A stretch of 64,000 nucleotides of DNA. Source: a bacterium. GTDB lineage: Bacteria; Bdellovibrionota; Bdellovibrionia; Bdellovibrionales; Bdellovibrionaceae. Positions 1 to 64,000 of the stretch are shown one piece after another. The notes under the pieces were generated by a model. The model did no database searches. It had not been told where the DNA came from and saw only the letters and a list, made by a program, of their open reading frames with translations. The position numbers were made by a program, and so were the translations under genes. Numbering within the stretch: position 1 is the stretch's first letter; each line of letters opens with the position of its first letter. Location: assembly GCA_019752925.1 (NCBI GenBank), contig JAIELP010000003.1, positions 124,001 to 188,000 of the forward strand. The letters are read 5' to 3'.

Positions 1-95
1 TCCGTAAGAATATTGAATAAAGTTGATTTACCGACGTTAGGACGCCCAATAATAGCAACTTTGGGAGAAATTAAATTAATATCACTTTTTTCCAT
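1..95 (-). CDS. der: GTPase Der (EngA), N-terminal fragment
   Basis: Only the first 31 codons are inside the window; the gene continues past the left edge. The reading frame from the ATG at 95 gives an N-terminus ending in the P-loop GRPNVGKST followed by LFNIL, the typical start of the first G domain of Der, a double-GTPase needed for 50S ribosome assembly. The ATG lies inside the end of era, so the two genes overlap by 14 bases and are probably translationally coupled. Identification rests on this short stretch and on the neighbour: era followed by der makes sense as a ribosome-biogenesis pair. Confidence 0.85.
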   Translation of the reverse strand, partial: MEKSDINLISPKVAIIGRPNVGKSTLFNILT

Positions 96-987
96 CTACG
101 ATGTACCCTAATTCTTTCATAAACTGAGCTTGCTCATACCAGTTTTCTTTTACGATTACGTTTAGCTCTAAGAACACTTTTTGATCCATTATCTTTTCAA
201 TTTCAAGACGGCTTTCCTGACCGATTTTTTTAATTACTGCAGCACCTTTACCAATTACGATAGGTTTATGACTTTCTTTGGCTACAAGCACGTCTACGTA
301 AATTTTAGGACAAGGTTTTGCGTCTTCGTCAAATTTACGGACCTGGGCTGCCAATTGGAAAGGTAGTTCATGCTCTAAGTTTTCAAAACATTTTTCACGT
401 ACGATTTCGGCTACTAAAGCACGGACGTTTTCAGTTGTGTATATATCGTCTTCAAACAATGGAGCAGGAGATTCTGGCAGCATAGTTTCAATTTGATTTA
501 AGATATCATTGCGGCCTTCTTTGCCGTCTTTCAGGCAAGATACCTGTAAGCACTTAGCACCTAACTCTTCAACCATGGCTTTAACAATTAAAATGCGGTG
601 AGCTTTGTCAGACACATCTGTTTTAGTAATTAAACCCATCCAAGGTTTTTTTGATTTGTTAACTAAATCTAATACTTTCTCAACTGCGCTAGCGTCTTTT
701 TCGTCGATACTTAAAACAGCGATTAAAGCATCGCTTTCTTTAATTACATCGTGAGCTTCTTTTTCTAAGAAAGCATTTAGACCTTTTTCGGCTTTAACTA
801 AGCCTGGTGCATCGATAAATACAATTTGTGAGTTATCTGTATTCTGAATACCCAGAATACGTCTACGCGTGGTTTGAGGCTTTGACGTTACGATTGAAAC
901 CTTTTGATCAATTAAATAATTCATCAGCGTGCTCTTACCCGCGTTTGGTTGACCTATTAAACCTATAAAACCTGCTCGATACGACAT
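82..987 (-). CDS. era: GTPase Era
   Basis: Era is a GTPase that binds the 3' end of 16S rRNA and assists 30S maturation at the inner face of the membrane. The 301-residue length is the family norm. The G1 loop GQPNAGKST is near residues 12-20, switch I TSKPQTTRR near 34-42, G3 DAPG near 59-62 and G4 TKTD near 122. A C-terminal KH domain with VIGKGAAVIKKIG sits near 245-257. The ATG at 987 has an AAGGAAA ribosome site. It lies 12 bases after rnc and overlaps der; the rnc-era pair is a common bacterial arrangement. Confidence 0.97.
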   Translation of the reverse strand: MSYRAGFIGLIGQPNAGKSTLMNYLIDQKVSIVTSKPQTTRRRILGIQNTDNSQIVFIDAPGLVKAEKGLNAFLEKEAHDVIKESDALIAVLSIDEKDASAVEKVLDLVNKSKKPWMGLITKTDVSDKAHRILIVKAMVEELGAKCLQVSCLKDGKEGRNDILNQIETMLPESPAPLFEDDIYTTENVRALVAEIVREKCFENLEHELPFQLAAQVRKFDEDAKPCPKIYVDVLVAKESHKPIVIGKGAAVIKKIGQESRLEIEKIMDQKVFLELNVIVKENWYEQAQFMKELGYIVDGKK

Positions 988-999
988 TCTATTTCCTTA

Positions 1000-1704
1000 C
1001 TACTCTTTAAAAGCTTTCATTAATTCGTTTAAATAAAGTTCAGCAGCTTTTTGTTCTGCATTTTTTTTACTAGCACCATCTGCGCGTGCTTTTTCAGTCT
1101 CATTCAATTTAAGTGATATTAAAAATTGAGGTTTATGTGAAGGTCCTGTTGTTAAAATCAACTCATAAACCGGAGTTCCCAATTTGTGCTTTTGGGTTAG
1201 TTCCTGTAGGCGTGATTTATAGTCAGTTGTATAAGACGCATTTACCTCATTATAGAAATCAGCCTTTGTAAATTGAGCCAGTACCCAGCTGCGGCTTTTA
1301 TCAAAACCACCGTCTAAATAGATAGCACCTATGATGGCTTCAATACATGAACCCTGAATACGGCCGTTTAAATGATTACCTTGCTTGATTTCTCCGGGAC
1401 CAAATTGAATGTATTGATCCAGTTTAAATTTCTTAGCCACTTCAGCTAATTTGTTTAAATTAACCAGCGAAGCTCTTTTTTTAGAAAGTACGCCTTCCTG
1501 CTCTTCAGGGAATAACTTTAACAATTCTTCAGCTACCACAAAGTTAAGAATAGAATCCCCTAAAAACTCAAGCCTTTCGTTGTGAGGCTGGCTTCGGTTG
1601 TCTTCTACCGAAAAGCTTTTGTGAGTGAGAGCTTCAACAAGTAAAGATTCATTTTTAAAAGTGTAGCCTAATAATTTCTGGAAGCTGTCGATTAATAATT
1701 TCAT
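1000..1704 (-). CDS. rnc: Ribonuclease III
   Basis: RNase III cleaves double-stranded RNA, including the stems of rRNA precursors. The 234-residue protein has the signature NERLEFLGDS at 42-51 and the second acidic cluster EAIIGAIYLDGG near 117-130. A C-terminal double-stranded RNA binding domain starts near 155 with the typical DYKSRLQELTQ. The start codon overlaps the stop of mtaB as ATGA, with GGAG of the ribosome site inside the end of mtaB, so translation is probably coupled. It is part of the nifS-mnmA-mtaB-rnc-era-der run. Confidence 0.97.
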   Translation of the reverse strand: MKLLIDSFQKLLGYTFKNESLLVEALTHKSFSVEDNRSQPHNERLEFLGDSILNFVVAEELLKLFPEEQEGVLSKKRASLVNLNKLAEVAKKFKLDQYIQFGPGEIKQGNHLNGRIQGSCIEAIIGAIYLDGGFDKSRSWVLAQFTKADFYNEVNASYTTDYKSRLQELTQKHKLGTPVYELILTTGPSHKPQFLISLKLNETEKARADGASKKNAEQKAAELYLNELMKAFKE

Positions 1705-3071
1705 ACGATCTCCGCCACCAGAACTACGTCTAACTCATCTACTTCAACAGAAACAATTTTAACTACAACCTCAGTATTCTTGAGTTGCGAGTGTTTCTCT
1801 TCAGTTAAGTTTAATTTAATATTCCAGTAATCACGCGACACCGCTTGATTGTTTGCGGCCAGCTTATTCAGAACTAACGCTTTTTTTGTGCTTCCCACCT
1901 GCTTAGTCGCTTCAGATTGAAGCCTGTGAAGACTTAACTCACGTAAGCGTTGAGCTCTTTCTTTACGCTTCATCATTGGAATTTGATTTAAAACAGCAGC
2001 GCGCGTTCCCTGTCTCTCACTGTAAGGGAATACATGTAGTCTAGTCCAAGGTGTTTCCGAAAGCGTTTTATATGTATCTTCAAATTGTTCGTCTGTTTCT
2101 GTTGGAAAGCCGGCAATTACATCCATTCCAACATAAGCATTAGTCACTTGAGCGTTAATTGCATTTAAACTATTGCGCACTTCAGCTTCAGTGTACTTAC
2201 GCTTCATTTGTGCAAGCACTTCCGTATTAGCGCTTTGAATGCTCATATGGAAGTGAGCACATAATCTATCGTTTTTATACAAATTTAAAAGTCTAGGTGT
2301 AAGTTCTATTGGCTCTAATGATGATAAACGGAATCTTTGAATATTTGTTTTAGCCAAAACCGTTTCAACCAGGTCTTCTAATGTTTTATTCTGGCCCATA
2401 ACTGTATCTTCGTAGTCACCGATATGAACGCCTGTTAACACAACTTCCTTAATACCGCTTTTTTCGAGTTCATTAATCTTAGCTACAAGCTGAGCTATAG
2501 GAATAGAACGGCTCTTTCCCCGTGCGTACGGAATAATACAGAAAGTGCAGAAGCTATTGCAGCCATCTTGAATTTTAAGAAAGCTTCTGGTGTGGGACAA
2601 CTCTTCACCACCACCCGATTCAAGATCTTCTTTTTTGAAAATATTAGATTTAAATACTTTCTGCTTAATTTCTTTTTTAAAATACTGGTCAATAATTTGC
2701 GGCAGCATTCCTTTATGGGAATTAGCCACAACCAAGTCAGCGCCTGATAAGTTTTCAAATGAACCTGTATCGACCTGAGCTGCACATCCTGTAACAACTA
2801 CGGTTGCTAACGGCTCTTTAGATTTAATTTTACGGATAAGTCTTACAGCTTGTTGAGTAGCTTCAGCTGTAACAGCGCATGTGTTCAACACGTGAACAGG
2901 AGAACTCTTGCGGTTATCAGTATTTTTAAAACCGTTCTGAGTTAAGTTTTTTTGAATTAAGCCAGTATCGTAAGTATTCACCTTGCAGCCAAAAGTATGA
3001 ACAACGAATTCATAGTTTCGATCTACAGGCTTAACGGCTACAGGTGTGTTGTTTAATTCAGTGTGATCCAT
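1701..3071 (-). CDS. mtaB: tRNA (N6-threonylcarbamoyladenosine-C2)-methylthiotransferase MtaB-like
   Basis: A radical-SAM methylthiotransferase of the MiaB/RimO/MtaB group. An N-terminal UPF0004 domain carries its three cluster cysteines (GCKVNTYD near 28-35, CAVTAEATQ near 65, GCAAQ near 95). The radical-SAM cysteines are in DGCNSFCTFC near 167-177, and a C-terminal TRAM-like tail follows. MtaB converts t6A37 to ms2t6A37 in ANN-decoding tRNAs. MtaB is preferred to MiaB because of the GCKVN opening and the operon position, but a close paralogue cannot be excluded by eye. It overlaps mnmA by 19 bases and rnc by 4. Confidence 0.85.
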   Translation of the reverse strand: MDHTELNNTPVAVKPVDRNYEFVVHTFGCKVNTYDTGLIQKNLTQNGFKNTDNRKSSPVHVLNTCAVTAEATQQAVRLIRKIKSKEPLATVVVTGCAAQVDTGSFENLSGADLVVANSHKGMLPQIIDQYFKKEIKQKVFKSNIFKKEDLESGGGEELSHTRSFLKIQDGCNSFCTFCIIPYARGKSRSIPIAQLVAKINELEKSGIKEVVLTGVHIGDYEDTVMGQNKTLEDLVETVLAKTNIQRFRLSSLEPIELTPRLLNLYKNDRLCAHFHMSIQSANTEVLAQMKRKYTEAEVRNSLNAINAQVTNAYVGMDVIAGFPTETDEQFEDTYKTLSETPWTRLHVFPYSERQGTRAAVLNQIPMMKRKERAQRLRELSLHRLQSEATKQVGSTKKALVLNKLAANNQAVSRDYWNIKLNLTEEKHSQLKNTEVVVKIVSVEVDELDVVLVAEIV

Positions 3072-4162
3072 CCGCCGCCTATTAATTTTTGATTTTTATA
3101 AAGTACTGCTGCTTGGCCTGGAGCCACTGCGCGTTGAGGTTCTTCAAACTTAAGTCTGATTCCTCTTTCGGTTTTTTCTACGATCGCCTTTGAAGCTTTG
3201 TGCTGATAACGGATTTTAACTTCATACTCTGAACCATCGGTAACTTCCGACAGCCAGTGCGGCTCAATAACTTCAACTTCATTTGAGTACAAATCTTTTT
3301 CGTCGCCTACCCATACAGTATTTGTATCTGCGTCGATTTTAAGTACGAACAATTTTTCATGGTAAGTCATGCCGAGGCCTTTGCTCTGGCCAATTGTATA
3401 AAGATGAATTCCTTCATGCTCTGCCATAACTTCGCCAGTTGGATATCTTTTAAGCTGACCTTTTTTAGTCGACAATATTTTAGAGCTGACTTGTTCCTTA
3501 ATAAAATTATCGTAACCTTTGTTGCCAACAAAGCAAATGCCGGTAGAGTCTTTCTTCTTAGCAACAACTAAACCTTTGGCTTCGGCAATTTCGCGCACCT
3601 GAGGTTTTTTAAGATGGCCAATAGGAAATAATAATTTTGAAACAATCTGTGGATCGATGGTAAACAGGAAGTAAGTTTGATCTTTCCAGTCATCGGTAGA
3701 AGTTTTAATGTGCGCATGATTGTTTTCATCGTAAACGATCTGTGCGTAGTGACCGGTTGCTAAGTAATCGCAATCAAGCTCTTTCATTTTTTTAACTAAG
3801 TGATCAAATTTTAAATAGGTATTGCAGTTCACGCAAGGAAGCGGCGTTTGCCCGTTCAGGTAAGCGTTGATGAAAGGATCGATAACCGAAGCTTTAAATT
3901 TAGCTTCGCAGTTTAATACGTAAAACGGAATATTAATTTTATCAGCAACACTGCGGGCATCATCTACGTCGATACTTGAACAGCAAGTTCCATTACCTTC
4001 AGTGATGTCGCACGTAGAGTAATCCCAAACCTGCATGGTCGCACCGATAACTTCGTAACCCTGCTCAACTAATAAAGCTGCAGCTACAGAACTATCAACC
4101 CCGCCGCTCATCGCAACAAGAACTCGACCTTTTGACTTTGGTTTTGTTTGATTATCCAACAT
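3053..4162 (-). CDS. mnmA: tRNA-specific 2-thiouridylase MnmA
   Basis: MnmA places sulfur on U34 of tRNA Lys, Glu and Gln. The 369 residues contain the PP-loop AMSGGVDSS near 17-25, the first catalytic cysteine in LPCVNCN near 108-114, the second in STGICFVG near 204-211, and the tRNA-binding GQSKGLG near 257. The frame starts 11 bases inside the cysteine desulfurase gene and ends inside mtaB, so the three sulfur-handling proteins are made from one transcript. The linkage suggests the desulfurase is the sulfur donor for MnmA; that is inference. Confidence 0.97.
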   Translation of the reverse strand: MLDNQTKPKSKGRVLVAMSGGVDSSVAAALLVEQGYEVIGATMQVWDYSTCDITEGNGTCCSSIDVDDARSVADKINIPFYVLNCEAKFKASVIDPFINAYLNGQTPLPCVNCNTYLKFDHLVKKMKELDCDYLATGHYAQIVYDENNHAHIKTSTDDWKDQTYFLFTIDPQIVSKLLFPIGHLKKPQVREIAEAKGLVVAKKKDSTGICFVGNKGYDNFIKEQVSSKILSTKKGQLKRYPTGEVMAEHEGIHLYTIGQSKGLGMTYHEKLFVLKIDADTNTVWVGDEKDLYSNEVEVIEPHWLSEVTDGSEYEVKIRYQHKASKAIVEKTERGIRLKFEEPQRAVAPGQAAVLYKNQKLIGGGWITLN

Positions 4163-5348
4163 TTTCTTTTTTCTTTTCTTCTAAATTTATCTCACGGAGT
4201 TTTGTTACGACTTCGTTTAATGTATTTACAAAATTAACAACCTGCTCTTCAGTTGTTCCCCAGCCCAGACTGATACGTAACGAGCTCTGCGCTTCGGCAC
4301 GCGTAAGACCCATAGCCAGCAATACCGGACTGGGTTCAGGATTACCGCTACTACAAGCGGCACCCGTACTTACTGAGTAAAATTTTAAATCTAGACTCAT
4401 CAGCAATGTTTCGCCATCCACATCATCAATAACCAAGCTGGATGTGTTGGTAAGTCGCTGGCCTTCTTTTGCAGTAATGCTCACATTGGAAATATCGCTT
4501 AGAATTTTACTTTCCATCAAATCACGCAAGCGTTTCATTTCAGAAATTTTTGGTCCACAGTTTTTAATTTCATCCAGTACTACGTTAAGGGCGGCTAATC
4601 CTAATACATTTTCAGTGCCGCCACGTCTGCCGCGTTCCTGACCGCCACCATGAACTAGAGGAACCCAAGGCGTAGATTTTTTCACATAACAAAAGCCTGT
4701 TCCTTTTAGGCCATAAAATTTATGAGCCGAAAATGTAGCGTAATCTACGCCAAGCTCTTTAAAGGCAACTTCGGCTTTTCCAAGTAACTGAACGCAGTCA
4801 GAATGCATGAGCGCACCTTGAGCGTGAGCCAATTCTGTAATTTCTTTTATTGGAAATACAGTGCCGGTTTCGTTATTAGCATACATTACCGAAACCAAGG
4901 CCGTTTTATGTGATAGCTTACTACGGATAAAATTCATATCAATCATGCCCGATTTGCTTACCGGAATGAAGTGAACCACCGCACCTTGCGATATTAAGTA
5001 CTCTGCAGTTTTGATAATACTTGGGTGCTCAACCTGACTAACTAAAAACTCGTTGCGGGTTTCTTTCAAAGTATTGAAGGCAGATTTCAGAACCGAACTA
5101 TTGCCCTCACTTGCTCCGGAGTTAAAAATAATTTCTAACGGCGAGCACGAAAGTAAATCAGAAATTTTTTGACGAGTTTCACGCAAAATTGTTTTTGGAA
5201 TGCGGCTGTCTTGATGAATAGAAGAAGGGTTACCGGAAATTTCGATAAACTCCATCCACTTCGCTTTGAGTGCAGGCGAATGAGGCGTTGTCGCATTATG
5301 ATCTAAATAAACCCGACTTTTTGGAGTCGGATTTTCATGATTTTGCAT
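4152..5348 (-). CDS. Cysteine desulfurase (NifS/IscS family)
   Basis: A PLP enzyme that takes sulfur from cysteine as an enzyme persulfide. The PLP lysine is K210 in SAHKFYG, the catalytic cysteine is C331 in TGAACSSGN, and HGGGQERGRRGGTENV is the usual phosphate-binding stretch. The 398-residue length fits the IscS/NifS class. It heads the minus-strand run and overlaps mnmA by 11 bases. No iscU-like scaffold or iscR is adjacent, so a role in tRNA thiolation, as described for the YrvO-MnmA pair of Bacillus, is at least as likely as general Fe-S assembly. Confidence 0.93.
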   Translation of the reverse strand: MQNHENPTPKSRVYLDHNATTPHSPALKAKWMEFIEISGNPSSIHQDSRIPKTILRETRQKISDLLSCSPLEIIFNSGASEGNSSVLKSAFNTLKETRNEFLVSQVEHPSIIKTAEYLISQGAVVHFIPVSKSGMIDMNFIRSKLSHKTALVSVMYANNETGTVFPIKEITELAHAQGALMHSDCVQLLGKAEVAFKELGVDYATFSAHKFYGLKGTGFCYVKKSTPWVPLVHGGGQERGRRGGTENVLGLAALNVVLDEIKNCGPKISEMKRLRDLMESKILSDISNVSITAKEGQRLTNTSSLVIDDVDGETLLMSLDLKFYSVSTGAACSSGNPEPSPVLLAMGLTRAEAQSSLRISLGWGTTEEQVVNFVNTLNEVVTKLREINLEEKKKENVG

Positions 5349-5412
5349 AGCGACAAGTTGTACATTAATTTAAAAAAATTGAAAAGAATTAACTATTTAG
5401 CTGAATATTTTA

Positions 5413-5586
5413 TTATGCTTTGGCGCTGTATTTCGAGTAAGGTTTTACGCGCAATGGGTTATAGACAGGGCCTCTTTCCTTAGTTTTGAGCTTCGCAGGC
5501 CTATTAGAGGCTTCAGCCACCTTAAAGTCAAATTTTGCAAAAGAAATAATACCTAGTAATATCAATATGTTAAACAATCGTCCCAT
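5413..5586 (-). CDS. Small exported or membrane-anchored protein of unknown function
   Basis: A 57-residue product not recognised. A hydrophobic N-terminus (GRLFNILILLGIISFAKF) is followed by a basic, proline-containing tail, as in a small exported or anchored protein. I chose the ATG at 5586; a GTG four codons upstream is open, but AAGGAA would then sit only one base from it. It lies just upstream of the cysteine desulfurase on the same strand and is divergent from the gene at 5694, with a 14-bp palindrome between them. No paralogue is seen in the window. Confidence 0.5.
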   Translation of the reverse strand: MGRLFNILILLGIISFAKFDFKVAEASNRPAKLKTKERGPVYNPLRVKPYSKYSAKA

Positions 5587-5616
5587 GATTGCACCCACTT
5601 TCCTTACAATTAAGAC

Positions 5617-5630
5617 AAGACCTAGGTCTT
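5617..5630. promoter_or_regulatory. 14-bp perfect palindrome between divergent genes
   Basis: AAGACCTAGGTCTT is its own reverse complement. It lies between the minus-strand gene starting at 5586 and the plus-strand gene starting at 5694, and is flanked by a wider TTAAGAC/GTCTTAA repetition. This is the expected place and symmetry for an operator serving both genes. No regulator gene is adjacent and no clear -35/-10 pair was found, so function is inferred. Confidence 0.35.
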
Positions 5631-5693
5631 AAGTGGTTAATTTTTACATGGAGAATTTCAAGAATAAGTCCATCTAGACCGATAAGAACGGTG

Positions 5694-6713
5694 ATGGATT
5701 ACTTAAAAACAAATTTAAAATGGGAAGATTTCTTTATACAGGAATCTGTAGAACTTGAAGAAAAAATGCCGACATTCGACATGGATGCTTTAAGTAAATC
5801 TAAATTACGCCTCGCAATCGAAAATAAAATTCTGGATTGGAAAAAATACGAGCAATGGGTTCTTGATAACTTAGGTTGTTCAAGTTTAAAACCAAGTGTA
5901 AACGATTCCATTTTAAAAAATTTCACAATCAACTCAAAACAGGCCTTTGATATTTATTCAAACTATGATTTCTGGAGCGAAGATCTCCTTCCAATTTTTA
6001 TTTGGGAAAATCAATTAATTGTGTTCGGCTTGCAATACAATGAAAAATTAGTAACAATCGATAATCACATTTTTATTTTAGCTTCACCTGAAGCCCTTAC
6101 ATATTTTGCAAATATTTTATTTAACGATAAAGCCACTGATAATGAGTTAAATGAAATGGAAAAATCTTTATCTAGGACTCTATCTCGCATTGAGGGTATC
6201 GATTCATTTGAAATCAAACCTCCTTCTCTTGATTTTAAATCTGCAACATTTGATCCTTCAAATTCTGGCACTGCAACTAATGCTAAAGTTATCCCTATAC
6301 AACAACAACCTAAAGATGAAGTTACTATCTGGGAATTCATTACTGAACGCCACGAAGAATACAGTTTTGAAGCTAAAAAGCACTTCAGCGCCTATGTCGT
6401 TCTTAAAGTAGACTACAACAAAACAAAAGTTTTTAAAATGGATGCCGATCTTGAAAAGTTAAATGTAAACGAAAAAGTTTTCGAATACAGTTTAACAGAA
6501 CCCAATCCATTCCAAAATGTATATCAAACCGGAGTTTCTGAGTCTTTCAGCGTATCACAACTGGGGCTGGATTTAATGAATTTTAAATATGCTTGCATAA
6601 CCGCCCTTAAAAGATCAGACAAAGTCGTAGGCTTTTTAGTTGGATTTAAAGACAACAACCTATCAGAAAACGATCAAGTCTTACTTGAAGATTTAGCAAA
6701 AGAGAGCGCCTAA
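5694..6713 (+). CDS. Hypothetical cytoplasmic protein, possible C-terminal GAF-like domain
   Basis: I do not recognise this 339-residue protein. The ATG at 5694 is chosen because the open frame upstream begins only with a TTG and reads as non-protein-like sequence; the ribosome site is weak. There is no signal peptide or membrane segment. The first half is acidic and rich in aromatic residues. After a low-complexity linker near 225-240, the last ~110 residues alternate strands and helices (ending with LKRSDKVVGFLVGF and SENDQVLLEDLAKES), resembling the closing elements of GAF domains. It ends one base before tsaE ends on the other strand. Confidence 0.6.
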   Translation: MDYLKTNLKWEDFFIQESVELEEKMPTFDMDALSKSKLRLAIENKILDWKKYEQWVLDNLGCSSLKPSVNDSILKNFTINSKQAFDIYSNYDFWSEDLLPIFIWENQLIVFGLQYNEKLVTIDNHIFILASPEALTYFANILFNDKATDNELNEMEKSLSRTLSRIEGIDSFEIKPPSLDFKSATFDPSNSGTATNAKVIPIQQQPKDEVTIWEFITERHEEYSFEAKKHFSAYVVLKVDYNKTKVFKMDADLEKLNVNEKVFEYSLTEPNPFQNVYQTGVSESFSVSQLGLDLMNFKYACITALKRSDKVVGFLVGFKDNNLSENDQVLLEDLAKESA

Positions 6714-6714
6714 T

Positions 6715-7155
6715 TTAAGATAGTCGCAAAATTTCTATTTTGCGAGAATTCTCACTTGTTTTCTCAAAATTAATTTTAAAAATTGGTATTTCCATAGGTA
6801 AATCCGCTGTATTTATTCTTTCCGGCCATTCAATAAATTTATAATCTGCCGGCGTATTTAATAAATCATAAAATCCAGATGACTGAATTTGATCTTCATC
6901 TTCTAACCGATATAAATCGAAATGATCAACAACGGTAGAAGCATTCGAATAGCGCTGATGAATTGCATAAGTTGGTGATTGCACCATATTTAGCTTTAAG
7001 TGATTACAAAAATGATTCACAAAAGTGGTTTTCCCAGCAGACAGATTTCCTGACAAAAGAATGATTGAGTTTTTTTGAATAACTTCAGCAACTAAAGAAA
7101 TCTTATCTCTGAGTTCATTCTCACTCTTCATTTCAGCAGCAAAAACAACTTTCAT
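6715..7155 (-). CDS. tsaE: tRNA threonylcarbamoyladenosine biosynthesis ATPase TsaE
   Basis: TsaE is the ATPase partner of TsaB/TsaD in making t6A37 of ANN-decoding tRNAs. Walker A is GNLSAGKTT at 36-44, the family motif SPTYAIHQRY is near 60-69, and HFDLYRL is at 78-84, with FIEWPER near 110. The 146-residue length is typical. It overlaps pdxJ by four bases (ATGA) as the last gene of the tilS-ftsH-cdaA-cdaR-glmM-pdxJ run. Its product t6A is the substrate of the MtaB-like enzyme at 1701-3071. Confidence 0.95.
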   Translation of the reverse strand: MKVVFAAEMKSENELRDKISLVAEVIQKNSIILLSGNLSAGKTTFVNHFCNHLKLNMVQSPTYAIHQRYSNASTVVDHFDLYRLEDEDQIQSSGFYDLLNTPADYKFIEWPERINTADLPMEIPIFKINFEKTSENSRKIEILRLS

Positions 7156-7880
7156 TTAAGTTTTTCTAACATCTTTTGAGTAGATTTTTTAAGACCATGC
7201 TCTAATGAGTAGCAAATCAAGGAGTGACCTATGTTGACTTCTTTGAGATGTGGCATTTTTTTTATCAGCTTTGCATGATGAAAATCAAGACCATGCCCGG
7301 CATGCACGCGCATTTTGTGTTCGTGAGTTTTAATTGCTGCTTGGCACAGCTTTCCCCAAATGTATTTCTTTTTTTCATCTGTCGACAAAACCCAGTGTCC
7401 AGTATGAAACTCTACCGCATCTGCACCCGCCAAAGCAGCGGCATTTACCTGCTGTAAATCAGGTTCTATAAAGAAAGAAACTTTAATTTTTTCCGCCTGC
7501 AATCTTTGAGTCATTTTTTTTAGGTCATCAAAAACTTTAATTACGTTTAATCCACCTTCAGTGGTTAACTCTTCACGTTTTTCCGGAACAAAACACACCC
7601 ATTTTGGCTTATTTTTAATTGCGACTTGCAGCATTTCATCAGAAACAGCAATTTCAAGATTGATCGGCAACTTAGACTTTTTACACAATAAAACTACGTC
7701 TGCATCCTGAATATGACGCCTGTCTTCACGTAAATGAATTGTAATTTGCTTACCGCCACCAGCTCTAACCAGATTTGTCATCGCAAGTAAATCTGGGTAG
7801 CTAGTTGTTGAGCCACGAACCTGGCGTAAGGTGGCCGCATGATCAATATTAACACCTAAGATAATTTTTTTACTTTTCAT
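7152..7880 (-). CDS. pdxJ: Pyridoxine 5'-phosphate synthase PdxJ
   Basis: PdxJ condenses 1-deoxyxylulose-5-phosphate with 3-amino-1-hydroxyacetone phosphate to give pyridoxine 5'-phosphate. The N-terminus LGVNIDHAATLRQVRG is diagnostic, followed by the phosphate-binding TIHLREDRRHI. Near the C-terminus are VEFHTGHW and HAGHGLDF, then EVNIGHSLI, which binds the second phosphate. The 242-residue length is standard. This is the DXP-dependent B6 route, which supplies PLP for enzymes such as the desulfurase at 4152. It follows glmM by 6 bases and overlaps tsaE. Confidence 0.96.
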   Translation of the reverse strand: MKSKKIILGVNIDHAATLRQVRGSTTSYPDLLAMTNLVRAGGGKQITIHLREDRRHIQDADVVLLCKKSKLPINLEIAVSDEMLQVAIKNKPKWVCFVPEKREELTTEGGLNVIKVFDDLKKMTQRLQAEKIKVSFFIEPDLQQVNAAALAGADAVEFHTGHWVLSTDEKKKYIWGKLCQAAIKTHEHKMRVHAGHGLDFHHAKLIKKMPHLKEVNIGHSLICYSLEHGLKKSTQKMLEKLK

Positions 7881-7886
7881 AAATAA

Positions 7887-9269
7887 TTAAGAAATTTCTT
7901 TTTCAAGGAAAACAGCTAAGTCTTCAGCGATTTTAGTAATTTTCTTTTTGTCCGGTCCTTCAACCAAAATTCGAATCAACGGCTCCGTTCCAGAGTATCT
8001 GATAAATACACGACCTTCGCCTTTAAGCTCAGATTCTTTTTCTTTAAGAATTGCCTGGTAACCTTTAATATCACTTAACTCAACACGACTTCTTACACGG
8101 CAGTTGATTAAAACCTGAGGGACATCTTCAAAAATGTTTGCTAATTCACTCATAGTTTTACCAGTTTCTTTAATTACTGATAAAACATTAAGTGCTGCAA
8201 CAGTCCCATCACCTGTTGTTGATTGATCTAAGAATATAATGTGTCCGGATTGCTCTCCACCTAGATTGTATGAGCCCTTTCGCATTTCATCTACAACGTG
8301 TTTGTCGCCGACATTTGTTTTTATAACTTTAATCCCGTGTTCGTTCATCTTTTTTTCAAGACCGAAATTACTCATTTGAGTCACAACTAAAGTATCGTTT
8401 TTAAGTTGTTTTTTATTCTTCATATGAATAGCGCAAATAGCTAAAATATGGTCGCCGTTAATGAGCTTTCCCTTTTCGTCGATCATAACTACACGGTCAG
8501 CATCGCCATCCAAACCTATACCAACATCAGCACGGTACTGAACAACCGCCTGAGAAATAAGACTCGGGTGAAGAGCTCCAACCTTGTCATTGATATTAGT
8601 TCCGTTGGGTTGATTACCTACTTGAATGACCTCAGCTCCCAGTTCTTCAAAAATGGCAGGTGCAACTTTATAGGCGGCGCCATGAGCAGTATCGAGTACT
8701 ATTCTTAAGCCATCTAATGTGTGCTCTAAAGGAAATGCACTTTTAGCATAAACTATATAACGACCTTGAGCATCTTCAATACGTTTGGTGCGACCCACTT
8801 CTTTTGAAGGAGGCAATAATTTATGAAGATCATTGTTGGCAACTAAAGTTTCAATTTCATTTTCAAGCTTATCATCAAGCTTGAAACCATCCGGCCCAAA
8901 AATTTTAATTCCATTATCTTGATAAGCATTATGAGATGCTGAGATTACAATACCAGCGGCCGCACGCATGGTTCTTGTTAAATAACCAATACCGGGTGTT
9001 GGGAGAGGTCCAACAAGTTGTACATATATACCCATTGAGTTTAAACCACTCGAAAGAGCCTGTTCTATCATGTACCCAGAAAGACGAGTGTCTTTACCAA
9101 TAACAACCTTGTTAGCCAAAGAGGGAGATGAAATTACTTTTTTACGAATTAAGTACCCAATAGCCTGTCCGATTTTAACAACCACCTCAGGTGTCATAGG
9201 AAATTGATTTGAAGTTCCTCTAATACCATCTGTTCCGAATAATTTCGTTACATTTGCTGTCGTACTCAT
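7887..9269 (-). CDS. glmM: Phosphoglucosamine mutase GlmM
   Basis: GlmM converts glucosamine-6-phosphate to glucosamine-1-phosphate for peptidoglycan and lipopolysaccharide precursors. The ATG at 9269 gives 460 residues beginning MSTTANVTKLFGTDGIRG and has an AGAGAG ribosome site; a longer frame starting at 9308 would overlap cdaR. The phosphoserine is S112 in ISASHNAYQDNG, the metal loop is GLDGDADRV near 250, and the phosphate-binding loop is RYSGTEPLIRIL near the end. Its place beside cdaA-cdaR matches the c-di-AMP module, in which GlmM is known in other bacteria to bind and restrain CdaA. Confidence 0.96.
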   Translation of the reverse strand: MSTTANVTKLFGTDGIRGTSNQFPMTPEVVVKIGQAIGYLIRKKVISSPSLANKVVIGKDTRLSGYMIEQALSSGLNSMGIYVQLVGPLPTPGIGYLTRTMRAAAGIVISASHNAYQDNGIKIFGPDGFKLDDKLENEIETLVANNDLHKLLPPSKEVGRTKRIEDAQGRYIVYAKSAFPLEHTLDGLRIVLDTAHGAAYKVAPAIFEELGAEVIQVGNQPNGTNINDKVGALHPSLISQAVVQYRADVGIGLDGDADRVVMIDEKGKLINGDHILAICAIHMKNKKQLKNDTLVVTQMSNFGLEKKMNEHGIKVIKTNVGDKHVVDEMRKGSYNLGGEQSGHIIFLDQSTTGDGTVAALNVLSVIKETGKTMSELANIFEDVPQVLINCRVRSRVELSDIKGYQAILKEKESELKGEGRVFIRYSGTEPLIRILVEGPDKKKITKIAEDLAVFLEKEIS

Positions 9270-9270
9270 A

Positions 9271-9699
9271 TTATTTGCTCTCTTTACTCTTTTCAATAAT
9301 TTCAACACGTATTGTATTGGGTCTAATTCCTATAACTTTAATTCCTGGTGGAACATCAAGCTTAGCTGCATTAATGTCAACGTCGTAAAAACCTACGCCT
9401 TTATCTGATAAGTCCAAAGCGAGAATCTGTGAAGATTCACGGTATTTTTTTAGCAATGGCTGCGCGCCTGAAACTTTAACTTTGAGTTGCGCGCTGGACT
9501 GAGCCGCCACAATGAGATTTTCAGCTGTAACAAAATCTACATCCATATCTTTTGTTACAATAAAATCCCGACGGTTTAAAATAGATAACCACAAAATAAG
9601 TGCTATAAATAAGGCTACAATCTTATAAGAAAAATTATCCAGCACGCTGGTTTTAATTTTTTCAATTTTTTCTTGTTTTTTTGCATAAAGCCTTTTCAT
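9271..9699 (-). CDS. cdaR: CdaR-like YbbR-domain protein, regulator of diadenylate cyclase
   Basis: A short (142-residue) single-pass membrane protein with one YbbR-type domain. After a basic cytoplasmic stretch, the membrane segment KIVALFIALILWLSIL lies near residues 26-42, followed by an outward-facing beta-rich domain. The family-typical IRPNTIRVEI is near the C-terminus. Firmicute CdaR usually has several YbbR repeats, so this is a reduced form. It overlaps cdaA by four bases and ends one base before the glmM start. The call rests on domain type and position between cdaA and glmM. Confidence 0.85.
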   Translation of the reverse strand: MKRLYAKKQEKIEKIKTSVLDNFSYKIVALFIALILWLSILNRRDFIVTKDMDVDFVTAENLIVAAQSSAQLKVKVSGAQPLLKKYRESSQILALDLSDKGVGFYDVDINAAKLDVPPGIKVIGIRPNTIRVEIIEKSKESK

Positions 9700-10505
9700 G
9701 TATTCACCTCGTAGGCTTTATATTTAAATCCATAAGCTTCATAAAGTGCCTGACGTATTTCGGATAATTCTACATTTGGGCTCATATGTCCTGAGTGTAC
9801 AATACTTATAGATTTAGTTTCTTCTGAAACAACTAATACCAACGCATCGGTTTCTTCTGTTAAACCAATTGCAGCACGGTGACGCGTACCTAAGTTTTTA
9901 TCGATAACTGGATTTTTACTAAGTGGTAAAAAACACCCAGCTGAAACAATTTTACCTGAACGTATTAAAATAGCTCCATCATGCATAGGTGCTTGCGGAT
10001 GAAATATAGACTCAATCATTTCAGACGAAATTTTTGAATCCAGCTCTGTTCCCATCTCAATGTGGTAATCAACTAGAATATCTTTTTCAATAACAATTAA
10101 GGCTCCATAACCTTTTTGCGCGGTCGAAATAACACCCTTAGCAATTTCTTCAATTAAGTGTGTTTCCATAACAGAAGATACGCCTGTAAATAGCGGATGA
10201 CTGCCGATCTGAGCCAAAGCACGACGAATCTCGCCTTGAAACAAAACAACAACAATTACAAATAAATTAGTAAAGAATTTTTCTAATATCCAATTAAGTG
10301 CGTAAAACTCAAACCACTGACTAACTACAAATGTAATTGCTAGAATTCCCAAACCAGAAAGCATTTGGATTGTACCTGTTCTTTTAATTAAAATGAGAAC
10401 GCGGTAAATAATCAGCCACACCAAGCTGATATCAAGCAAGTCCTGCCACCTTAAATGAGACAGGATAAAAGATAAATTTTCAATTAGGTTAGAAACTATA
10501 CTCAT
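9696..10505 (-). CDS. cdaA: Diadenylate cyclase CdaA
   Basis: CdaA makes cyclic di-AMP from two ATP at the membrane. Three hydrophobic segments occupy roughly residues 22-98, followed by a DAC domain with the catalytic DGA motif at 176-178 (MHDGAILI) and RHR at 208-210 ([10 protein letters not shown]). Both motifs are intact, so the enzyme should be active. The gene overlaps ftsH by four bases upstream and cdaR by four downstream. The module order matches that described in Firmicutes and several deltaproteobacterial-type genomes. No c-di-AMP phosphodiesterase of the GdpP type is visible in the window. Confidence 0.95.
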
Positions 10506-12454
10506 GTAACCGAAGCTGGTTTTCTACTCGTAACAGAACCTGCTTCAGATTCTTTTTCATCTGAAGTTGTCACATTACCACCGATTCCGCCACCATCTTT
10601 TTTATTAGCTCTTACTTTTGAAATTTCAGAAATAGCTGCACCCTTAAGTAACATATCAACCTCTGCACCATCGATAGTTTCAAACTCAAGCAAAGCTTGA
10701 GTGATTCTTTCTAGCGCTTCACGGTTTTCAGTTAAAATATTCAAAGCTTTTGTGTAACCTTCAGTCACAATTCTAGAAATTTCAGCATCAATTTCCTGAG
10801 CCTTAGCTTCAGAGTAATTTTTTTGCCCACCGCCATGGCCCATACCCATAAATACAGGGTTGTCATGTTTTTCGTAAGCTAAAGGTCCCAATGGACTCAT
10901 CCCCCACTCGCAAACCATTTTGCGAGCCATACTAGTTGCGCGTTCAATATCGTTTGCGGCTCCTGTAGTGAAGTCTTTAAATACTAATTCTTCAGCTGCT
11001 CGTCCACCGAACGCAAATGCAATCCAGTTTTCAGCCTGATGCTTAGAAAAGCTCACAGCATCTTTTTCAGGTAAGGTTTGAGTTAAGCCTAAAGCCATAC
11101 CTCTGGGTATAATTGTTACTTTATGAATAGGATCTAAACCCGGTAGTTTAATACCCACTAAAGTATGTCCAGCTTCGTGATAAGCGGTTGTACGCTTATC
11201 CTCATCGCTGATAACCATAGATTTTCTTTCAGCGCCCATAATAACTTTATCTTTTGCTTTTTCAAAGTCTTCCATCTCAAGATATTTTTTATCAGAACGA
11301 GCCGCCACTAAAGCCGCTTCGTTTACTAAGTTTTCTAAATCAGCACCGGAAAAGCCCGGTGTCCCACGTGCAATTTTAATCGCTTCCACATCTGGGCCCA
11401 ATGGGGTTTTCTTCATATGTACTGCTAAAATCTGTTCGCGGCCTTTTAAGTCAGGTTTTCCAACTACAACACGTCTATCAAAACGACCCGGTCTTAATAA
11501 TGCTGGATCGAGAACATCAGGTCTATTCGTTGCTGCAATTAAGATTACACCTTCAGTCGATTCAAAGCCGTCCATTTCAACTAATAATTGATTAAGAGTT
11601 TGTTCGCGTTCATCATGACCGCCGCCCATTCCCGCGCCACGATGACGTCCAACCGCATCGATCTCATCGATGAAAATTAAACATGGAGCACTTTTTTTAC
11701 CTTGTTCAAATAAATCACGAACGCGGCTTGCACCCACGCCCACAAACATTTCTACGAAATCAGAGCCTGAAATTGTAAAGAATGGAACCCCCGCTTCACC
11801 AGCAACAGCACGCGCTAACAATGTTTTACCTGTTCCCGGAGGACCCACCAACAAAACACCTTTAGGAATACGTCCACCAAGTTTGGTGAATTTTTTAGGG
11901 TCTTTTAAGAAATGTACGATTTCCTGTAAATCATCTTTAGCTTCATCGACACCTGCAACATCTTTAAATGTTACGCGGTTTTTATTTTCAACTAAACGCG
12001 CACGGGATTTACCAAAAGACATCGCCTTACCACCACCTACTTGAATCTGGCGCATGATAAAGATGAACATACCCACAATTAACAAGAGCGGAAGCCAATT
12101 GATCAGGATCGAAGACAGCATACTGTCTGATTGAGCTGTTTCATAATTTGGCGTAATTCCAAATTTTTGCATTTCTTCAAAACCTTTATCCGAAATATTT
12201 CCCGGAATCTGGAACTGGGTGCCCCCGTATTTTTTTTCAAACTCAGCTTTAATTTCTCCACGGATTTCTCCACGGTCCTGAATAAATACAACTTTAGATT
12301 CGTCTAACTCTTTAAGCTCAGCTGCACGAAGTAGCTTAGAGTAGTTAAAGTCTTGAATAGATTTTTGGTGTTTAACATCCCACGCTCTGAACATGAAAAT
12401 GGTCAGAATAATTAATGCAAACCACAGCGCGAATGTCTTTTGATTGGCTTTCAT
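10502..12454 (-). CDS. ftsH: ATP-dependent zinc metalloprotease FtsH
   Basis: FtsH is a membrane-anchored AAA+ protease that degrades misfolded membrane proteins and regulatory factors. Two membrane segments (about 8-23 and 114-134) flank a ~90-residue periplasmic domain. Walker A is GPPGTGKT at 204-211, Walker B FIDEID at 261-266, the second region of homology is near 308-326, and the zinc site HEAGH is at 426-430. The 650-residue length is typical, with a glycine/serine-rich tail. It sits between tilS and cdaA, as tilS-ftsH does in many genomes. Confidence 0.98.
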
Positions 12455-12486
12455 TTAAGTCCCTTTCTTGGTACTAAGAAGAATCA

Positions 12487-13449
12487 TTATTGTAGCATAA
12501 TTTGCGATGCGTTAATAACCCATTTTCTTCCTAGTATTTCAAATGTGATATCTTTTTGATTTTTGTCGAGTCTTTTTCCAATTTCTTCTAAGTGCCCAGT
12601 CGTGAAACTGAGAATGTGATGCTTTTTTAAGAACAAAGCTAGGGCACGAAGCTGATCCTGTTTCGATAATGACACATACCATTGCCGACTAAGAGCCAAA
12701 GATTCAGAATTTGGCTCCATAATAAGCTCAAAAGTCTGGGTTTCAAGCACCAAATCCGCAATTTTAAACAGTGACTTAGCAAAATTTTGCGAACCACCAT
12801 TAACTTTTTCATCCAATTTAGCCAGCCAGACTTGTCGCAGCCAATTTCTTAAATAACTATCATCCGAATTACTCGGATCCTCATTCCAATCAAGATTGTG
12901 TTTTTTTGCATAAAGCATCAATTCGGATTTAGCTTGGTCTAGCAATGGACGCAGAATTTCACCGTTCCACATCTTAAAAGAGGTCAGTCCCTCACTACTC
13001 GTTCCGCGGATCATTTTCAATAGAATGGTTTCAAATCGATCATCTAAATGATGAGCTGTTACAACAACATCGCTCTCTTGCTTTATACTTCGGATGAAGT
13101 TCCATCTTGCATTTCTGAACTGCTCTTCACTCCGCAACTCTTCGCTACTTTTTGCGGTTAAAAATTCAACATTCCTTCCAGAATTCATACAGATTTCTCT
13201 AATTAATTGTACATTAGAATCGCGAAACTTCTGTAACTCAGTATGAGCTGAAATACCGTGGTGATAATGCACAACCTTAATGCGAGAAGTGGGCTTAACT
13301 TTTAAAAAAACATCCAGCAAAACCATAGAGTCTAGTCCGCCTGAAATACAAAGAACAAAACTATCCTTCTGCTCCAGACCACATTCTTTAATGTTTTTCC
13401 AGACCTGATGATTCAAATTATCCCATGCCGTCGGAGATGGAGCGCTCAT
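12487..13449 (-). CDS. tilS: tRNA(Ile)-lysidine synthase TilS
   Basis: TilS modifies C34 of the CAU-anticodon tRNA-Ile to lysidine so that it reads AUA. The PP-loop SGGLDS is at residues 36-41, and the N-type ATPase domain continues through VTAHHLDDRFETILLKM, RGTSSEGL and LRPLL. The 320-residue length is shorter than E. coli TilS, so part of the C-terminal tRNA-binding domain is reduced, as in other short TilS forms. It overlaps the aldehyde dehydrogenase gene upstream by four bases. Confidence 0.92.
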   Translation of the reverse strand: MSAPSPTAWDNLNHQVWKNIKECGLEQKDSFVLCISGGLDSMVLLDVFLKVKPTSRIKVVHYHHGISAHTELQKFRDSNVQLIREICMNSGRNVEFLTAKSSEELRSEEQFRNARWNFIRSIKQESDVVVTAHHLDDRFETILLKMIRGTSSEGLTSFKMWNGEILRPLLDQAKSELMLYAKKHNLDWNEDPSNSDDSYLRNWLRQVWLAKLDEKVNGGSQNFAKSLFKIADLVLETQTFELIMEPNSESLALSRQWYVSLSKQDQLRALALFLKKHHILSFTTGHLEEIGKRLDKNQKDITFEILGRKWVINASQIMLQ

Positions 13450-14816
13450 AAATGTGATACAACCTTGGTTTGTGTAAATTCATAGTAGGCTTCACGCCCC
13501 AGTTCACGTCCTATTCCAGAACTCTTAAATCCACCGAATGGCAGGTTTAAATCTGTTGAAACGATGTCGTTTATAGCCACTTGGCCGGCGACTAAGTCTT
13601 CAGCCAATTTATACGCACGGGCGACATCACGACTAAAAAGTCCAGCACCTAAAGCAAAATTCGTAGAGTTCGCAATTTCAATTGCCTCGGCTTCTGTTTC
13701 AAATGGAATAAGCAAAAGTATTGGAGCAAAAAACTCCTGATCTTGGAGCCAATTCGAATTTTTTGGTAATAAGTAAGCTTCAATATCAACAAAAGCGGAC
13801 TCTTCGCTTTGCCCGTGAGCTTTTGAGTAAACCAACTTAGCTTCGGTATTTTTGTTAAGTTCTTCCAACTGAAGTCTGAGAGATTTTTTAAATTTTGGAT
13901 GCGCTAATGGGCCTAAATCTGTTTTAGCATCCGTTGGATTTCCAAAAGTGTATCTGTCAAATTCGGCTTTCATTTGAGGTAAAAAGTCAGTCATAACCGA
14001 TTTATCAACAAGGCATCTTTTGGCAGAAATACAGGTTTGGCCATTGTTGCGCAAACGGCTTTTAACAATTTTTTTCGCAGCTAATGCAAGATCGGCATCC
14101 TTTAAAACAATATACGGATCGCTACCACCCAATTCGAGTACTACTTTTTTAAAATATTGCGAGGCACTTCTGTAAACTTCACGTCCCGCACGTACTGAAC
14201 CTGTTAGCGAGGCACCTCCGATTTCGGGCTGCCTCATAACAAAATCAGTTTGCTCATGGCTAATGTAGGCGTTGAGTAAAATAGGTTTTTCAAAAATATT
14301 ATCAAATAAATTTCCAATTTCACGGGCCGTTTCTGGCATAATCTCAGAATGTTTAAGTAAAATAGTATTACCAGACAGCAATGCTGGAGCAATCATACGG
14401 ACAACCTGCCAAAGTGGGAAATTCCAAGGCATAATGGAATATATCACCCCCATTGGCTCATACTGAATTGTTGACTGAGTGTAAATAGAACTGACTTTTA
14501 AAGGCTCAAGATAGGTGATTTTCTGTTGGGCTATTGTTTCAAGCGTTTTAATACATTTACTGACTTCTAAAACAGACTCTTTAATGGCTTTACCCATTTC
14601 CTGAGTCATGAGTTCAGCGAAAAGAGTTTTTTTCTCTTTCATGCGCTTAGCAAGTTCGAGCATAACTTGCTGACGTTCTTTTACGGATTTAGTTTTCCAG
14701 ACTTTCTGGCCTTCGTGCAATTGAGTTATTGACGACTTAATCTGACTTTCTGTTAAGAAGTCATAAGTTTTATATTCTTTACCAGTAGCCGGATTAAAAG
14801 TCGTAAATGAAGCCAT
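13446..14816 (-). CDS. NAD(P)-dependent aldehyde dehydrogenase, succinate-semialdehyde type
   Basis: An aldehyde dehydrogenase of 456 residues. The general base is E228 in VLELGGSDPYIV and the catalytic cysteine is C262 in NNGQTCISAKR; PWNFPLWQVVR near 130-140 and FGGFKSSGIGRELG near the end complete the fold. The overall pattern is nearest to the Sad/YneI branch of succinate-semialdehyde dehydrogenases, but substrate cannot be decided by eye. It overlaps the small gene upstream by one base and tilS downstream by four, suggesting a shared transcript with no clear functional link. Confidence 0.88.
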   Translation of the reverse strand: MASFTTFNPATGKEYKTYDFLTESQIKSSITQLHEGQKVWKTKSVKERQQVMLELAKRMKEKKTLFAELMTQEMGKAIKESVLEVSKCIKTLETIAQQKITYLEPLKVSSIYTQSTIQYEPMGVIYSIMPWNFPLWQVVRMIAPALLSGNTILLKHSEIMPETAREIGNLFDNIFEKPILLNAYISHEQTDFVMRQPEIGGASLTGSVRAGREVYRSASQYFKKVVLELGGSDPYIVLKDADLALAAKKIVKSRLRNNGQTCISAKRCLVDKSVMTDFLPQMKAEFDRYTFGNPTDAKTDLGPLAHPKFKKSLRLQLEELNKNTEAKLVYSKAHGQSEESAFVDIEAYLLPKNSNWLQDQEFFAPILLLIPFETEAEAIEIANSTNFALGAGLFSRDVARAYKLAEDLVAGQVAINDIVSTDLNLPFGGFKSSGIGRELGREAYYEFTQTKVVSHL

Positions 14817-15127
14817 TACTTATTATCGTTGTCTTTTTTCAGAATTTCAATTTCTGCTGTAACTTTAAATTTATGATTTTCTGCAAATTTCGAAAATTCT
14901 TTCACAAAGTCTATTTTTTGAACCAATGCGATCATTTCATTCGAAACTTTAAGTGTGATGTCATCTTTTGCCTTTAAAGCTTGTCCCAAAACAGTCCCGA
15001 TAATTTCTTTTGAAATTTCAGTGGGCGAACCTGAAGAAATGATTTTTTTCAGCGCCTCGCCCAATTTCTCTGTAGCGGTCGACGTGCTTTCGCCATTTTT
15101 AGGATCCTTTTTATCGTTATTTGCCAT
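14816..15127 (-). CDS. Small hypothetical cytoplasmic protein (103 aa)
   Basis: Not recognised. The product has a hydrophilic, Asn/Lys/Ser/Thr-rich N-terminus of ~18 residues, then predicted amphipathic helices (EKLGEALKKIISSG; EIIGTVLGQALKAKDD), and a strongly charged end. There is no signal peptide, membrane segment or cysteine. It overlaps the SRPBCC gene upstream by 11 bases and the aldehyde dehydrogenase start by one base, so it is embedded in a translated run and is probably real. Helix-forming composition suggests a small protein-binding or oligomeric factor; that is inference. Confidence 0.7.
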   Translation of the reverse strand: MANNDKKDPKNGESTSTATEKLGEALKKIISSGSPTEISKEIIGTVLGQALKAKDDITLKVSNEMIALVQKIDFVKEFSKFAENHKFKVTAEIEILKKDNDNK

Positions 15128-15548
15128 ATACTTCTTTGATTCTTTTTTTGAAGTTAGAAATCATCATTGGTAAGTTTGCAGTAACTAAGGGCTTAGCCAT
15201 AGACTCAGGCACTAGCATACCGAAGGTGGCTTCCACATTGTACTCAATGGCGCACTTGCCGTCTTGCTCGCCGATTTGCCATGAGCCTTTCATCGTTTTA
15301 AATACATCGCCGCCAATAAATTCAAAATTAATTTTTTCATGACCAGTTTCTGTGATTCTTAATTTGTATTTGAAAGTTTTAATTAATGAAACATTGTATT
15401 CCATTTCTTTAATATTACCTTCATTTTTGTAGATTTTAACGGATTTAACTTCTGGTAAAAACTCAGAATATTTTTCATAATCCGAAACTATTTTAAAAAA
15501 TTCTTCTTTTGTGCAGTTAAAAACTTCCTTCGTGTGTGCTGATGCCAT
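15117..15548 (-). CDS. SRPBCC (START-like) protein, Coq10/RatA type
   Basis: A 143-residue protein with the START/Bet v1-like lipid-pocket pattern. The opening KEVFNCTKEEFFKIVSDYEKYSEFLPEVKSVKI matches the first helix-strand unit of Coq10/RatA-type polyketide-cyclase-like proteins. The middle GSWQIGEQDGKCAIEYNVEATFGM and the long C-terminal helix also fit. Such proteins bind hydrophobic ligands such as ubiquinone or act on ribosomes; which applies is unknown. It overlaps the following small gene by 11 bases. Confidence 0.82.
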   Translation of the reverse strand: MASAHTKEVFNCTKEEFFKIVSDYEKYSEFLPEVKSVKIYKNEGNIKEMEYNVSLIKTFKYKLRITETGHEKINFEFIGGDVFKTMKGSWQIGEQDGKCAIEYNVEATFGMLVPESMAKPLVTANLPMMISNFKKRIKEVYGK

Positions 15549-15578
15549 GTTGTTGTCCTTTCGCTATTTTATTAATAT

Positions 15579-15863
15579 CTATTTTTTAAATAATGCTTCT
15601 GCAGCGCTCTTTAACTTTGCTTTCTCATCTCCTGCCGACGAGGCTTTTTTAGAAGGCGAAAAATAATCACAGTAATTGGCGCGTTCTTTTTCTTTTACTA
15701 CATCTGCACTGGGCTCGCGGCATTCATTGTAAGCTTTCGGGTCATAAAACTCACAGTTTTTACATACATGCAGATCAGATCTGCATCCCAGGCACTCATC
15801 TCTTAAACCGATTTTCCCGAGAGAAGTATTGATCTTCTGACAATGAAAACAGATCACTTCCAT
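15579..15863 (-). CDS. Small cysteine-rich, probably zinc-binding protein (94 aa)
   Basis: The product is not assigned to a named family. Its first ~65 residues contain eight cysteines: CFHC near 5-8, C and CLGC near 24-30, CKNC near 34-37, then single cysteines near 48 and 65 in NECRE and NYCDYF. The paired CxxC groups suggest a zinc ribbon or double zinc knuckle. The last ~25 residues are Lys/Ala-rich. Its ATG overlaps the glpX stop as TAATG, so it is translated right after glpX. A role in nucleic-acid or protein binding is inferred only from the metal sites. Confidence 0.75.
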   Translation of the reverse strand: MEVICFHCQKINTSLGKIGLRDECLGCRSDLHVCKNCEFYDPKAYNECREPSADVVKEKERANYCDYFSPSKKASSAGDEKAKLKSAAEALFKK

Positions 15864-16828
15864 TAGCTCAAAGCCTTCTTTAGCGAGAAATTGTGGAAAG
15901 CATCAATATTTCTGATTGTACCTGTTTGCGAACGCATCACAACAGACTGAGTCTGAATACGGCCACCTGCTAATACTTTAACACCTTTTAAAAGCGGACC
16001 ATCGGTAATACCTGTTGCACAGAAAACCACATGACCCGATGCCAGATCCTCTAATTTGAATTTTTTATGAAGATCTTTAACACCCATTCTAGTTGCTCGG
16101 GATTTTTCTTCTTCATTTCTGAATTTTAAACGGCCTTGGAAATCTCCGCCTAAACAGCGCATAGCTGCAGCTGAAATTACACCTTCCGGCGCTCCGCCTG
16201 TTCCCATAAGTAAATCTATACCTGAATCAGCCCAAGCTGCGGCCACCGCTGCCGAAACATCGCCGTCACCGATTAAGTGAATACGTGCCCCTGTTTTTCT
16301 GACTTCTGAAATTAAATCTGCATGGCGTGGCCTATCTAAAATAACCACTGTGACATCCCCTACAGGTTTACGATTGGCTTCTGCTACGCGGTGAACGTTT
16401 TCTTTTGGAGACAAGTCTAAATCAATTACTCCTTTAGCCGCGGGGCCAGCTGCAATTTTTTCCATGTAAGTATCAGGAGCATGTAAAAAGCCGCCTTGCT
16501 CAGCGCAGGCAATAACCGAAATAGCTCCAACGCCACCGGTGGCACAAATAGTCGTACCCTCAAGCGGATCTAGAGCTATGTCAATTTTAGGGGAATACTC
16601 TCTGTTTAAACCTACTTTTTCACCGATAAAAAGCATAGGTGCTTCATCGCGCTCGCCCTCGCCGATAACAACAGTTCCATCAATGGAAACTGTATCAAAT
16701 GCTTTTCTCATAGCATCAACAGCTGCTTGATCTGCTGCTTTTTCATCGCCGCGTCCCATCCACTTAGCTGATGCTAGCGCAGCAGCTTCGGTAATTCTCA
16801 CAAATTCTAGAGCCAGGTTTCTGTCCAT
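15863..16828 (-). CDS. glpX: Class II fructose-1,6-bisphosphatase
   Basis: GlpX removes the 1-phosphate of fructose-1,6-bisphosphate in gluconeogenesis. The N-terminus MDRNLALEFVRITEAAALAS is typical, followed by the metal-binding GEGERDEAPML and DPLEGTT in the first third, and GTGGAPEGVISAAAMRC in the middle. The 321-residue length is standard. It overlaps the thioesterase gene by 22 bases and is followed directly by the Cys-rich protein. Presence of this enzyme indicates a gluconeogenic lifestyle, in keeping with the peptide uptake system and FadE in the window. Confidence 0.96.
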   Translation of the reverse strand: MDRNLALEFVRITEAAALASAKWMGRGDEKAADQAAVDAMRKAFDTVSIDGTVVIGEGERDEAPMLFIGEKVGLNREYSPKIDIALDPLEGTTICATGGVGAISVIACAEQGGFLHAPDTYMEKIAAGPAAKGVIDLDLSPKENVHRVAEANRKPVGDVTVVILDRPRHADLISEVRKTGARIHLIGDGDVSAAVAAAWADSGIDLLMGTGGAPEGVISAAAMRCLGGDFQGRLKFRNEEEKSRATRMGVKDLHKKFKLEDLASGHVVFCATGITDGPLLKGVKVLAGGRIQTQSVVMRSQTGTIRNIDAFHNFSLKKALS

Positions 16829-17211
16829 ATTTCTTTCTCCACCAATTTAATAATTTCAGGATTTAATCTTTTAACTTTGAAATTTAAATCTAAATTGCAA
16901 TGAACGGTTTCTGCCAAACATACAATTTTACCATCAACCAGAATACGGTACTGAAAAAAAAGACGTACACCTTCTGTTCTGGTCCGAGTCTGAATGGTTA
17001 ACAAATCCGCATATCGCGCAGGCTTAACGTGCTTCACTTTAGTTTCGGTCACGGTTAGGCTAAAAACAGCTTTGTCGTTTGAATCAATTAAAGAGTTTTT
17101 ATTACACCATTCCACACGCGCTTCTTCACAGAATCGCAAATAATTTGAATGATGAACAATGCCCATCAAATCTGTTTCGTACACGTGCACGCGTCTTTGA
17201 TACTCAAACAC
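16807..17211 (-). CDS. YbgC/4-hydroxybenzoyl-CoA thioesterase-type acyl-CoA thioesterase
   Basis: A hot-dog-fold thioesterase of 134 residues. VYETDLMGIVHHSNYLRFCEEARVEWC near 10-36 carries the conserved aspartate (D14) and the GxVxHxxY pattern of the YbgC branch. YbgC-type enzymes hydrolyse short- or medium-chain acyl-CoA or acyl-ACP and are often linked with Tol-Pal or phospholipid metabolism. No tol-pal genes are here, but pgsA lies divergent with only 53 bases between the starts, a possible link to phospholipid synthesis. The start is the ATG at 17211. Confidence 0.88.
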   Translation of the reverse strand: MFEYQRRVHVYETDLMGIVHHSNYLRFCEEARVEWCNKNSLIDSNDKAVFSLTVTETKVKHVKPARYADLLTIQTRTRTEGVRLFFQYRILVDGKIVCLAETVHCNLDLNFKVKRLNPEIIKLVEKEIWTETWL

Positions 17212-17264
17212 AATTTCTTAATCTTGACAGAGGTACTGCAATCAAACAACACTTAATAGGTCGC

Positions 17265-17810
17265 ATGAGTAGATTGCCTTTATACCTCACTTTATCACGT
17301 ATTGTTTTAGTAGTTCCAACTGCTCTATTTTTGTATATGGATACCGATTTAGGACGTTGGCTTTCGGCAATTTGTTTCGTCATTGCATCAATAACCGACT
17401 ACTACGATGGCTATTATGCCCGCAAACTCAATGCTGTTTCTAATTTAGGAAAGTTTTTGGATCCGGTTGCGGACAAAATATTAGTAACCAGTGTTTTAAT
17501 TTTATTATTACAAAAAGCTGCGATCGACCCTTGGATGATTATTTTATTTGTAGCCCGCGACACCATCATTGGCGGAATACGCGCCGCCGCTGCTGCCGAT
17601 GGAATCGTCATAGATGCTCAAGCTACAGGCAAATGGAAGGCTGCGCTGCAAATGGTAGCAATTCCTATGATGTTATTGAATGATTTACACACTTATTTTC
17701 CCAACAATAAGATCGGATATGGACTTCTTTGGCTCAGTGTATTATTGAGTTTAAAAAGTGGTTTAGATTACGGATTGGCCTATTACCACGGTTTAAAGAA
17801 GAAGGCCTAA
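17265..17810 (+). CDS. pgsA: CDP-diacylglycerol--glycerol-3-phosphate 3-phosphatidyltransferase
   Basis: PgsA makes phosphatidylglycerol phosphate, the committed step to acidic phospholipids. The CDP-alcohol phosphotransferase signature is complete: DYYDGYYAR, then G and the two aspartates in GKFLDPVADK. The protein has about five hydrophobic segments and 181 residues from the ATG at 17265, which begins MSRLPLYLTLSRIVLVVP as in PgsA. An open frame extends upstream but overlaps the divergent thioesterase and does not look like protein. A TTGACA lies at 17224-17229 with no matching -10. Confidence 0.93.
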   Translation: MSRLPLYLTLSRIVLVVPTALFLYMDTDLGRWLSAICFVIASITDYYDGYYARKLNAVSNLGKFLDPVADKILVTSVLILLLQKAAIDPWMIILFVARDTIIGGIRAAAAADGIVIDAQATGKWKAALQMVAIPMMLLNDLHTYFPNNKIGYGLLWLSVLLSLKSGLDYGLAYYHGLKKKA

Positions 17811-17813
17811 TTT

Positions 17814-17954
17814 ATGTTGTTTTATATGCAAATGAAAAACTGGTTTTTAGTGTTTTTAATGCTAACGATTGCTTACATGATTCAGCAAAAATCAAACGCT
17901 TCTCGCAACTATGCCTTCAGAAATAACGCGTCTTTAGTTTCTATTATCCGTTAA
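17814..17954 (+). CDS. 46-residue membrane microprotein downstream of pgsA
   Basis: A short frame that starts 3 bases after the pgsA stop. AGAAGG, overlapping the end of pgsA, is a good ribosome site about 9 bases before the ATG at 17814. The product begins MLFYMQMKNWFLVFLMLTIA, one hydrophobic helix, followed by a polar, basic tail ending SIIR. Placement, spacing and the single membrane helix support a real small protein; no family is recognised. Its stop overlaps the end of the convergent gene by four bases. A role with PgsA or the membrane is inferred from position only. Confidence 0.55.
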   Translation: MLFYMQMKNWFLVFLMLTIAYMIQQKSNASRNYAFRNNASLVSIIR

Positions 17955-18394
17955 AATAAAAAGAAAAATTTCAACGAATCAAACCAGCTCTGCTCAGGTA
18001 ACTGATCACAGCTTGTAAAATTACGCAGTAAACGCGCGTTGTGATTAGTATTACCCTTTGACAACTGCCAAGGAGGGTACGGGAAATAAGCGGCTATTAC
18101 ACAATTGCCAATATTAACCGCAGCCCACTGACGATCTTCGCTGGATGCTACGTATATTTCGCCTGTGTGGCGGTCTTTAACTCCTACTGAAAATGAAAAC
18201 ACTTGGGGGTTTAAAGCTGTATTAGGACTACTGGTTACCACAGCCATAGGCACAACCACCTTTTCAGCAGCGACGACCTCGCCTACGATGCGTTTTTTGA
18301 ATACAAATGAGTAATTAATTACAAACACCCAAACGATTACAGACAGAACGATTAGAATAGAGATCCACTTTTTTAAAAAATTTAATAATTTCAT
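17951..18394 (-). CDS. Membrane-anchored periplasmic protein of unknown function (147 aa)
   Basis: Not recognised. A basic start and a hydrophobic helix (ISILIVLSVIVWVFVINYSFVF, residues 12-33 in two halves) form an uncleaved signal anchor, so most of the protein should lie in the periplasm. The rest contains two cysteines, in GNCVIAAYF and TSCDQLP, that could form a disulfide, and ends in a hydrophobic KFFFLF. The gene stands alone, divergent from RNase Y with 132 bases between starts and convergent with the 46-residue microprotein. Confidence 0.65.
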   Translation of the reverse strand: MKLLNFLKKWISILIVLSVIVWVFVINYSFVFKKRIVGEVVAAEKVVVPMAVVTSSPNTALNPQVFSFSVGVKDRHTGEIYVASSEDRQWAAVNIGNCVIAAYFPYPPWQLSKGNTNHNARLLRNFTSCDQLPEQSWFDSLKFFFLF

Positions 18395-18526
18395 ATAGTT
18401 TTTATCACTGATTAACCCATTTTTTGCACGCTATAACGCATCTTGTTTTATAAAGGCTTTCTTGTGTCAGTGGCTCAGCAATTATAGACTTAACTGTTAC
18501 TTAGAAATTCAGCCAGAAAGCAGTCA

Positions 18527-20149
18527 ATGGACATTACACAAATTATTATCTACATCGTTATCGGAATAGCAGCTGGCGCCGCCTTAGTTTATTTTTTATT
18601 TTACATGGTTCGTAAGCAAATTATCAACGAAGCGCAGGAAGAAGCTGCTGAACTCCTTAAAGAAACTCAAGAGCAATTCAATTTAGAAGAACAAGAACGA
18701 AAAGAAAAAATCCAAGAGATAGAGCTAGAAGCTTGGGCCGATGTTGAAGATGCACATTTGGCCATGGAACAAAAATGCGAAGAACTTGAAACCCGAGTGA
18801 ACGACAAAAAAGTTCTGAATGAAGAAAAATATAAAACGTTAAGAGCCTCTTTAATGTTAAAAGAAACTGAACTTCGCGATAGTTCTATTAAACTCACAAC
18901 TAAGCAAACAGACATTAATAAAAATATTTTACAAAAAAAAGAATTTGAAGATTCTTTTAAAAACACTTTAATTAACAAAACCCAGCTTCAGCCGTCTGAT
19001 GTTATTACAGAGATTAAATCTAAACTCATTGACCAGGCTCAACAGGACTACAGCAAACAGGCCGAAAGTATCGAAGAAGAAACAAAAGAGTTTGCAGAGC
19101 AAAAAGCTAAAAAAATTCTAGCCCATTGCATAGATCGTTTCCATAAAGAAATGAGCACCGAGCGCGGTATTTCAGCCAGCTACTTCCCCACTGAAGATAT
19201 TCGTAAAGTTTTCTGCGAAAGCTTAAAAGAAAACGTAGAAGCTATTCAAAAAATCAGTGGTTGTGATATTTACATCGAAGCCCAACCCGATCCTGAAAGA
19301 TGGGACAATATTCAAATCGTTGGTTACGATCCTGTACGCCGCGAGCTAACCCGTCGCATTTTCGATCGCCTATTCCGTGATATAGAAAAACGTAAAAAAT
19401 TAAATCCTCAGGAAATTCAGAGAATTTCTGAAAATTTAAAAACTGAACTTTTAAATCAAATTAAACGTGATGGAGACAACATCTGTAAAGAATTAGGGTT
19501 GCAAAATGTAAATCCCGAAATCAGACAGGTCATGGGGTCACTCAGATTCCGTTACTCATACACACAAAATCAATACTTCCACTGTGCTGAGGTGGGCTGG
19601 TTTGCCGGCATGCTTGCTGGCGAACTTGGTAACGAAGTTAAAAAAGCCAAACGCGCCGGCATGCTACACGATTTAGGTAAAGCCCTTGATCACGAACTTG
19701 ATGGCAGCCACGCCGTAATCGGTGCCGACTTCATCTCTACACGAAATGAAGCCGAAGATGTTATTTATGCTGTTAGAGCCCATCACCATGACGTAACACC
19801 TACACATGACATGGACTTCTTAGTTATTGCAGCTGATGCTATTTCCGGCGGACGCCCTGGTGCTCGTCGCAGTACAGTTGAAACCTATACTCAAAAAGTA
19901 TCTGGCCTTCAGGAAATTTCAAAACGCTTCCAAGGCGTTACGGATGTATTTGTACTTAACGGTGGTCGCGAGTGCCGCGTTTTAGTAAATTCTAAAGTTG
20001 TCGACGATGTGAATGCTATTAAAATTTCGCAGCAGATTGCTAAAACAATTGAAGAAGAAATGCAGTACCCTGGACAGATTAAAGTTGTGGTAGTTCGTGA
20101 AACTATTACCTCCGAAAGTACTGCCGGCAGAAGTAAAGATCACAGATGA
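18527..20149 (+). CDS. rny: Ribonuclease Y with a degenerate KH domain
   Basis: RNase Y is a membrane-anchored endoribonuclease that starts mRNA decay. The 540 residues show an N-terminal membrane helix (4-27), a long charged coiled coil (to ~200), a KH region (~221-280) and an HD domain with H352 (FHCAEV), HD at 381-382 (LHDLGKA), HHHD near 419-422 and ADAISGGRPGARR near 436-448. In the KH region the usual IGREGRNIR loop is replaced by VFCESLKENVEAI, so the GxxG RNA-binding loop is missing, while flanking elements (GCDIYIE, GYDPVRRELTRR) remain. The catalytic part looks intact. The stop overlaps the next start as ATGA. Confidence 0.93.
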   Translation: MDITQIIIYIVIGIAAGAALVYFLFYMVRKQIINEAQEEAAELLKETQEQFNLEEQERKEKIQEIELEAWADVEDAHLAMEQKCEELETRVNDKKVLNEEKYKTLRASLMLKETELRDSSIKLTTKQTDINKNILQKKEFEDSFKNTLINKTQLQPSDVITEIKSKLIDQAQQDYSKQAESIEEETKEFAEQKAKKILAHCIDRFHKEMSTERGISASYFPTEDIRKVFCESLKENVEAIQKISGCDIYIEAQPDPERWDNIQIVGYDPVRRELTRRIFDRLFRDIEKRKKLNPQEIQRISENLKTELLNQIKRDGDNICKELGLQNVNPEIRQVMGSLRFRYSYTQNQYFHCAEVGWFAGMLAGELGNEVKKAKRAGMLHDLGKALDHELDGSHAVIGADFISTRNEAEDVIYAVRAHHHDVTPTHDMDFLVIAADAISGGRPGARRSTVETYTQKVSGLQEISKRFQGVTDVFVLNGGRECRVLVNSKVVDDVNAIKISQQIAKTIEEEMQYPGQIKVVVVRETITSESTAGRSKDHR

Positions 20150-21180
20150 TTCAGTCTTTAACTTGCGGTATGGTGATTTATGACGAAGTCACCGAAATTC
20201 AAAATCTGATACCTAAGCTTAAAATGGAACTGAAAGATTATGAAGTTGAATGGATTTTTGTTCTAAATCATGAGCAAGAAGAAATCCGCAAATGGATCAG
20301 TAAATGGATTAAAGAAAATATCCACAATGCTATCTGCTTTGAAAATCCAAGTAACAACTTAGGATTTGCCCGACAATTGCTGCTGCAAAAATCAAATACC
20401 GAGTATATTTATCTAATCGATCCCGATATTGATCTGGTTAAAGGAAATTTGCAGAAGCTGATTCAGCTCGCTAATACTGAGTTAACTAACGATATCAATA
20501 TAAAGTATGCTGGCTTCAGTGGAACAGTAACGCATAAATCAAACAACTATTTTTTACAAAGTACTTTTGATTTTATGTCGAAGCTATCAAAACTTTTGCC
20601 ATTCTCTTTTCAAATTCAAACTCATTCACATTTAGTGGCTGTAGACCATGTTCCCTCTTGTCACTTACTTTTAAATAAAGAAATCGCTCTTAAAATCGGT
20701 GGATTTTCCTCTGGACTAAGTAAATGTGGAGAGGACCTGGACTTTACTCACAGAGCCTATAATCTGGAGTACCGTTTTATATTTTTACCAGCCGCACAGG
20801 TTATACATTGGCAAAACTTAAGTTTAACTAAGTGGTTTTTTAAGATGTTTACAATGGGCCGCGTACAGATTCCTGTACAAAAAATGAATTTTAAAAACGG
20901 CTTTAGGTTTTACCGCCTAATTCCGCTAGTAACTCTTTTTGCGATAGCCGCTTCTAGTTTTTATAGCTACTATTTTTTACTTTTAATTCTTGCTCTAATT
21001 AGCTTTGTCTCTATATTTAATATCGGCTTCTTGGGGTTTTGCCTTACTTTTTTATGCTACTCAGGAGGCGAATTTTTTGAATTAATTCTGCCGATCTTTG
21101 AATACAAAAATGACAAGCAATTAGCGGAAGTAAATTCAAATTTGCAAAGCCAATTTTACGAATCCAAAAAAGATAATTGA
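20146..21180 (+). CDS. Family 2-like glycosyltransferase with C-terminal membrane helices
   Basis: A GT-A-type transferase of 344 residues. It has the NNLGFARQLLL segment typical of rhamnosyl- and galactosyl-type GT2 enzymes, a DxD-like DPDID at 92-96, and an acceptor-side SKCGEDLDFTHRAY near 205-215. After ~250 come two to three hydrophobic helices. It starts within the last codons of rny. Its last 137 bases overlap the convergent gene at 21044-21781, so both proteins' C-termini are encoded on opposite strands of one stretch. Donor and acceptor are unknown; a surface polysaccharide role is inferred from the cluster. Confidence 0.8.
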   Translation: MIQSLTCGMVIYDEVTEIQNLIPKLKMELKDYEVEWIFVLNHEQEEIRKWISKWIKENIHNAICFENPSNNLGFARQLLLQKSNTEYIYLIDPDIDLVKGNLQKLIQLANTELTNDINIKYAGFSGTVTHKSNNYFLQSTFDFMSKLSKLLPFSFQIQTHSHLVAVDHVPSCHLLLNKEIALKIGGFSSGLSKCGEDLDFTHRAYNLEYRFIFLPAAQVIHWQNLSLTKWFFKMFTMGRVQIPVQKMNFKNGFRFYRLIPLVTLFAIAASSFYSYYFLLLILALISFVSIFNIGFLGFCLTFLCYSGGEFFELILPIFEYKNDKQLAEVNSNLQSQFYESKKDN

Positions 21181-21781
21181 TTTTGTTTTTATCCTCAGAA
21201 ATGTACATGATATCATTTTTGCCGTGCAGGTATGCTCTGCGCACGAAGTGTTTTATTGATCGTGATGTGTTGTGAAGAACGCTGAATTCATTTAGTAAAT
21301 TGATCTTGAAGTTCATATTTGAAAATTGATACGACAAAAACTTATCTTCTGCGCCCCAAAAAATTTTATGATCTATTTTGATTTCATGCATAGCAAATGC
21401 TAAAAATGCCCCACCCAGTACCAATTTATTTTGTTTAGGCTGCGCATACGACTGCTGAAGCCATGAATTGGCTATAAAATTATGGACACGCTGCAAGTAT
21501 GATGAATTTTTAAGATTAGAATAAACTCCAGCAAAAACTACACTGTGGCCAGGGTTTCTTTCTGCAACCTGCTGAATTAGCCGAAAACTTTCTGCTGATA
21601 AACTGCAATCGTGATCTAAAAAAAGTAGCCATGTATTCAGATTCTGATTAATTACGTCTATGCGACTGTATTTGCGGGCGTCACACCAAACAACAGTGTC
21701 AATTCCAATAGCCTTAAGACCATCGCGAGACATTAAATATGAGGCTTCATCCGAAGCATAAACAACAGTAGTAAAACTCAT
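21044..21781 (-). CDS. Glycosyltransferase-like protein (GT-A fold)
   Basis: A 245-residue protein that resembles family 2 glycosyltransferases. TWLLFLDHDCSLSAESF near 51-67 holds a DxD (DHD), LGGAFLAF lies near 122-129, and FWGAEDKFLSYQFSN near 140-154 matches the acceptor-side ED motif. The N-terminus lacks the usual PxYN start, so it may be a divergent or shortened member. It overlaps the next gene upstream on its strand by four bases, forming a two-gene unit, and overlaps the plus-strand transferase gene by 137 bases. Confidence 0.7.
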   Translation of the reverse strand: MSFTTVVYASDEASYLMSRDGLKAIGIDTVVWCDARKYSRIDVINQNLNTWLLFLDHDCSLSAESFRLIQQVAERNPGHSVVFAGVYSNLKNSSYLQRVHNFIANSWLQQSYAQPKQNKLVLGGAFLAFAMHEIKIDHKIFWGAEDKFLSYQFSNMNFKINLLNEFSVLHNTSRSIKHFVRRAYLHGKNDIMYISEDKNKINYLFWIRKIGFANLNLLPLIACHFCIQRSAELIQKIRLLSSIKK

Positions 21782-22506
21782 TTTTTATTTAAATAATTCC
21801 GGATAACGATCCATAAAAAAAGAAATCCGTCTTTAATAACAGACAACTTAGATTCTCCAACTCTATCACGATACAAAATAGGAGTTTCGTCATATTTCAA
21901 TTTATTCATAAAAACAAGGGCCGTAAAATCTATAGAAAAGGACAAATCATTTGATTTTAGCGCAAGAATTTTAGATTTATGTTCAGCTTTAAACAATCTC
22001 ATGCCGGAACAAACATCACTCAGCTTTGATTTAAAAAGATACTTAAGCAAAACTACATACAACTGATTACCTAAATATCTTATAAATGAAATTTCAGAAG
22101 ATTTATGAATTCGGGCTCCGTAAATAATGTCCAGATTTTGCCTTATAAGACTTTTCAGCATCTCTATAAGCGAGTTCATAGGATAGGTATTATCCAGATC
22201 TAGAAAACATATATATTGCGAATCGACCGATGCAAATCCATGCTTAAGGGCGGCGCCATAACCTTGTTCAACGCAATCAATCACCCGGAAGAAACCCTCG
22301 TTTTGCTCTTGAATTCGCTTCAACAGCTCATATGAATTATCAGTGGAGTTATTATTAACAACTACGACCGTAAGCTCAAAATCCGCAAAATTCGAGCTAA
22401 AAGCATGCGCAAAAGCCTTAAACTCTGTTTCAAAATAAGGAATTGATTCAGATTCATTATAACATGGTACAATAAGCGCTAAACTGGATTTTTTGTTCAT
22501 CTCCAA
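21778..22506 (-). CDS. Family 2 glycosyltransferase, dolichol-phosphate-mannose-synthase-like
   Basis: A cytoplasmic or membrane-associated GT2 enzyme of 242 residues. The start LALIVPCYNESESIPYF, NNNSTDNSYE near 51-60, GYGAALKHGF near 82-91 and the DxD of FLDLDNTYP (D103, D105) follow the DPM1/GtrB pattern, as does the SGMRLFK stretch. These enzymes usually charge a polyprenyl phosphate with a sugar. No GtrA-like flippase is beside it, but a GT-C-type protein that could use such a donor is encoded at 26763-28139. It is the first gene of a two-gene minus-strand unit. Confidence 0.87.
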   Translation of the reverse strand: MEMNKKSSLALIVPCYNESESIPYFETEFKAFAHAFSSNFADFELTVVVVNNNSTDNSYELLKRIQEQNEGFFRVIDCVEQGYGAALKHGFASVDSQYICFLDLDNTYPMNSLIEMLKSLIRQNLDIIYGARIHKSSEISFIRYLGNQLYVVLLKYLFKSKLSDVCSGMRLFKAEHKSKILALKSNDLSFSIDFTALVFMNKLKYDETPILYRDRVGESKLSVIKDGFLFLWIVIRNYLNKK

Positions 22507-22521
22507 CTACAATAAACTCTT

Positions 22522-24024
22522 ATGAATTTGATGTCCACCAACAACTCAAACAAGAACTCTTATTACAGATTTAAAATCACCAACATCAGTGATATCAGTG
22601 AGTCTACTTATTTGAGACGTCTGGCAAAATCTCAGCAAAATAATAAAAAATCTTTCTTTTTTGAAATAGAAGCCGACTCAAAGCATCTTGACCTGATTGT
22701 TGATTTTTTAACAGAAAAAATTCGAACTGCAGATAGCGTACTTTGTTCATTCAAATGTTATACACTTTTAACTAAAAATATTTCACCTGAGCAAGTCGTA
22801 CTTAAAATTTCTACGGCTGATGAACTACAAAGCCTGATTAAAAGTGATTTACAGCCTCAAATCACAAAAATACTGTTTGCACCCAAAATATATAAAGATT
22901 TAAAGGTATTAGCTCAGCACTATCAAGCTACACATATGAAATTTTCATATTTTTGGATGTTTTCGCCCTACGATCCAAGCCTTATAGATTCAATAACTGC
23001 TAAGCAGATAACTCAATTTAACATAGACTATAAAACCATTTCCGGGCTGGAAATTTTTAACACAAAAGTTCCTGTTCATTATGAGCTTGAACCCATTACA
23101 AACACTTCCTACCGTTTGGATTGGGAGTTTTCTCTGGCCGAATCTCAACCGCTGATTTCAGTGATTATTCCAAGCTATAACAACGCAGGATTTTTAAGCA
23201 ATGTCGTTTGGCACCTGATTAACCAAAATGTTGATAAAAGACTATATGAAATTGTCATTTGCGATGACGGCAGTACCGATCAAAGCTCGCAAATACTTTC
23301 ACAAGTTTTTAAGACCTATGAAAAATCGGTCAATATTAAATACATTTATTGGTCTAAAAAACATCCTGTAAAAGGCGAACAACAGTTTTTCCGGCCTGGT
23401 TTAGCAAGAAACCTAGCTTCTCGTTATAGCCGCGGCGAATATTTACAGTTTTTAGACTCGGATATTTTAGTGCCTGAAAACTTCATAGCAACCTGCCTAA
23501 ACGAAATGAAATCAAACGACATTATTCAGTTTCAGCGCTTCCATATTCATCAAGAACTCAGCAAAACCAGCCCCAACTACACCAAAATCAACCTCAAAAC
23601 CGACACTTACATTGAAGAAAAAGAATACTGGTCCGAGCTGTTTTTTTGCGACAGATGGTCTGATTTACCTAATTACTGGAAATACACCTGCACCTATGCT
23701 TTAGGAATTCATAAAAGTAAATTTTATGAGATGGGTTTGTTTAAAAAATATTACATTTCATACGGTTTCGAAGATACAGACTTAGGTTATGAATCGCATA
23801 AGCTCAACCTCAAGTTTAATCTTATTAAATTACCCTTACTGCATTTAACCGCATACGATCAAATGCAGTATAAAAATTCGTTTTCAAAACGATTTGAACT
23901 ATTAAGAACAACGGCAGAGTTATTCTTCCTGCAAAATCTAGATAAAAATGTTTTTCATCTTTTTGGTAATTACTACCGCGCACAAAAGCCAATAAAATCT
24001 TTTGTTCGCGATTTATTTTCTTAA
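22522..24024 (+). CDS. Glycosyltransferase: unknown N-terminal domain, GT2 domain, GT7-like C-terminus
   Basis: A 500-residue protein. About 205 residues at the N-terminus are not recognised and lack cysteine motifs or membrane segments. A GT2 domain then starts with LISVIIPSYNNAGFLSN, continues with ICDDGSTDQSS and the DxD of LQFLDSDILVP, and ends with YGFEDTDLGYE, the acceptor motif seen in GT7-type C-terminal domains of chondroitin-synthase-like enzymes. It starts 15 bases from the divergent GT2 gene and its stop overlaps the convergent GT2 gene by four bases. Substrates are unknown. Confidence 0.8.
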   Translation: MNLMSTNNSNKNSYYRFKITNISDISESTYLRRLAKSQQNNKKSFFFEIEADSKHLDLIVDFLTEKIRTADSVLCSFKCYTLLTKNISPEQVVLKISTADELQSLIKSDLQPQITKILFAPKIYKDLKVLAQHYQATHMKFSYFWMFSPYDPSLIDSITAKQITQFNIDYKTISGLEIFNTKVPVHYELEPITNTSYRLDWEFSLAESQPLISVIIPSYNNAGFLSNVVWHLINQNVDKRLYEIVICDDGSTDQSSQILSQVFKTYEKSVNIKYIYWSKKHPVKGEQQFFRPGLARNLASRYSRGEYLQFLDSDILVPENFIATCLNEMKSNDIIQFQRFHIHQELSKTSPNYTKINLKTDTYIEEKEYWSELFFCDRWSDLPNYWKYTCTYALGIHKSKFYEMGLFKKYYISYGFEDTDLGYESHKLNLKFNLIKLPLLHLTAYDQMQYKNSFSKRFELLRTTAELFFLQNLDKNVFHLFGNYYRAQKPIKSFVRDLFS

Positions 24025-24992
24025 AACCTATCGCCCTGATTTTTTTTTGAGCTAATTTGATGACTTATTTTTTTTAATAATTCATACCTTGTTTTATGAA
24101 AGTTCCCCACTAGATCCTTCAGCATATGGGTAAAAAGCTTATAGGATTCTCCTTTAAAAGTATAATAGCCCGCCCAGAAAATATAATTAAAATAAAGCAT
24201 CGCGAGCTTCTGAAAAAACGGCATAGCTTCATGTTTGTATGAATTACTAACGACATCATTTAAACCGTACTTCTGGTCAATATGAGCTTTACCTCTGCCT
24301 TGCTTGTAGAGTTTACGGGTAACGCTCCATAGGTTTTCAGAGGTATGATGGTACACATTCAGCGTGTTGAGAACCATGGGTAGCTTCTTAATAGCCGCCT
24401 TTTTAAAAAACTCGTACTCGCTGCCGCCATAAACAATAGACTCATCAAAAGAAAGATTTAAGTCTCTGGCTATTACTGACTTAATCGAAAAATTCCCACC
24501 CAAAAGAACTTTTGTATTTAAATTATCTCCGCTTTCCGTAGACACTCCAGTATAAAGCCATTTCATTTGCAAATAGTTATACATTCGGTCCCAAAAAGCC
24601 GTTTGTGTTGTTAGACTATAGCCTCCGCCATAGGCAAAAACATCTCTATGGCTTTGATGAAACTGTAAATGTTTTTGCAAAAAGTTTTTATTTTCTACTA
24701 CGCAATCATCATCAAAAAAAATTAAAATATCTGAGTTAGCATTTTTTAAGCCTGCATTGCGGGCGATATTAACACCTTTTTGATCTATAAATAGCAGCTT
24801 TACATTATTTGCTGACTCCGCAAACCAATCTTGTATCGCTACCTTTGAAATTTGAGCTTGCAGACCATTAACCACAACTAAAATTTCAACCAGATCGCCA
24901 TTTAGATTTTGCCCCAAAACTGAGTTCATTATTTTTTTAAGATTTTCTAAATTTCCTAATGTTGGAATAATGATTGAGATTACTGGTTTCAT
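24021..24992 (-). CDS. Family 2 glycosyltransferase
   Basis: A 323-residue GT2 enzyme with the classical start ISIIIPTLGNLENLKK, the GVNIARNAGLKNANSD helix and DxD (FFDDDCVVEN). FGGxE-type acceptor residues appear as VYGGSEYEFFKKA near 205-217. The C-terminal third is basic and contains one hydrophobic, aromatic stretch (MLYFNYIFWAGYYTF) that may touch the membrane. It overlaps the unknown membrane protein gene upstream by four bases, so the two are likely co-translated and may act together. Confidence 0.87.
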   Translation of the reverse strand: MKPVISIIIPTLGNLENLKKIMNSVLGQNLNGDLVEILVVVNGLQAQISKVAIQDWFAESANNVKLLFIDQKGVNIARNAGLKNANSDILIFFDDDCVVENKNFLQKHLQFHQSHRDVFAYGGGYSLTTQTAFWDRMYNYLQMKWLYTGVSTESGDNLNTKVLLGGNFSIKSVIARDLNLSFDESIVYGGSEYEFFKKAAIKKLPMVLNTLNVYHHTSENLWSVTRKLYKQGRGKAHIDQKYGLNDVVSNSYKHEAMPFFQKLAMLYFNYIFWAGYYTFKGESYKLFTHMLKDLVGNFHKTRYELLKKISHQISSKKNQGDRF

Positions 24993-26095
24993 ACAAAATA
25001 CTTCTTAATTCGTTTATTATACTGAAAGTTACTAAACCAATACGCTTTTCGTAATGGATACAGTAAATACAACTTAGTTATTCTATGTGTATACATTGTT
25101 ATATCATACAATAGTCCATAACTTTTATATGCAGTCATTAAAACCGCATGTCTAGTAACATAATAAATATTAATAGAATTAAGGTAGACCAGATCAATCG
25201 CCACATAGTAAATAAATCGATAATAAATGATATGCCCAACTTTATAAAAAAGAAAATGCCAGATTTGATAGACAAGCAAATTAACAAGAAAATCTTTACC
25301 TCTTACTAAAAAATTAAACGTATCTACAAATAAACCAAAAGACTTGAATCCGCACATCAACAAAATATGACGTATTAAAAACCCAAATTTAATCACGATA
25401 ATTTTAATAATTCCTGAAATAAAAACACCTTGGTACCAAAGTATTTTTAAGGTTTTAATAACAATGATTTTAAATAAAAAATCTAAAAATAACACTAGTT
25501 CAATAGCTCGGCTTAATAAGCGTAGATTAGAATACTTGAGTAAAATTGAATAGCGCTTGAACTCATTAACCGGATTAACGAGTATTTTTAATAAATACAA
25601 AAGCAAGACCGGCAAGTGTAACGTTGAAGAAGACTGCACGTATTTTTCTACATCATTACTATGTGAATTAATTTTAATGATATTTTGTTTAGGCCATTGC
25701 TTACGAACATGGTGGTAACTTTGAATATCAGAATATCTCGTAAAATCAGCTAAAAAAAATAACTGATCAGTTGATATTTGTAAACTATCTTTAAAGTACG
25801 ACGAATCAATATATTTATGTAAAAGTACATAGTACTTACTTTCAGCATCGTGTGTTTTCAGTAACGCCAATTCTTCCGCAGTTAAATACTTGTAAATTAA
25901 AAAATCTTGAGACCCAGTGTTTTTAAGATCGAGACTTATTTTACGCTGACTTTCAAAACCGAATTTTTTTTCCGTAATATAAAAACCTGAAAACCCACTA
26001 ACTGCGGGCATGACCTTTAATACTTTCAGAATGTTAAGCAAATGGCTGCTCACATCTTCATTTTTTCCGTAATAGATCAAACTCACTTCGGTCAT
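24989..26095 (-). CDS. Unknown protein: soluble N-terminal domain and repeated membrane-associated C-terminal half
   Basis: Not recognised. The first ~160 residues look soluble, opening with VSLIYYGKNEDVSSHLLNIL and containing ADFTRYSDIQSYHHV. From ~165 the protein becomes highly hydrophobic and aromatic, with many Ile/Leu/Tyr/Phe and scattered Lys/Arg/His. Two segments resemble each other: FLIRHILLMCGFKSFGLFVD and YVTRHAVLMTAYKSYGLLYD, about 80 residues apart, pointing to an internal duplication. The last residues are basic. It overlaps a GT2 gene by four bases, so it may be a membrane partner of that enzyme. Composition is very AT-rich, like the rest of the cluster. Confidence 0.65.
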   Translation of the reverse strand: MTEVSLIYYGKNEDVSSHLLNILKVLKVMPAVSGFSGFYITEKKFGFESQRKISLDLKNTGSQDFLIYKYLTAEELALLKTHDAESKYYVLLHKYIDSSYFKDSLQISTDQLFFLADFTRYSDIQSYHHVRKQWPKQNIIKINSHSNDVEKYVQSSSTLHLPVLLLYLLKILVNPVNEFKRYSILLKYSNLRLLSRAIELVLFLDFLFKIIVIKTLKILWYQGVFISGIIKIIVIKFGFLIRHILLMCGFKSFGLFVDTFNFLVRGKDFLVNLLVYQIWHFLFYKVGHIIYYRFIYYVAIDLVYLNSINIYYVTRHAVLMTAYKSYGLLYDITMYTHRITKLYLLYPLRKAYWFSNFQYNKRIKKYFV

Positions 26096-26181
26096 AGATA
26101 AAATAGTACTCAGTCTTATGGCTCTATGTAAACAGTATTAATACCCTTGATTAGCCTATATTTTAATGAAATTATATATTT

Positions 26182-26766
26182 ATGCCAATTTTAAATATTC
26201 CATCCGATGCATTTTCCCATGGGCAAATAAAGTCCAAACTTTGGCTTTGTGAGCATTTTAAAAAATGGGCTGAAATTCATTTCAAACAAGAGTCGGGCTA
26301 TACACTAAACTGGTATGGAAGCTGGATAGGCTTAGGCCCTTTATTGCTGTTAAGTTTTAATAACAATGTTTTCAAAAAAATTAACTTATTTGATTTAAAT
26401 GAATACGATTTAAAATCCTCAGCTAGCGTTTTAGATTTCTGGAGATGCGAATCTATCGAAGTTAATACTTTTAATTCTGATGTAAACACGATCACCCCCT
26501 CTAAAGATGCAAACCAGCTTTTTGTTAATACCGCCTGTGAACATATAGCCGGCAGCGCGTGGCTCAAAAATATTCCCGTTGGCTCATATGTTTTGCTGCA
26601 GTCTACCGATATGCCACATATCGAGCATATTAATTGCCCTGAAAATGCCAAGGACTTCTTATCCAAATACATAGAGGAAATTCAAATACTAGATACTCAG
26701 GAACTGGCTTTTCAATATCCCGACAAATCTTTTAAGCGTTTTATGTTGCTTGGTATTAAAAAATGA
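26182..26766 (+). CDS. Hypothetical protein, methyltransferase-like Rossmann fold possible
   Basis: A 194-residue protein without a signal peptide. LNWYGSWIGLGPLLLLS near 42-58 followed by INLFDLNEYDLKSS near 69-82 resembles the first two units of a class I SAM-methyltransferase fold (glycine-containing turn, then an acidic residue after strand 2). NTACEHI near 116-122 and VGSYVLLQSTDM near 131-142 could be the fourth and fifth strands. The classical GxGxG is not present, so activity is doubtful. It overlaps the next membrane protein gene by four bases. The ribosome site is not obvious. Confidence 0.55.
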   Translation: MPILNIPSDAFSHGQIKSKLWLCEHFKKWAEIHFKQESGYTLNWYGSWIGLGPLLLLSFNNNVFKKINLFDLNEYDLKSSASVLDFWRCESIEVNTFNSDVNTITPSKDANQLFVNTACEHIAGSAWLKNIPVGSYVLLQSTDMPHIEHINCPENAKDFLSKYIEEIQILDTQELAFQYPDKSFKRFMLLGIKK

Positions 26767-28139
26767 TTTCAAAAACAAGTGCATTTTTAAAAAACTATGC
26801 TCTTTGCTTAATCCTTTTTATTTATGGTTTATTTTATTACATTTCATCTTCCGAGTTCTGGCCGATAACCATTTCAAAAACCTGGTGGACTCCCTCATAT
26901 TTTGAATTTTCTATGCTTCAAAAACCATTGTTTAGTTTGTTTTTGTCGCTGTTTCACTTGATACCACTTAGTGATTTTCAACATATTTATGTAGTTAAAG
27001 CCGTATTCTGTGTAATAGGCCTAACTTCGCTTTTTTTCTTCATAAAACTGGCGAAATCTCTTTCGGACAATAAGTCCACATTAAATGATTTTTTTATATG
27101 TTATTTATTAATTTGTATGTCGCCTTTAATTTTAAACAACTTTTTTAGAGTGCGGACCGATCAGATAGCTTTTTTAGTTTTTTCACTATTTTTATACTTT
27201 AACCACAAAAACAAAATACCCCAGTCTTTAGCTTTATTAGCTCTTTTGCCTTTAATTGGTATCAAAGAAATCATTTTCTTACTGCCCGGTTTATTTATGT
27301 TTATTTATGTTAATGGTTCTTATTTAAATAAACTTAAGCTTTTAACTAAAATTTACATTTCTCTTGCTAGTTTTTCCATATTGATCTGGTCCATAAATTT
27401 GAATATGACTTCCATACAGTATTTGTATTCTACCTATGAACATTTTGAGTTTATGAATGCTCATTTAAGATTTCTCTCTCGAACCGATTTTATAATTATA
27501 TCACTAAGCACAATATCTATATTTTATATCTTTAAATCCAATAACACCAAACTAAAGCCCTACGCTCTGAATGCTCTTATTGTACTGATCTTATTGCTTA
27601 TTTCTCCACAATCTTACCCCTATTATATTGCCAGTTTGATTCCGTTTTTCTATTTACCGTTTATTATTTTGTTAATGAACTATAAATTTACCAACATCAC
27701 CAAATATTCACTTTTGTTGTTGGTTTTAATTAATTTAATAAGCTTAGTGTTTTTTGAAAAATCCCTTTATTACCTTCATAACCTCAATCAAACAAAATAC
27801 ATTAGCGAAGTCTCATATGATCTGAAGAAATTTAATTTAAGTTATCTTGATGGCATGGGTATTTTTCCTAGACAAAGCTTTATACCTTGCTTTGTATCCC
27901 CGGATGATTCGGCTAGTAACTATGGCTGTACTGAAAATATTCAAAACACCAAAGCCGACATCATTATCCTCAGCGGAAGACTTGCTTCTATTACAGGAAC
28001 CGATATATCCAATAAAAACTATGAAACTGCGGCGCCTTTATTATTTATATCAAAAACCAAAAAAAATGAGCTCATTAAGAGCTCATTAAGTAAACATGAA
28101 AATTTAGGGCTACCCACTTTATTATTTGGCTTTAATTAG
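26763..28139 (+). CDS. Polytopic membrane protein, probable GT-C-type glycosyltransferase
   Basis: A 458-residue protein with about ten hydrophobic segments up to residue ~335 and a soluble C-terminal domain of ~120 residues. The first external loop contains acidic and aromatic residues (SSEFWPITISKTWWTPSYFEF), and VRTDQIAF near 127-134 resembles loops of ArnT/PMT-like GT-C enzymes, which use polyprenyl-linked sugars on the outer face of the membrane. No family signature is decisive; a flippase-like or unknown transporter role remains possible. It overlaps the preceding gene by four bases and the convergent pilin-like gene by eight. Confidence 0.6.
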   Translation: MISKTSAFLKNYALCLILFIYGLFYYISSSEFWPITISKTWWTPSYFEFSMLQKPLFSLFLSLFHLIPLSDFQHIYVVKAVFCVIGLTSLFFFIKLAKSLSDNKSTLNDFFICYLLICMSPLILNNFFRVRTDQIAFLVFSLFLYFNHKNKIPQSLALLALLPLIGIKEIIFLLPGLFMFIYVNGSYLNKLKLLTKIYISLASFSILIWSINLNMTSIQYLYSTYEHFEFMNAHLRFLSRTDFIIISLSTISIFYIFKSNNTKLKPYALNALIVLILLLISPQSYPYYIASLIPFFYLPFIILLMNYKFTNITKYSLLLLVLINLISLVFFEKSLYYLHNLNQTKYISEVSYDLKKFNLSYLDGMGIFPRQSFIPCFVSPDDSASNYGCTENIQNTKADIIILSGRLASITGTDISNKNYETAAPLLFISKTKKNELIKSSLSKHENLGLPTLLFGFN

Positions 28140-29397
28140 CCTGGTCTTCAATTTTAGTACACGTAACAACAACTACATCAGTACCGTTAAGTGTATAACT
28201 CTCGGTTGCCATACCTAAAGTGCATAGGTTAATTGCGGTGTCCGCATTAGGGTCAGATATTACAGTAGGAGGTCCTGACGGACATTGTTGTCTGATATCA
28301 AAAGCTTGGCCTACTGTTGGGTGTACAAAGCGAGTATCAAAACTAACTGTTGAGCCCGACCACTTACCGGCAACGCTATTTCCAGTTGCTAACTGAGCTC
28401 CATTTCTAAATAAAAATGCACTGATACCACCGGAACCAAAAGCCGACATCGAAATATTACATTGGTAAGTACCAACTTCATTTATTGTAAAGGTTCCTGC
28501 AGGATTAGTTGTAACAAGCGCATTAGCTCCATCTGGAAAATACCAACCTGTGGCTCCAGCAGTGGCCGTACCCGGACCTGCTGTGGCTGGATGCGGCGCA
28601 ACCGCCGCTGTACAAGCACCAGCGCCATTGGCCGCACAATTTGATGCGAATCCTGGATAGGCTACCGCAGCACCCCCAGATACTTTTCTAGCAGCAATTT
28701 TAAAGGATCTATTAACTTGAGTAGCTGTTCTACGTATACTCACATCATATTTGCCATCATTGCCAGCTCCATCAGCAATAGTGGTCATATTTCCAACGCC
28801 GATTATGTTGGTAAATCTATTTAAAGTTCCACCAGGAGCCGGTCTAAAAACAAGTCTGGCCACAACTTTTAACTGCGGATTAAAACAAGTAGCCGCACCT
28901 CCACAATCAGTGGCGAATACCAGCCTGTACGAAATCGGGCAAGCATCGCTTCCTGCCATTGTAAATGTATTACAAGTTGCACCGGTCTCAGTAAAACCTG
29001 CCGTTCCAGTATCAGCCCAATCTAAAAGATTAAAGGCTACATTTCCTGCTCCATCCAATAATACTATTTTCTGTGGAGCTACATATGTAGCTCCAGCAAC
29101 AGTAACCGCAGTGGAAGCTCTGAACGAGTCAAAAGTAGCACTAGGATTGTCGGTGGCACTGCGAATAGTTCTAGTCCAAGAGTTTTGATCGCGCACAGTG
29201 CTTTCTATTCTTAACTTTAATTCTTTGAGTGTGGCAAAAAGAGTGATCTTTTTCTGCTCAATCATCATATTTTGCACCATGGTGGCAATCCCAAGCGCCA
29301 CGATGGATGTCAACCCGGCAGCCACTAGGACTTCGACAATAGACATACCTTTATTATTAAAAATAGAACCCAGATGTAATTTAATTTGTTTCAACAT
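28132..29397 (-). CDS. Type IV pilin-like (minor pilin/pseudopilin) protein with large Ala/Gly/Thr-rich passenger
   Basis: The N-terminus has a prepilin peptidase site: a basic leader ending NNKG at residue 17, then MSIVEVLVAAGLTSIVALG, with the conserved Glu5 of the mature protein at E22 and a hydrophobic helix. This is a class III leader typical of minor pilins and pseudopilins. The ~360-residue passenger is rich in Ala, Gly and Thr, with paired cysteines. Around 300-360, GTFTINEVGTYQCNISMSAF and later strands resemble a C1q/TNF-like jelly roll; that is inference. Base composition is far more GC-rich than its neighbours. No assembly genes are nearby. Confidence 0.8.
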   Translation of the reverse strand: MLKQIKLHLGSIFNNKGMSIVEVLVAAGLTSIVALGIATMVQNMMIEQKKITLFATLKELKLRIESTVRDQNSWTRTIRSATDNPSATFDSFRASTAVTVAGATYVAPQKIVLLDGAGNVAFNLLDWADTGTAGFTETGATCNTFTMAGSDACPISYRLVFATDCGGAATCFNPQLKVVARLVFRPAPGGTLNRFTNIIGVGNMTTIADGAGNDGKYDVSIRRTATQVNRSFKIAARKVSGGAAVAYPGFASNCAANGAGACTAAVAPHPATAGPGTATAGATGWYFPDGANALVTTNPAGTFTINEVGTYQCNISMSAFGSGGISAFLFRNGAQLATGNSVAGKWSGSTVSFDTRFVHPTVGQAFDIRQQCPSGPPTVISDPNADTAINLCTLGMATESYTLNGTDVVVVTCTKIEDQAN

Positions 29398-29468
29398 AAT
29401 ACGTACCCTATTCCTTAATTAGGATAGGGGTAAACAAGGTCTTATCGCAAGTATTAATTTAGATAAAC

Positions 29469-31961
29469 TCAGCTAATCTTGTTTTGATACTCTGTTTCGT
29501 TATATTGATCCACCAAGATAGCATCAAAACGAACCTGATCCGCCTCTGATAATAAGCGGTATTCTTCGTCTGATATAATCTTTTTGGCTAAGGCATCATC
29601 CCAGGCAGCTTTGCCTTTACGCTTAGCTATAGACCCCGCCTTGATAGCAGAACGTATTTTCTTTTCAGCTGATTCAGCCTTAGTTACTACGATAAATGCA
29701 TTCTCTAAACGAGCCGTTTGATCAATGGAAGCGCGTGCTTTTACCTTTTCTATACCGTGAGAAGCTTCGCCTACCCAGTAAATACCATTAGTCATACGAT
29801 CTCTTTGTTCTGTTGAATAAAGCATTGAATTAGAAATCAAGTGCGACCAACCATCCGTTGCCTGTGAACCTATTGAGTTAATTCGCGACCAAGCACCTAG
29901 TACTTCTTTAAACAACCATCTTAAACCCGGAATTTTAAGATTATCAAATAAACCATCGAAACCTTTTTGGATTTCAGCCATAGAATACTTCAAGAAGAAC
30001 TGCACATAAGGAAGATCCTCTTCACGCTGACCTTCTTCATGGAAACGTCTTAGTACGCAAGTCGACATATACATATGAGAGAAGATATCAGCAAAACGAC
30101 CTGTGATTTTTTCTTTCATTTTTAACTGTCCACCTAATGAACCCATAGCGATATCTGCTAAAATAGCAAATGTTGCCGAAGCCCAATGTAACCGGCGATA
30201 GTGAATTTTAACTTTTGAATGAGTTCCAGAAGGCGCACTCGCCAAGTAACCACGACTTAAAGATAATAAAATTGAACGACAAGCATTACGGATAACATGC
30301 CCGATATGACCCCAGAAAGCTGTATCAAATTTTTTGGCATCTCCCGCTTCAATCGCGCTTACTTCATCGAAAGCAAATGGATGGCAGCGTAAAGCACCCT
30401 GACCAAAGATAATTAGAGTTCTTGTCATAATATTAGCACCTTCAACCGTAATACCGATAGGAGTTGCAATATAACCTTCAGCAATCAAATTGCGTTCACC
30501 TAAAGAAATCCCGGCTCCGCCCATTACGTCCATGGCATCGTTAACTACTTTGCGGCCCATTTCTGTGGCTTGGTATTTCATCATAGCTGTTACAACAGGT
30601 GGCTTTAAACCTTTATCTAAAGCACCTAAAGTAAATCTTCGCATGGCTTCTAATGCGTATGTTGTCGCACCGATACGAGCTAAAGGTTCTTCAACACCTT
30701 CAAACTTACCAATACTTACACCGAATTGTTTACGAATTAATGAATGCGCCGAAGCTGTACGGTAGGCTAATTTTGCTCCACCAGTAGATTGCGCAGGCAG
30801 TGAAATACCCCGACCAGCAGCCAAACACTCCATTAACATAGACCAACCTTGACCGCAGCCTGCAGCTCCGCCAACCACTGCGTCTTCTAAAGAAACAACT
30901 ACATCCACACCGGTTGTTGGACAGTTATGAAAAGGAATTGTTAAAGGATCATGACGATGAGAAATATCAACGCCCTTAGCGTTTGAAGGAATCAACGCAC
31001 AGGTAATACCCACGTCTTCGCCCTTACCTAATAAATTTTCAGGATCACGTAAACGGAAGGCCAAACCCACAACCGTAGAAATGCCCGCTAAAGTAATCCA
31101 ACGTTTATTCCAGTTTAACTTAATATATAACTTAGAATCCTCACCACGGAAAACAACACCACTTGAAGTGATTGAACCGGCATCAGAACCAGCTAATGGT
31201 TCAGTTAAACCGAAGCACGGAATCTCATCGCCTTTCGCTAAGCGCGGTAACCAATGATTTTTTTGCTTTTCCGTCCCGTAGTGAATTAATAATTCAGCCG
31301 GGCCTAACGAGTTAGGAACCATGACTGAAATTGAAGTTGGTAAAGAACGAGAAGCAATTTTCATTACGACCTCAGAGTGAGCCATAGCTGTAAAGCCAAG
31401 ACCGCCGTACTCTTTCGGAATAATCATTCCTAAAAAGCCTTTGTCTTTGATAAATTTCCAAAGATCTTGAGGCACCTCACGATTTTTCCAGATTTTCCAT
31501 GGATTGGCCATTTTACAAAGTTCTTCCGTAGGACCATTAATGAAATCCTGCTCTTCTTTAGTTAACTTTGCATAGGGCTCTTTTAAGATAGAATCAAAAT
31601 CAGGCTTTCCTGAGAAAAGATCTTTTTCAACCCAAACAACACCCGCTTCAAGCGCTGTTCTTTCAGTTGCTGAAATCTGTGGAACAACACCGAGTTTCTT
31701 CATCACGTTCATGACAAAGTTAGAAACCAACAATGTTCTGACAGGTTTAATCAGAAACACTAACATAATAACTGAATACGCAATTAGAAGTGGCGTCGGC
31801 AAACCCAAACCTAAAAGTATAGCTAAGACTGCAACAGCCCAAACCACCAAGGGCAATCCGAAATAACCCACAAAAAGTAGTAAAAAGACCGAACCTATGA
31901 TCCACAAAGTAGGCGAACCGCAAGTATAGAAAAAACCAGTGTATTGATTGAGTGCTTCCAC
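29469..31961 (-). CDS. fadE: Long-form acyl-CoA dehydrogenase, FadE type
   Basis: A first-step beta-oxidation flavoenzyme. At 830 residues it matches the long FadE class rather than ~390-residue dehydrogenases: a hydrophobic N-terminus with two to three membrane segments in the first 65 residues, the dehydrogenase core (CFGLTEPLAGSDAGS, then KRWITLAGISTVVGLAF), and the extra C-terminal FadE domain. The start is a GTG at 31961 with AAGGAG six bases upstream, so the weak start codon is offset by a strong ribosome site. A six-base inverted repeat could hide that site. Its presence suggests fatty acids are used as fuel. Confidence 0.94.
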   Translation of the reverse strand: MEALNQYTGFFYTCGSPTLWIIGSVFLLLFVGYFGLPLVVWAVAVLAILLGLGLPTPLLIAYSVIMLVFLIKPVRTLLVSNFVMNVMKKLGVVPQISATERTALEAGVVWVEKDLFSGKPDFDSILKEPYAKLTKEEQDFINGPTEELCKMANPWKIWKNREVPQDLWKFIKDKGFLGMIIPKEYGGLGFTAMAHSEVVMKIASRSLPTSISVMVPNSLGPAELLIHYGTEKQKNHWLPRLAKGDEIPCFGLTEPLAGSDAGSITSSGVVFRGEDSKLYIKLNWNKRWITLAGISTVVGLAFRLRDPENLLGKGEDVGITCALIPSNAKGVDISHRHDPLTIPFHNCPTTGVDVVVSLEDAVVGGAAGCGQGWSMLMECLAAGRGISLPAQSTGGAKLAYRTASAHSLIRKQFGVSIGKFEGVEEPLARIGATTYALEAMRRFTLGALDKGLKPPVVTAMMKYQATEMGRKVVNDAMDVMGGAGISLGERNLIAEGYIATPIGITVEGANIMTRTLIIFGQGALRCHPFAFDEVSAIEAGDAKKFDTAFWGHIGHVIRNACRSILLSLSRGYLASAPSGTHSKVKIHYRRLHWASATFAILADIAMGSLGGQLKMKEKITGRFADIFSHMYMSTCVLRRFHEEGQREEDLPYVQFFLKYSMAEIQKGFDGLFDNLKIPGLRWLFKEVLGAWSRINSIGSQATDGWSHLISNSMLYSTEQRDRMTNGIYWVGEASHGIEKVKARASIDQTARLENAFIVVTKAESAEKKIRSAIKAGSIAKRKGKAAWDDALAKKIISDEEYRLLSEADQVRFDAILVDQYNETEYQNKIS

Positions 31962-31965
31962 AAGA

Positions 31966-32000
31966 TGCTCCTTAAATATGTTTACATCTTAATTGGAGCA
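31966..32000 (-). promoter_or_regulatory. Inverted repeat that includes the fadE ribosome-binding site
   Basis: On the minus strand TGCTCC (32000-31995) is complementary to GGAGCA (31971-31966), with a 23-base AT-rich interval. GGAG of the second arm is part of the AAGGAG ribosome site for the GTG start of fadE at 31961. The repeat could fold in the mRNA and lower translation, or serve as a DNA operator. Six GC-rich pairs over a 23-base loop give modest stability, so this is only a candidate. Confidence 0.35.
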
Positions 32001-32049
32001 CGAGGATTGCTCACTGGCAAGTCGAGCAAAAACTCTAAATTGCAAAAAA

Positions 32050-32076
32050 AAGCCCCAGCTTATTAGGCTAGGGCTT
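32050..32076 (-). terminator. Rho-independent terminator after the 32101-32283 gene
   Basis: Arms AAGCCCCAGC (32050-32059) and GCTAGGGCTT (32067-32076) pair at nine of ten positions around a seven-base loop. In the minus-strand direction the stem is followed by eight Ts (complement of 32043-32050), the layout of an intrinsic terminator for the small gene ending at 32101. It separates that gene from fadE. A shorter T run also follows on the plus strand, but there is no plus-strand gene to end there. Confidence 0.85.
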
Positions 32077-32100
32077 AATTGTTTTTTAAGTTAAAACTAA

Positions 32101-32283
32101 TTACTTAGTTTCAGCAGGAGCTGCCGGAGCTGCCTCAGTTGGAGCCGGAGCTGCAGAAGCGTCTGCAGAAGCTGGAGCTGCTTCAGTTGTTGCTGGAGCT
32201 GTTGCTTCAGGAGCATTTTTAGAACAAGTGAAACCTGTTGCGAAAGATAATGCTAATAAAGATACTACTAATAGTTTGTTCAT
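32101..32283 (-). CDS. Small exported Ala/Pro/Thr/Glu-rich protein, possible lipoprotein
   Basis: A 60-residue product with a signal-like start MNKLLVVSLLALSFATGFTC followed by a low-complexity tail of Ala, Pro, Thr, Glu and Ser repeats. The cysteine at 20 sits where a lipidated residue would, but the preceding GFT is not a standard lipobox, so lipidation is uncertain. The ribosome site is clear (AAGGGAAAGG before the ATG), and a strong terminator follows, so it forms a one-gene unit. A similar tail follows the lipid-anchored cysteine of the OppA-like protein at 38750. Confidence 0.75.
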   Translation of the reverse strand: MNKLLVVSLLALSFATGFTCSKNAPEATAPATTEAAPASADASAAPAPTEAAPAAPAETK

Positions 32284-32353
32284 GGTTAATCCTTTCCCTT
32301 AATGGGTGTTTTGTTGACTAACAGAACTTCTCACAAAAATTTTATGTTGTTAA

Positions 32354-33172
32354 CTACTTTTTTTGACAACTCGGACACCAGAAAGTTGTACGACCGGCCT
32401 GAACCACACTTTTGATCGGAGTGTGACATTTAATACACGCCTGTTTCTGACGTCCATAAACAAAAAAACTATCCTGAAACTGCCCTTTTTCACCGAAGCT
32501 ATTTCGGTAGTTCTCGATGGTAGAACCACCTTTTTTGATGGCATCACGTAACACAATTTTCACTTCATTCCAAATTTTTATATACTCATCTGAAGTCACT
32601 TTTGAGCACTTTTTAAGCGGATTAATATTAGTTCTAAACAGAACCTCAGATGCATAAATATTTCCAACCCGAACAAGTAACTTCTGATTCATAAGCGCTG
32701 TCTTAATCGGGGCCTGTAGCTTCTTAAATTTAAGGGTTAATTGTTCAAAGTCAGTCGATTCACTCAGCGGCTCATCACCGAGATCTTCAAACCTATATCT
32801 AAGTTGAGATGTTTTAACCACTTCAACAAAACCAAAGCGACGGGGGTCCTCGAATACTAAAAACCTGTTTTCAGAAATTTCAAAAGCTAAATGGTCATGC
32901 TTTCTTTTCAGCCAACCTTGCTTTTCCTCACGCCAAGAGCCAGTCATACCCAAATGAGAAATCAAAGTATATTCAGAGAAATTTAACAAAATATACTTTG
33001 CCCGTCTTTCTATACCCGTTAACTTTTGGCCCACAAGTTTTTGCAGGCTCGATTTAGGTATTTTAAACCTAAGGTCAGCCCGAAAAAATTTCCAACTTTT
33101 AATCAATTGAGGGGGGTTAATAATTTGAGCTAAATTGCGGCAAACAATTTCAACTTCTGGTAGTTCTGGCAT
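32354..33172 (-). CDS. mutM: Formamidopyrimidine-DNA glycosylase (Fpg)
   Basis: MutM removes 8-oxoguanine and other oxidised purines and cuts the abasic site. The protein starts MPELPEVE with catalytic P2 and E3, has the conserved lysine in ERRAKYILL near 59, and carries VGNIYASEVLF and GGSTIENYRNSFG motifs of the helix-two-turn-helix domain. The C-terminal zinc finger CIKCHTPI...CPSC is intact. The 272-residue length is typical. It stands between the small Ala-rich protein and the DUF2608 gene on the same strand. Confidence 0.97.
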   Translation of the reverse strand: MPELPEVEIVCRNLAQIINPPQLIKSWKFFRADLRFKIPKSSLQKLVGQKLTGIERRAKYILLNFSEYTLISHLGMTGSWREEKQGWLKRKHDHLAFEISENRFLVFEDPRRFGFVEVVKTSQLRYRFEDLGDEPLSESTDFEQLTLKFKKLQAPIKTALMNQKLLVRVGNIYASEVLFRTNINPLKKCSKVTSDEYIKIWNEVKIVLRDAIKKGGSTIENYRNSFGEKGQFQDSFFVYGRQKQACIKCHTPIKSVVQAGRTTFWCPSCQKK

Positions 33173-33249
33173 AGATAAAAGTTAGCATAAATAATTGGTC
33201 TTGCCAAAAAGTATGAGCCCGTCGATGACATTAAATAAGCTTTTATATA

Positions 33250-34059
33250 TTAACGGAAAGACTCAATAGCCGGTTTTAACTTTTTCCACTGTTTGATAGC
33301 CTGTGTTTTGTCTTTTTCAAAACGTTTAACATTCGCCTCTTCGCGAGTGTAATAAAACGTATAAAGATCCACTTGGTCTTTAAATTCGTTTTCCATGTTT
33401 TCTATGTTTTTGAGCGTATCATCCAAAAAAATAATGGTTTTAAACTGAGCGTCGGTTTTTTTAAGAATAGCTTTAAGTATTTTTCCTTTATTTTGCCCAG
33501 AACCCATAACAATTCCGTCTGCAAAACTAATTTCACGCGGAGAATCCAGCCCTTGCGGCAAAAATGAGCCGGCATATCCGCCAAGGGGACCTATAGAACT
33601 TTCGCGGAAGTTCATACCGGTTTCTTCCATTTCCAATTCCAGATCATAGCGCAAACCAGGCCCACGCGAAGTGAGTATTATACTTTTAATTTTCATGTTT
33701 TGAATATCTTTAACAACCAGAGGGATTTCAGGCTGAACTAAATGCATTTTACTTAAAGTAAATATTTTGTAGTGAATATCAAACAATTCACCCCGGGTTT
33801 TAGCAACCGCATCTTTATATTTAGACTGCTTAATTAAATCGGATTGCCAGTTATACCATTGATCGCTGCCTAAATCCTGATTCATAGCCATTAAGGTGTT
33901 GTCGAAATCGTAGACCATCAAAATCTGGTCTGCACCAGAAGTGCCTTTTTTTTCAGACACAAATTTAAATATATCGCCAACGTCAGAAGTGGTTATACGC
34001 TGACTCGCGTAAGCCGCATTTATAAAACTCAAAATTAAAAGTATTGTTGCTAATTTCAT
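33250..34059 (-). CDS. Secreted HAD-like protein, DUF2608 type
   Basis: A signal peptide (KLATILLILSFINAAYAS) precedes a haloacid-dehalogenase-like domain. Motif I is VYDFDNTLM with D51 and D53, motif II ILTSRGPG near residue 131, and motif IV IIFLDDTLKN near 217. The order and the exported location fit the DUF2608 family of periplasmic or outer-surface HAD proteins, whose substrates are mostly unknown. All catalytic aspartates are present, so phosphatase activity is plausible. It is divergent from the VC0807-like gene with 23 bases between starts. Confidence 0.82.
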   Translation of the reverse strand: MKLATILLILSFINAAYASQRITTSDVGDIFKFVSEKKGTSGADQILMVYDFDNTLMAMNQDLGSDQWYNWQSDLIKQSKYKDAVAKTRGELFDIHYKIFTLSKMHLVQPEIPLVVKDIQNMKIKSIILTSRGPGLRYDLELEMEETGMNFRESSIGPLGGYAGSFLPQGLDSPREISFADGIVMGSGQNKGKILKAILKKTDAQFKTIIFLDDTLKNIENMENEFKDQVDLYTFYYTREEANVKRFEKDKTQAIKQWKKLKPAIESFR

Positions 34060-34082
34060 GCATCATAGAATAGGCTTATCAG

Positions 34083-34781
34083 ATGCAAAAACAAGAAAAT
34101 AGTTTCTCGCACATTTTATTTAATATTTTAATTCCGGTTTTAATTTTAAATAAAGGCCACAAATACGGATTAGATCCTAAGGCTGCCTTAGTTATTGCAT
34201 TAAGCTTCCCGCTTTTCTTTACGCTTAAATCGCTTATAAAGTCCAAAAAAGTGGATTTTATTTCACTTCTTGGATTACTGAATGTTTTAATATCAGGCGT
34301 ATTAACACTTCTGACTCTTGGGGGGATATGGTTTGCTATTAAAGAAGCAGCCTTTCCTCTTTTAATAGGCTGCTTTGTTTTAGGCTCAAGCTTTTCAAAA
34401 AGCCCGTTTTTTCAAAGCTTGTTTCTTAATCCAGCCACTTTTGATGTTGAAAAAGTAGAAAACAAATTAGATACAGAACAAAAAAAGCAGGATTTTTTCC
34501 TACTTATGAAAAAACTAACTCAACTCTTGTCGCTTTCTTTTTTATTAAGTGCTTTTTTAAATTTTGTTTTAGCAATAAAAATATTCACTCCGCTTTCCGA
34601 AGCCCTAACTGAGGCACAAAAGCAAGAGTTGCTTAACGAGCAACTGAGCCAAATGACACTTTATTCAATGGGTGTTATTTTAGTTCCCTCAATGGTTTTT
34701 TTGGGCGCACTTCTGTTTTACTCGTTTAAAAAAATAAACGAGCTTACTGGCCTGACTACAGACGACCTTCTTAAAAAATAA
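34083..34781 (+). CDS. VC0807-like polytopic membrane protein
   Basis: A 232-residue inner-membrane protein with five to six hydrophobic segments. The opening HILFNILIPVLILNK, the LSFPLFFTLKSLI turn and the loop near 110-140 (SKSPFFQSLFLNPATF) match the pattern of VC0807-type proteins related in shape to intracellular septation protein A. The function of this group is not established. It ends nine bases before the convergent gene. It overlaps nothing and has no operon partner. Confidence 0.68.
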   Translation: MQKQENSFSHILFNILIPVLILNKGHKYGLDPKAALVIALSFPLFFTLKSLIKSKKVDFISLLGLLNVLISGVLTLLTLGGIWFAIKEAAFPLLIGCFVLGSSFSKSPFFQSLFLNPATFDVEKVENKLDTEQKKQDFFLLMKKLTQLLSLSFLLSAFLNFVLAIKIFTPLSEALTEAQKQELLNEQLSQMTLYSMGVILVPSMVFLGALLFYSFKKINELTGLTTDDLLKK

Positions 34782-34789
34782 ATTATCAA

Positions 34790-35557
34790 TTAAAAATCGT
34801 AATCCGGTGGAGGTGGCGGCGGAGGCGGAATCGACATCTCGCCACCGAATGATGGATCATAAGGCACACCATTATTTATGTTACTATCATAAATCGGTGG
34901 CGGCGGTAATTCTTCAAATCCTTCATAGGGTGCCGGGGCAGCTGGAAAATCTGAACTAGGCGGATAGTCATTTGAAATTGGTGACGGAGGCACATAGCCA
35001 GCCGAGCTTGAACTTGAGCCACCACCTATGCCGGATTTACTTCCTGATCCAACCCACTTATTGCGACTTCTTTTGCGCAGTTCATAACGTGGGCGTAATG
35101 TATAAAGCTGTAACTCATCATTTTCAAGCTTAGTGATTTCCGCGCTTTTAGTATTTAAAATCCGGTCGCGCGTTTTAACCAATGCCTGACGGCTTTTTTC
35201 GTAATCTTTTTGAATGCGCGCAACCTCTTTTAAATAATCTTGGTATTCAGGACTATTTTCGGTTGGCGAAGCTAAATCTCTTTTTTGTTTGCGATAATCT
35301 CTTAAACCGCGCTCTCTCAACAGATCCCATTTTTCCTGATCTTCTAAGAACTCGCCTAAAGCTTTTTCTCTTTCAGTTTCAAAAATTCTATTATTATTGA
35401 TTTCTGTTTTAAAACTTTTCAGACGATTCAGGTCATGGTTTGCTTCAATTTTCAGCGAATCAGCCGCTTCTTCATCGTAATCTGTTACCTCTTGTGCATA
35501 CGCACAACCAACGATGATAAATGAAATTAAAAAAAGCTTCTTAGCATTCACAGCCAA
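34790..35557 (-). CDS. Exported coiled-coil protein with proline-rich tail
   Basis: Not assigned to a family. The start is a TTG at 35557 preceded by GGAG at six bases. The signal region LFLISFIIVGCAYAQ offers two processing options: a lipobox IVGC at residue 18 or cleavage after AYA. Residues ~25-150 are strongly charged and helical (coiled coil). The last ~90 residues are Gly/Ser- then Pro-rich, ending in eight consecutive prolines and DYDF. A cell-envelope structural or adaptor protein is plausible, but function is unknown. Confidence 0.72.
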   Translation of the reverse strand: MAVNAKKLFLISFIIVGCAYAQEVTDYDEEAADSLKIEANHDLNRLKSFKTEINNNRIFETEREKALGEFLEDQEKWDLLRERGLRDYRKQKRDLASPTENSPEYQDYLKEVARIQKDYEKSRQALVKTRDRILNTKSAEITKLENDELQLYTLRPRYELRKRSRNKWVGSGSKSGIGGGSSSSSAGYVPPSPISNDYPPSSDFPAAPAPYEGFEELPPPPIYDSNINNGVPYDPSFGGEMSIPPPPPPPPDYDF

Positions 35558-35662
35558 ATTATACTCCAGGCGTTTAAGCCTTCTTATTTTTTTTCATAAA
35601 ACGTTTTAAATCTCGACCTTTGTCTTTACTCATGTGTCAATTTGAGCTAGCCTCGTCAACCT

Positions 35663-36679
35663 ATGGAAATACTGCAATCAATTATAATTTTTTTATCGCA
35701 AACGGTGATCATAGTTTTAGCTATTGTGGCTGTGTTAATTACCATCGCAACCATCATTGCCAAAGCTAAACAGCAAAAATCTTTTGATATTCAGCTTTTA
35801 CATGAAAAATATGAAGAACAACAAAAGGCTTTAAAGCTCGCTACGTTAAATGATGCTGAACTCAAAATAGAAAAAAAACGCCTAAAAAAAGAAGAAAAGG
35901 CTAAATCCAATGAAATGCCAAAAAACCGTGTATTTGTTTTAGATTTTCTTAAGGGTGACATCAAAGCTTCAGCTTCAGAACACTTGCGTGAAGAAATCAC
36001 CACTATTTTAGGCGTTGCAACTCCGCAGGACGAAGTGGTTGTTAACGTAGAAAGTCCCGGTGGATTAGTACACGGTTACGGATTCGCTGCTGCCCAACTT
36101 TTAAGACTAAAAACAGCCAATATTCATCTCACTGTTTGCGTGGACCAAGTAGCTGCAAGTGGTGGCTATTTAATGGCTTGCACAGCTAACCGTATTTTAG
36201 CTGCACCTTTTGCCTTGGTAGGCTCAATAGGTGTGGTGGCCCAGGTACCTAACTTTAACAAGCTGCTTAAAAAACATGATGTTGACTACAAAGAATATAC
36301 AGCCGGCGACTACAAACGAACAGTCAGTATCTTTGGAGAAATCACCGAAAAAGGCGAAGCTAAGTTTAAAGAACAACTAGAAGTAACCCATGATTTATTT
36401 AAAACATTTGTATCAGCTAACCGACCTAAAATGGATATTTCAAAGGTTGCAACCGGAGAATTCTGGTATGGCGAAATGGCCATTAAGCTGGGTTTAGTTG
36501 ATGAAATTCGCACTAGCGATGACTACCTTCTTTCTAAGGCAAAAACTCACCAAGTAATCCGGGTTTCATTTGAGCAAAAACCATCATTCTCAGATAAGAT
36601 TTCGGGTGCGTTGGCAAATGCCTTCAGCATGACTCTGAACAAAATTATTGAGCAAAACAGCGCCGTAAAAAAACTATGA
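35663..36679 (+). CDS. sohB: Inner-membrane signal-peptide-peptidase-like protease SohB
   Basis: A serine protease of family S49. The N-terminal membrane helix (about 6-34) is followed by a charged coiled region, then the protease domain: VNVESPGGLVHGYG near 127-140, the catalytic serine S166 in AASGGYLMA, and the general-base lysine K218 in YTAGDYKRT, as in SohB/SppA. The 338-residue length matches E. coli SohB. The substrate is unknown. It is upstream of the opp genes on the same strand with a 97-base gap, which probably holds the opp promoter. Confidence 0.93.
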   Translation: MEILQSIIIFLSQTVIIVLAIVAVLITIATIIAKAKQQKSFDIQLLHEKYEEQQKALKLATLNDAELKIEKKRLKKEEKAKSNEMPKNRVFVLDFLKGDIKASASEHLREEITTILGVATPQDEVVVNVESPGGLVHGYGFAAAQLLRLKTANIHLTVCVDQVAASGGYLMACTANRILAAPFALVGSIGVVAQVPNFNKLLKKHDVDYKEYTAGDYKRTVSIFGEITEKGEAKFKEQLEVTHDLFKTFVSANRPKMDISKVATGEFWYGEMAIKLGLVDEIRTSDDYLLSKAKTHQVIRVSFEQKPSFSDKISGALANAFSMTLNKIIEQNSAVKKL

Positions 36680-36776
36680 CGCTGTCGGTTATTGTGTGGC
36701 CTTTCTTTATTTTTAGCCCACAGTCTTGTACAAATTTCTATCCGATCAGTGAGCTGATGTTTAAGGAGTAAAAAAC

Positions 36777-37745
36777 TTGAAACCTGTTGTCCAAGTTAAA
36801 GACCTCGAAACAACGTTTTTTTTAAAATCTGGGCCTTTTCGCGCGGTTAACAAAATTTCTTATGAAATCAATAAAGGTGAAACTTTAGGTATCGTAGGCG
36901 AATCGGGCTGCGGAAAATCTGTTACTTCTTTTTCTTTAATGCGTTTAATTGAGCGCCCTGGAAAAGTAACCGGCGGTCAGTTTTTATTAAACGATCAAAA
37001 CATCCTGAACTTATCAGACCGTCAAATGGAAGATGTTCGTGGCGGAAAAATGGCCATGATATTTCAAGAGCCAATGACAGCTCTTAATCCGGTTTTAACT
37101 ATCGGTTATCAAATGGATGAACAAATCCAAAAACATTTAAAACTAAATAAAAAAGATGCACGTGATCGCGCCATCGAAATGTTACAATTAGTGGGCATCC
37201 CATCCGCTAAAGACAGATATGAAGCCTACCCTCACCACTTATCAGGTGGTATGCGCCAAAGAGCCATGATTGCCATGGCTCTTTCGTGCAATCCACAATT
37301 TTTAATTGCCGATGAACCTACAACAGCATTAGACGTAACAATCCAAGCGCAAATTTTAGAATTATTCCAGACTTTACAGGAAAAAATGAATATGAGTGTT
37401 CAGTTCATTACACATGATCTGGGTGTTATTTCTGAGGTTTCTGATAAGGTTATGGTTATGTACGGTGGTCACACCTGTGAAACCGGTCCAACTCAGGATA
37501 TTTTAAATTCTCCAAAGCACCCTTATACAGGTGCTTTAATTCAATCACGTCCAAAAATGGGCCATAGAGTTTCAAGACTTAAAACAATTGAAGGCTCAGT
37601 ACCAGCTCCACACGAACTTCCTAAAGGTTGCCCGTTTGCAAACCGCTGCGGAAATGTTTTGGAGCAATGCTGGAACAATAAACCTCAACTTCAACCTGTC
37701 AATGGCGCTACTAACAGAGCTGTTGCTTGCTTCAACCCCTTATAA
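36777..37745 (+). CDS. oppD: Oligopeptide ABC transporter ATP-binding protein OppD
   Basis: First ATPase of a peptide importer. The TTG at 36777 is the start, with AAGGAG eight bases upstream; no better start exists nearby. Walker A GESGCGKS is at 41-48, the signature HLSGGMRQR near 155, and Walker B FLIADEPTTALD near 175. The C-terminal oligopeptide/dipeptide-transporter extension with its four cysteines (GCPFANRCGNVLEQC and a later C) is present. It is the first gene of oppDFABC, an unusual order since the ATPases come before the binding protein. Confidence 0.94.
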   Translation: MKPVVQVKDLETTFFLKSGPFRAVNKISYEINKGETLGIVGESGCGKSVTSFSLMRLIERPGKVTGGQFLLNDQNILNLSDRQMEDVRGGKMAMIFQEPMTALNPVLTIGYQMDEQIQKHLKLNKKDARDRAIEMLQLVGIPSAKDRYEAYPHHLSGGMRQRAMIAMALSCNPQFLIADEPTTALDVTIQAQILELFQTLQEKMNMSVQFITHDLGVISEVSDKVMVMYGGHTCETGPTQDILNSPKHPYTGALIQSRPKMGHRVSRLKTIEGSVPAPHELPKGCPFANRCGNVLEQCWNNKPQLQPVNGATNRAVACFNPL

Positions 37746-37757
37746 AGGTTCAAAAAT

Positions 37758-38753
37758 ATGAGCGATATTATATTAGAAGCAAAAAGCATTAGAAAATACT
37801 TCCCGATTAAAAAGGGATTCTTCATGCGTGAAGTGGGCCAAGTCAAAGCGGTTGAAGAAATCAATTTAGCTGTACGCCGTGGTGAAACTTTGGGTTTAGT
37901 AGGCGAATCGGGCTGCGGAAAATCTACTTTAGGTCGTACATTAATACGTCTTTATGAGCCCACTTCAGGTGAAATTAAATTTGATGGTTCCGACTTTAGA
38001 AACCTATCAGGCGCAGAGTTACGACAAAAACGCCGCGATATTCAAATGATATTCCAAGATCCTTACGCTTCTTTAGATACGCGCATGACTGTTGGACAAA
38101 TCATCGAACAGCCTTTTAAAATTCACGGTTTATTACCTGACAAAAAAGAACGCGAAGAGCGCGTTAAAGAGTTATTACAATTAGTCGGATTAAAAGCTTC
38201 TCACGTGAACCGTTACCCACATGAATTTTCAGGCGGACAACGTCAGCGTATTTCTATTGCCCGTGCCGTTGCACTTAATCCAAAATTAATTATTTGTGAT
38301 GAACCTGTTTCAGCATTAGATGTATCTATCCAAGCTCAGGTTCTGAATCTTTTAAAAGATCTGCAAGAGCGTTTAAATTTAACATATATTTTTATTTCTC
38401 ATGATTTATCGGTTATCGAGCACGTATGCGATCGTATTGCAGTTATGTACTTGGGCCGCATTGTTGAAATCGCTACTCGCGATGAACTGTTCAAAAATCC
38501 GAAGCATCCGTATACTCGTGCTTTAATGTCATCAATACCGAGCATAGGTACCGGTAAAAAGAAAATGTCTAAAATTTTAAGCGGTGAAATTCCTTCACCT
38601 ATTAATCCGCCGAAAGGCTGTGCATTCCACCCACGTTGCCCGCACAAAATTAAAGAGTGCTCTGAAATCACACCGCAACTGCGCGGAGATTCACCTCAGC
38701 ATTTAAAAGCTTGCCATGTTAATTTAGAAACCAATTTAAAGGAGATTCTATGA
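37758..38753 (+). CDS. oppF: Oligopeptide ABC transporter ATP-binding protein OppF
   Basis: Second ATPase of the peptide importer, pairing with OppD. Walker A GESGCGKS is at 49-56, EFSGGQRQRISIARA near 160, and Walker B IICDEPVSALD near 180. The C-terminal extension GCAFHPRCPHKIKECSEI carries the family cysteines. An AAGG element precedes the ATG, 12 bases after oppD. Its last codons hold the AAGGAG ribosome site for oppA, and stop and start overlap as ATGA, so translation is coupled. Confidence 0.94.
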   Translation: MSDIILEAKSIRKYFPIKKGFFMREVGQVKAVEEINLAVRRGETLGLVGESGCGKSTLGRTLIRLYEPTSGEIKFDGSDFRNLSGAELRQKRRDIQMIFQDPYASLDTRMTVGQIIEQPFKIHGLLPDKKEREERVKELLQLVGLKASHVNRYPHEFSGGQRQRISIARAVALNPKLIICDEPVSALDVSIQAQVLNLLKDLQERLNLTYIFISHDLSVIEHVCDRIAVMYLGRIVEIATRDELFKNPKHPYTRALMSSIPSIGTGKKKMSKILSGEIPSPINPPKGCAFHPRCPHKIKECSEITPQLRGDSPQHLKACHVNLETNLKEIL

Positions 38754-40507
38754 AAAGTTTCAAAATCCTGTTAGTTGCAACCTTAGTGTTGTCTTTTACA
38801 GCTTGTACTAAAAAAAGTAAAAAGCGCGAAGAAGCACCTGCGGCACAAACAACTGAAGCTGCACCTGCGGCTGCTACCACTCCAAAGTTAAACAACAGCG
38901 AACTTAAAATTGGTATCGGTCAAGAATTTGAAAACTTCAATCCTCTGATTGCTACAATGAACGCTACCACCATTATGTCAAAATTAGCCATGCGCGATCT
39001 TGTAACTATAGATGCAGATGGTAAATGGGTTCCACAATTAGCAAAATCAATTCCCTCTTTAGAAAACGGCGGCGCTAAGCTTGTGACTATTGGCGGCGTT
39101 AAAAAAGTTGAAGCTGTATGGGAAATTATCGAAGCAGCTGTTTGGGGCGACGGAAAACCGGTTATCTGTGATGACTTTGCTTTTGCAATTAAAGTGGCTT
39201 CAGCAGCCACTGTAAGTATCGGTGAAAAAGAAGTTTTCACTCAAGTTGAAAAAGTAACTGTTGATCCAACTAACCCTAAAAAATGTACTTTCACATATGA
39301 TAAAGCTAAATGGGACTTCTACCAATTAGGTACTTTCCATGCTTTACCTAAGCACTTAGAAGAAAAAATCTTCAATATGTACGGCGCTGAAAACGGCGGC
39401 TACGAGAAGAATTCTCTTTACGTTAAAGACCCGTACAATGTTGGTCTTTACAATGGTCCATACCTTATTCAAGAAATTCAATTAGGCGACCACGTTACTT
39501 TCGTACCAAATCCTAAATGGTATGGTGAGAAACCAAAAATTCAAAAAATTATTTTCAAACTAATTCCTAACTCAGGAACATTAGAAGCTAACTTAAGCTC
39601 CGGCACTATTGATATGATTTCAACTCTTGGTTTAGCTTTAGACCAAGCTTTAGCTTTTGAGAAAAAAGTAAAAGCTGAAAATTTACCTTACACAGTATTA
39701 TTCCAACCAAGTACTGTTTATGAACACATCGATCTTAACTTAGATAATCCAGCTCTTAAAGATGTTCGTGTAAGAAAAGCATTGAGCTACTCTATTAACC
39801 GTGACGAATTAACTCAGTCATTGTTTGAAGGCAAGCAATCACCAGCTCTTCACTCTGTAACACCTAAAGATCCTTGGTACACCGACGACCCTACAAAAAT
39901 CACAATTTACAAATATTCTCCACGCGATGCGGAAAGACTATTAGACGAAGCCGGCTGGAAACGCGGACCAGATGGTATCCGCACAAAAGGTGGTAAAAAA
40001 TTATCTTTCACAGTAATGACAACTGCCGGAAATAAAACTCGTGAATTAGTTCAGGTTTACTTACAAAACGGCTGGAAACAAGTTGGTATCGAAGTAACAG
40101 CTAAAAACGAACCGGCGCGAGTATTCTTCGGGGAAACCACTAAAAAACGTCTGTTTGATTCAATGGCGTTATTTGCATGGGTTTCTTCTCCTGAAAACAA
40201 TCCAAAATCAACTTTCTCTTCGACTAGTATTCCATCTGCTAAAAACGGCTACTCTGGCCAAAATCAAATGGGCTGGAAAAACAAAGCAGTTGATAAATTG
40301 TTAATGGACCTTGATTTAGAATTTGTTCATGAAAAACGCGTAGCGATCATGCACCAAATTTTAAAGCACTACACTGAAGATGTTCCTGTATTACCTCTGT
40401 ACTACAGATCTGACGTTGCGGTTATTCCGACTCAGATGAAAGGTTACCGCTTAACCGGTCATCAGTTCCCGGAAACCAACGAAGTTGAAAAGTGGACTTT
40501 AGAATAA
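38750..40507 (+). CDS. oppA: Peptide-binding lipoprotein OppA-like (SBP family 5)
   Basis: The solute-binding component. A signal ending SFTAC at residue 19 is a lipoprotein signal, followed by a linker rich in Lys, Glu and Ala/Pro/Thr. The binding domain shows SBP5 landmarks: FENFNPLIATMNATT, KYSPRDAERLLDEAGWKRGPDGIR, VRVRKALSYSINRDEL and the final ILKHYTEDVPVLPLYY. At 585 residues it is of usual size. Specificity is not visible, but large SBP5 proteins bind di- to oligopeptides. It is lipid-anchored in the periplasm and feeds OppBC. Confidence 0.92.
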   Translation: MKSFKILLVATLVLSFTACTKKSKKREEAPAAQTTEAAPAAATTPKLNNSELKIGIGQEFENFNPLIATMNATTIMSKLAMRDLVTIDADGKWVPQLAKSIPSLENGGAKLVTIGGVKKVEAVWEIIEAAVWGDGKPVICDDFAFAIKVASAATVSIGEKEVFTQVEKVTVDPTNPKKCTFTYDKAKWDFYQLGTFHALPKHLEEKIFNMYGAENGGYEKNSLYVKDPYNVGLYNGPYLIQEIQLGDHVTFVPNPKWYGEKPKIQKIIFKLIPNSGTLEANLSSGTIDMISTLGLALDQALAFEKKVKAENLPYTVLFQPSTVYEHIDLNLDNPALKDVRVRKALSYSINRDELTQSLFEGKQSPALHSVTPKDPWYTDDPTKITIYKYSPRDAERLLDEAGWKRGPDGIRTKGGKKLSFTVMTTAGNKTRELVQVYLQNGWKQVGIEVTAKNEPARVFFGETTKKRLFDSMALFAWVSSPENNPKSTFSSTSIPSAKNGYSGQNQMGWKNKAVDKLLMDLDLEFVHEKRVAIMHQILKHYTEDVPVLPLYYRSDVAVIPTQMKGYRLTGHQFPETNEVEKWTLE

Positions 40508-40536
40508 TTACATAACGACATAAGGCTGAATATCAT

Positions 40537-41508
40537 ATGATAAATTTCATCTTGCGCAGGATCGTACAGACATTGATAGTGATCGTAATACTGTCATATG
40601 TTTGCTTTGGACTAATGAGTTTAATGCCTGGCGATCCGGTTGAATTGATGATTTCAGCCAATCCAAAAATTACTGCGGCCGACGTAGCCCGCTTAAGAAG
40701 TTTTTACGGTTTAGACCAACCTATTTACGAACGCTACTTCAATTGGGTTAGCGATATCGCAAAAGGAGAACTCGGCTACTCACGTACTTACCGTATTCCG
40801 GTAACTGAAATGATGGGCCCTGCTCTAACCTCAACATTTGTTTTATCTACAGTTTCTCTGGCATTTTCGCTTTTGGTGGCTATACCACTTGGTATTCTCT
40901 GTGCTTTAAAGCCTAATTCAAGAGTGGATTACGTTGTAAATTTATTTAACTTTGCAGGAATTTCCGTGCCTTCTTTCTGGCTTGGTATTGTTCTTATTAT
41001 TATTTTTGCAGTTAAATTACAATGGTTACCTGCTGGTGGTTATCAAACTACCGGTGTTGAGTACGAAACTTTAATGGAAGAAATTCTCGATAAAGCTGCA
41101 TACTTAATTTTACCGGTTATATCTTTATCGATTCAATCTATCGGAAGATTTTCACGATTTACCCGTTCAGCTATGCTTGAAGCCATGAGAAACGACTTCA
41201 TTCGTACCGCGCGCGCCAAAGGTTTAGCTTCAAATATTGTTATTTGGAAACACGGCTTCAGAAATGCCCTTATTCCTTTAATCACTGTTGTAGCTTTAAG
41301 TATTTCTTCAATTTTCTCAGGCGCTCTTATTACCGAAACTCTTTTTGCTTATCCTGGTGTTGGGCGTTTAATATATTCATCAATCATCGGTAACGACTTC
41401 AACGTGGCCATGGTTTCATTTATTATTTCAGTGAGCATGGTTCTATTAATGAATCTGGTTGCTGACTTACTTTACGGCGTGGTCGACCCTCGCGTTTCAT
41501 ACAACTAA
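40537..41508 (+). CDS. oppB: Oligopeptide ABC transporter permease OppB
   Basis: Inner-membrane permease with six helices. The N-terminal FILRRIVQTLIVIVILSYV, the FGLMSLMPGDPVEL loop and the EAA segment near 195-235 (TRSAMLEAMRNDFIRTARAKG, followed by WKHGFRNALIPL) that contacts the ATPase are canonical. The product ends YGVVDPRVSYN as in most OppB/DppB proteins. The 323-residue length is typical. AAGG precedes the ATG, 29 bases after oppA. Confidence 0.95.
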   Translation: MINFILRRIVQTLIVIVILSYVCFGLMSLMPGDPVELMISANPKITAADVARLRSFYGLDQPIYERYFNWVSDIAKGELGYSRTYRIPVTEMMGPALTSTFVLSTVSLAFSLLVAIPLGILCALKPNSRVDYVVNLFNFAGISVPSFWLGIVLIIIFAVKLQWLPAGGYQTTGVEYETLMEEILDKAAYLILPVISLSIQSIGRFSRFTRSAMLEAMRNDFIRTARAKGLASNIVIWKHGFRNALIPLITVVALSISSIFSGALITETLFAYPGVGRLIYSSIIGNDFNVAMVSFIISVSMVLLMNLVADLLYGVVDPRVSYN

Positions 41509-41518
41509 GGAAACCGCG

Positions 41519-42760
41519 ATGGATACACTAGATACACATAATAATAAAAAATTAGCTCAGGTTTCTAAAGAACCTCAAAGATTAAATAAGGCTCAGATTG
41601 CTGAACTTGAAAAAGTTCAAAGCATCTCTAAAATTATCTACAATCAGTTCAAAGAACACAAAGCGGCTGTTATCGGCGCTTATACTATTTTATTCTTTGT
41701 ATTGGTGGCTTTATCAGCCCCTATTGTTGAAAAAGTAATGGGCGTTAACGCTGAAAACCAAAATGTATTCCACCGGTACGAACCACCATTTACAACTATA
41801 AGCGCCGGCACAGACACTCGCGAAAACGAAGTACGCAAATACATAGAAGAAAATCCGGAGTCAGCTGCAATTGTTCAAGCTGAACTCATTAAAGAAGAAT
41901 TTGTTACAGTGTCAAGACCTGAGGATGCACTTTATGAGTGGGCCCGTTTTGAAAAACGCAAAGCCATGGCAGCCATTCGCTTACTGAGTATCGATCAGGA
42001 TATTAAAACCGATTTACGTAATGTAGCTAAAAAATTTGAAATCTACCATCTGTTTGGTACCGATGAGTTAGGTCGCGATGTTTTAATGCGTCTAATTTAT
42101 GGAACTCAGGTTTCGATGGGCGTTGGTATTTTAGTTGCTCTTTCATCGGCCCTAATCGGCCTTTTAATAGGTGCTATCGCTGGTTACTACGGTGGATTTA
42201 TTGATACCATGCTTATGCGTATCACTGACGCCTTGCTTTCTCTACCGACTATTCCTGTGTTAATTGTAGTTGCAGCCATCGACCTACAAAAAGTTCCTGT
42301 GTTAGCCAGTTTGCTGTCACACGGAAGTGAAAGTATTCTTAAACTCATTTTCATTCTTTGCATTTTCTCATGGATGCCGGTAGCGCGTTTAGTACGCGGA
42401 AGTATTTTAACTTTAAGAGAACGTGAATTTATCTTAGCTTCTAAAACATTAGGCGCTACCGACTTTACGATAATAACACGTCACATGTTCCCAAATGTAA
42501 TCGCACCATTACTTGTATCTGTAACTTTAGGCGTGGGCGAATCTATCCTATTTGAAGCCGCACTGAGCTTCTTAGGTTTAGGTATCCAACCACCGACTCC
42601 GAGCTGGGGTAATATGCTATTTAATGCACAGGAACTGATTTACCGAGCCCCTTTCCTTGCCATCTTACCGGGTCTATTAATCTTGTTTGTTACTATCAGC
42701 TTCAACTACGTTGGAGATGGCCTACAAGATGCTATTGATCCTAAAACGATTAAACGATAG
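41519..42760 (+). CDS. oppC: Oligopeptide ABC transporter permease OppC with an enlarged first periplasmic loop
   Basis: The second permease. I chose the ATG at 41519, ten bases after oppB with an AAGGAA site; an upstream frame overlaps oppB. Helix 1 is near 48-69, and the hallmark FGTDELGRDVLMRLIYG starts at 179, so ~109 residues lie between, far more than the ~40 usual in OppC/DppC. The extra part is charged and helical. The remaining helices and the EAA loop (EFILASKTLGATDF, then ITRHMFPNVIAPLL) are normal, ending DAIDPKTIKR. The extra loop could contact OppA or periplasmic factors. Confidence 0.94.
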   Translation: MDTLDTHNNKKLAQVSKEPQRLNKAQIAELEKVQSISKIIYNQFKEHKAAVIGAYTILFFVLVALSAPIVEKVMGVNAENQNVFHRYEPPFTTISAGTDTRENEVRKYIEENPESAAIVQAELIKEEFVTVSRPEDALYEWARFEKRKAMAAIRLLSIDQDIKTDLRNVAKKFEIYHLFGTDELGRDVLMRLIYGTQVSMGVGILVALSSALIGLLIGAIAGYYGGFIDTMLMRITDALLSLPTIPVLIVVAAIDLQKVPVLASLLSHGSESILKLIFILCIFSWMPVARLVRGSILTLREREFILASKTLGATDFTIITRHMFPNVIAPLLVSVTLGVGESILFEAALSFLGLGIQPPTPSWGNMLFNAQELIYRAPFLAILPGLLILFVTISFNYVGDGLQDAIDPKTIKR

Positions 42761-42786
42761 AATAGTAGAGTATCAAAGGAGTTATT

Positions 42787-43011
42787 ATGGGTGAGTTTAG
42801 TTTATCGCACATGCTGATTTTGGCCTTAATTTTATTGATCTTCTTCGGCCCTAGCCGCTTACCAGCTTTAGGACAATCTTTAGGTAAAGCCATCCGTGGC
42901 TTCAAAGAAGGTCTTAACGAAATGAATGTTGACGCAAAAGATGTTAGCCACCAAAAAGAAATCCACAAAGAAGCTTCGAAAACTGAAGAAAAAACTGAGC
43001 ACAAATCTTAG
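42787..43011 (+). CDS. tatA: Twin-arginine translocase subunit TatA, first copy
   Basis: A TatA/E-type pore subunit of 74 residues: a membrane helix (LSHMLILALILLIFFGPSRLP), the FGPSRLPALGQSLGKAIRGFKEG amphipathic helix and a charged tail. AAAGGAG is well placed before the ATG. It lies 26 bases after oppC and is followed by a near-identical copy at 43033. No tatB or tatC lies in the window, so the rest of the machine is elsewhere. The tails of the two copies differ completely. Confidence 0.93.
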   Translation: MGEFSLSHMLILALILLIFFGPSRLPALGQSLGKAIRGFKEGLNEMNVDAKDVSHQKEIHKEASKTEEKTEHKS

Positions 43012-43032
43012 TTCTAATTTTAAGGAGTTTAC

Positions 43033-43257
43033 ATGGGACAGTTCAGCTTACCGCATTTATTAATATTAGCTCTAATCCTGTTAATCTTCTTCGGCCCTAG
43101 CCGCTTACCTGCTTTAGGACAATCTCTAGGTAAGGCTATTAAAGGCTTCAAAGATGGTTTAAACGAAGCCGATGATACTCCAAACAATCATCCGCGTTTA
43201 AATGAAAACAATGATGTTGTTAAACAAACAACTCAAAAGTCTGAACAGAAATCGTAG
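43033..43257 (+). CDS. tatA: Twin-arginine translocase subunit TatA, second copy
   Basis: A 74-residue paralogue beside the first copy. Residues ~12-50 match almost exactly, including LILALILLIFFGPSRLPALG, and the corresponding DNA shares a 26-base identical block in the FFGPSRLP region. The acidic, Asn-rich tail is unrelated. AAGGAG precedes the ATG. Its stop directly abuts the stop of the convergent GDPD gene. The two copies may differ in partner or cargo, or simply raise TatA dose; which is not visible. Confidence 0.93.
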   Translation: MGQFSLPHLLILALILLIFFGPSRLPALGQSLGKAIKGFKDGLNEADDTPNNHPRLNENNDVVKQTTQKSEQKS

Positions 43258-43986
43258 TCATATCTGTATAGTTTTAAATTCTGCAGGAGTTATCTGATCC
43301 GAGATAATCCCGTGTATATTTGCGGCTGATTTTTTATAGACGTTAACATCATTAACTGTCCAAAGCACAACTGGAATTTTTTTTGCTAACTTGACGAAAC
43401 GCCTTGAAAAATCTTCGGCGCGAAGATTGAGCATATGGGGTCTGCACATATAGTTAAGAACCCTTGATTTAATAACAAAATTATTTCCATAATTTTTTTC
43501 AAATGTAAGCAACAAAGCACGATATACCTTAGGGCAATATCTTCGAACCTTATAGAGAGTGAAAGGATTAAAACTTGATATCATTACCCTTTCCTCAATT
43601 TTATATTTTCGAATCAATTCGCATACTTTCTTTTCAAGCAAAGAATTTACAATTTTACGTGATTTGATTTCAATATTAAGTTTAAAATCAGGAACCTTTA
43701 CTAACCATTTAAATAATTCTTCAAGAGGTGTAACTGGGATAGCCTCGTTGAGAGCATAAAATGTAGTTTTACTCAGAACCAGATCCTGAAAACTGTCGTC
43801 GTGAAACATAACAACAACACCATCAGAAGTCATACGAACATCAAATTCAGATATTTGGTATTTTTGCTCAAAGGCCTGTTGTACTGATTGCAGACTATTT
43901 TGCTGAAGTCCTTTTACCCAATAACCCCTATGTGCCTGCAGTTTGGGTAACCAATTCCAGATGTTTTTATCTTCAGTCCAAATCAA
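43258..43986 (-). CDS. Glycerophosphodiester phosphodiesterase family protein
   Basis: A 242-residue GDPD-fold protein, likely cytoplasmic. QAHRGYW near 17-23 and MFHDDSF supply the two catalytic histidines, EFDVRM the metal Glu and Asp, and LNIEIKSR the third metal-binding Glu. The usual PENT after HRG is replaced by LQQNS, but that Glu is not a metal ligand in characterised GDPDs. The C-terminal KIPVVLWTVNDVN is also typical. It follows the AsmA-like gene by nine bases, in a greA-led unit. Confidence 0.85.
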   Translation of the reverse strand: MIWTEDKNIWNWLPKLQAHRGYWVKGLQQNSLQSVQQAFEQKYQISEFDVRMTSDGVVVMFHDDSFQDLVLSKTTFYALNEAIPVTPLEELFKWLVKVPDFKLNIEIKSRKIVNSLLEKKVCELIRKYKIEERVMISSFNPFTLYKVRRYCPKVYRALLLTFEKNYGNNFVIKSRVLNYMCRPHMLNLRAEDFSRRFVKLAKKIPVVLWTVNDVNVYKKSAANIHGIISDQITPAEFKTIQI

Positions 43987-43995
43987 AGTAATTTC

Positions 43996-46038
43996 CTATT
44001 GTAAGCTTTTTACTACAATTTCTTCTTCTGGTTTACTGCTGAGATCAAATTTTAAATGACTATTTTTATTCTGTAAAACAAGATGAGCCTCTAAACCTAC
44101 CTCATACTTTACACTACCCTTAAGGTTTAAGTAAGTTTCAGATTTACTGTTAGCGTCACTCAGAAATGAAGTATCCATATTGAAGCTAACATTTTTCCAA
44201 TCTTTACCCGTAATACTCAAATGACTTTTATAACTATTGAGCATAGTCATTTTAAAACCATTTTGTGGATTGAATACCTGCTGAACAGTTTTGTTTTCAA
44301 GAAAAGTCTGACTAGCCATTAACCGATTGGGTTTAATAAATACGTTCAACGAATTATCATTCGCGTTTGAACCCAGTGTCTGATTGATATCAATATTCAG
44401 ACTATCTAGTCGCACTCCTGGTAAGCCGATTTTATCTACAAAAATGTTAATTTTATGGCTTTCATTGCCTGATTTTTTATAATTCCATAGAATTGAAAAT
44501 TTAGGAGATTGCTCTACAAAAGTAAATTGCTCCCACACCTTAGAGTTCATGCTTGAACCGTCAAGTTTAAGTTGCGCCACAGTTGATAACTTGTTGAGAT
44601 CATGAACGGCTTCAAAGGCTCCGTTTAATTTTTGTCCGTTAATAACAAAATTTTTCGCGCCAATTTTTAAATTAGCTCCGCTACGCTCTACTTCTACATC
44701 TACATGGTCTATACCCTGCAAATCTCGTCTACCTCTGTTCGAAAAAACAGCCTGAATGTTTTTTATACTACCTTTGATTTCATAAGAATTTTCGTTTTTA
44801 AATTCTAATTTCCCTGTAAGATCACCCAGACTATCAAAGCTATCGAGTTTTTTTCTAAGACCTTCAATGTTTTTAATCTTTGATAAGGAAAGAGACTCTA
44901 TAGCCAGATCAAACGGTTTCAAACTTAATTGAGATCCATCGTAATTAATTTCAATTTCACTTACCTTCAGAGATCCGTTTTCAACATTTAATTGAACTTT
45001 TTTGAACTTTGAATCTACACTTGTTTTTCCGGTCAGATAAATTTCACCATGATTAGCAAAACTGACTGAAATAGGAGTTTTTTCAATGTTTATGTTTTTG
45101 TCAGATTCTGTACCTTCAAAAAAAGGATAAAGTGCTTTAACTGAAACATGCTCAACACCTAGCTCGTATGATATTTTTTTTGAACCTGTGAAGTTATGCA
45201 TAAACAACTGTACATCCCCATCCAGAAGCTTGCCGTCAAAATTAGCTATGGTTTCAATTTCGTTATTTTCTTTAGCTTTAAATATTGAAGTTAAATTCGC
45301 ATTTAAAAAGTATACGTCTGAGCGAGCGTCTTTAAGAGCATTTAATTTAGACTTTAAATGAACTTCAGATAGGCGGTTTTCAGTATAAAATAGCTCGATA
45401 TTCATTTGCTTAAATAACACCGGCTGGTCCGGCTTTTTACTAAGAATAATTTTAAGTTTTTCAACATAGACTTCTTTGAGCTCAGCACGGGTTTTGTTAG
45501 AAAAAATATTTTTAACACCAGGTTCCGCTTTAGGAACTTGTGCAATGCTGAAATCTTTTGAAGATGAAATTTGATTACCTGAACCACTTACAGCAATTTC
45601 CTGTATATTACTTCTTCGGGCGGCCGCTTCGTTCTGTGCTCCCATGCAACGATCAACGTCTGACAGGCGGAGTTCAATTTCTTTAGCTCGAATTTTAGGT
45701 ACAATCCTATTAATACCTATAATCATTGATAATGAAACCGGGACTTCTAGTTCGCTAATAAAAATTTGCGAACTTTGGCAAAGTGTAGCTTTTGGACTTA
45801 ATCTTATATTTTTTATAACCAAGGCTGGAAGAGGCATTCCCCAGCTCGATAAATTAACTTTTGCTGAATCGTAATCGACAAAAAAATCCGCCTGCAAGCG
45901 ATCTACAGATTTATTTAAGTATGTTTGAATTCTTGTTTCTGAGATTTGAGATCTAAGCGCTAACCCTAAAAAAACAGATAGGGCCAGGCCAATTATAACA
46001 ACTCGGAATCCGGATTGATCTATTACTGCTCGACTCAT
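43996..46038 (-). CDS. AsmA/TamB-like membrane-anchored periplasmic protein
   Basis: A 680-residue protein with one N-terminal hydrophobic helix (VVIIGLALSVFLGLAL, ~13-28) and a long, beta-rich periplasmic body. LPALVIKNIRLSPKATL near 69-85 is the kind of opening seen in AsmA-superfamily proteins, and repeated short alternating strands continue through the length, consistent with a bridge-like lipid-transport repeat domain. A C-terminal amphipathic part fits. Individual AsmA, TamB or YhdP identity cannot be decided. It follows greA by four bases. Confidence 0.68.
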   Translation of the reverse strand: MSRAVIDQSGFRVVIIGLALSVFLGLALRSQISETRIQTYLNKSVDRLQADFFVDYDSAKVNLSSWGMPLPALVIKNIRLSPKATLCQSSQIFISELEVPVSLSMIIGINRIVPKIRAKEIELRLSDVDRCMGAQNEAAARRSNIQEIAVSGSGNQISSSKDFSIAQVPKAEPGVKNIFSNKTRAELKEVYVEKLKIILSKKPDQPVLFKQMNIELFYTENRLSEVHLKSKLNALKDARSDVYFLNANLTSIFKAKENNEIETIANFDGKLLDGDVQLFMHNFTGSKKISYELGVEHVSVKALYPFFEGTESDKNINIEKTPISVSFANHGEIYLTGKTSVDSKFKKVQLNVENGSLKVSEIEINYDGSQLSLKPFDLAIESLSLSKIKNIEGLRKKLDSFDSLGDLTGKLEFKNENSYEIKGSIKNIQAVFSNRGRRDLQGIDHVDVEVERSGANLKIGAKNFVINGQKLNGAFEAVHDLNKLSTVAQLKLDGSSMNSKVWEQFTFVEQSPKFSILWNYKKSGNESHKINIFVDKIGLPGVRLDSLNIDINQTLGSNANDNSLNVFIKPNRLMASQTFLENKTVQQVFNPQNGFKMTMLNSYKSHLSITGKDWKNVSFNMDTSFLSDANSKSETYLNLKGSVKYEVGLEAHLVLQNKNSHLKFDLSSKPEEEIVVKSLQ

Positions 46039-46042
46039 TTAT

Positions 46043-46519
46043 CTAAACAAATTTGAAAGAAATAATTTCGTATTCTTTATCGCCTTTAGGACTTTGCACT
46101 GTTACCAGATCGCCGACTTTTTTACCGATCATAGCTCGAGCCAAAGGAGAAACAATTGAGATCATTCCTTTTTTTACATCGGCCTCATCAACTCCCACGA
46201 TTTGGTATTTTGAATTTTCTTCGGTCTCTGTATCAGAAATTTCTACTGTTGCACCAAAAACGATACGGTCAGATTTAATAGTCGTGGGATCAATAGCCTC
46301 AACACCAGCTAATTTACCTTGAATTTCACCAATACGGCCTTCGATCATACCTTGGCGTTCTTTGGCTGCATCGTACTCAGCATTCTCACTGATATCACCA
46401 TGTGCACGGGCTTCTTCAATGGCTTTGATAATAGCTGGTCTTTCTTCAAGAATTAACTTTTTAAGTTCTGTCTCAAGCATCAGTTTTCCACGCATTGTAA
46501 TTGGTAATATGTCTGACAT
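46043..46519 (-). CDS. greA: Transcription elongation factor GreA
   Basis: GreA rescues backtracked RNA polymerase by stimulating transcript cleavage. The 158 residues have an N-terminal coiled coil with the tip motif GDISENAEYDAAKERQ, acidic residues placed to enter the polymerase channel, and a C-terminal FKBP-like domain ending SPKGDKEYEI. A good ribosome site (AAGGAAAGG) precedes the ATG at 46519. It heads a three-gene minus-strand unit and is divergent from the DHH gene. Confidence 0.96.
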   Translation of the reverse strand: MSDILPITMRGKLMLETELKKLILEERPAIIKAIEEARAHGDISENAEYDAAKERQGMIEGRIGEIQGKLAGVEAIDPTTIKSDRIVFGATVEISDTETEENSKYQIVGVDEADVKKGMISIVSPLARAMIGKKVGDLVTVQSPKGDKEYEIISFKFV

Positions 46520-46638
46520 AAAAGGCCTTTCCTTTGATACAATAATTGAGTCGTAATTACTGCCTAATAATTAGTCTATACGAAAGCCCTATTTTATACC
46601 AAATATTAAGGGTTTACACAAACACATGAGGACAGACC

Positions 46639-46668
46639 ATGCCGCGTCAATTTACACTCATTAAATGA
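46639..46668 (+). CDS. Nine-codon leader peptide coupled to the DHH phosphoesterase gene
   Basis: GAGGA at 46628-46632 stands six bases before an ATG at 46639 that encodes MPRQFTLIK. The stop codon TGA (46666-46668) overlaps the ATG of the DHH gene (46665-46667). The DHH start itself has no ribosome site, so ribosomes finishing the leader peptide are the likely source of its translation. Translation was not tested and no conserved peptide is recognised. Confidence 0.45.
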   Translation: MPRQFTLIK

Positions 46669-47639
46669 ACATTCGACCACTACTTCAAGCTGCAAACAAC
46701 ATCTGGCTTTCGACCCACAAAAGCGCCGATGGCGATGGACTCGGAAGTGAGGTTGCACTTTTTCACGCACTCAAATCATTGAATTTACCTGTTAAAATTA
46801 TTCACAACGATCAAGCTCCTGAACGTTACCACTTTTTACTTAAAGGCCTTGAAATTACAGATGCAACAAAAGTGGATCAGAGTGTTTTTTCCGACCAGGA
46901 TGTTGCACTCATCTTCGACACACACGACCCTAAACTGTGCTCACCTTTGTTTGAATCTTTACAAGCGGCGGGATGTAAAATTATTTTTGTTGATCACCAT
47001 ATTGTATTTGAAAAAAAAATCGAAAATATTACCTACCACATTAACGAAAATGCCAGCTGCACTGGCGAAATTACTTTGGGTATTATAAAAAACTTAAGTA
47101 TCCCTCTTACAACCGATATAGCTTCTGCTCTTTACACAAGTTTATTATTTGATACGCAGAGTTTTAAATTGCAACGGGATTCTATACAGGTTTTCGATAT
47201 GGCCAAAGAACTCATTCAGGCTGGAGCCAAACATAATCAGATATATCATTATCTCTTTGATAACTGGACAATCAACAAAATGAATTATCTTTCAAAATTG
47301 ATCAGTCATGTTAGATATAAAAACAATGAAATTGCGATTATCTCAATTACAAAATCTGATCTCAAAGAATTCAACCTCAGCACAGACGACGTAAGTGACC
47401 TCGTTGATTTGTTCATGCTGGTTAAAAATCTTGAAGCCTCAATCGTTATTCGTGAAGAAGCATACAACTATTACAAACTGAGCTTCCGCAGTCGCACCTA
47501 CGAAATTTTAAGCTGGGCTCGTGAATTCGGCGGTGGCGGGCATTTATATTCAGCCGGCGCTTGGGTTCATGATTCCGAAGATAACATAATTAAAAAAATT
47601 CATTCGCAGATTGAAACCAAAAAAGCCGTAGCTATCTAA
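46665..47639 (+). CDS. DHH/DHHA1 phosphoesterase, NrnA-like nanoRNase or pAp phosphatase
   Basis: A 324-residue DHH-family phosphoesterase. STHKSADGDGLGSE near 16-29 supplies first-metal ligands, then DTHDP, DHH in FVDHHIVF, and a DHHA1 domain with the GGGGH motif near residue 290. Such enzymes degrade 2-5-nt RNA and/or 3'-phosphoadenosine 5'-phosphate. The length and motif order match NrnA. It is preceded by a coupled leader peptide and overlaps the convergent ferredoxin-like gene by eight bases. With no Orn visible, NrnA would serve as the oligoribonuclease; that is inference. Confidence 0.9.
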   Translation: MNIRPLLQAANNIWLSTHKSADGDGLGSEVALFHALKSLNLPVKIIHNDQAPERYHFLLKGLEITDATKVDQSVFSDQDVALIFDTHDPKLCSPLFESLQAAGCKIIFVDHHIVFEKKIENITYHINENASCTGEITLGIIKNLSIPLTTDIASALYTSLLFDTQSFKLQRDSIQVFDMAKELIQAGAKHNQIYHYLFDNWTINKMNYLSKLISHVRYKNNEIAIISITKSDLKEFNLSTDDVSDLVDLFMLVKNLEASIVIREEAYNYYKLSFRSRTYEILSWAREFGGGGHLYSAGAWVHDSEDNIIKKIHSQIETKKAVAI

Positions 47640-48027
47640 TATTATTTTTCAGAATCTTGTCAATATCGTTACGACAGGAACCACAACCTGTACCCGCCAA
47701 TGTTGTTCGGGAAATCTCTTCACGGCTAAAGCTTCCTTGAAATATAGATTGCTCTATTTTTTCCCGTCCAACCATCCGGCAGTGGCAGATTTCATCATGC
47801 TCTTGAGACGTTTCCGAAGTTTGCATTTTTGAAATAAAATTATTCAGCATAGCCTCATCACCGTTAGTTACATTTGATAATAATGACCATTTTTCAGGTT
47901 GACTGCCCTGCTGCTGAATTTTGTTTTGAATTAAATTTAATAAAGAAAGTGGGCCCGTAGCTTTTACACGCGTGCCATCGTATTTCAAAAACGCTCTGTA
48001 TTTAGAACTCACCATAACGGACTTCAT
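47632..48027 (-). CDS. Protein with C-terminal BFD-like [2Fe-2S] domain
   Basis: A 131-residue protein with an unknown N-terminal ~75 residues and a BFD-like [2Fe-2S] domain: C81 and C83 in ICHCRMV, and C115 and C118 in AGTGCGSC, the spacing seen in bacterioferritin-associated ferredoxin and in NirB/NasD-type domains. The N-terminal part has an FeS-free, probably alpha/beta fold (RAFLKYDGTRVKATGPLSLL). Start choice between the ATG at 48027 and one four codons later is open. Likely electron transfer or iron-sulfur sensing. Confidence 0.75.
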   Translation of the reverse strand: MKSVMVSSKYRAFLKYDGTRVKATGPLSLLNLIQNKIQQQGSQPEKWSLLSNVTNGDEAMLNNFISKMQTSETSQEHDEICHCRMVGREKIEQSIFQGSFSREEISRTTLAGTGCGSCRNDIDKILKNNIR

Positions 48028-48038
48028 AGCTATCTATT

Positions 48039-49409
48039 TTATAAATTAAAATCGTATTTAGCAATAACCTGGCGCCGATAAGCAAAGATTTTATTAACGT
48101 CCTTCTCGACAAAAGCCCCAACAACGAGATTGCCTATATCAGAAAGAGGCACTTTATAACGGACCTCATCAATCATAAGTGTACCATTTTTAACTTTTTT
48201 AAACTTATGAGTGTGACTCCAGTGTTTGTATGGACCCTTAAGTTGCGTATCAACAAATTGAACCGGACGGTCCCATTGGTCAATTAAAGTTCTCCAGCGT
48301 ATAGGAACGCCGCGAATTTTTAATTTATAATCAATTAATGTGCCGAGCTCTACTCGCGCCGTAGACATTTTTTCTGTATGAAAATTTAAAATGGCCGGAG
48401 TTATTTTTTCCAGATTTTCATGATTGGAAAAAAAATCAAATATTTTATCGATTTCATAGGGAATAAACTGTTCAGCATAAAAAACACTGTTTCCTTCTTC
48501 GTAAAGCTTCAGCTCGTGTTCTAAAAATGAAATCAGATTTTCATCTTCGAACTTAAAGCCTAACTGATTCAGTTTAAATGGATTCATTTTTGCCGACCCC
48601 AGAACCAGTTCTGACATTTCACCTAATATAATTTTTAAAGCGAAACTCGGTACACGTGGCAAAGATATAACACGAAGCTTCTCACATAAAGCTTTTGTGA
48701 ATTCCCTATTGTTTACTGGGGCATTATTACATGCATTGAGCACACCGCTATATTGCGGATTTTTTATAGCTTCAATTAGTACACGCGTTAAATCGTTTAA
48801 GCTGATGTAGCTCATCCACTGCGTGCCGCATCCAAGAACGGCTCCGAGATTTCGCTGAAAAATTGAAATTAATTTTCGCAGAGCTCCACCTTTTTTAGAC
48901 AAAACCACACCTAAACGCAAAATAACAAGGCGCTGTTCAGGATTTTTTTTCTGGTGATCGACATATACGGCTTCCCAAGCTTTACAAACTTCAGCCAAAA
49001 AGCCCAATCCTGCTGCTGAGGTTTCACTAAGTTCTTCGTTACCGCGCTCGCCATAATAACCCTGCGCTGAAGCTGTAATAATTGTTTTTACGCTATTTGG
49101 ACAATTGATTAATAAATTTGTTGATGTTTGAACACGCGAATCAAAAATTTGTTTTTTCTTTTTAGCAGTCCAGCGGCCATCAATACTGTCGCCTGCTAAA
49201 TTTATAATAACATCAACGCCATTATAATAATCAGATTTGAGTGGAGTTGTGTTGAGATCCCATTCAATAATTTCAGCATGAAATGGCAAGTTTTCCTGCG
49301 CTTTATTTTTACTACGCGTTACGACCAAAATCGAATGTCCCATTTCGTTTAGCTTTTGTCCCAATTCGGAACCGATAAGTCCTGTAGCACCAGTCATTAA
49401 TATTTTCAT
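48039..49409 (-). CDS. TIGR01777-type NAD(P) epimerase fused to an SRPBCC domain
   Basis: A 456-residue two-domain protein. The first ~300 residues form an extended short-chain dehydrogenase of the TIGR01777 group (GATGLIGSELGQKL near 7-20, NLAGDSIDGRWT and SAQGYYG motifs), related to E. coli YfcH. The last ~150 residues, from FYAEQFIPYEIDKIF, match a START/SRPBCC ligand-binding domain. Such fusions occur in several lineages, but the substrate is unknown. It is divergent from the UbiB-like gene by 43 bases and follows the BFD-like gene. Confidence 0.86.
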   Translation of the reverse strand: MKILMTGATGLIGSELGQKLNEMGHSILVVTRSKNKAQENLPFHAEIIEWDLNTTPLKSDYYNGVDVIINLAGDSIDGRWTAKKKKQIFDSRVQTSTNLLINCPNSVKTIITASAQGYYGERGNEELSETSAAGLGFLAEVCKAWEAVYVDHQKKNPEQRLVILRLGVVLSKKGGALRKLISIFQRNLGAVLGCGTQWMSYISLNDLTRVLIEAIKNPQYSGVLNACNNAPVNNREFTKALCEKLRVISLPRVPSFALKIILGEMSELVLGSAKMNPFKLNQLGFKFEDENLISFLEHELKLYEEGNSVFYAEQFIPYEIDKIFDFFSNHENLEKITPAILNFHTEKMSTARVELGTLIDYKLKIRGVPIRWRTLIDQWDRPVQFVDTQLKGPYKHWSHTHKFKKVKNGTLMIDEVRYKVPLSDIGNLVVGAFVEKDVNKIFAYRRQVIAKYDFNL

Positions 49410-49452
49410 AATATGATAGAATAATAGCTTAGGTTAGATTACTATTCAATAC

Positions 49453-50808
49453 ATGCCCCCAAACGAATCAGACAAGAAACTCAGTCAGATTAAGAGCTCA
49501 GTATTTTCTAGAAGTTTGAGTTTGGCCAAGCTTGGTCTAGGTGCGGGCATCAAATACGCATCTACTAAAATTACCAACAGCTCTTTAGATGATTTTATTA
49601 ACTCGCAAGCGCTGCATATTACGAAAGAATTCGGGGAACTCAAGGGCAGCTTAATGAAAGCCGGTCAGATGCTCTCCATGTACGGCGAGCATTTTTTACC
49701 TCCAGAAGCCAATAAAGCTCTTAAAACTCTACAAGCAGATTCGCCGCCTATTGCCTGGACTGTTATGAAAAAGCATCTCGAAGATTATCTGGAGTCTTCA
49801 TTAATTGACGAACTGGATATCAACCCTGACTCGATCGGTAGCGCATCTATGGGGCAAGTTCACTTAGCTATAGTTAAATCTACTGGCGAAAAATTGGCGT
49901 TAAAAATCCAATACCCCGACGTAGACAAAGCGATAGATTCTGATGTGGCCGCGTTAAAAAAAATATTATCAATTTCTAAAATACTCCCAAAAGGAATTGA
50001 TTTAACGAATGTATTTGAAGAAATCAAAACCATGCTCCGACAGGAGCTCGACTATACTCTAGAAGCAAAGCAGACTTACATGTATGGCGAATTGGTTGGT
50101 CAAGATCCGCGCTTTATTGTACCAAAGGTTTTTGAACGTTATTCAAATTCAAAAGTTTTAGCCACTGAATACATAGAGGGTTTAAAAGCCGACCACAGCC
50201 TAGTACAAAACCTTTCACAGCAAAGACGTAATAAACTTTCTGAAAATTTTATCGATCTTTATTTTAAAGAAATTTTTGAGTGGAATTTTGTACAAACAGA
50301 TCCTCACTTAGGTAATTACAAAATTCAGATAGATTCTGTGGGTAATGACCGCCTAGTGCTTTTAGATTTCGGAGCCACTAAAAAATTTGATTCGCAATTT
50401 ATTACTTATTATAAACAAATGATTAAAGCCTCAATTGTTCACGATGAAACACTGTTTATGGCAGGAGCTCGTGGACTGGGTTTCATAATTGACGACGATC
50501 AGGCCGATTATATAACTGCATTTAAAACATTCTGTTACGAAACCGTTGAGCCTTTCTGGGCTCCGGAAGATGCACGCAATAGTCAGCAAAAAATAGCACC
50601 TGATGGCACTTACCACTGGAAAACTAATGACCTGCCTAACCGTGTAGTAAAAAAAGCAATTCAGTTTAAAAACTTTGATCTGCGCTCCCCACCTCAGGAT
50701 ATTTTATTTTTAGACCGAAAAACCGGCGGAGTTTTTATTTTCTTATCAGTGCTCGGTGCTCATATCAATGCGCGAAAAATAATTGATCCTTATTTAAATA
50801 ACGTCTAA
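49453..50808 (+). CDS. ABC1/UbiB/AarF-family atypical kinase
   Basis: A 451-residue atypical kinase-like protein. The signature KAGQMLSMYGEHFLPPE near 74-90 is the KxGQ motif, followed by SIGSASMGQVHLA near 131-143 and ALKIQYPD. The catalytic loop carries TDPHLGNYKI and the metal site VLLDFGATKKF. ABC1 proteins support ubiquinone synthesis or lipid/quinone handling at the membrane. Whether this one is true UbiB is undecided. It is followed within 10 bases by the CtaA-like gene, a link to respiratory cofactors. Confidence 0.9.
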   Translation: MPPNESDKKLSQIKSSVFSRSLSLAKLGLGAGIKYASTKITNSSLDDFINSQALHITKEFGELKGSLMKAGQMLSMYGEHFLPPEANKALKTLQADSPPIAWTVMKKHLEDYLESSLIDELDINPDSIGSASMGQVHLAIVKSTGEKLALKIQYPDVDKAIDSDVAALKKILSISKILPKGIDLTNVFEEIKTMLRQELDYTLEAKQTYMYGELVGQDPRFIVPKVFERYSNSKVLATEYIEGLKADHSLVQNLSQQRRNKLSENFIDLYFKEIFEWNFVQTDPHLGNYKIQIDSVGNDRLVLLDFGATKKFDSQFITYYKQMIKASIVHDETLFMAGARGLGFIIDDDQADYITAFKTFCYETVEPFWAPEDARNSQQKIAPDGTYHWKTNDLPNRVVKKAIQFKNFDLRSPPQDILFLDRKTGGVFIFLSVLGAHINARKIIDPYLNNV

Positions 50809-50817
50809 GCTCTAGGC

Positions 50818-51696
50818 ATGAATTCAAACACACAAGCACCTAGTCAAAACAGCAAATGGGCCTCTTTTTTATATTTCTTGTGGGTCTATACGCTTTTGGT
50901 TATTTTATGGGGAGCTTGGGTGCGAATCTCCCATTCCGGCGATGGCTGCGGCGATCACTGGCCACTTTGTGATGGTGAGTTTATTCCAGACTTTACAGAC
51001 AAAAAAACCTGGGTTGAATTCTCGCACCGAATGATGAGTGGCCTATATGGCTTAATTGTTATTTATATTTTTTTTAAGTTTAGAAAAAATGCATCCGCCC
51101 TTCTTCGAAAACTTAATTGGTTGCTCTTAACTTTTATGACTTCCGAGGCTTTACTTGGCGCCGCCTTAGTTAAAGGTAAATTGGTTACGGTGGATGATTC
51201 GTTCTTAAGACTATTCGTCATGTCTTTACATCAAATAAATAGTTTTATGTTAACCGGCGTAACTTATCTGTTTTATTTAAGCCTTAAGCGCAGCGATCAG
51301 TCTATCAAAATACGCTATCCTTGGTTACTATTATTGTTTGTGTGTTTACCATTAACAGGAGCCATAGCTTCACTTTCTACAACTTTGTTTCCGAGCATTT
51401 CATTATGGCAGGGAATTCTGCAGGATTTCTCCACCAACAACCATTTATTTGTAAAACTCCGTATTATACATCCGGCTTTAGCTACTTTAATTTCCTGTAG
51501 TTTTATTGCGTGGTGTTTTTCGAAAAACATGAACAGACTGGCTTTTGAATTTATGGCAACAGCCATGATCGGAGTTATCACTTTACTGACACTTTCACCG
51601 CTGTACTTAAAACTGGCGCACTTATTAATTGCACACGCACTGTGGGCCCGTTTAATTTATACGTTGGTGAGTTTACCGGATTCCAACAAGCGGTAA
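50818..51696 (+). CDS. CtaA/Cox15-like heme A synthase family protein
   Basis: A polytopic membrane protein of 292 residues with about seven to eight helices. WGAWVRISHSGDGCGDHWPLCDG near 32-54 has the cysteine pair and WPLC of the CtaA loop, followed by EFSHRMMSGLYG with a heme-ligand histidine; later LHQINSFML and AHLLIAHALWAR hold further histidines. CtaA/Cox15 oxidises heme O to heme A for cytochrome oxidase. It follows the UbiB-like gene by nine bases. Its end overlaps the convergent LON gene by 40 bases. Confidence 0.88.
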   Translation: MNSNTQAPSQNSKWASFLYFLWVYTLLVILWGAWVRISHSGDGCGDHWPLCDGEFIPDFTDKKTWVEFSHRMMSGLYGLIVIYIFFKFRKNASALLRKLNWLLLTFMTSEALLGAALVKGKLVTVDDSFLRLFVMSLHQINSFMLTGVTYLFYLSLKRSDQSIKIRYPWLLLLFVCLPLTGAIASLSTTLFPSISLWQGILQDFSTNNHLFVKLRIIHPALATLISCSFIAWCFSKNMNRLAFEFMATAMIGVITLLTLSPLYLKLAHLLIAHALWARLIYTLVSLPDSNKR

Positions 51697-52280
51697 AGAA
51701 ATTTAATTTGCTCGTTAAGAGAAGTGATTTCCATCATTTCGTATTGCAAGTCATAATCATATATTAGGTAGGCTGAAAAAGCCCCGATCACTTCTTGAGG
51801 CCCTTTCAGACTTTTAATAAAAGTTTCACGTTGTAATGGGTCTGATATATGACTGGTTACCCAACGAACCAAGACCTCACTAAGCGCTACGTACTTAGCC
51901 CGCAAATTTTCATCGAGTATCTTGTCCTCATTAACTACTGTACCTTCCATGCTAGAAACCAGATCTTCAGTTTTAATTGTATTTAGATTCAACTGAGCCT
52001 TTCCTTGCCCAGCCATAAAAACCAGCATGGTGCCGTCTGCACGACGCTCAATAACTTGCGGAACTGCAAAACCGGCAACCGGTCTGATTTCATGAGAGCC
52101 CTCAGGAACAAAACAAAGCGCTATTGGTATACCTAATTGAATGGATTGATTCACCATTTCTACATATCGGGGCTCAAATATATTAAGAGGTTTCGTCGTA
52201 TTCGGAAACAGATTGATATTCGTTAAAGGGAATATATAGAACTTCTTTGTATCTGTAGACAAGCTTGTAGCCCCTCTCAT
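51657..52280 (-). CDS. LON substrate-binding domain protein
   Basis: A 207-residue protein that has only the LON N-terminal domain, without the AAA+ or protease parts. FYIFPLTNINLFPNTTKPLNIFEPRYVEM near 12-40 is the hallmark, followed by the beta-rich PUA-like core and a helical end. Such stand-alone LON domains are common and their job is not settled; substrate recognition or regulation is possible. It starts 20 bases from the DCC protein gene on the other strand and overlaps the CtaA-like gene by 40 bases. Confidence 0.83.
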   Translation of the reverse strand: MRGATSLSTDTKKFYIFPLTNINLFPNTTKPLNIFEPRYVEMVNQSIQLGIPIALCFVPEGSHEIRPVAGFAVPQVIERRADGTMLVFMAGQGKAQLNLNTIKTEDLVSSMEGTVVNEDKILDENLRAKYVALSEVLVRWVTSHISDPLQRETFIKSLKGPQEVIGAFSAYLIYDYDLQYEMMEITSLNEQIKFLYRLLESGKLTNV

Positions 52281-52300
52281 TATTAGTGTATTATATTTGT

Positions 52301-52690
52301 ATGCAAAGAATCATCTTTTTTGATGGAATGTGTTTATTATGTAATGGTTTTATCAACTATGTGTTTAATAATGATAAAAACAGATATTTTAAATATGCTT
52401 CTTTACAGTCCAAATCAGCCGCTAAAATGCTTTCCCCGGTCGACTTGAGTCTAGATACAGTCATTTATATCGAAGATAATCAAACCTATAAACAGTCTAC
52501 GGCGGTATTAAGAATTATGTTTCATTTAGGTGGAATATGGTCAATTTTATCGGTGATCTTTGCCGTAATTCCAACCCCCATTCGAGATTTTTTTTATAAA
52601 CTAGTCGCCAGAAGCCGCTACAGCATTTTTGGAAAATCAGACATCTGCAGACTACCCAGCACAGAAGAAAAAGCATACTTTCTGGATTGA
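52301..52690 (+). CDS. DCC-family thiol-disulfide oxidoreductase (DUF393)
   Basis: A 129-residue protein of the DCC group, named for its DxxCxxC motif: FFDGMCLLCNGFINYV places both cysteines near the N-terminus in a thioredoxin-like setting. I chose the ATG at 52301; a GTG five codons upstream also reads through, and neither has a clear ribosome site. TATATT-like sequence ends only a few bases before, so a leaderless start is possible. A hydrophobic stretch lies near 80-95 in the middle. Likely redox role, substrate unknown. Confidence 0.85.
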   Translation: MQRIIFFDGMCLLCNGFINYVFNNDKNRYFKYASLQSKSAAKMLSPVDLSLDTVIYIEDNQTYKQSTAVLRIMFHLGGIWSILSVIFAVIPTPIRDFFYKLVARSRYSIFGKSDICRLPSTEEKAYFLD

Positions 52691-52698
52691 TACTCCGG

Positions 52699-53121
52699 CT
52701 ACTTTAATAATGAAATAAAGAACTTATCTCCCTCAGTTAAATTGATTCTTTCAATTTGAGAAACGCTATACCATCCAGTTTGATCATGATCGATCAATAC
52801 AAATTTTGGCTCATGATCCACCTCTACGCCCCAGAGGTATATTTTAATATTCCGTTTAGGATAACTGTGTAAATGTGCGCCAATAAATTTAAGACTGTGG
52901 GGTTTTAAATCAAACTGCAGCTCTTCCATAATTTCACGTTCCAGAGCCTGAGCTTGAGTTTCTCCGGCCTCTATTTTTCCACCAGGAAACTCCCAGTCAC
53001 CTGCACCGGATTCAGCTGGACCTCTCCTGGCTAGCATGTACTTTGAGGTAACTGTGTTATGCATAGCTAGGGCCACAACCTCAATTAATTCATTATTTTT
53101 TATATTCTCACTAGCTGACAT
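52699..53121 (-). CDS. NUDIX hydrolase, MutT-like
   Basis: A 140-residue NUDIX protein. The 23-residue NUDIX box GGKIEAGETQAQ...REIMEEL is complete, with the metal-binding glutamates. The N-terminal ALAMHNTVTSKYMLARRGP and C-terminal aromatic turn (HDQTGWYSVSQIERI) fit the MutT branch, which removes oxidised nucleotides; other NUDIX substrates cannot be excluded. The ATG at 53121 is preferred over a TTG 13 codons upstream. It is convergent with the DCC gene. Confidence 0.88.
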   Translation of the reverse strand: MSASENIKNNELIEVVALAMHNTVTSKYMLARRGPAESGAGDWEFPGGKIEAGETQAQALEREIMEELQFDLKPHSLKFIGAHLHSYPKRNIKIYLWGVEVDHEPKFVLIDHDQTGWYSVSQIERINLTEGDKFFISLLK

Positions 53122-53193
53122 GGAATTACTTTGATATCTTATTAAGATGAATGCAATCAATAACTTAGCTACTATTCAAGGGACTCCACTTAA

Positions 53194-54834
53194 ATGCTAG
53201 ATTTTCAAAACTCTTACCTGATTATTTTATTGGCTGGCGTATGCTTTTTCTTATATGGAAGCGCAATGGCCTTAAGCAGTCTTGAAAAATTAATGGCCAG
53301 TAAAATCACTGCACTGATGAATAAGGTTTCATCGTCACAGTTTTTATCAATTGGGGTTGGTATAGGCTTAACTACCCTATTACAAAGCTCGGGCGCAGTT
53401 ACATCCATGCTGGTAGGACTTGGTCGCGCTCGCGTTATTAAACTCCCGCAGGTAATGGGCATCATCATTGGTACAGCAATTGGGTCCACCCTCACCGTAC
53501 AATTAATTTCCTTTGATTTATCTGCCTATGCATTACCAGTATTTACCCTTGGTTTTGCCATTTTCTTTTTCACAAAAAAACCGGCAATTAAAAATTTAGC
53601 TACGGTGCTTATGGGGTTTTCGTTGATATTCGTTGGACTTAAAATGATTTCAACTAGTTCACACTACTTTTCTCAGTTAGATATTTTAGTGGATTTTTTC
53701 CAAGCTCTACGTAATAACTCTTTTTACTCTTTTTTTGCAGCTGTTGTGTTTTGCGCCTTTGTACAAAGTAGTGCCATCACGATAGGTTTAGCAATGAGCT
53801 TAGCTGGAGCTGGTGTTATCCCTGTACATGATGCTATTTTATGGGTTTACGGAGCTAATATAGGCACTACTTCGGTAGCTATTATGGCTTCTGTCGGCAG
53901 CAACTACATTGGTAAACAAGTGGCCTGGGCGCACTTCTTTTATAAGACCATTAGCGTTGTGCTATTTTATCCATTTACTGCGTATTTTTTATCGGGCATC
54001 GAACTTTTCGACAGCACTCCAAGCCGTTTAATAGCTAATATGCATTTTTTCTTTAACGTTGCATCGGCTTTAATTTTTCTTCCTTTTATAAAAAAAGGTG
54101 CCGAACTTATTGAAAAAATGTTTCCAAAGAGCGCCGCCGATGAGTTCGGAGCCGAGTTTTTAACAATGGACACCTATCAAAATTCCTCTTTAGCCATTTC
54201 ATACGCCCAACGCGAAATTATGCGCATGGCTGACATTGTGCTGAATATGATAAAGGATTCGGTGCATCTCTTTGAAACTGAAGATCCTGTGCTCGTACAG
54301 TCCATTAAAGACCGCGATAACCAAGTGGATTTCTTATACCGCGAAATTAAAATGTTTCTTTTGGATCACGCAAATAAAAGCAATACGGTTGTACATCAAA
54401 ACATTATGAATATGATTATGTTCATAAGCGATTTAGAACGTGCTGCTGATTCTATCGACATCAACATCCGCACGCTAGCAATCAAAAAACATGCTTTAAA
54501 ATTGGAATTTTCAACACAAGGTCTAATAGAAATTCAGGCTATGCATGCGCAAGTTGTAAAAGTGGCCTCAATGGGAATTAATGCCTACGACAACACACAG
54601 ATGTGTGAAATCGCTATTCAATTAAAACGCGAATTAGCCAAGCTTGAAATCAGTTACCGCGAAAATCACATTTCTCGCTTAAATCAAGGTTTGCGTGAAA
54701 CTATTAACACAAGCTCTATACATCTGGATTTGTTAAGTGAGTACCGACGTATTGCAAGTTTGCTTTGCAACCACGCCTACGCCACTACAAAAATTAAAGC
54801 CGGCGACTCGATTCGTAATACTGAGGAACCTTAG
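53194..54834 (+). CDS. Na+/phosphate cotransporter, NptA-like, with PhoU-like domain
   Basis: A 546-residue PNaS-family transporter. Two repeats each carry a QSS motif, LLQSSGAVTSMLVGLG near 70 and FVQSSAITIGLAMSLAG near 192, followed by GANIGTTSVAIMAS. About eight hydrophobic segments precede a ~200-residue helical PhoU-like C-terminal domain starting near 335. These carriers move inorganic phosphate with sodium. It stands alone on the plus strand, with the DUF366 gene convergent 36 bases away. Confidence 0.92.
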   Translation: MLDFQNSYLIILLAGVCFFLYGSAMALSSLEKLMASKITALMNKVSSSQFLSIGVGIGLTTLLQSSGAVTSMLVGLGRARVIKLPQVMGIIIGTAIGSTLTVQLISFDLSAYALPVFTLGFAIFFFTKKPAIKNLATVLMGFSLIFVGLKMISTSSHYFSQLDILVDFFQALRNNSFYSFFAAVVFCAFVQSSAITIGLAMSLAGAGVIPVHDAILWVYGANIGTTSVAIMASVGSNYIGKQVAWAHFFYKTISVVLFYPFTAYFLSGIELFDSTPSRLIANMHFFFNVASALIFLPFIKKGAELIEKMFPKSAADEFGAEFLTMDTYQNSSLAISYAQREIMRMADIVLNMIKDSVHLFETEDPVLVQSIKDRDNQVDFLYREIKMFLLDHANKSNTVVHQNIMNMIMFISDLERAADSIDINIRTLAIKKHALKLEFSTQGLIEIQAMHAQVVKVASMGINAYDNTQMCEIAIQLKRELAKLEISYRENHISRLNQGLRETINTSSIHLDLLSEYRRIASLLCNHAYATTKIKAGDSIRNTEEP

Positions 54835-54870
54835 TGTCGGCACAAGCTTTATCGCAGCTAAAAAGCTAGA

Positions 54871-55419
54871 CTATAACGGCTTAACCTTCTGAGTAGCTTC
54901 GATAATCGACATATACTCACTGCTGAATCTTTTCATTAATTCTTCGGCAAAAGTTGATGGCGTAATTTTAAAATCACTCAGTGCACAAGTCGGAACCGGA
55001 GTTCCAGTATTAGTAATATTAAGTCCCAAGTGAATCATTGAAGATACTGCTGAACAAGAAGCTATCGATACACTTAATTTTTTATTTTTATGATAAAGAT
55101 CGTCACCTTTGCGTACAAACGTATGACCTTTTTCTAAAAGCAAATTTTGAGTGATTGCCACTAACAAACGCTGCTGAGTAACAGCTGTAGTTAAAGTCTG
55201 ACCGAAAATCTCAACTATAAAGTGTAACATTTTGTCAGATTTAATTTCCGCATCAACTACGAAATCTTCAGCATCCACCATGTGCTCTAAACTTACATTG
55301 CAAGAACCAACAAATCCTACGATTGAGTCGCCATGTAACTTATGGTTAACATAAGAGTACAAAGGCTTTAACTGAGATCCGTCGTAATTGATTTGTTTTT
55401 TTACAAATTTGTATTTCAT
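54871..55419 (-). CDS. DUF366-family protein
   Basis: A 182-residue cytoplasmic protein matching the DUF366 pattern: QINYDGSQLKPLYSYVNHKLHGDSIVGFVG at the start, VSLEHMVDAEDF in the middle, then TQQRLLVAITQNLL and FVRKGDDLYHKNKKLSVSIA. The function of the family is not established. It follows queC by 22 bases on the same strand. The link to queuosine synthesis is an inference from this neighbour only. Key conserved residues (several His, Asp and Glu) are present. Confidence 0.75.
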   Translation of the reverse strand: MKYKFVKKQINYDGSQLKPLYSYVNHKLHGDSIVGFVGSCNVSLEHMVDAEDFVVDAEIKSDKMLHFIVEIFGQTLTTAVTQQRLLVAITQNLLLEKGHTFVRKGDDLYHKNKKLSVSIASCSAVSSMIHLGLNITNTGTPVPTCALSDFKITPSTFAEELMKRFSSEYMSIIEATQKVKPL

Positions 55420-55441
55420 GTGCGGACCTACTTCTTAATGT

Positions 55442-56137
55442 TTAATATTTTTCAAATAAATGGCGCAGATCAAGACGGCCCACGCGGAAAGCTCGAATTG
55501 CACGTTGGCAGGACTCACACTCACCACACCATAAATCTTTTGCTTGATAGCAGGGCCAAATTTTTTCAAATGGCACTTTCAGTTTTTTACCAAGCTCTAC
55601 AATTTCGGATTTTCCCATTGTGATCGTGTAGCACTGCACATCGACTCCTGTAGCTGTGGAATAAATAAAAGCCTTACGTGTGCTTCTGATAAAGTCGAGG
55701 CTGTTGTCTGGAAATGTGGCCGCTTCCTCGCGGTTAAATCCCGGAACAATAATTTCTGCTCTCATACTTTCAGCATAGCTGGCAGCTACATTTAAAAAAA
55801 CGCCATTACGGTTTGGAACCCATACAGCTCTGGCTGTTTCTAAGGATACTTTATCATTATCTATTGATATTTTTTTTCCTGTAGGCACAGCTGCATTTTC
55901 TTTTGTTAACGAAGACTGACCTAAATCTTTAAGCCACGGAAGCTCTACCACTATGTGCGGAATTTTATGCCCTTCGGCTAAAAATTTAGCGCATTCGATT
56001 TCTTTAGCTGCAGCTTTTTGTCCATAATTGAAAGTTATTGCTAACTTTACGTTTGTCTCCTGCATAGCCGCGTACAGATTAACTGTAGAATCAAGCCCAG
56101 CAGATAATAAAACAATCGAATCTTTTTTTCCGATCAT
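55442..56137 (-). CDS. queC: 7-cyano-7-deazaguanine synthase QueC
   Basis: QueC turns 7-carboxy-7-deazaguanine into preQ0 with ATP and ammonia. The PP-loop VLLSAGLDST is near residues 9-18, and the zinc ligands are CYQAKDLWCGECESC near 202-216. The 231-residue length is normal. It overlaps recJ by four bases. With tgt and queA at 60942-63102 the queuosine route is partly encoded here; queD, queE, queF and queG/queH are not in the window. Confidence 0.96.
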   Translation of the reverse strand: MIGKKDSIVLLSAGLDSTVNLYAAMQETNVKLAITFNYGQKAAAKEIECAKFLAEGHKIPHIVVELPWLKDLGQSSLTKENAAVPTGKKISIDNDKVSLETARAVWVPNRNGVFLNVAASYAESMRAEIIVPGFNREEAATFPDNSLDFIRSTRKAFIYSTATGVDVQCYTITMGKSEIVELGKKLKVPFEKIWPCYQAKDLWCGECESCQRAIRAFRVGRLDLRHLFEKY

Positions 56138-57834
56138 AGGGGTTTTAAATCCTTAACAAGAAGTTGAATAGTTTTGCGTCCGTTGAAATAATTCCATTGA
56201 AGCTCAGTTAGCACTTGATACTTCTGCCCGATGTCTAAAATGTTAACCAATTTATCACTTGGCGAAAACATTAAGGCATCCATTCTATGATTTTGAGTCC
56301 TATCAGAAAAATTCAGTTTATAATGGCCACCTTTAAGTTCTTTTTTAGATGTTAGCGACACCTGATCAAACTTAATTAAAGGAATATTAAAGCCTACACC
56401 GAAGGGACCAATGAAATCGTACCACTTCATCACACTTTGATTAACTTCAGATAAATCTGCTGCTGTATCAAAGTCAATTTCTGCTACTAACTGTTGAGTT
56501 TTAACTTTTTGAAAGTGTTCCCGTAATAATTGCGGAAAAAATTGATGATTTTTAGCATGCAACTCAAAGCCAGCCGCGGCCGCATGACCACCAAAACGGT
56601 TTAATACCGTTTCAGCTGATTTTAAAGCCTCAACAAGACTAATTTCCGAACCTGGAGGTGTTCGCGAACTTCCTACAATCATCCCCTCGGAGTTTTCAGA
56701 ACCCACAAAAGCCGGACGATTATAATGCTGCGAAAGCTTAGTCGCTATCAAACCTATCACTCCACGGTGGAAAAATGGCGAACTAACAAATACAAAATCC
56801 GGCTCATTCCAATTTTCTAGAAGCTTAAAGGCTCTACCCTCAGCATCACTTTGTAAGCTTTGTCGGGTTTCATTATTTTCAAGAACGCGCGAAATCATCT
56901 GTTCAGCTTTTTTATAATCTTTTTCTAAATAAATCTGCGCAGGTAAGATATCAGACTCCATACGAGATAAAGCATTAAGCTTTGGAGCAAATCGTATAGC
57001 TACATCCTGAGATGTGAGTTCGCGTCCATCTAATTTTAAAGCTTCAAGTAAGGCTCTAAGCCCTGCTTTTTGAGTTGTTGCCAGAGTCTTTAAGCCGTAT
57101 TTAACTAAAACACGATTATCTTCTACAAGCGGAACCATATCCGTCAGCGTGCCTATACAAAAAAACTCTAGAACCTCTTTTAAGTCCCACTCGTTTTTAG
57201 GTAAATCTGGGTCATCATAAAACGCACGCTTAACTGCACGTAATAAATAAAAGGCAACCCCCGCGCCGCATAAGTAACCTAAACCTGAAGTACAATCTTT
57301 TTGATTTGGGTTAACTATAGTGAGCGCCTTAGGTAATTCATCTGCAGGTAAATGATGATCTGTTAAAATAACATCCACACCTAATTCGTTAGCTTTTTCA
57401 AAAGCTTTAAACGAAGTGATTCCTACATCCACAGTAACAATTAAACTGATTCCTAAATTTTTTAATTCTTCAACCGCTTCAGCATGAAAACCATAGCCTT
57501 CGCTCAAACGCTTAGGTTGATAGTAAGCTACATGTTTAAAGCCGATTTTTTCAAAACCTTCTTTTAAAATAGCTAACCCACTTGTTCCATCTAGATCGAA
57601 GTCGGCATATATACAAATTTTTTCATTATTTTTATAGGCTTGAACCAGGCGCTCAACCGCGACTTTCATGCCTTTGATTAGCCCAGGATCTTTCAGCTCA
57701 CTTAATTTTGGGTTAAGTAAGCTATCGAGATTTTCTTGAGTGATCTCTCGCGACGCCAGAACGCGTGCGATCAGATCGGGAAAAGGCCCGATGAGCTTAG
57801 GAGTTTGAGTTTTTCTCTCTTTCCATTGAGCCAT
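56134..57834 (-). CDS. recJ: Single-stranded-DNA exonuclease RecJ
   Basis: RecJ degrades single-stranded DNA 5' to 3' in recombination and repair. The DHH motifs include CIYADFDLDGTSG near 74-86, VTVDVGITSF, and LTDHHLPADELP with DHH near 138. The DHHA1 domain shows RFGGHAAAAGFE, followed by an OB-like C-terminal domain. Length 566 is normal. It lies between secF and queC on the same strand, 16 bases from secF. Confidence 0.95.
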   Translation of the reverse strand: MAQWKERKTQTPKLIGPFPDLIARVLASREITQENLDSLLNPKLSELKDPGLIKGMKVAVERLVQAYKNNEKICIYADFDLDGTSGLAILKEGFEKIGFKHVAYYQPKRLSEGYGFHAEAVEELKNLGISLIVTVDVGITSFKAFEKANELGVDVILTDHHLPADELPKALTIVNPNQKDCTSGLGYLCGAGVAFYLLRAVKRAFYDDPDLPKNEWDLKEVLEFFCIGTLTDMVPLVEDNRVLVKYGLKTLATTQKAGLRALLEALKLDGRELTSQDVAIRFAPKLNALSRMESDILPAQIYLEKDYKKAEQMISRVLENNETRQSLQSDAEGRAFKLLENWNEPDFVFVSSPFFHRGVIGLIATKLSQHYNRPAFVGSENSEGMIVGSSRTPPGSEISLVEALKSAETVLNRFGGHAAAAGFELHAKNHQFFPQLLREHFQKVKTQQLVAEIDFDTAADLSEVNQSVMKWYDFIGPFGVGFNIPLIKFDQVSLTSKKELKGGHYKLNFSDRTQNHRMDALMFSPSDKLVNILDIGQKYQVLTELQWNYFNGRKTIQLLVKDLKPL

Positions 57835-57850
57835 ATCAGACCTTTACTTG

Positions 57851-58786
57851 TTAAGCAGCTTTAGGTGCTTTTAATTTTTCCATTAAAATAATTAACGGAG
57901 CAGCAACGTAAATTGAAGAATAAGTTCCGAAGAATAAACCTACTGTGATAACAAATGCGATATCAGATACCACGCCTCCTGCAAATAAATACAAGCAAAG
58001 AGAAGTTAATGCTAATGAGCCCGCTGTAATGAATGTGCGTCCTAACATGTCATTGATTGATTTATTAATAATGAAGGACATGCCTTTATTCTTGTACTGC
58101 CCCTCAGTTTCACGAATACGATCAAACACAACGATGGTATCATTAAGTGAGAAACCGATAAGTGATAACAGAGCGGCTAAGATAGGTACATTTACTTCTT
58201 TACCGACCAACATGAAAATCGCTAAAGTAATAACCACGTCATGTAATAAACATACAACTGCACCAGGCGAGTATTTGTAATCAAAGCGCATAGACACATA
58301 GATCAAAATAACCAGTAGGCAATAAAAGATAGAAAGAAAACCATTACGTTTTAATTCAGATCCTACTTGCGGCCCAACTGAGTCCACGCGTCGAACTTCA
58401 GCACCTTTGTCGCCAAATTTAGTGGTTAAGGCCTGCTTAACAGCTTCAATAGAAACTTGTAATTTTTCATTGGTTTCTTTATCCGTTGCACCCTTTTCGC
58501 CAACGAACCTAACGATAAATTCGTTACCTTCACCAAAGCCCTGTACGCCTGTGTCGCCAAGATTTAAACCCTGGATTGCAGATCTAACTTCTTCGATCGT
58601 TACTGTTTGATTATATTTTACCTGAATTTCAGTTCCACCCTTAAAGTCGATTCCGTAATTGATGCCTTTTACAGCCAAATACAAAAATGAACCTAAAATT
58701 AGTACCGCGGAGATCGTACCGAAAATTCCAAAATTACCTACAAAGTCAAAGCGTCCTGATGATTCAGTTTGAATATTTTTAGACAT
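57851..58786 (-). CDS. secF: Protein translocase subunit SecF
   Basis: SecF works with SecD to drive the late stage of protein export using the proton gradient. The 311 residues have an N-terminal helix (FGTISAVLILGSFLYLAV), the periplasmic head with GIDFKGGTEIQVKY, and the conserved VGPQVGSELKRNG loop followed by five helices; LIGFSLNDTIVVFDRIRE is the classical SecF helix-4 motif. It follows secD by nine bases. Confidence 0.97.
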   Translation of the reverse strand: MSKNIQTESSGRFDFVGNFGIFGTISAVLILGSFLYLAVKGINYGIDFKGGTEIQVKYNQTVTIEEVRSAIQGLNLGDTGVQGFGEGNEFIVRFVGEKGATDKETNEKLQVSIEAVKQALTTKFGDKGAEVRRVDSVGPQVGSELKRNGFLSIFYCLLVILIYVSMRFDYKYSPGAVVCLLHDVVITLAIFMLVGKEVNVPILAALLSLIGFSLNDTIVVFDRIRETEGQYKNKGMSFIINKSINDMLGRTFITAGSLALTSLCLYLFAGGVVSDIAFVITVGLFFGTYSSIYVAAPLIILMEKLKAPKAA

Positions 58787-58795
58787 ATATTTCTC

Positions 58796-60487
58796 CTACA
58801 CCGAAAATTTCTTAACACCAAAACGGTGTACCAAGTTATCTACAATTACTTTTGAAATGAAAACATTGGCAAAAATAGTTGTTACGATACCAGCTAATAA
58901 AGTAACCGCGAAACCTCTTACCGGACCTGTTCCGAAGTACAATAAAATTAAACCTGTTGAAGCCACAATCACATTAGAGTCGATAATCGCCGACATGGCT
59001 TTATGGTAGCCCTCTGCAAAAGCCGCTTTCAGAGACGAGCCTTTTAAAATTTCTTCTTTAATACGTTCATTAATAAGTACATTTGCATCCACTGCGAAAC
59101 CAACCGTCAACGCGATACCTGCAATACCCGGTAAGGTTAATGAAGCTCCTAATGAACCCAAGATAGCAATGATTGAAACTACGTTTAGCATTAAACCAAA
59201 AGCAGTTACAAAACCCATGCTTTTGTAATAAACCAACATGAATAAAATAACTAAGCCGGCTCCTATCATAGAGGCCATTTCAGCTTTTTTCAGTGCATCT
59301 TTACCTAGTGAAGGACCCACACGGCGCTCTTCAAGCTGCTCTAGCGATGCTGGTAATGCACCGGCTCTTAAAGCTGTCGCAATGAATTTGGCTTCGTTTA
59401 GTTGGGTGTCACGGTTTGTGGATTGACCTAAAGTAATAACCGCTTGTCCGTTAGGAATTTTGGTATTGATTTTAGGGGCTGTTTTAATAACTTTATCCAG
59501 AACCACGGCCATTTGTTCGCCAGTATGAGTTTCTGTTAAAGTTGAAAACTTATTAGCACCGATAGGATTAAATCTTAAAGAAACTTCCGGAGCACCATAC
59601 TGATCAAAAGAAACTGCAGCATTATCAAGTAAATCACCTGATAAATCCGTGTCTGTTTTTAACAGAAATGGCTGAGCACCGGCTTCCATCGACTTAGCAT
59701 TGTCATTTTTTTCAAAATAAACAGCTGTTTTAGCAGGAATTTTACCGGCTAAGTCTGCATTTAATTTTGTAACATACTCAGAGTATTTCAAATTGGCTAA
59801 TGAGTAACCGCCTGCTTTTTCAGCGTCTGCAATTAATTTACGTAATTCTTCCGGAGATTTTTCGTAAGATACGATCATAAAATCCAGTCGAGCTGTTGTA
59901 TTAATTAATTGCTTAGCTTTTTCAGCATCAGCCATGCCTGGCAATTGAACTAAAATACGGTCAGCCCCCTGTTGAGTGATTGAAGGTTCCGCCACACCGA
60001 ATTCATCGATACGGTTACGGATAGTTTCGATGGCCTGGCCGATTACATTTTGTTTTTGCTCAAGTAAAACAGCTTCGAAATATTTTAATTCAACGGCACT
60101 CGCATTAGAGGAAATGATTTGCAAACTTGTTCCGTAATTTTTTTGAATTAAGGCTTCAACTTTTTTGGAATCTTCAGAAGAGTTTACTTCTACAGTAAAC
60201 TGACCTTCTTTCGCGCGAGAAGTGTTGAAATCTTTAATTGTGATATTTTCTTTATCAAATTCAGCTTTTAAGGCCTGAGTTTGACGAACAACTGAAGTGG
60301 CTACAACGCCATCTACATCTACACCCATAACTAAATGTAATCCACCCTGAATATCCAGACCGTAATTTAATTTAGTAGCCGGCCACCAGCTGAAACGGCT
60401 CACATCAATAAGATTAGGCGCAACAAATGCAAATACAGCACCTAATGCCAATACGGCCAACCAGGTTCTTGTTCTTAAACCATCCAT
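58796..60487 (-). CDS. secD: Protein translocase subunit SecD
   Basis: SecD forms with SecF and YajC the auxiliary part of the Sec translocon. The 563 residues start with a membrane helix and GLDIQGGLHLVMGVDVD, have the large periplasmic P1 domain to ~350, then VGPSLGKDALKKAE and five helices with GFAVDANVLINERIKEE. No unusual features were seen. It is preceded by yajC after two bases. Confidence 0.97.
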   Translation of the reverse strand: MDGLRTRTWLAVLALGAVFAFVAPNLIDVSRFSWWPATKLNYGLDIQGGLHLVMGVDVDGVVATSVVRQTQALKAEFDKENITIKDFNTSRAKEGQFTVEVNSSEDSKKVEALIQKNYGTSLQIISSNASAVELKYFEAVLLEQKQNVIGQAIETIRNRIDEFGVAEPSITQQGADRILVQLPGMADAEKAKQLINTTARLDFMIVSYEKSPEELRKLIADAEKAGGYSLANLKYSEYVTKLNADLAGKIPAKTAVYFEKNDNAKSMEAGAQPFLLKTDTDLSGDLLDNAAVSFDQYGAPEVSLRFNPIGANKFSTLTETHTGEQMAVVLDKVIKTAPKINTKIPNGQAVITLGQSTNRDTQLNEAKFIATALRAGALPASLEQLEERRVGPSLGKDALKKAEMASMIGAGLVILFMLVYYKSMGFVTAFGLMLNVVSIIAILGSLGASLTLPGIAGIALTVGFAVDANVLINERIKEEILKGSSLKAAFAEGYHKAMSAIIDSNVIVASTGLILLYFGTGPVRGFAVTLLAGIVTTIFANVFISKVIVDNLVHRFGVKKFSV

Positions 60488-60489
60488 GT

Positions 60490-60858
60490 TTATTTTCCTT
60501 CTTTCTTAGCTTGTAATACGGACTGAGACATTAAAATCTGAGAACGCAAAACTTTAATATGTACTTCTGATGCAACTTCTAGAGTTGCTACTGTATCTGT
60601 TAATCCAGTAATGCGACCTAAAATTCCCGATTGAGTAATCACCTGATCGCCGTTTTTAAGAGCGCTTAGGAATTGTTGTGCTTCTTTTTGTTTTTTCGCC
60701 TGCGGACGAATTAAAAAGAAATAGAACACGCCGATAATGATGAGGAACGGTACAAACTGAACCCATCCTGGTTGGGCTTGCATTGGAGCTGCCGCCACCG
60801 CTGTTGTTTCTGCTGTTTGTGCAAATGATTGTAATGAGCTGAATAATACTTTAAGCAT
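60490..60858 (-). CDS. yajC: Preprotein translocase subunit YajC
   Basis: A small single-helix partner of SecDF. The 122 residues have an N-terminal Ala-rich stretch, the helix FVPFLIIIGVFYFFLIRPQAKKQKEAQ near 39-65 with the RPQ signature, and a beta-rich cytoplasmic tail (LKNGDQVITQSGILGRITG). The AGAGGT site is well placed before the ATG. It lies 83 bases downstream of tgt, on the same strand as queA-tgt and secDF, as in E. coli. Confidence 0.96.
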   Translation of the reverse strand: MLKVLFSSLQSFAQTAETTAVAAAPMQAQPGWVQFVPFLIIIGVFYFFLIRPQAKKQKEAQQFLSALKNGDQVITQSGILGRITGLTDTVATLEVASEVHIKVLRSQILMSQSVLQAKKEGK

Positions 60859-60941
60859 TCAAACCTCTTTCTTAGATTTAATAAATTCTAAAAACTTAAA
60901 GTAAAATTGAACACTTAAACCAATTTGAGATCAAGTAATTG

Positions 60942-63102
<2,161 letters not shown>

Positions 63103-63144
63103 GAGGAACTTAGTAACATGCTTTCAGCATTTGGACAAAAAAAA

Positions 63145-63167
63145 AGCGGTAGCTCATCGCTACCGCT
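63145..63167 (-). terminator. Rho-independent terminator between the microprotein unit and queA
   Basis: AGCGGTAGC (63145-63153) and GCTACCGCT (63159-63167) form a perfect nine-base stem with a five-base loop. In the minus-strand direction it is followed by nine Ts (complement of 63137-63145). It ends the transcript of the 35-residue gene at 63220-63327 before queA begins at 63102. Confidence 0.9.
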
Positions 63168-63219
63168 GAAGAAGATCTAGAGGGGAACCACCAAAACCCT
63201 AAAGATACTTCTTTAGAAA

Positions 63220-63327
63220 CTACTTACTTTTGACCTTTACTCTTTCAGAAATCGTGAGCCAGAGGGAGAAGGCCACAACACCAGAGTAAAGAGCACAAAA
63301 TACAAACACATAATAAAGCTCACCCAT
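63220..63327 (-). CDS. 35-residue membrane microprotein with its own leader and terminator
   Basis: The ATG at 63327 has a strong AAGGAG site six bases upstream (AAAAGGAGTTGTT then ATG). The product opens with MGELYYVFVFCALYSGVV; hydrophobic residues continue to WLTI and the end is charged and basic, SERVKVKSK. It is one membrane helix with a short basic cytoplasmic tail, the layout of many small membrane regulators. It is followed 52 bases later by a strong terminator and preceded by a ~150-base folded leader. No known family is recognised; a subunit of a membrane complex is possible. Confidence 0.72.
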   Translation of the reverse strand: MGELYYVFVFCALYSGVVAFSLWLTISERVKVKSK

Positions 63328-63328
63328 A

Positions 63329-63476
63329 ACAACTCCTTTTGTACCTACCTAAATCATCCTTGAGTTAGGTTTACGGGGGTGAAGTTGTGAGATAACCATC
63401 CTAGTCATCTACTACTTCTTGCTTACCGAGCGTCCTTGCTCTTGTAAGTAAGACGACCAACCCCCATGTTGGGGTT
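63329..63476 (-). promoter_or_regulatory. Structured 5' leader that can hide the microprotein's ribosome site
   Basis: Read on the minus strand, this stretch contains successive hairpins: AACCCC/GGGGTT (63476-63459), CTTACTTAC/GTAAGCAAG with an inner GAGC/GCTC (63452-63418), GATGAC/GTTATC (63409-63391) and ACCTAA/TTAGGT (63370-63347). ACAACTTC (63388-63381) is complementary over eight bases, with one G-U pair, to GGAGTTGT (63336-63329), which contains the core of the ribosome site, enclosing the last hairpin. This looks like a translational control leader: riboswitch, thermosensor or protein-bound. No known riboswitch class is recognised. Confidence 0.55.
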
Positions 63477-63503
63477 AAGAAATCTTTTAAAATTGCACGA
63501 ATT

Positions 63504-63530
63504 GTTAACATAAGCTCAACTTATGTTAAC
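63504..63530. promoter_or_regulatory. Long perfect inverted repeat, candidate operator
   Basis: GTTAACATAAG (63504-63514) and CTTATGTTAAC (63520-63530) are perfect inverted copies around a five-base centre. It lies upstream of the minus-strand microprotein leader and upstream of the plus-strand tRNA genes. No T run follows on either strand, so a transcription-factor site is more likely than a terminator. The cognate regulator is unknown. Confidence 0.45.
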
Positions 63531-63564
63531 CTGCATACGGACTAACGTAGTGCTTTATAAGGCG

Positions 63565-63594
63565 TTGACCTGTTTATTTCCTTATGAGAACAAT
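63565..63594 (+). promoter_or_regulatory. Possible promoter for the tRNA-Leu pair
   Basis: TTGACC (63565-63570) is a near-consensus -35. AACAAT at 63589-63594 is a weak -10 at an 18-base spacing, with the first tRNA beginning 23 bases later. The -10 match is poor, so this is only a candidate. Confidence 0.3.
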
Positions 63595-63616
63595 TGATAG
63601 TCTTTAATTTAAGGCC

Positions 63617-63700
63617 GCGCGGATGGTGGAATGGTAGACACGCTGGTTTGAGGTGCCAGTGAGTAAAATCGTGGGGGTTCAAGTCCCCCTTCGCGCACCA
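63617..63700 (+). tRNA. tRNA-Leu (GAG anticodon)
   Basis: An 84-base cloverleaf with a seven-base acceptor stem (GCGCGGA with TTCGCGC), an anticodon loop TTGAGGT giving anticodon GAG, a long variable arm as expected of class II tRNA-Leu, a T stem GGGGG/CCCCC with TTCAAGT loop, and an encoded CCA end. It is the first of two tandem tRNA-Leu genes. Confidence 0.95.
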
Positions 63701-63752
63701 ACAATAAAGATTTTTTCATTTACTAAAGCCTTGGTACTTTAGTTGACCCCAT

Positions 63753-63837
63753 GCGCGGATGGTGGAATTGGTAGACACGCAGGTCTCAGAAGCCTGTGCC
63801 CAAAAGCTTGAGGGTTCAAGTCCCTCTTCGCGCACCA
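63753..63837 (+). tRNA. tRNA-Leu (CAG anticodon)
   Basis: An 85-base class II tRNA with the same acceptor stem as its neighbour, anticodon loop CTCAGAA giving CAG, a long variable arm and an encoded CCA end. The first 16 bases equal those of the first gene, and the D arm differs by one inserted T, suggesting an old tandem duplication. It lies 52 bases downstream of the first and is probably co-transcribed. Confidence 0.95.
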
Positions 63838-63848
63838 ACAATAATCTA

Positions 63849-64000
63849 TTAATTAGTACAAGCTAATTGAATATTTTTATCGCCTTTGTTAGCGCTAAAC
63901 TGAATTTTTTCAGAAACTTTGATACGCGCAACACCCGACGCGATAATTTTATTACTCTGAGTTTCAAAGTATTTAAAGGCCATTTTGTTTTCATTATATT
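63849..64000 (-). CDS. C-terminal part of an unrecognised protein
   Basis: An open minus-strand frame enters from the right edge and stops with TAA at 63849-63851. The visible 50 residues include MAFKYFETQSNKIIASGVA and IKVSEKIQFSANKGDKN, a protein-like mix ending LACTN. The true start may be outside the window or at the internal ATG. No family is recognised. Confidence 0.55.
   Translation of the reverse strand, partial: YNENKMAFKYFETQSNKIIASGVARIKVSEKIQFSANKGDKNIQLACTN

Follow-up and report, generated by a model that had tools for sequence, protein, structure and literature searches.

In the Bdellovibrionales, two RNase Y paralogues have degenerated reciprocally. The class A copy, encoded in the window (the whole stretch of 64,000 nucleotides analysed here), keeps the HD nuclease site and has lost the GxxG loop of its KH domain, and the class B copy keeps the loop letter for letter and has lost the HD metal site. 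We regard this reciprocal degeneration as well shown, and consider it probable, judging from sequence, that the working RNase Y of these bacteria is an A:B heteromer with recognition and cleavage in trans. In many bacteria, mRNA decay begins with RNase Y. The comparison covers 54 distinct proteins of class A (window-type), 50 of class B (HD-dead) and 109 of class C (canonical RNase Y).

The class A gene of the window (Table 1) has a frame without interruption over all 540 amino acids. The NCBI RNase Y model TIGR03319 matches its product over nearly the full length (residues 7-529) with 374.2 bits, i.e., below the curated cut-off of this equivalog (454.35 bits). The membrane segment and coil expected of RNase Y are present (Pfam RNase_Y_N, 34.8 bits, cut-off 32), the Pfam HD domain is detected and the metal site H..HD..HH..D is complete, as a sequence-only reading of this DNA had stated. 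The main claim of that reading, a KH domain without its GxxG loop, was borne out as well: within VFCESLKENVEAI (residues 228-240, nt 19208-19246) the alignment places ESLK where RNase Y has GREG, and given that the distance from a conserved acidic residue to a conserved Gly is 23 residues, ungapped, in both the window protein and canonical RNase Y, the register is unambiguous. A correction of frame or alignment that would restore GxxG is ruled out, and a frame error rejected, as the loss is common to 53 of the 54 distinct window-type proteins and to 19/19 held-out ones; aligned with other Bdellovibrionota, as had been proposed, the missing loop proved not to be peculiar to the window's genome.

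Table 1 Features of the class A gene in the window
Feature	Position	Strand	Details
Class A RNase Y-like gene	18527..20149	+	540 aa; ORF; proposed catalytic half of pair
N-terminal membrane segment and long coiled coil	18527..19138	+	residues 1-204; AF2 helices 3-152, 156-204
Degenerate KH domain	19139..19402	+	residues 205-292; AF2 of fragment; PDB matches are KH domains
Place of GxxG loop, here ESLK	19217..19228	+	residues 231-234; alignment
HD catalytic domain	19553..19870	+	residues 343-448; H352, H381-D382, H419-H420, D437 intact
C-terminal alpha-beta domain	19877..20104	+	residues 451-526; AF2 elements

The further claim that the KH elements flanking the loop are kept held for the predicted fold and not for the sequence profile, Pfam KH_1 being undetected in the window protein and detected in the second RNase Y of the same genome (33 bits). 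AlphaFold2 predictions, made for class A as single chains, reached a mean pLDDT of 86.5 for the whole window protein (40 alignment rows) and 82.7 for its KH fragment (34 rows), both with the KH elements in the order beta-alpha-alpha-beta-beta-alpha. The closest PDB match of the fragment is 5www (Z 10.0, rmsd 4.4, 84 aligned), followed by 1ec6 (Z 9.0, rmsd 2.8, 79 aligned), both KH type I; the Foldseek E is only 0.008. The structure prediction that the sequence-only reading had called for thus yields a modelled KH type I fold that lacks the loop, and class A is predicted to keep this fold with an almost continuous helix in the loop's place. From the missing motif we infer that the class A KH domain has lost RNA binding. 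The HD domain matches structure 2pq7 (Z 12.2) and the C-terminal domain matches the MamM/MamB C-terminal domain (Z about 10.5). Searching by sequence for solved relatives of the window protein found none; with class B as the query there were three matches, all weak and none of them to an RNase Y.

Two local observations concern the window gene. Its stop codon and the start codon of a glycosyltransferase-like ORF share the letters ATGA (window 20146-20149), an arrangement that suggests translational coupling; this neighbour adjoins only 8/60 A loci. Between KH strands 2 and 3, class A of the window's genus carries an extra stretch (window 19280-19310, around QPDPERWDN) that is absent from the other class A copies compared.

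Exactly one further RNase Y relative, 30% identical, is encoded in the window's genome (2.74 Mb, 14 contigs, 94% complete); the two copies lie on different contigs (A on C5, B on C4) and do not form one operon. This class B protein scores 591.7 bits with TIGR03319, above the cut-off, has a perfect KH loop (IIGREGRNIR) and sits in zapA-ygfA-rny-tyrS, as the canonical RNase Y of the order does. In its HD domain the first His is replaced by Ala, HD by HN, HH by HN and the last Asp by Ser, leaving it without the metal site of RNase Y. The canonical second RNase Y for which the sequence-only reading had recommended a search was therefore not what turned up, and the idea that one canonical RNase Y is encoded elsewhere in this genome is rejected, the second copy being HD-degenerate. 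That the enzyme relies on a further factor to recruit its substrates, also proposed in that reading, would indeed be the most likely consequence of the missing loop; what the reading overlooked is that the likely recruiting factor for A is B, the second RNase Y of the same genome. RNase E/G is also present in this genome, and RNase J was not found in it (TIGR00649 search).

The same division runs through the order. H, HD, HH and D are present in 54/54 class A proteins, and GxxG is missing in all of them except L035 (the same protein as L159), which has GPDG; among the other 53, the second G is kept in 19, the first in 13 and neither in 21. Every class B protein (50/50) has IIGREGRNIR and none (0/50) the last HD Asp, a count that, like the first His of A, is partly true by definition, as B was assigned by the loss of this Asp and A by a QNQxxH..EVG signature. 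Free of the definition are the pairing of the copies, the held-out set, the KH sites, those HD sites that the definition does not use, and the trees built without motif columns. Counting the first His, HD, HH and the last Asp as motif groups, class B has lost one in 22 proteins, two in 5, three in 8 and four in 15; the 22 lack the last Asp only, and residual activity of such copies is possible. Class C has the complete HD set in 109/109 and GxxG in 108/109, the remaining one being cut short there. Before the distinct-protein counts, L126, which the A signature had caught wrongly, was manually reassigned to C, and L102 and L132 were put aside; the fragments L099 (two pieces) and L100 were left out and L101 gave no row. 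The 80 named loci were found via HD peptide patterns, a set that cannot show HD-dead copies; the named carriers of A in it are Bdellovibrio sp., Bdellovibrionaceae, Pseudobdellovibrionaceae and Bdellovibrionales MAGs. L099 is the single RNase Y gene of G040 and lies in two frames, by frameshift or assembly error.

Wherever a genome of the order has two full copies, they are A and B (46/46), and neither A+C nor B+C occurs among the order genomes read; C stands alone, with both halves intact, in 14 genomes. Five genomes, mostly drafts, have only A or only B: A is the sole copy in G012 (86% complete) and B the sole copy in G026 (81%), G031 (99%, 10 contigs) and G001, and G024 has B plus a fragment of a second copy. 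In G001 and G024 a piece of the second copy is found at a contig end, and G104 was entered as B alone only until its second copy was read and turned out to be A-type. The HD-dead copy of G031 (L061/L235) is the only one in that genome, A being either lost or hidden in an assembly gap. As a held-out check, the copies of 19 further two-copy genomes were sorted by the TIGR03319 cut-off alone, and 19/19 fit in all features: copies over the cut-off (19/19) have IIGREGRNIR and no last Asp, and copies under it (19/19) have all HD ligands and no GxxG, with the qualification that three of the 19 held-out A copies (G170, G171, G172) match loci L155, L163 and L160 and are not fully new. A paralogue without catalytic residues is hence retained alongside one with them in 46/46 and 19/19 two-copy genomes; the paired genomes read number 66 in all. 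The held-out A of G167 (L288) is broken into two frames, a frameshift or assembly error, and the single-copy genome G178 has a canonical RNase Y. Within a high-completeness set of 69 order genomes (at least 97% complete, the window's genome among them), 55 carry a copy above the cut-off together with one below it, and it is from these pairs that the 19 held-out ones were taken; by family, the 55 are 37/39 in f1 (the exceptions being G001 and G031), 2/2 in f10, 16/19 in f4 and 0/9 in other families.

Constraint on the two proteins is likewise crossed. At sites conserved at 90% or more in class C, A retains 0.37 of the KH sites and 0.92 of the HD sites, and B 0.95 and 0.81, respectively. Mean pairwise identity of the KH domain is 0.41 in A, 0.85 in B and 0.76 in C of the order, and that of the HD domain 0.71, 0.63 and 0.79. 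Site by site (columns numbered in the frame of L002), the nine conserved HD columns H343, H372, D373, K376, D379, H386, H410, H411 and D428 all stand at 1.00 in A, and in B at 0.68, 1.00, 0.52, 0.50, 0.78, 0.52, 0.90, 0.48 and 0.00; the KH columns G231, G234, R235 and R238 are at 0.26, 0.37, 0.02 and 0.11 in A and all at 1.00 in B. In 10/10 genome pairs dN is crossed in the same way, the KH value being higher in A and the HD value higher in B. Both genes are under selection, with dN/dS of 0.03-0.09 in the four low-dN genome pairs (the other six of the ten are too divergent for trustworthy dN/dS), and pseudogene decay of A or B is rejected by these low ratios. A positive link between the KH loss of A and the HD loss of B was not found in 46 pairs, the correlation being weak and negative (rho -0.30, p 0.04, kinship ignored). 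The spacing between coil start and ER motif is exactly 172 residues in 45/45 A and 45/45 B, even though class A coils are on average only 29% identical to one another; given that canonical RNase Y of the order also has 172 in nine of the 11 copies checked (168 in the other two), this length is permissive rather than proof, and it could be inherited, not selected.

Trees were built from the KH domain to the C-terminal end with the motif columns removed (84 and 83 rows), and in these class A is one clade and class B is one clade. A, B and the C copies of the order grouped apart from other RNase Y (branch support 91), so that A descends from the order's own RNase Y; A+B as a single clade, as from one duplication inside the order, is not rejected (p 0.46), and A may instead be older, as it groups with the second copies of a distant family, f18, when these are added (support 85-91). 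The neighbours of 51 B copies are ygfA in 50, tyrS in 48 and zapA in 47, and none of 60 A copies lies in this ancestral locus (ygfA neighbourhood). With B still at the ancestral locus and A never there, A is the copy that moved.

Family f18 has a division of its own. In 2/2 genomes (G071, G153) the ancestral-locus copy has GREGRNIR and a degenerate HD domain (last Asp to Asn, HH to HE or HS), and the second copy has an intact HD and still carries GxxG (GKSG, GRMG), which means that KH loss is not a necessary outcome. The pairs are L102, L245, L132 and L251, the HD-intact copy being very divergent. One common loss of HD behind B and the HD-dead f18 copy, which would put the two in one clade, is rejected (AU p 0.007, on a quick tree and for a group named after the first tree had been viewed), and the HD loss of f18 is, as far as these trees can tell, independent of that in class B. 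Elsewhere in the phylum, G160 (f26) has an HD-degenerate RNase Y at the ancestral locus (L249, last Asp to Asn), with no second RNase Y seen in this 78% complete genome. The RNase Y of f14 (L133-L137) is short (frames of 354-457 aa, matching from about model position 167-181), without the membrane/coil part and with KH loop and HD site intact. In f15 (L103-L106, L108, L111, L113-L125, L127-L130) the His after Asp is replaced throughout, giving DAS.EGS against DH..EGS in most others.

RNase Y of B. subtilis is described as a dimer formed through a long parallel coiled coil, with the C-terminal region as a second dimer contact in its AlphaFold model and a hole near the KH domains that is proposed to take RNA (PMC9775385), and mutation of the HD pair is reported to abolish the rescue of E. 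coli without RNase E (PMC5436854). We postulate that the ancestral RNase Y gene was duplicated in the Bdellovibrionales and that, as two chains would be joined by the long parallel coiled coil, mixed dimers would have formed in which each copy was free to lose what the other supplied. The relocated copy, A, would then have dispensed with its KH loop and kept the nuclease site, the copy at the ancestral locus, B, would have kept the loop and given up the metal site, and in the resulting heteromer the KH domains of B would grip the RNA that the HD domain of A cuts. The association of the two chains, the loss of RNA binding by A, the loss of catalysis by B and the action in trans would follow from the sequences. 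In favour of such a heteromer are the strict A+B pairing (46/46 and 19/19, with no A+C or B+C), the crossed dN, the single A and B clades, the locus identity, the equal coil length and the second HD loss in f18, again at the ancestral locus and with an HD-intact second copy in the same genomes. Against it are the 99% complete G031 with B alone, the weakly negative relation between the KH loss of A and the HD loss of B (a positive one might be expected of copies that depend on each other), the GxxG kept by the HD-intact copy of f18, the 22/50 B copies without the last Asp only and the unlinked A and B genes. Whether RNase Y split at least twice independently into an HD-dead RNA-binding subunit at the ancestral locus and a separate HD-active subunit, joined in an obligate heteromer, is, in our judgement, evenly poised.

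Some of these points would also fit two separate proteins, A being a homodimeric nuclease that needs no KH domain (for instance, because it acts on few substrates or is recruited by the membrane) and B a stand-alone RNA-binding scaffold or regulator. That A keeps all parts but the loop under purifying selection, that G031 keeps B without A and that the genes are unlinked would agree with this; given that the unbroken pairing without any A+C or B+C is unexpected for independent genes, and that the coil lengths of A and B are exactly equal, we hold it to be unlikely. Less probable still, and in our view improbable, is that the KH domain of A has become a surface on which some protein other than B docks, such as an RNA helicase, PNPase, RNase E/G or an RNA-binding adaptor: the predicted retention of the KH fold with a nearly continuous helix for the loop, the same KH change reported for KHNYN (PMC11997328) and the RNase E/G encoded in the window's genome speak for it, and the poor conservation of A's KH across species (pairwise 0.41) is unlike what one conserved docking partner would leave. 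That B remains active as a canonical RNase Y, with Asn tolerated for the last Asp, and A a divergent extra copy, seems very improbable, given that the last Asp is kept in 109/109 C and 54/54 A and that 28/50 B, the window genome's B included, lose more of the HD site, even if 22/50 lack that Asp only and TIGR03319 names B RNase Y. A sequencing, frame or alignment artefact, for which no supporting evidence was found, has a negligible chance, as the same features recur in 54 distinct A proteins and 19 more rows (three of them already among the named loci) with frames open in nearly all and low dN/dS.

Should the A:B heteromer be real, RNase Y dimers would be able to recognise RNA on one chain and cleave it on the other, in trans, and what is annotated as RNase Y in Bdellovibrio would itself be no nuclease. 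A natural pair of this kind puts RNA binding and cutting on two chains, which makes the cis/trans question in the dimer testable. There is also a practical side: TIGR03319 recognises only the HD-dead copy, the HD-intact one falling below its cut-off, and as it is the former that receives the name ribonuclease Y, knock-outs or annotation based on names would hit the wrong gene for catalysis.

Enzyme-pseudoenzyme pairs are already known, and it is the split of RNase Y that appears to be new, not the principle; no report of a duplicated or split RNase Y was found in the literature searched, with most subscription journals outside it. The heteromeric archaeal tRNA-splicing endonuclease has catalytic and structural subunits derived from a duplicated homomeric nuclease, unrelated to RNase Y in fold and substrate. 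In RNase J1/J2, an enzyme of another fold, one subunit contributes little catalysis, i.e., the loss is one-sided and not reciprocal as in A and B. The likeness lies in the heteromer of paralogous RNases, described for J1/J2 of Bacillota (PMC4419217) and proposed for A:B. The vertebrate nuclease KHNYN, with a KH1 without GxxG and a di-KH region reported not to bind RNA, is described as acting with ZAP, a separate RNA-binding protein (PMC11997328); it would resemble our case in combining a nuclease of this kind with an RNA-binding partner, and differs from it in its host, in an unrelated nuclease domain and in a partner that is no paralogue. Closest remains the B. subtilis-type RNase Y itself (TIGR03319), with the same membrane segment, coiled coil, KH domain, two helices, HD domain and C-terminal region and a dimer described as held by coil and C-terminal region (PMC9775385): there a single chain carries both the KH loop and the HD site, whereas in the Bdellovibrionales pair they are found on separate paralogues.

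Follow-up and report, generated by a model that had tools for sequence, protein, structure and literature searches.

On its minus strand, the window (the whole stretch of 64,000 nucleotides that was analysed) carries a small RNA gene that is predicted to bind and sequester CsrA and that, in most species, would also serve as the CsrA-repressed mRNA of a membrane microprotein. From sequence comparison, we give this reading a probability of roughly 0.68. The unit runs from TTAACC and GTCTTA through three leader hairpins, a Shine-Dalgarno sequence (SD), a 35-codon ORF and a long hairpin to a terminator, and it is composed as follows:

63473..63478, minus strand: TTAACC, probable -35 box of an alternative-sigma (ECF-like) promoter, from conservation and spacing
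63449..63454, minus strand: GTCTTA, probable -10 box, from its spacing
63476-63328, minus strand: leader, hairpin-rich
63428..63441, minus strand: hairpin H1, GAGC[AAGGAC]GCUC, a CANGGANG hexaloop with covariation, candidate CsrA-type site 1
63390..63410, minus strand: hairpin H2, AGAUGACU[AGGAU]GGUUAUCU, pair probability 0.96-0.98, candidate CsrA-type site 2
63348..63369, minus strand: hairpin H3, CCUAACUCAAGGAUGAUUUAGG, present in the MFE fold, candidate CsrA-type site 3
63329..63342, minus strand: SD hairpin, ACAA[AAGGAG]UUGU, over the ribosome site and weak in the window, candidate CsrA-type site 4
63220..63327, minus strand: ORF, MGELYYVFVFCALYSGVVAFSLWLTISERVKVKSK, 35 aa, with SD AAAGGAG; predicted single-helix membrane microprotein with a basic C-terminal tail
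63169..63213, minus strand: 3' hairpin with conserved loop UUUUGGUGGUUC, between ORF and terminator; missed by the initial annotation
63137..63167, minus strand: intrinsic terminator, AGCGGTAGC-GATGA-GCTACCGCT and a T run, with a perfect 9-bp stem and a 5-nt loop
63617-63700 and 63753-63837, plus strand: tRNA-Leu (gag) and tRNA-Leu (cag), upstream of the unit and divergent
63102, minus strand: start of queA, directly downstream of the unit

The initial annotation had described a self-contained unit of leader, 35-codon ORF and perfect terminator. This description holds, on the minus strand, and the unit is conserved across the order. Its nine-base terminator is indeed perfect from 63167 to 63137, and the terminator stem shows compensatory changes across 49 members. 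The DNA of the unit has matches through much of the window's genus, and in the relatives that we extracted the RNA likewise sits between tRNA-Leu and queA, in many cases together with this small ORF. R1, a covariance model spanning the 3' hairpin and terminator, found matches at E<=0.1 in 55 of the 66 family genomes, representing 15 of 20 genera and including Bdellovibrio genomes. At the level of the order, weak R1 matches were rejected as homologues since most are chance terminators, and the order-wide claim therefore rests on synteny and on a second covariance model, R2, of the 5' module. R2 matched members of families f4, f6, f7 and f10 of the order at E<=0.01, and it had no match at E<=0.001 in about 228 genomes of the phylum outside the order; R2 was built partly from sequences within the order, so that the matches there arise partly by construction, whereas the absence outside does not. 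In several of these families, UAACC, GUC and GGA hairpins lie upstream of queA and beside tRNA-Leu. Several families of the order keep the tRNA-Leu(gag) gene as a neighbour of the RNA. Three genomes (G010, G024 and G061) have two copies of the RNA each.

Two of the genomes are, we presume, those of B. bacteriovorus HD100 (G060) and of B. exovorus JSS (G002), the latter in the window's own genus. In HD100 the RNA lies on the plus strand at about 2,159,834-2,160,190, a locus that is not among the attack-phase sRNAs tabulated in PMC3627812. An Rfam scan of the whole window returned two tRNAs as its sole matches, with no family over the unit and no Csr/Rsm family match, and for this reason the unit is not filed as a member of CsrB or RsmY. 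6S RNA was excluded as its identity because 6S RNA is located elsewhere in the genome. We also rejected queA as the regulated gene: the terminator stands in between, other genes intervene in some relatives (L005, L008 and L009), and queA was not found beside the RNA in HD100.

Across species, hairpin number, stem sequence and spacing vary, and the GGA in the loop is constant. In 39 non-redundant RNAs we counted 118 hairpin-loop GGAs compared with 33.9 expected from dinucleotide shuffles, and GGA was the top loop-located trinucleotide (53%, the median being 18%). Among the 105 GGA hairpins there are 48 distinct inner stems, and their consensus CA(A/C)GGA(U)G corresponds to the high-affinity site of CsrA/RsmA. 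Strict CANGGANG hexaloops, 51 in total, are spread over 33 of the 39 RNAs. The arms of a hairpin paired over 5.5 bp on average with each other and over 3.3 bp when swapped between species, a contrast that is somewhat inflated by preselection of the species' own hairpins at >=4 bp. The initial annotation had asked for covariance analysis of the leader in relatives, and here the stems do covary. H1 had 28 compensatory cells compared with 5.8 in shuffles (0/500), with 91.9% of cells paired, and shifting the partner in a sliding control abolished the signal. For H2, relatives have homologous GGA hairpins with other stems, and the stems of H3 are longer in relatives (for example GCUUAAGCCACGGAUGGCUUGAGC). 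The RNA thus has multiple loop GGAs of the CANGGANG or A(N)GGA type on covarying stems, as would be expected of a sequestering RNA, and CANGGANG apical hexaloops are high-affinity targets of CsrA/RsmE (PMC4894983).

The fourth hairpin lies over the ribosome site. Its pair probability in the window is 0.25-0.34, and relatives close it with different stems, for example AUUUGAAA aaGGAg UUUCAAAU and CUCGAA aGGAg UUCGAG. In many ORF-bearing members the SD itself is the loop of a short GGA hairpin with species-specific stems. A GGA site on the SD with a further site upstream, as in CsrA-repressed mRNAs, is therefore present, weakly in the window itself.

Few dinucleotide shuffles fold as well as the leader does (z -2.76, with 3 of 200 shuffles equally good), and its description as hairpin-rich in the initial annotation stands. 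The first of the hairpins described there, AACCCC..GGGGUU, may belong to promoter DNA and not to the RNA. This pairing was seen in part of the window's genus and is absent from Bdellovibrio; it may be the promoter spacer. UAACC is invariant in 37 aligned members, and GTC(U/A)(U/A)A is conserved 17-19 nt past it, so that the distance to GTCTTA is near-constant. The TTAACC/GTCTTA block is probably an ECF-type promoter, and with GTCTTA as the -10 box, its spacing would place the probable transcript start at about 63441-63447, just ahead of H1. Between the unit and tRNA-Leu(gag), at 63504-63530, lies a perfect 11-bp inverted repeat, GTTAACATAAG-TTGAG-CTTATGTTAAC, which looks like an operator; none is present at the same place in L003.

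The pattern UUAACC-N17-20-(G/A)UCUUA also occurs in leaders of unrelated genes, found as weak R2 matches, and there a GGA hairpin that covers the SD or start codon comes next. The exact pattern is weakly enriched in the window's genome, with 12 occurrences compared with 8 for a reversed control, some of them before genes. In Bdellovibrio and in G010, leaders of small secreted proteins (L158, L159, L160, L162 and L164) have UUAACC..UCUUA and then a GGA hairpin that covers the SD or start, which suggests a CsrA-controlled regulon behind one promoter type. In L166, L167 and L168, the start codon of a LuxR-type regulator lies in the loop of GAGC[AAGGAU]GCUC behind the promoter-like block, making this gene a candidate CsrA target.

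The small ORF is present in 37 of 48 homologous RNAs and encodes 28-50 aa with one helix and the core FC.fYSGVV..LW.T. Nonsynonymous change is well below synonymous change: in the window's genus pN was 0.29 and pS 0.71, with pN<pS in 66/66 pairs, and in Bdellovibrio pN was 0.27 and pS 0.70, with pN<pS in all 132 pairs of both genera together. These values argue for clear purifying selection, and the one-helix protein with a basic tail that the initial annotation had proposed is thus a conserved product. The hydrophobic stretch and basic tail suggest an N-out/C-in topology. Four members of the microprotein family gave nothing at E<=1 in Pfam and NCBIfam. In other families of the order, different small hydrophobic ORFs lie in the RNA (L097, L128, L139, L133 and L135), and ahead of some of these comes another short ORF with many charged residues. 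In L059 (G070), an extra stretch at about positions 100-190 of the RNA separates the usual SD from the ORF, and a second SD precedes the start codon.

If the microprotein were the only product, the GGA hairpins would serve CsrA repression in cis without titration in trans. We consider this unlikely, even though several results speak for it: the selection on the ORF, the SD inside a GGA hairpin loop in many members, and the single GGA hairpin that covers the SD or start in the leaders of small secreted proteins and of the LuxR-type regulator. Against it stands that the ORF is absent from 11 of the 48 homologues, in at least six genera, and that the GGA hairpins nevertheless persist in these RNAs, as do the UUUGGUGGUU-type 3' hairpin and the terminator (L014 and L091 in g12; L054 in g3; L057, L063, L069 and L070 in g5; L064 and L065 in g8; L089 in g15; L082 in Bdellovibrio, G061). 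By this comparison the RNA is the constant element and more than a peptide leader, and it is chiefly on this constancy that the case for a function in trans is built. In addition, three upstream sites exceed the need of cis-repression. L138 (g4) appears to lack the ORF in like manner. The ORF-less L082 is 185 nt long and carries AGAGAGCAUGGAUGCUCUCU and GACCGCAAGGAUGCGGUC; it and a copy with the ORF, L157, lie about 7.5 kb apart in the same genome. Four points weigh against CsrA sequestration: an RNA with 3-4 sites could titrate CsrA only if it were abundant; the HD100 locus is missing from the table of attack-phase sRNAs; most members have the conserved ORF, and in those the sites could be accounted for by CsrA repression in cis and nothing more; and L014 has a single GGA hairpin under the strict rule of the loop count. 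The 3' end offers another reading, a base-pairing or dual-function sRNA with the loop UUUUGGUGGUUC as its seed and CsrA in the role of chaperone or stabiliser. The precedent is SR1, a dual-function RNA that CsrA assists (PMC8501984). The loop UUUUGGUGGUUC is near-invariant on a variable stem, no other stretch of the RNA is as well conserved, and it lies just ahead of the terminator. The variable stem is out of register in the MAFFT alignment and arm-swap controls were used for the 3' domain; on average the arms gave -15.8 kcal/mol with their own partners and -10.0 when swapped, consistent with a covarying stem. The loop is constrained within the family only, however, and in other families the 3' ends differ while the GGA hairpins persist, which makes base pairing as the main function improbable.

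The initial annotation had favoured a riboswitch-like system acting through an anti-ribosome-site arm, which could be read as a metabolite riboswitch or an RNA thermometer. The leader is structured (z -2.8), and the eight-base pairing of 63388-63381 (ACAACUUC) with GGAGUUGU, complementary to the SD, is literally present. Its predicted probability is about 0.02, an equally long anti-SD pairing occurs in 74 of 200 shuffled leaders, and the pairing is not conserved; the arm is instead predicted to close hairpin 2 by pairing with GAAGU, which lies upstream (0.46-0.85). The anti-SD pairing is thus at chance level and predicted to be unused. Hairpin numbers differ from species to species, which speaks against a fixed ligand pocket, and no conserved aptamer core was found upstream of an expression platform, the GGA loops being the sole invariant core. 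With no Rfam family matching either, the unit is probably not a riboswitch, and we regard control by ligand or temperature through this arm as very improbable. The broader claim of an undescribed conserved regulatory RNA with a peptide fared better, as neither Rfam nor Pfam or NCBIfam has a matching family.

A cognate CsrA is encoded in the same genome, as would be expected for a sequestering RNA. We found csrA in 60 of 60 relatives tested and fliW likewise in 60 of 60. In the window's genome, a CsrA ORF of 76 aa and a FliW match lie about 0.4 kb apart, and this CsrA is intact: it matches solved CsrAs, among them 5dmb, and keeps the MLVLTRK start and the IHREEVY segment, which we take to be the RNA-binding segments. 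CsrA sponge RNAs are known mainly from Gammaproteobacteria, which to our knowledge lack FliW. A 2015 study found BarA-UvrY, which is characteristic of Gammaproteobacteria, and FliW to be strongly anti-correlated, with few if any species having both (PMC4682653). As of 2020, joint control of CsrA by FliW and sRNAs was undetermined in any species (PMC7652899).

Our preferred model, sequestration of CsrA combined with repression in cis, starts from an RNA that points away from tRNA-Leu, ends at its own terminator and displays CANGGANG-type loop GGAs on covarying stems, where they are predicted to be exposed, in genomes with cognate csrA and fliW genes. Its 3-4 GGA hairpins would bind CsrA dimers. 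If produced in large amounts, perhaps from an ECF-type promoter, the RNA would titrate CsrA and thereby derepress CsrA targets, as with CsrB/RsmY. In most species the RNA would double as an mRNA on which CsrA, bound to the SD hairpin, blocks translation of the microprotein, which would not be made until CsrA is titrated or FliW holds it. The conserved loop of the 3' hairpin may stabilise the RNA or be a second binding site.

More tentatively, and at somewhat less than even odds, we propose that predatory, FliW-bearing bacteria have, throughout the order, a dual-function CsrA sponge whose own SD is a CsrA site, so that synthesis of the microprotein would report or reinforce CsrA titration, possibly in the predatory life cycle and together with FliW and the other GGA-hairpin leaders behind the same promoter-like block. 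The RNA would then be a candidate CsrA layer in that life cycle, and its product belongs to an uncharacterised microprotein family that is conserved in predators. Since csrA and fliW are present in every relative tested and the sponge-like RNA in most family genomes, including HD100, in which mutants can be made, the question of joint control by FliW and an sRNA is directly testable.

In its several A(N)GGA-loop hairpins, intergenic position, intrinsic terminator and occasional two copies per genome, the unit resembles CsrB/CsrC and RsmX/Y/Z, and the layout of ORF-less members, for example L082, comes very close to that of RsmY-type RNAs. It differs from them in having no sequence or Rfam match, in its FliW-bearing hosts, and in that most members encode a protein and carry the conserved 3' UUUUGGUGGUUC hairpin; E. 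coli CsrB has 22 GGA sequences (PMC7652899), whereas the unit has 3-4 sites. The flaA mRNA of Campylobacter jejuni, a FliW/CsrA organism, is likewise dual-function with GGA hexaloops in its leader, being repressed by CsrA and also able to titrate it (PMC4894983); flaA encodes flagellin and has two sites, in contrast to the 35-50 aa membrane protein, 3-4 sites and ORF-less relatives of the unit. SR1 of Bacillus subtilis is also a small dual-function RNA with a small ORF and a CsrA link in a CsrA/FliW organism (PMC8501984), but it base-pairs with CsrA as chaperone, its peptide SR1P, which is not a membrane protein, acts on GapA, and we found no homology to the unit. In the same bacterial group, Bdellovibrio merRNA has been proposed as a sponge RNA (PMC3627812); it carries a c-di-GMP riboswitch and no ORF, at 1,073,741-1,074,185 in HD100 and so at a locus other than that of the unit. 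We found no paper on a CsrA-antagonist RNA in Bdellovibrio in the open-licence literature. Taken together, CsrA sponges as a kind and the C. jejuni flaA mRNA as a dual-function titrator are already known, and the unit differs from them in its lineage, in occurring alongside FliW, in being coupled to a membrane microprotein and in having repeatedly no ORF.
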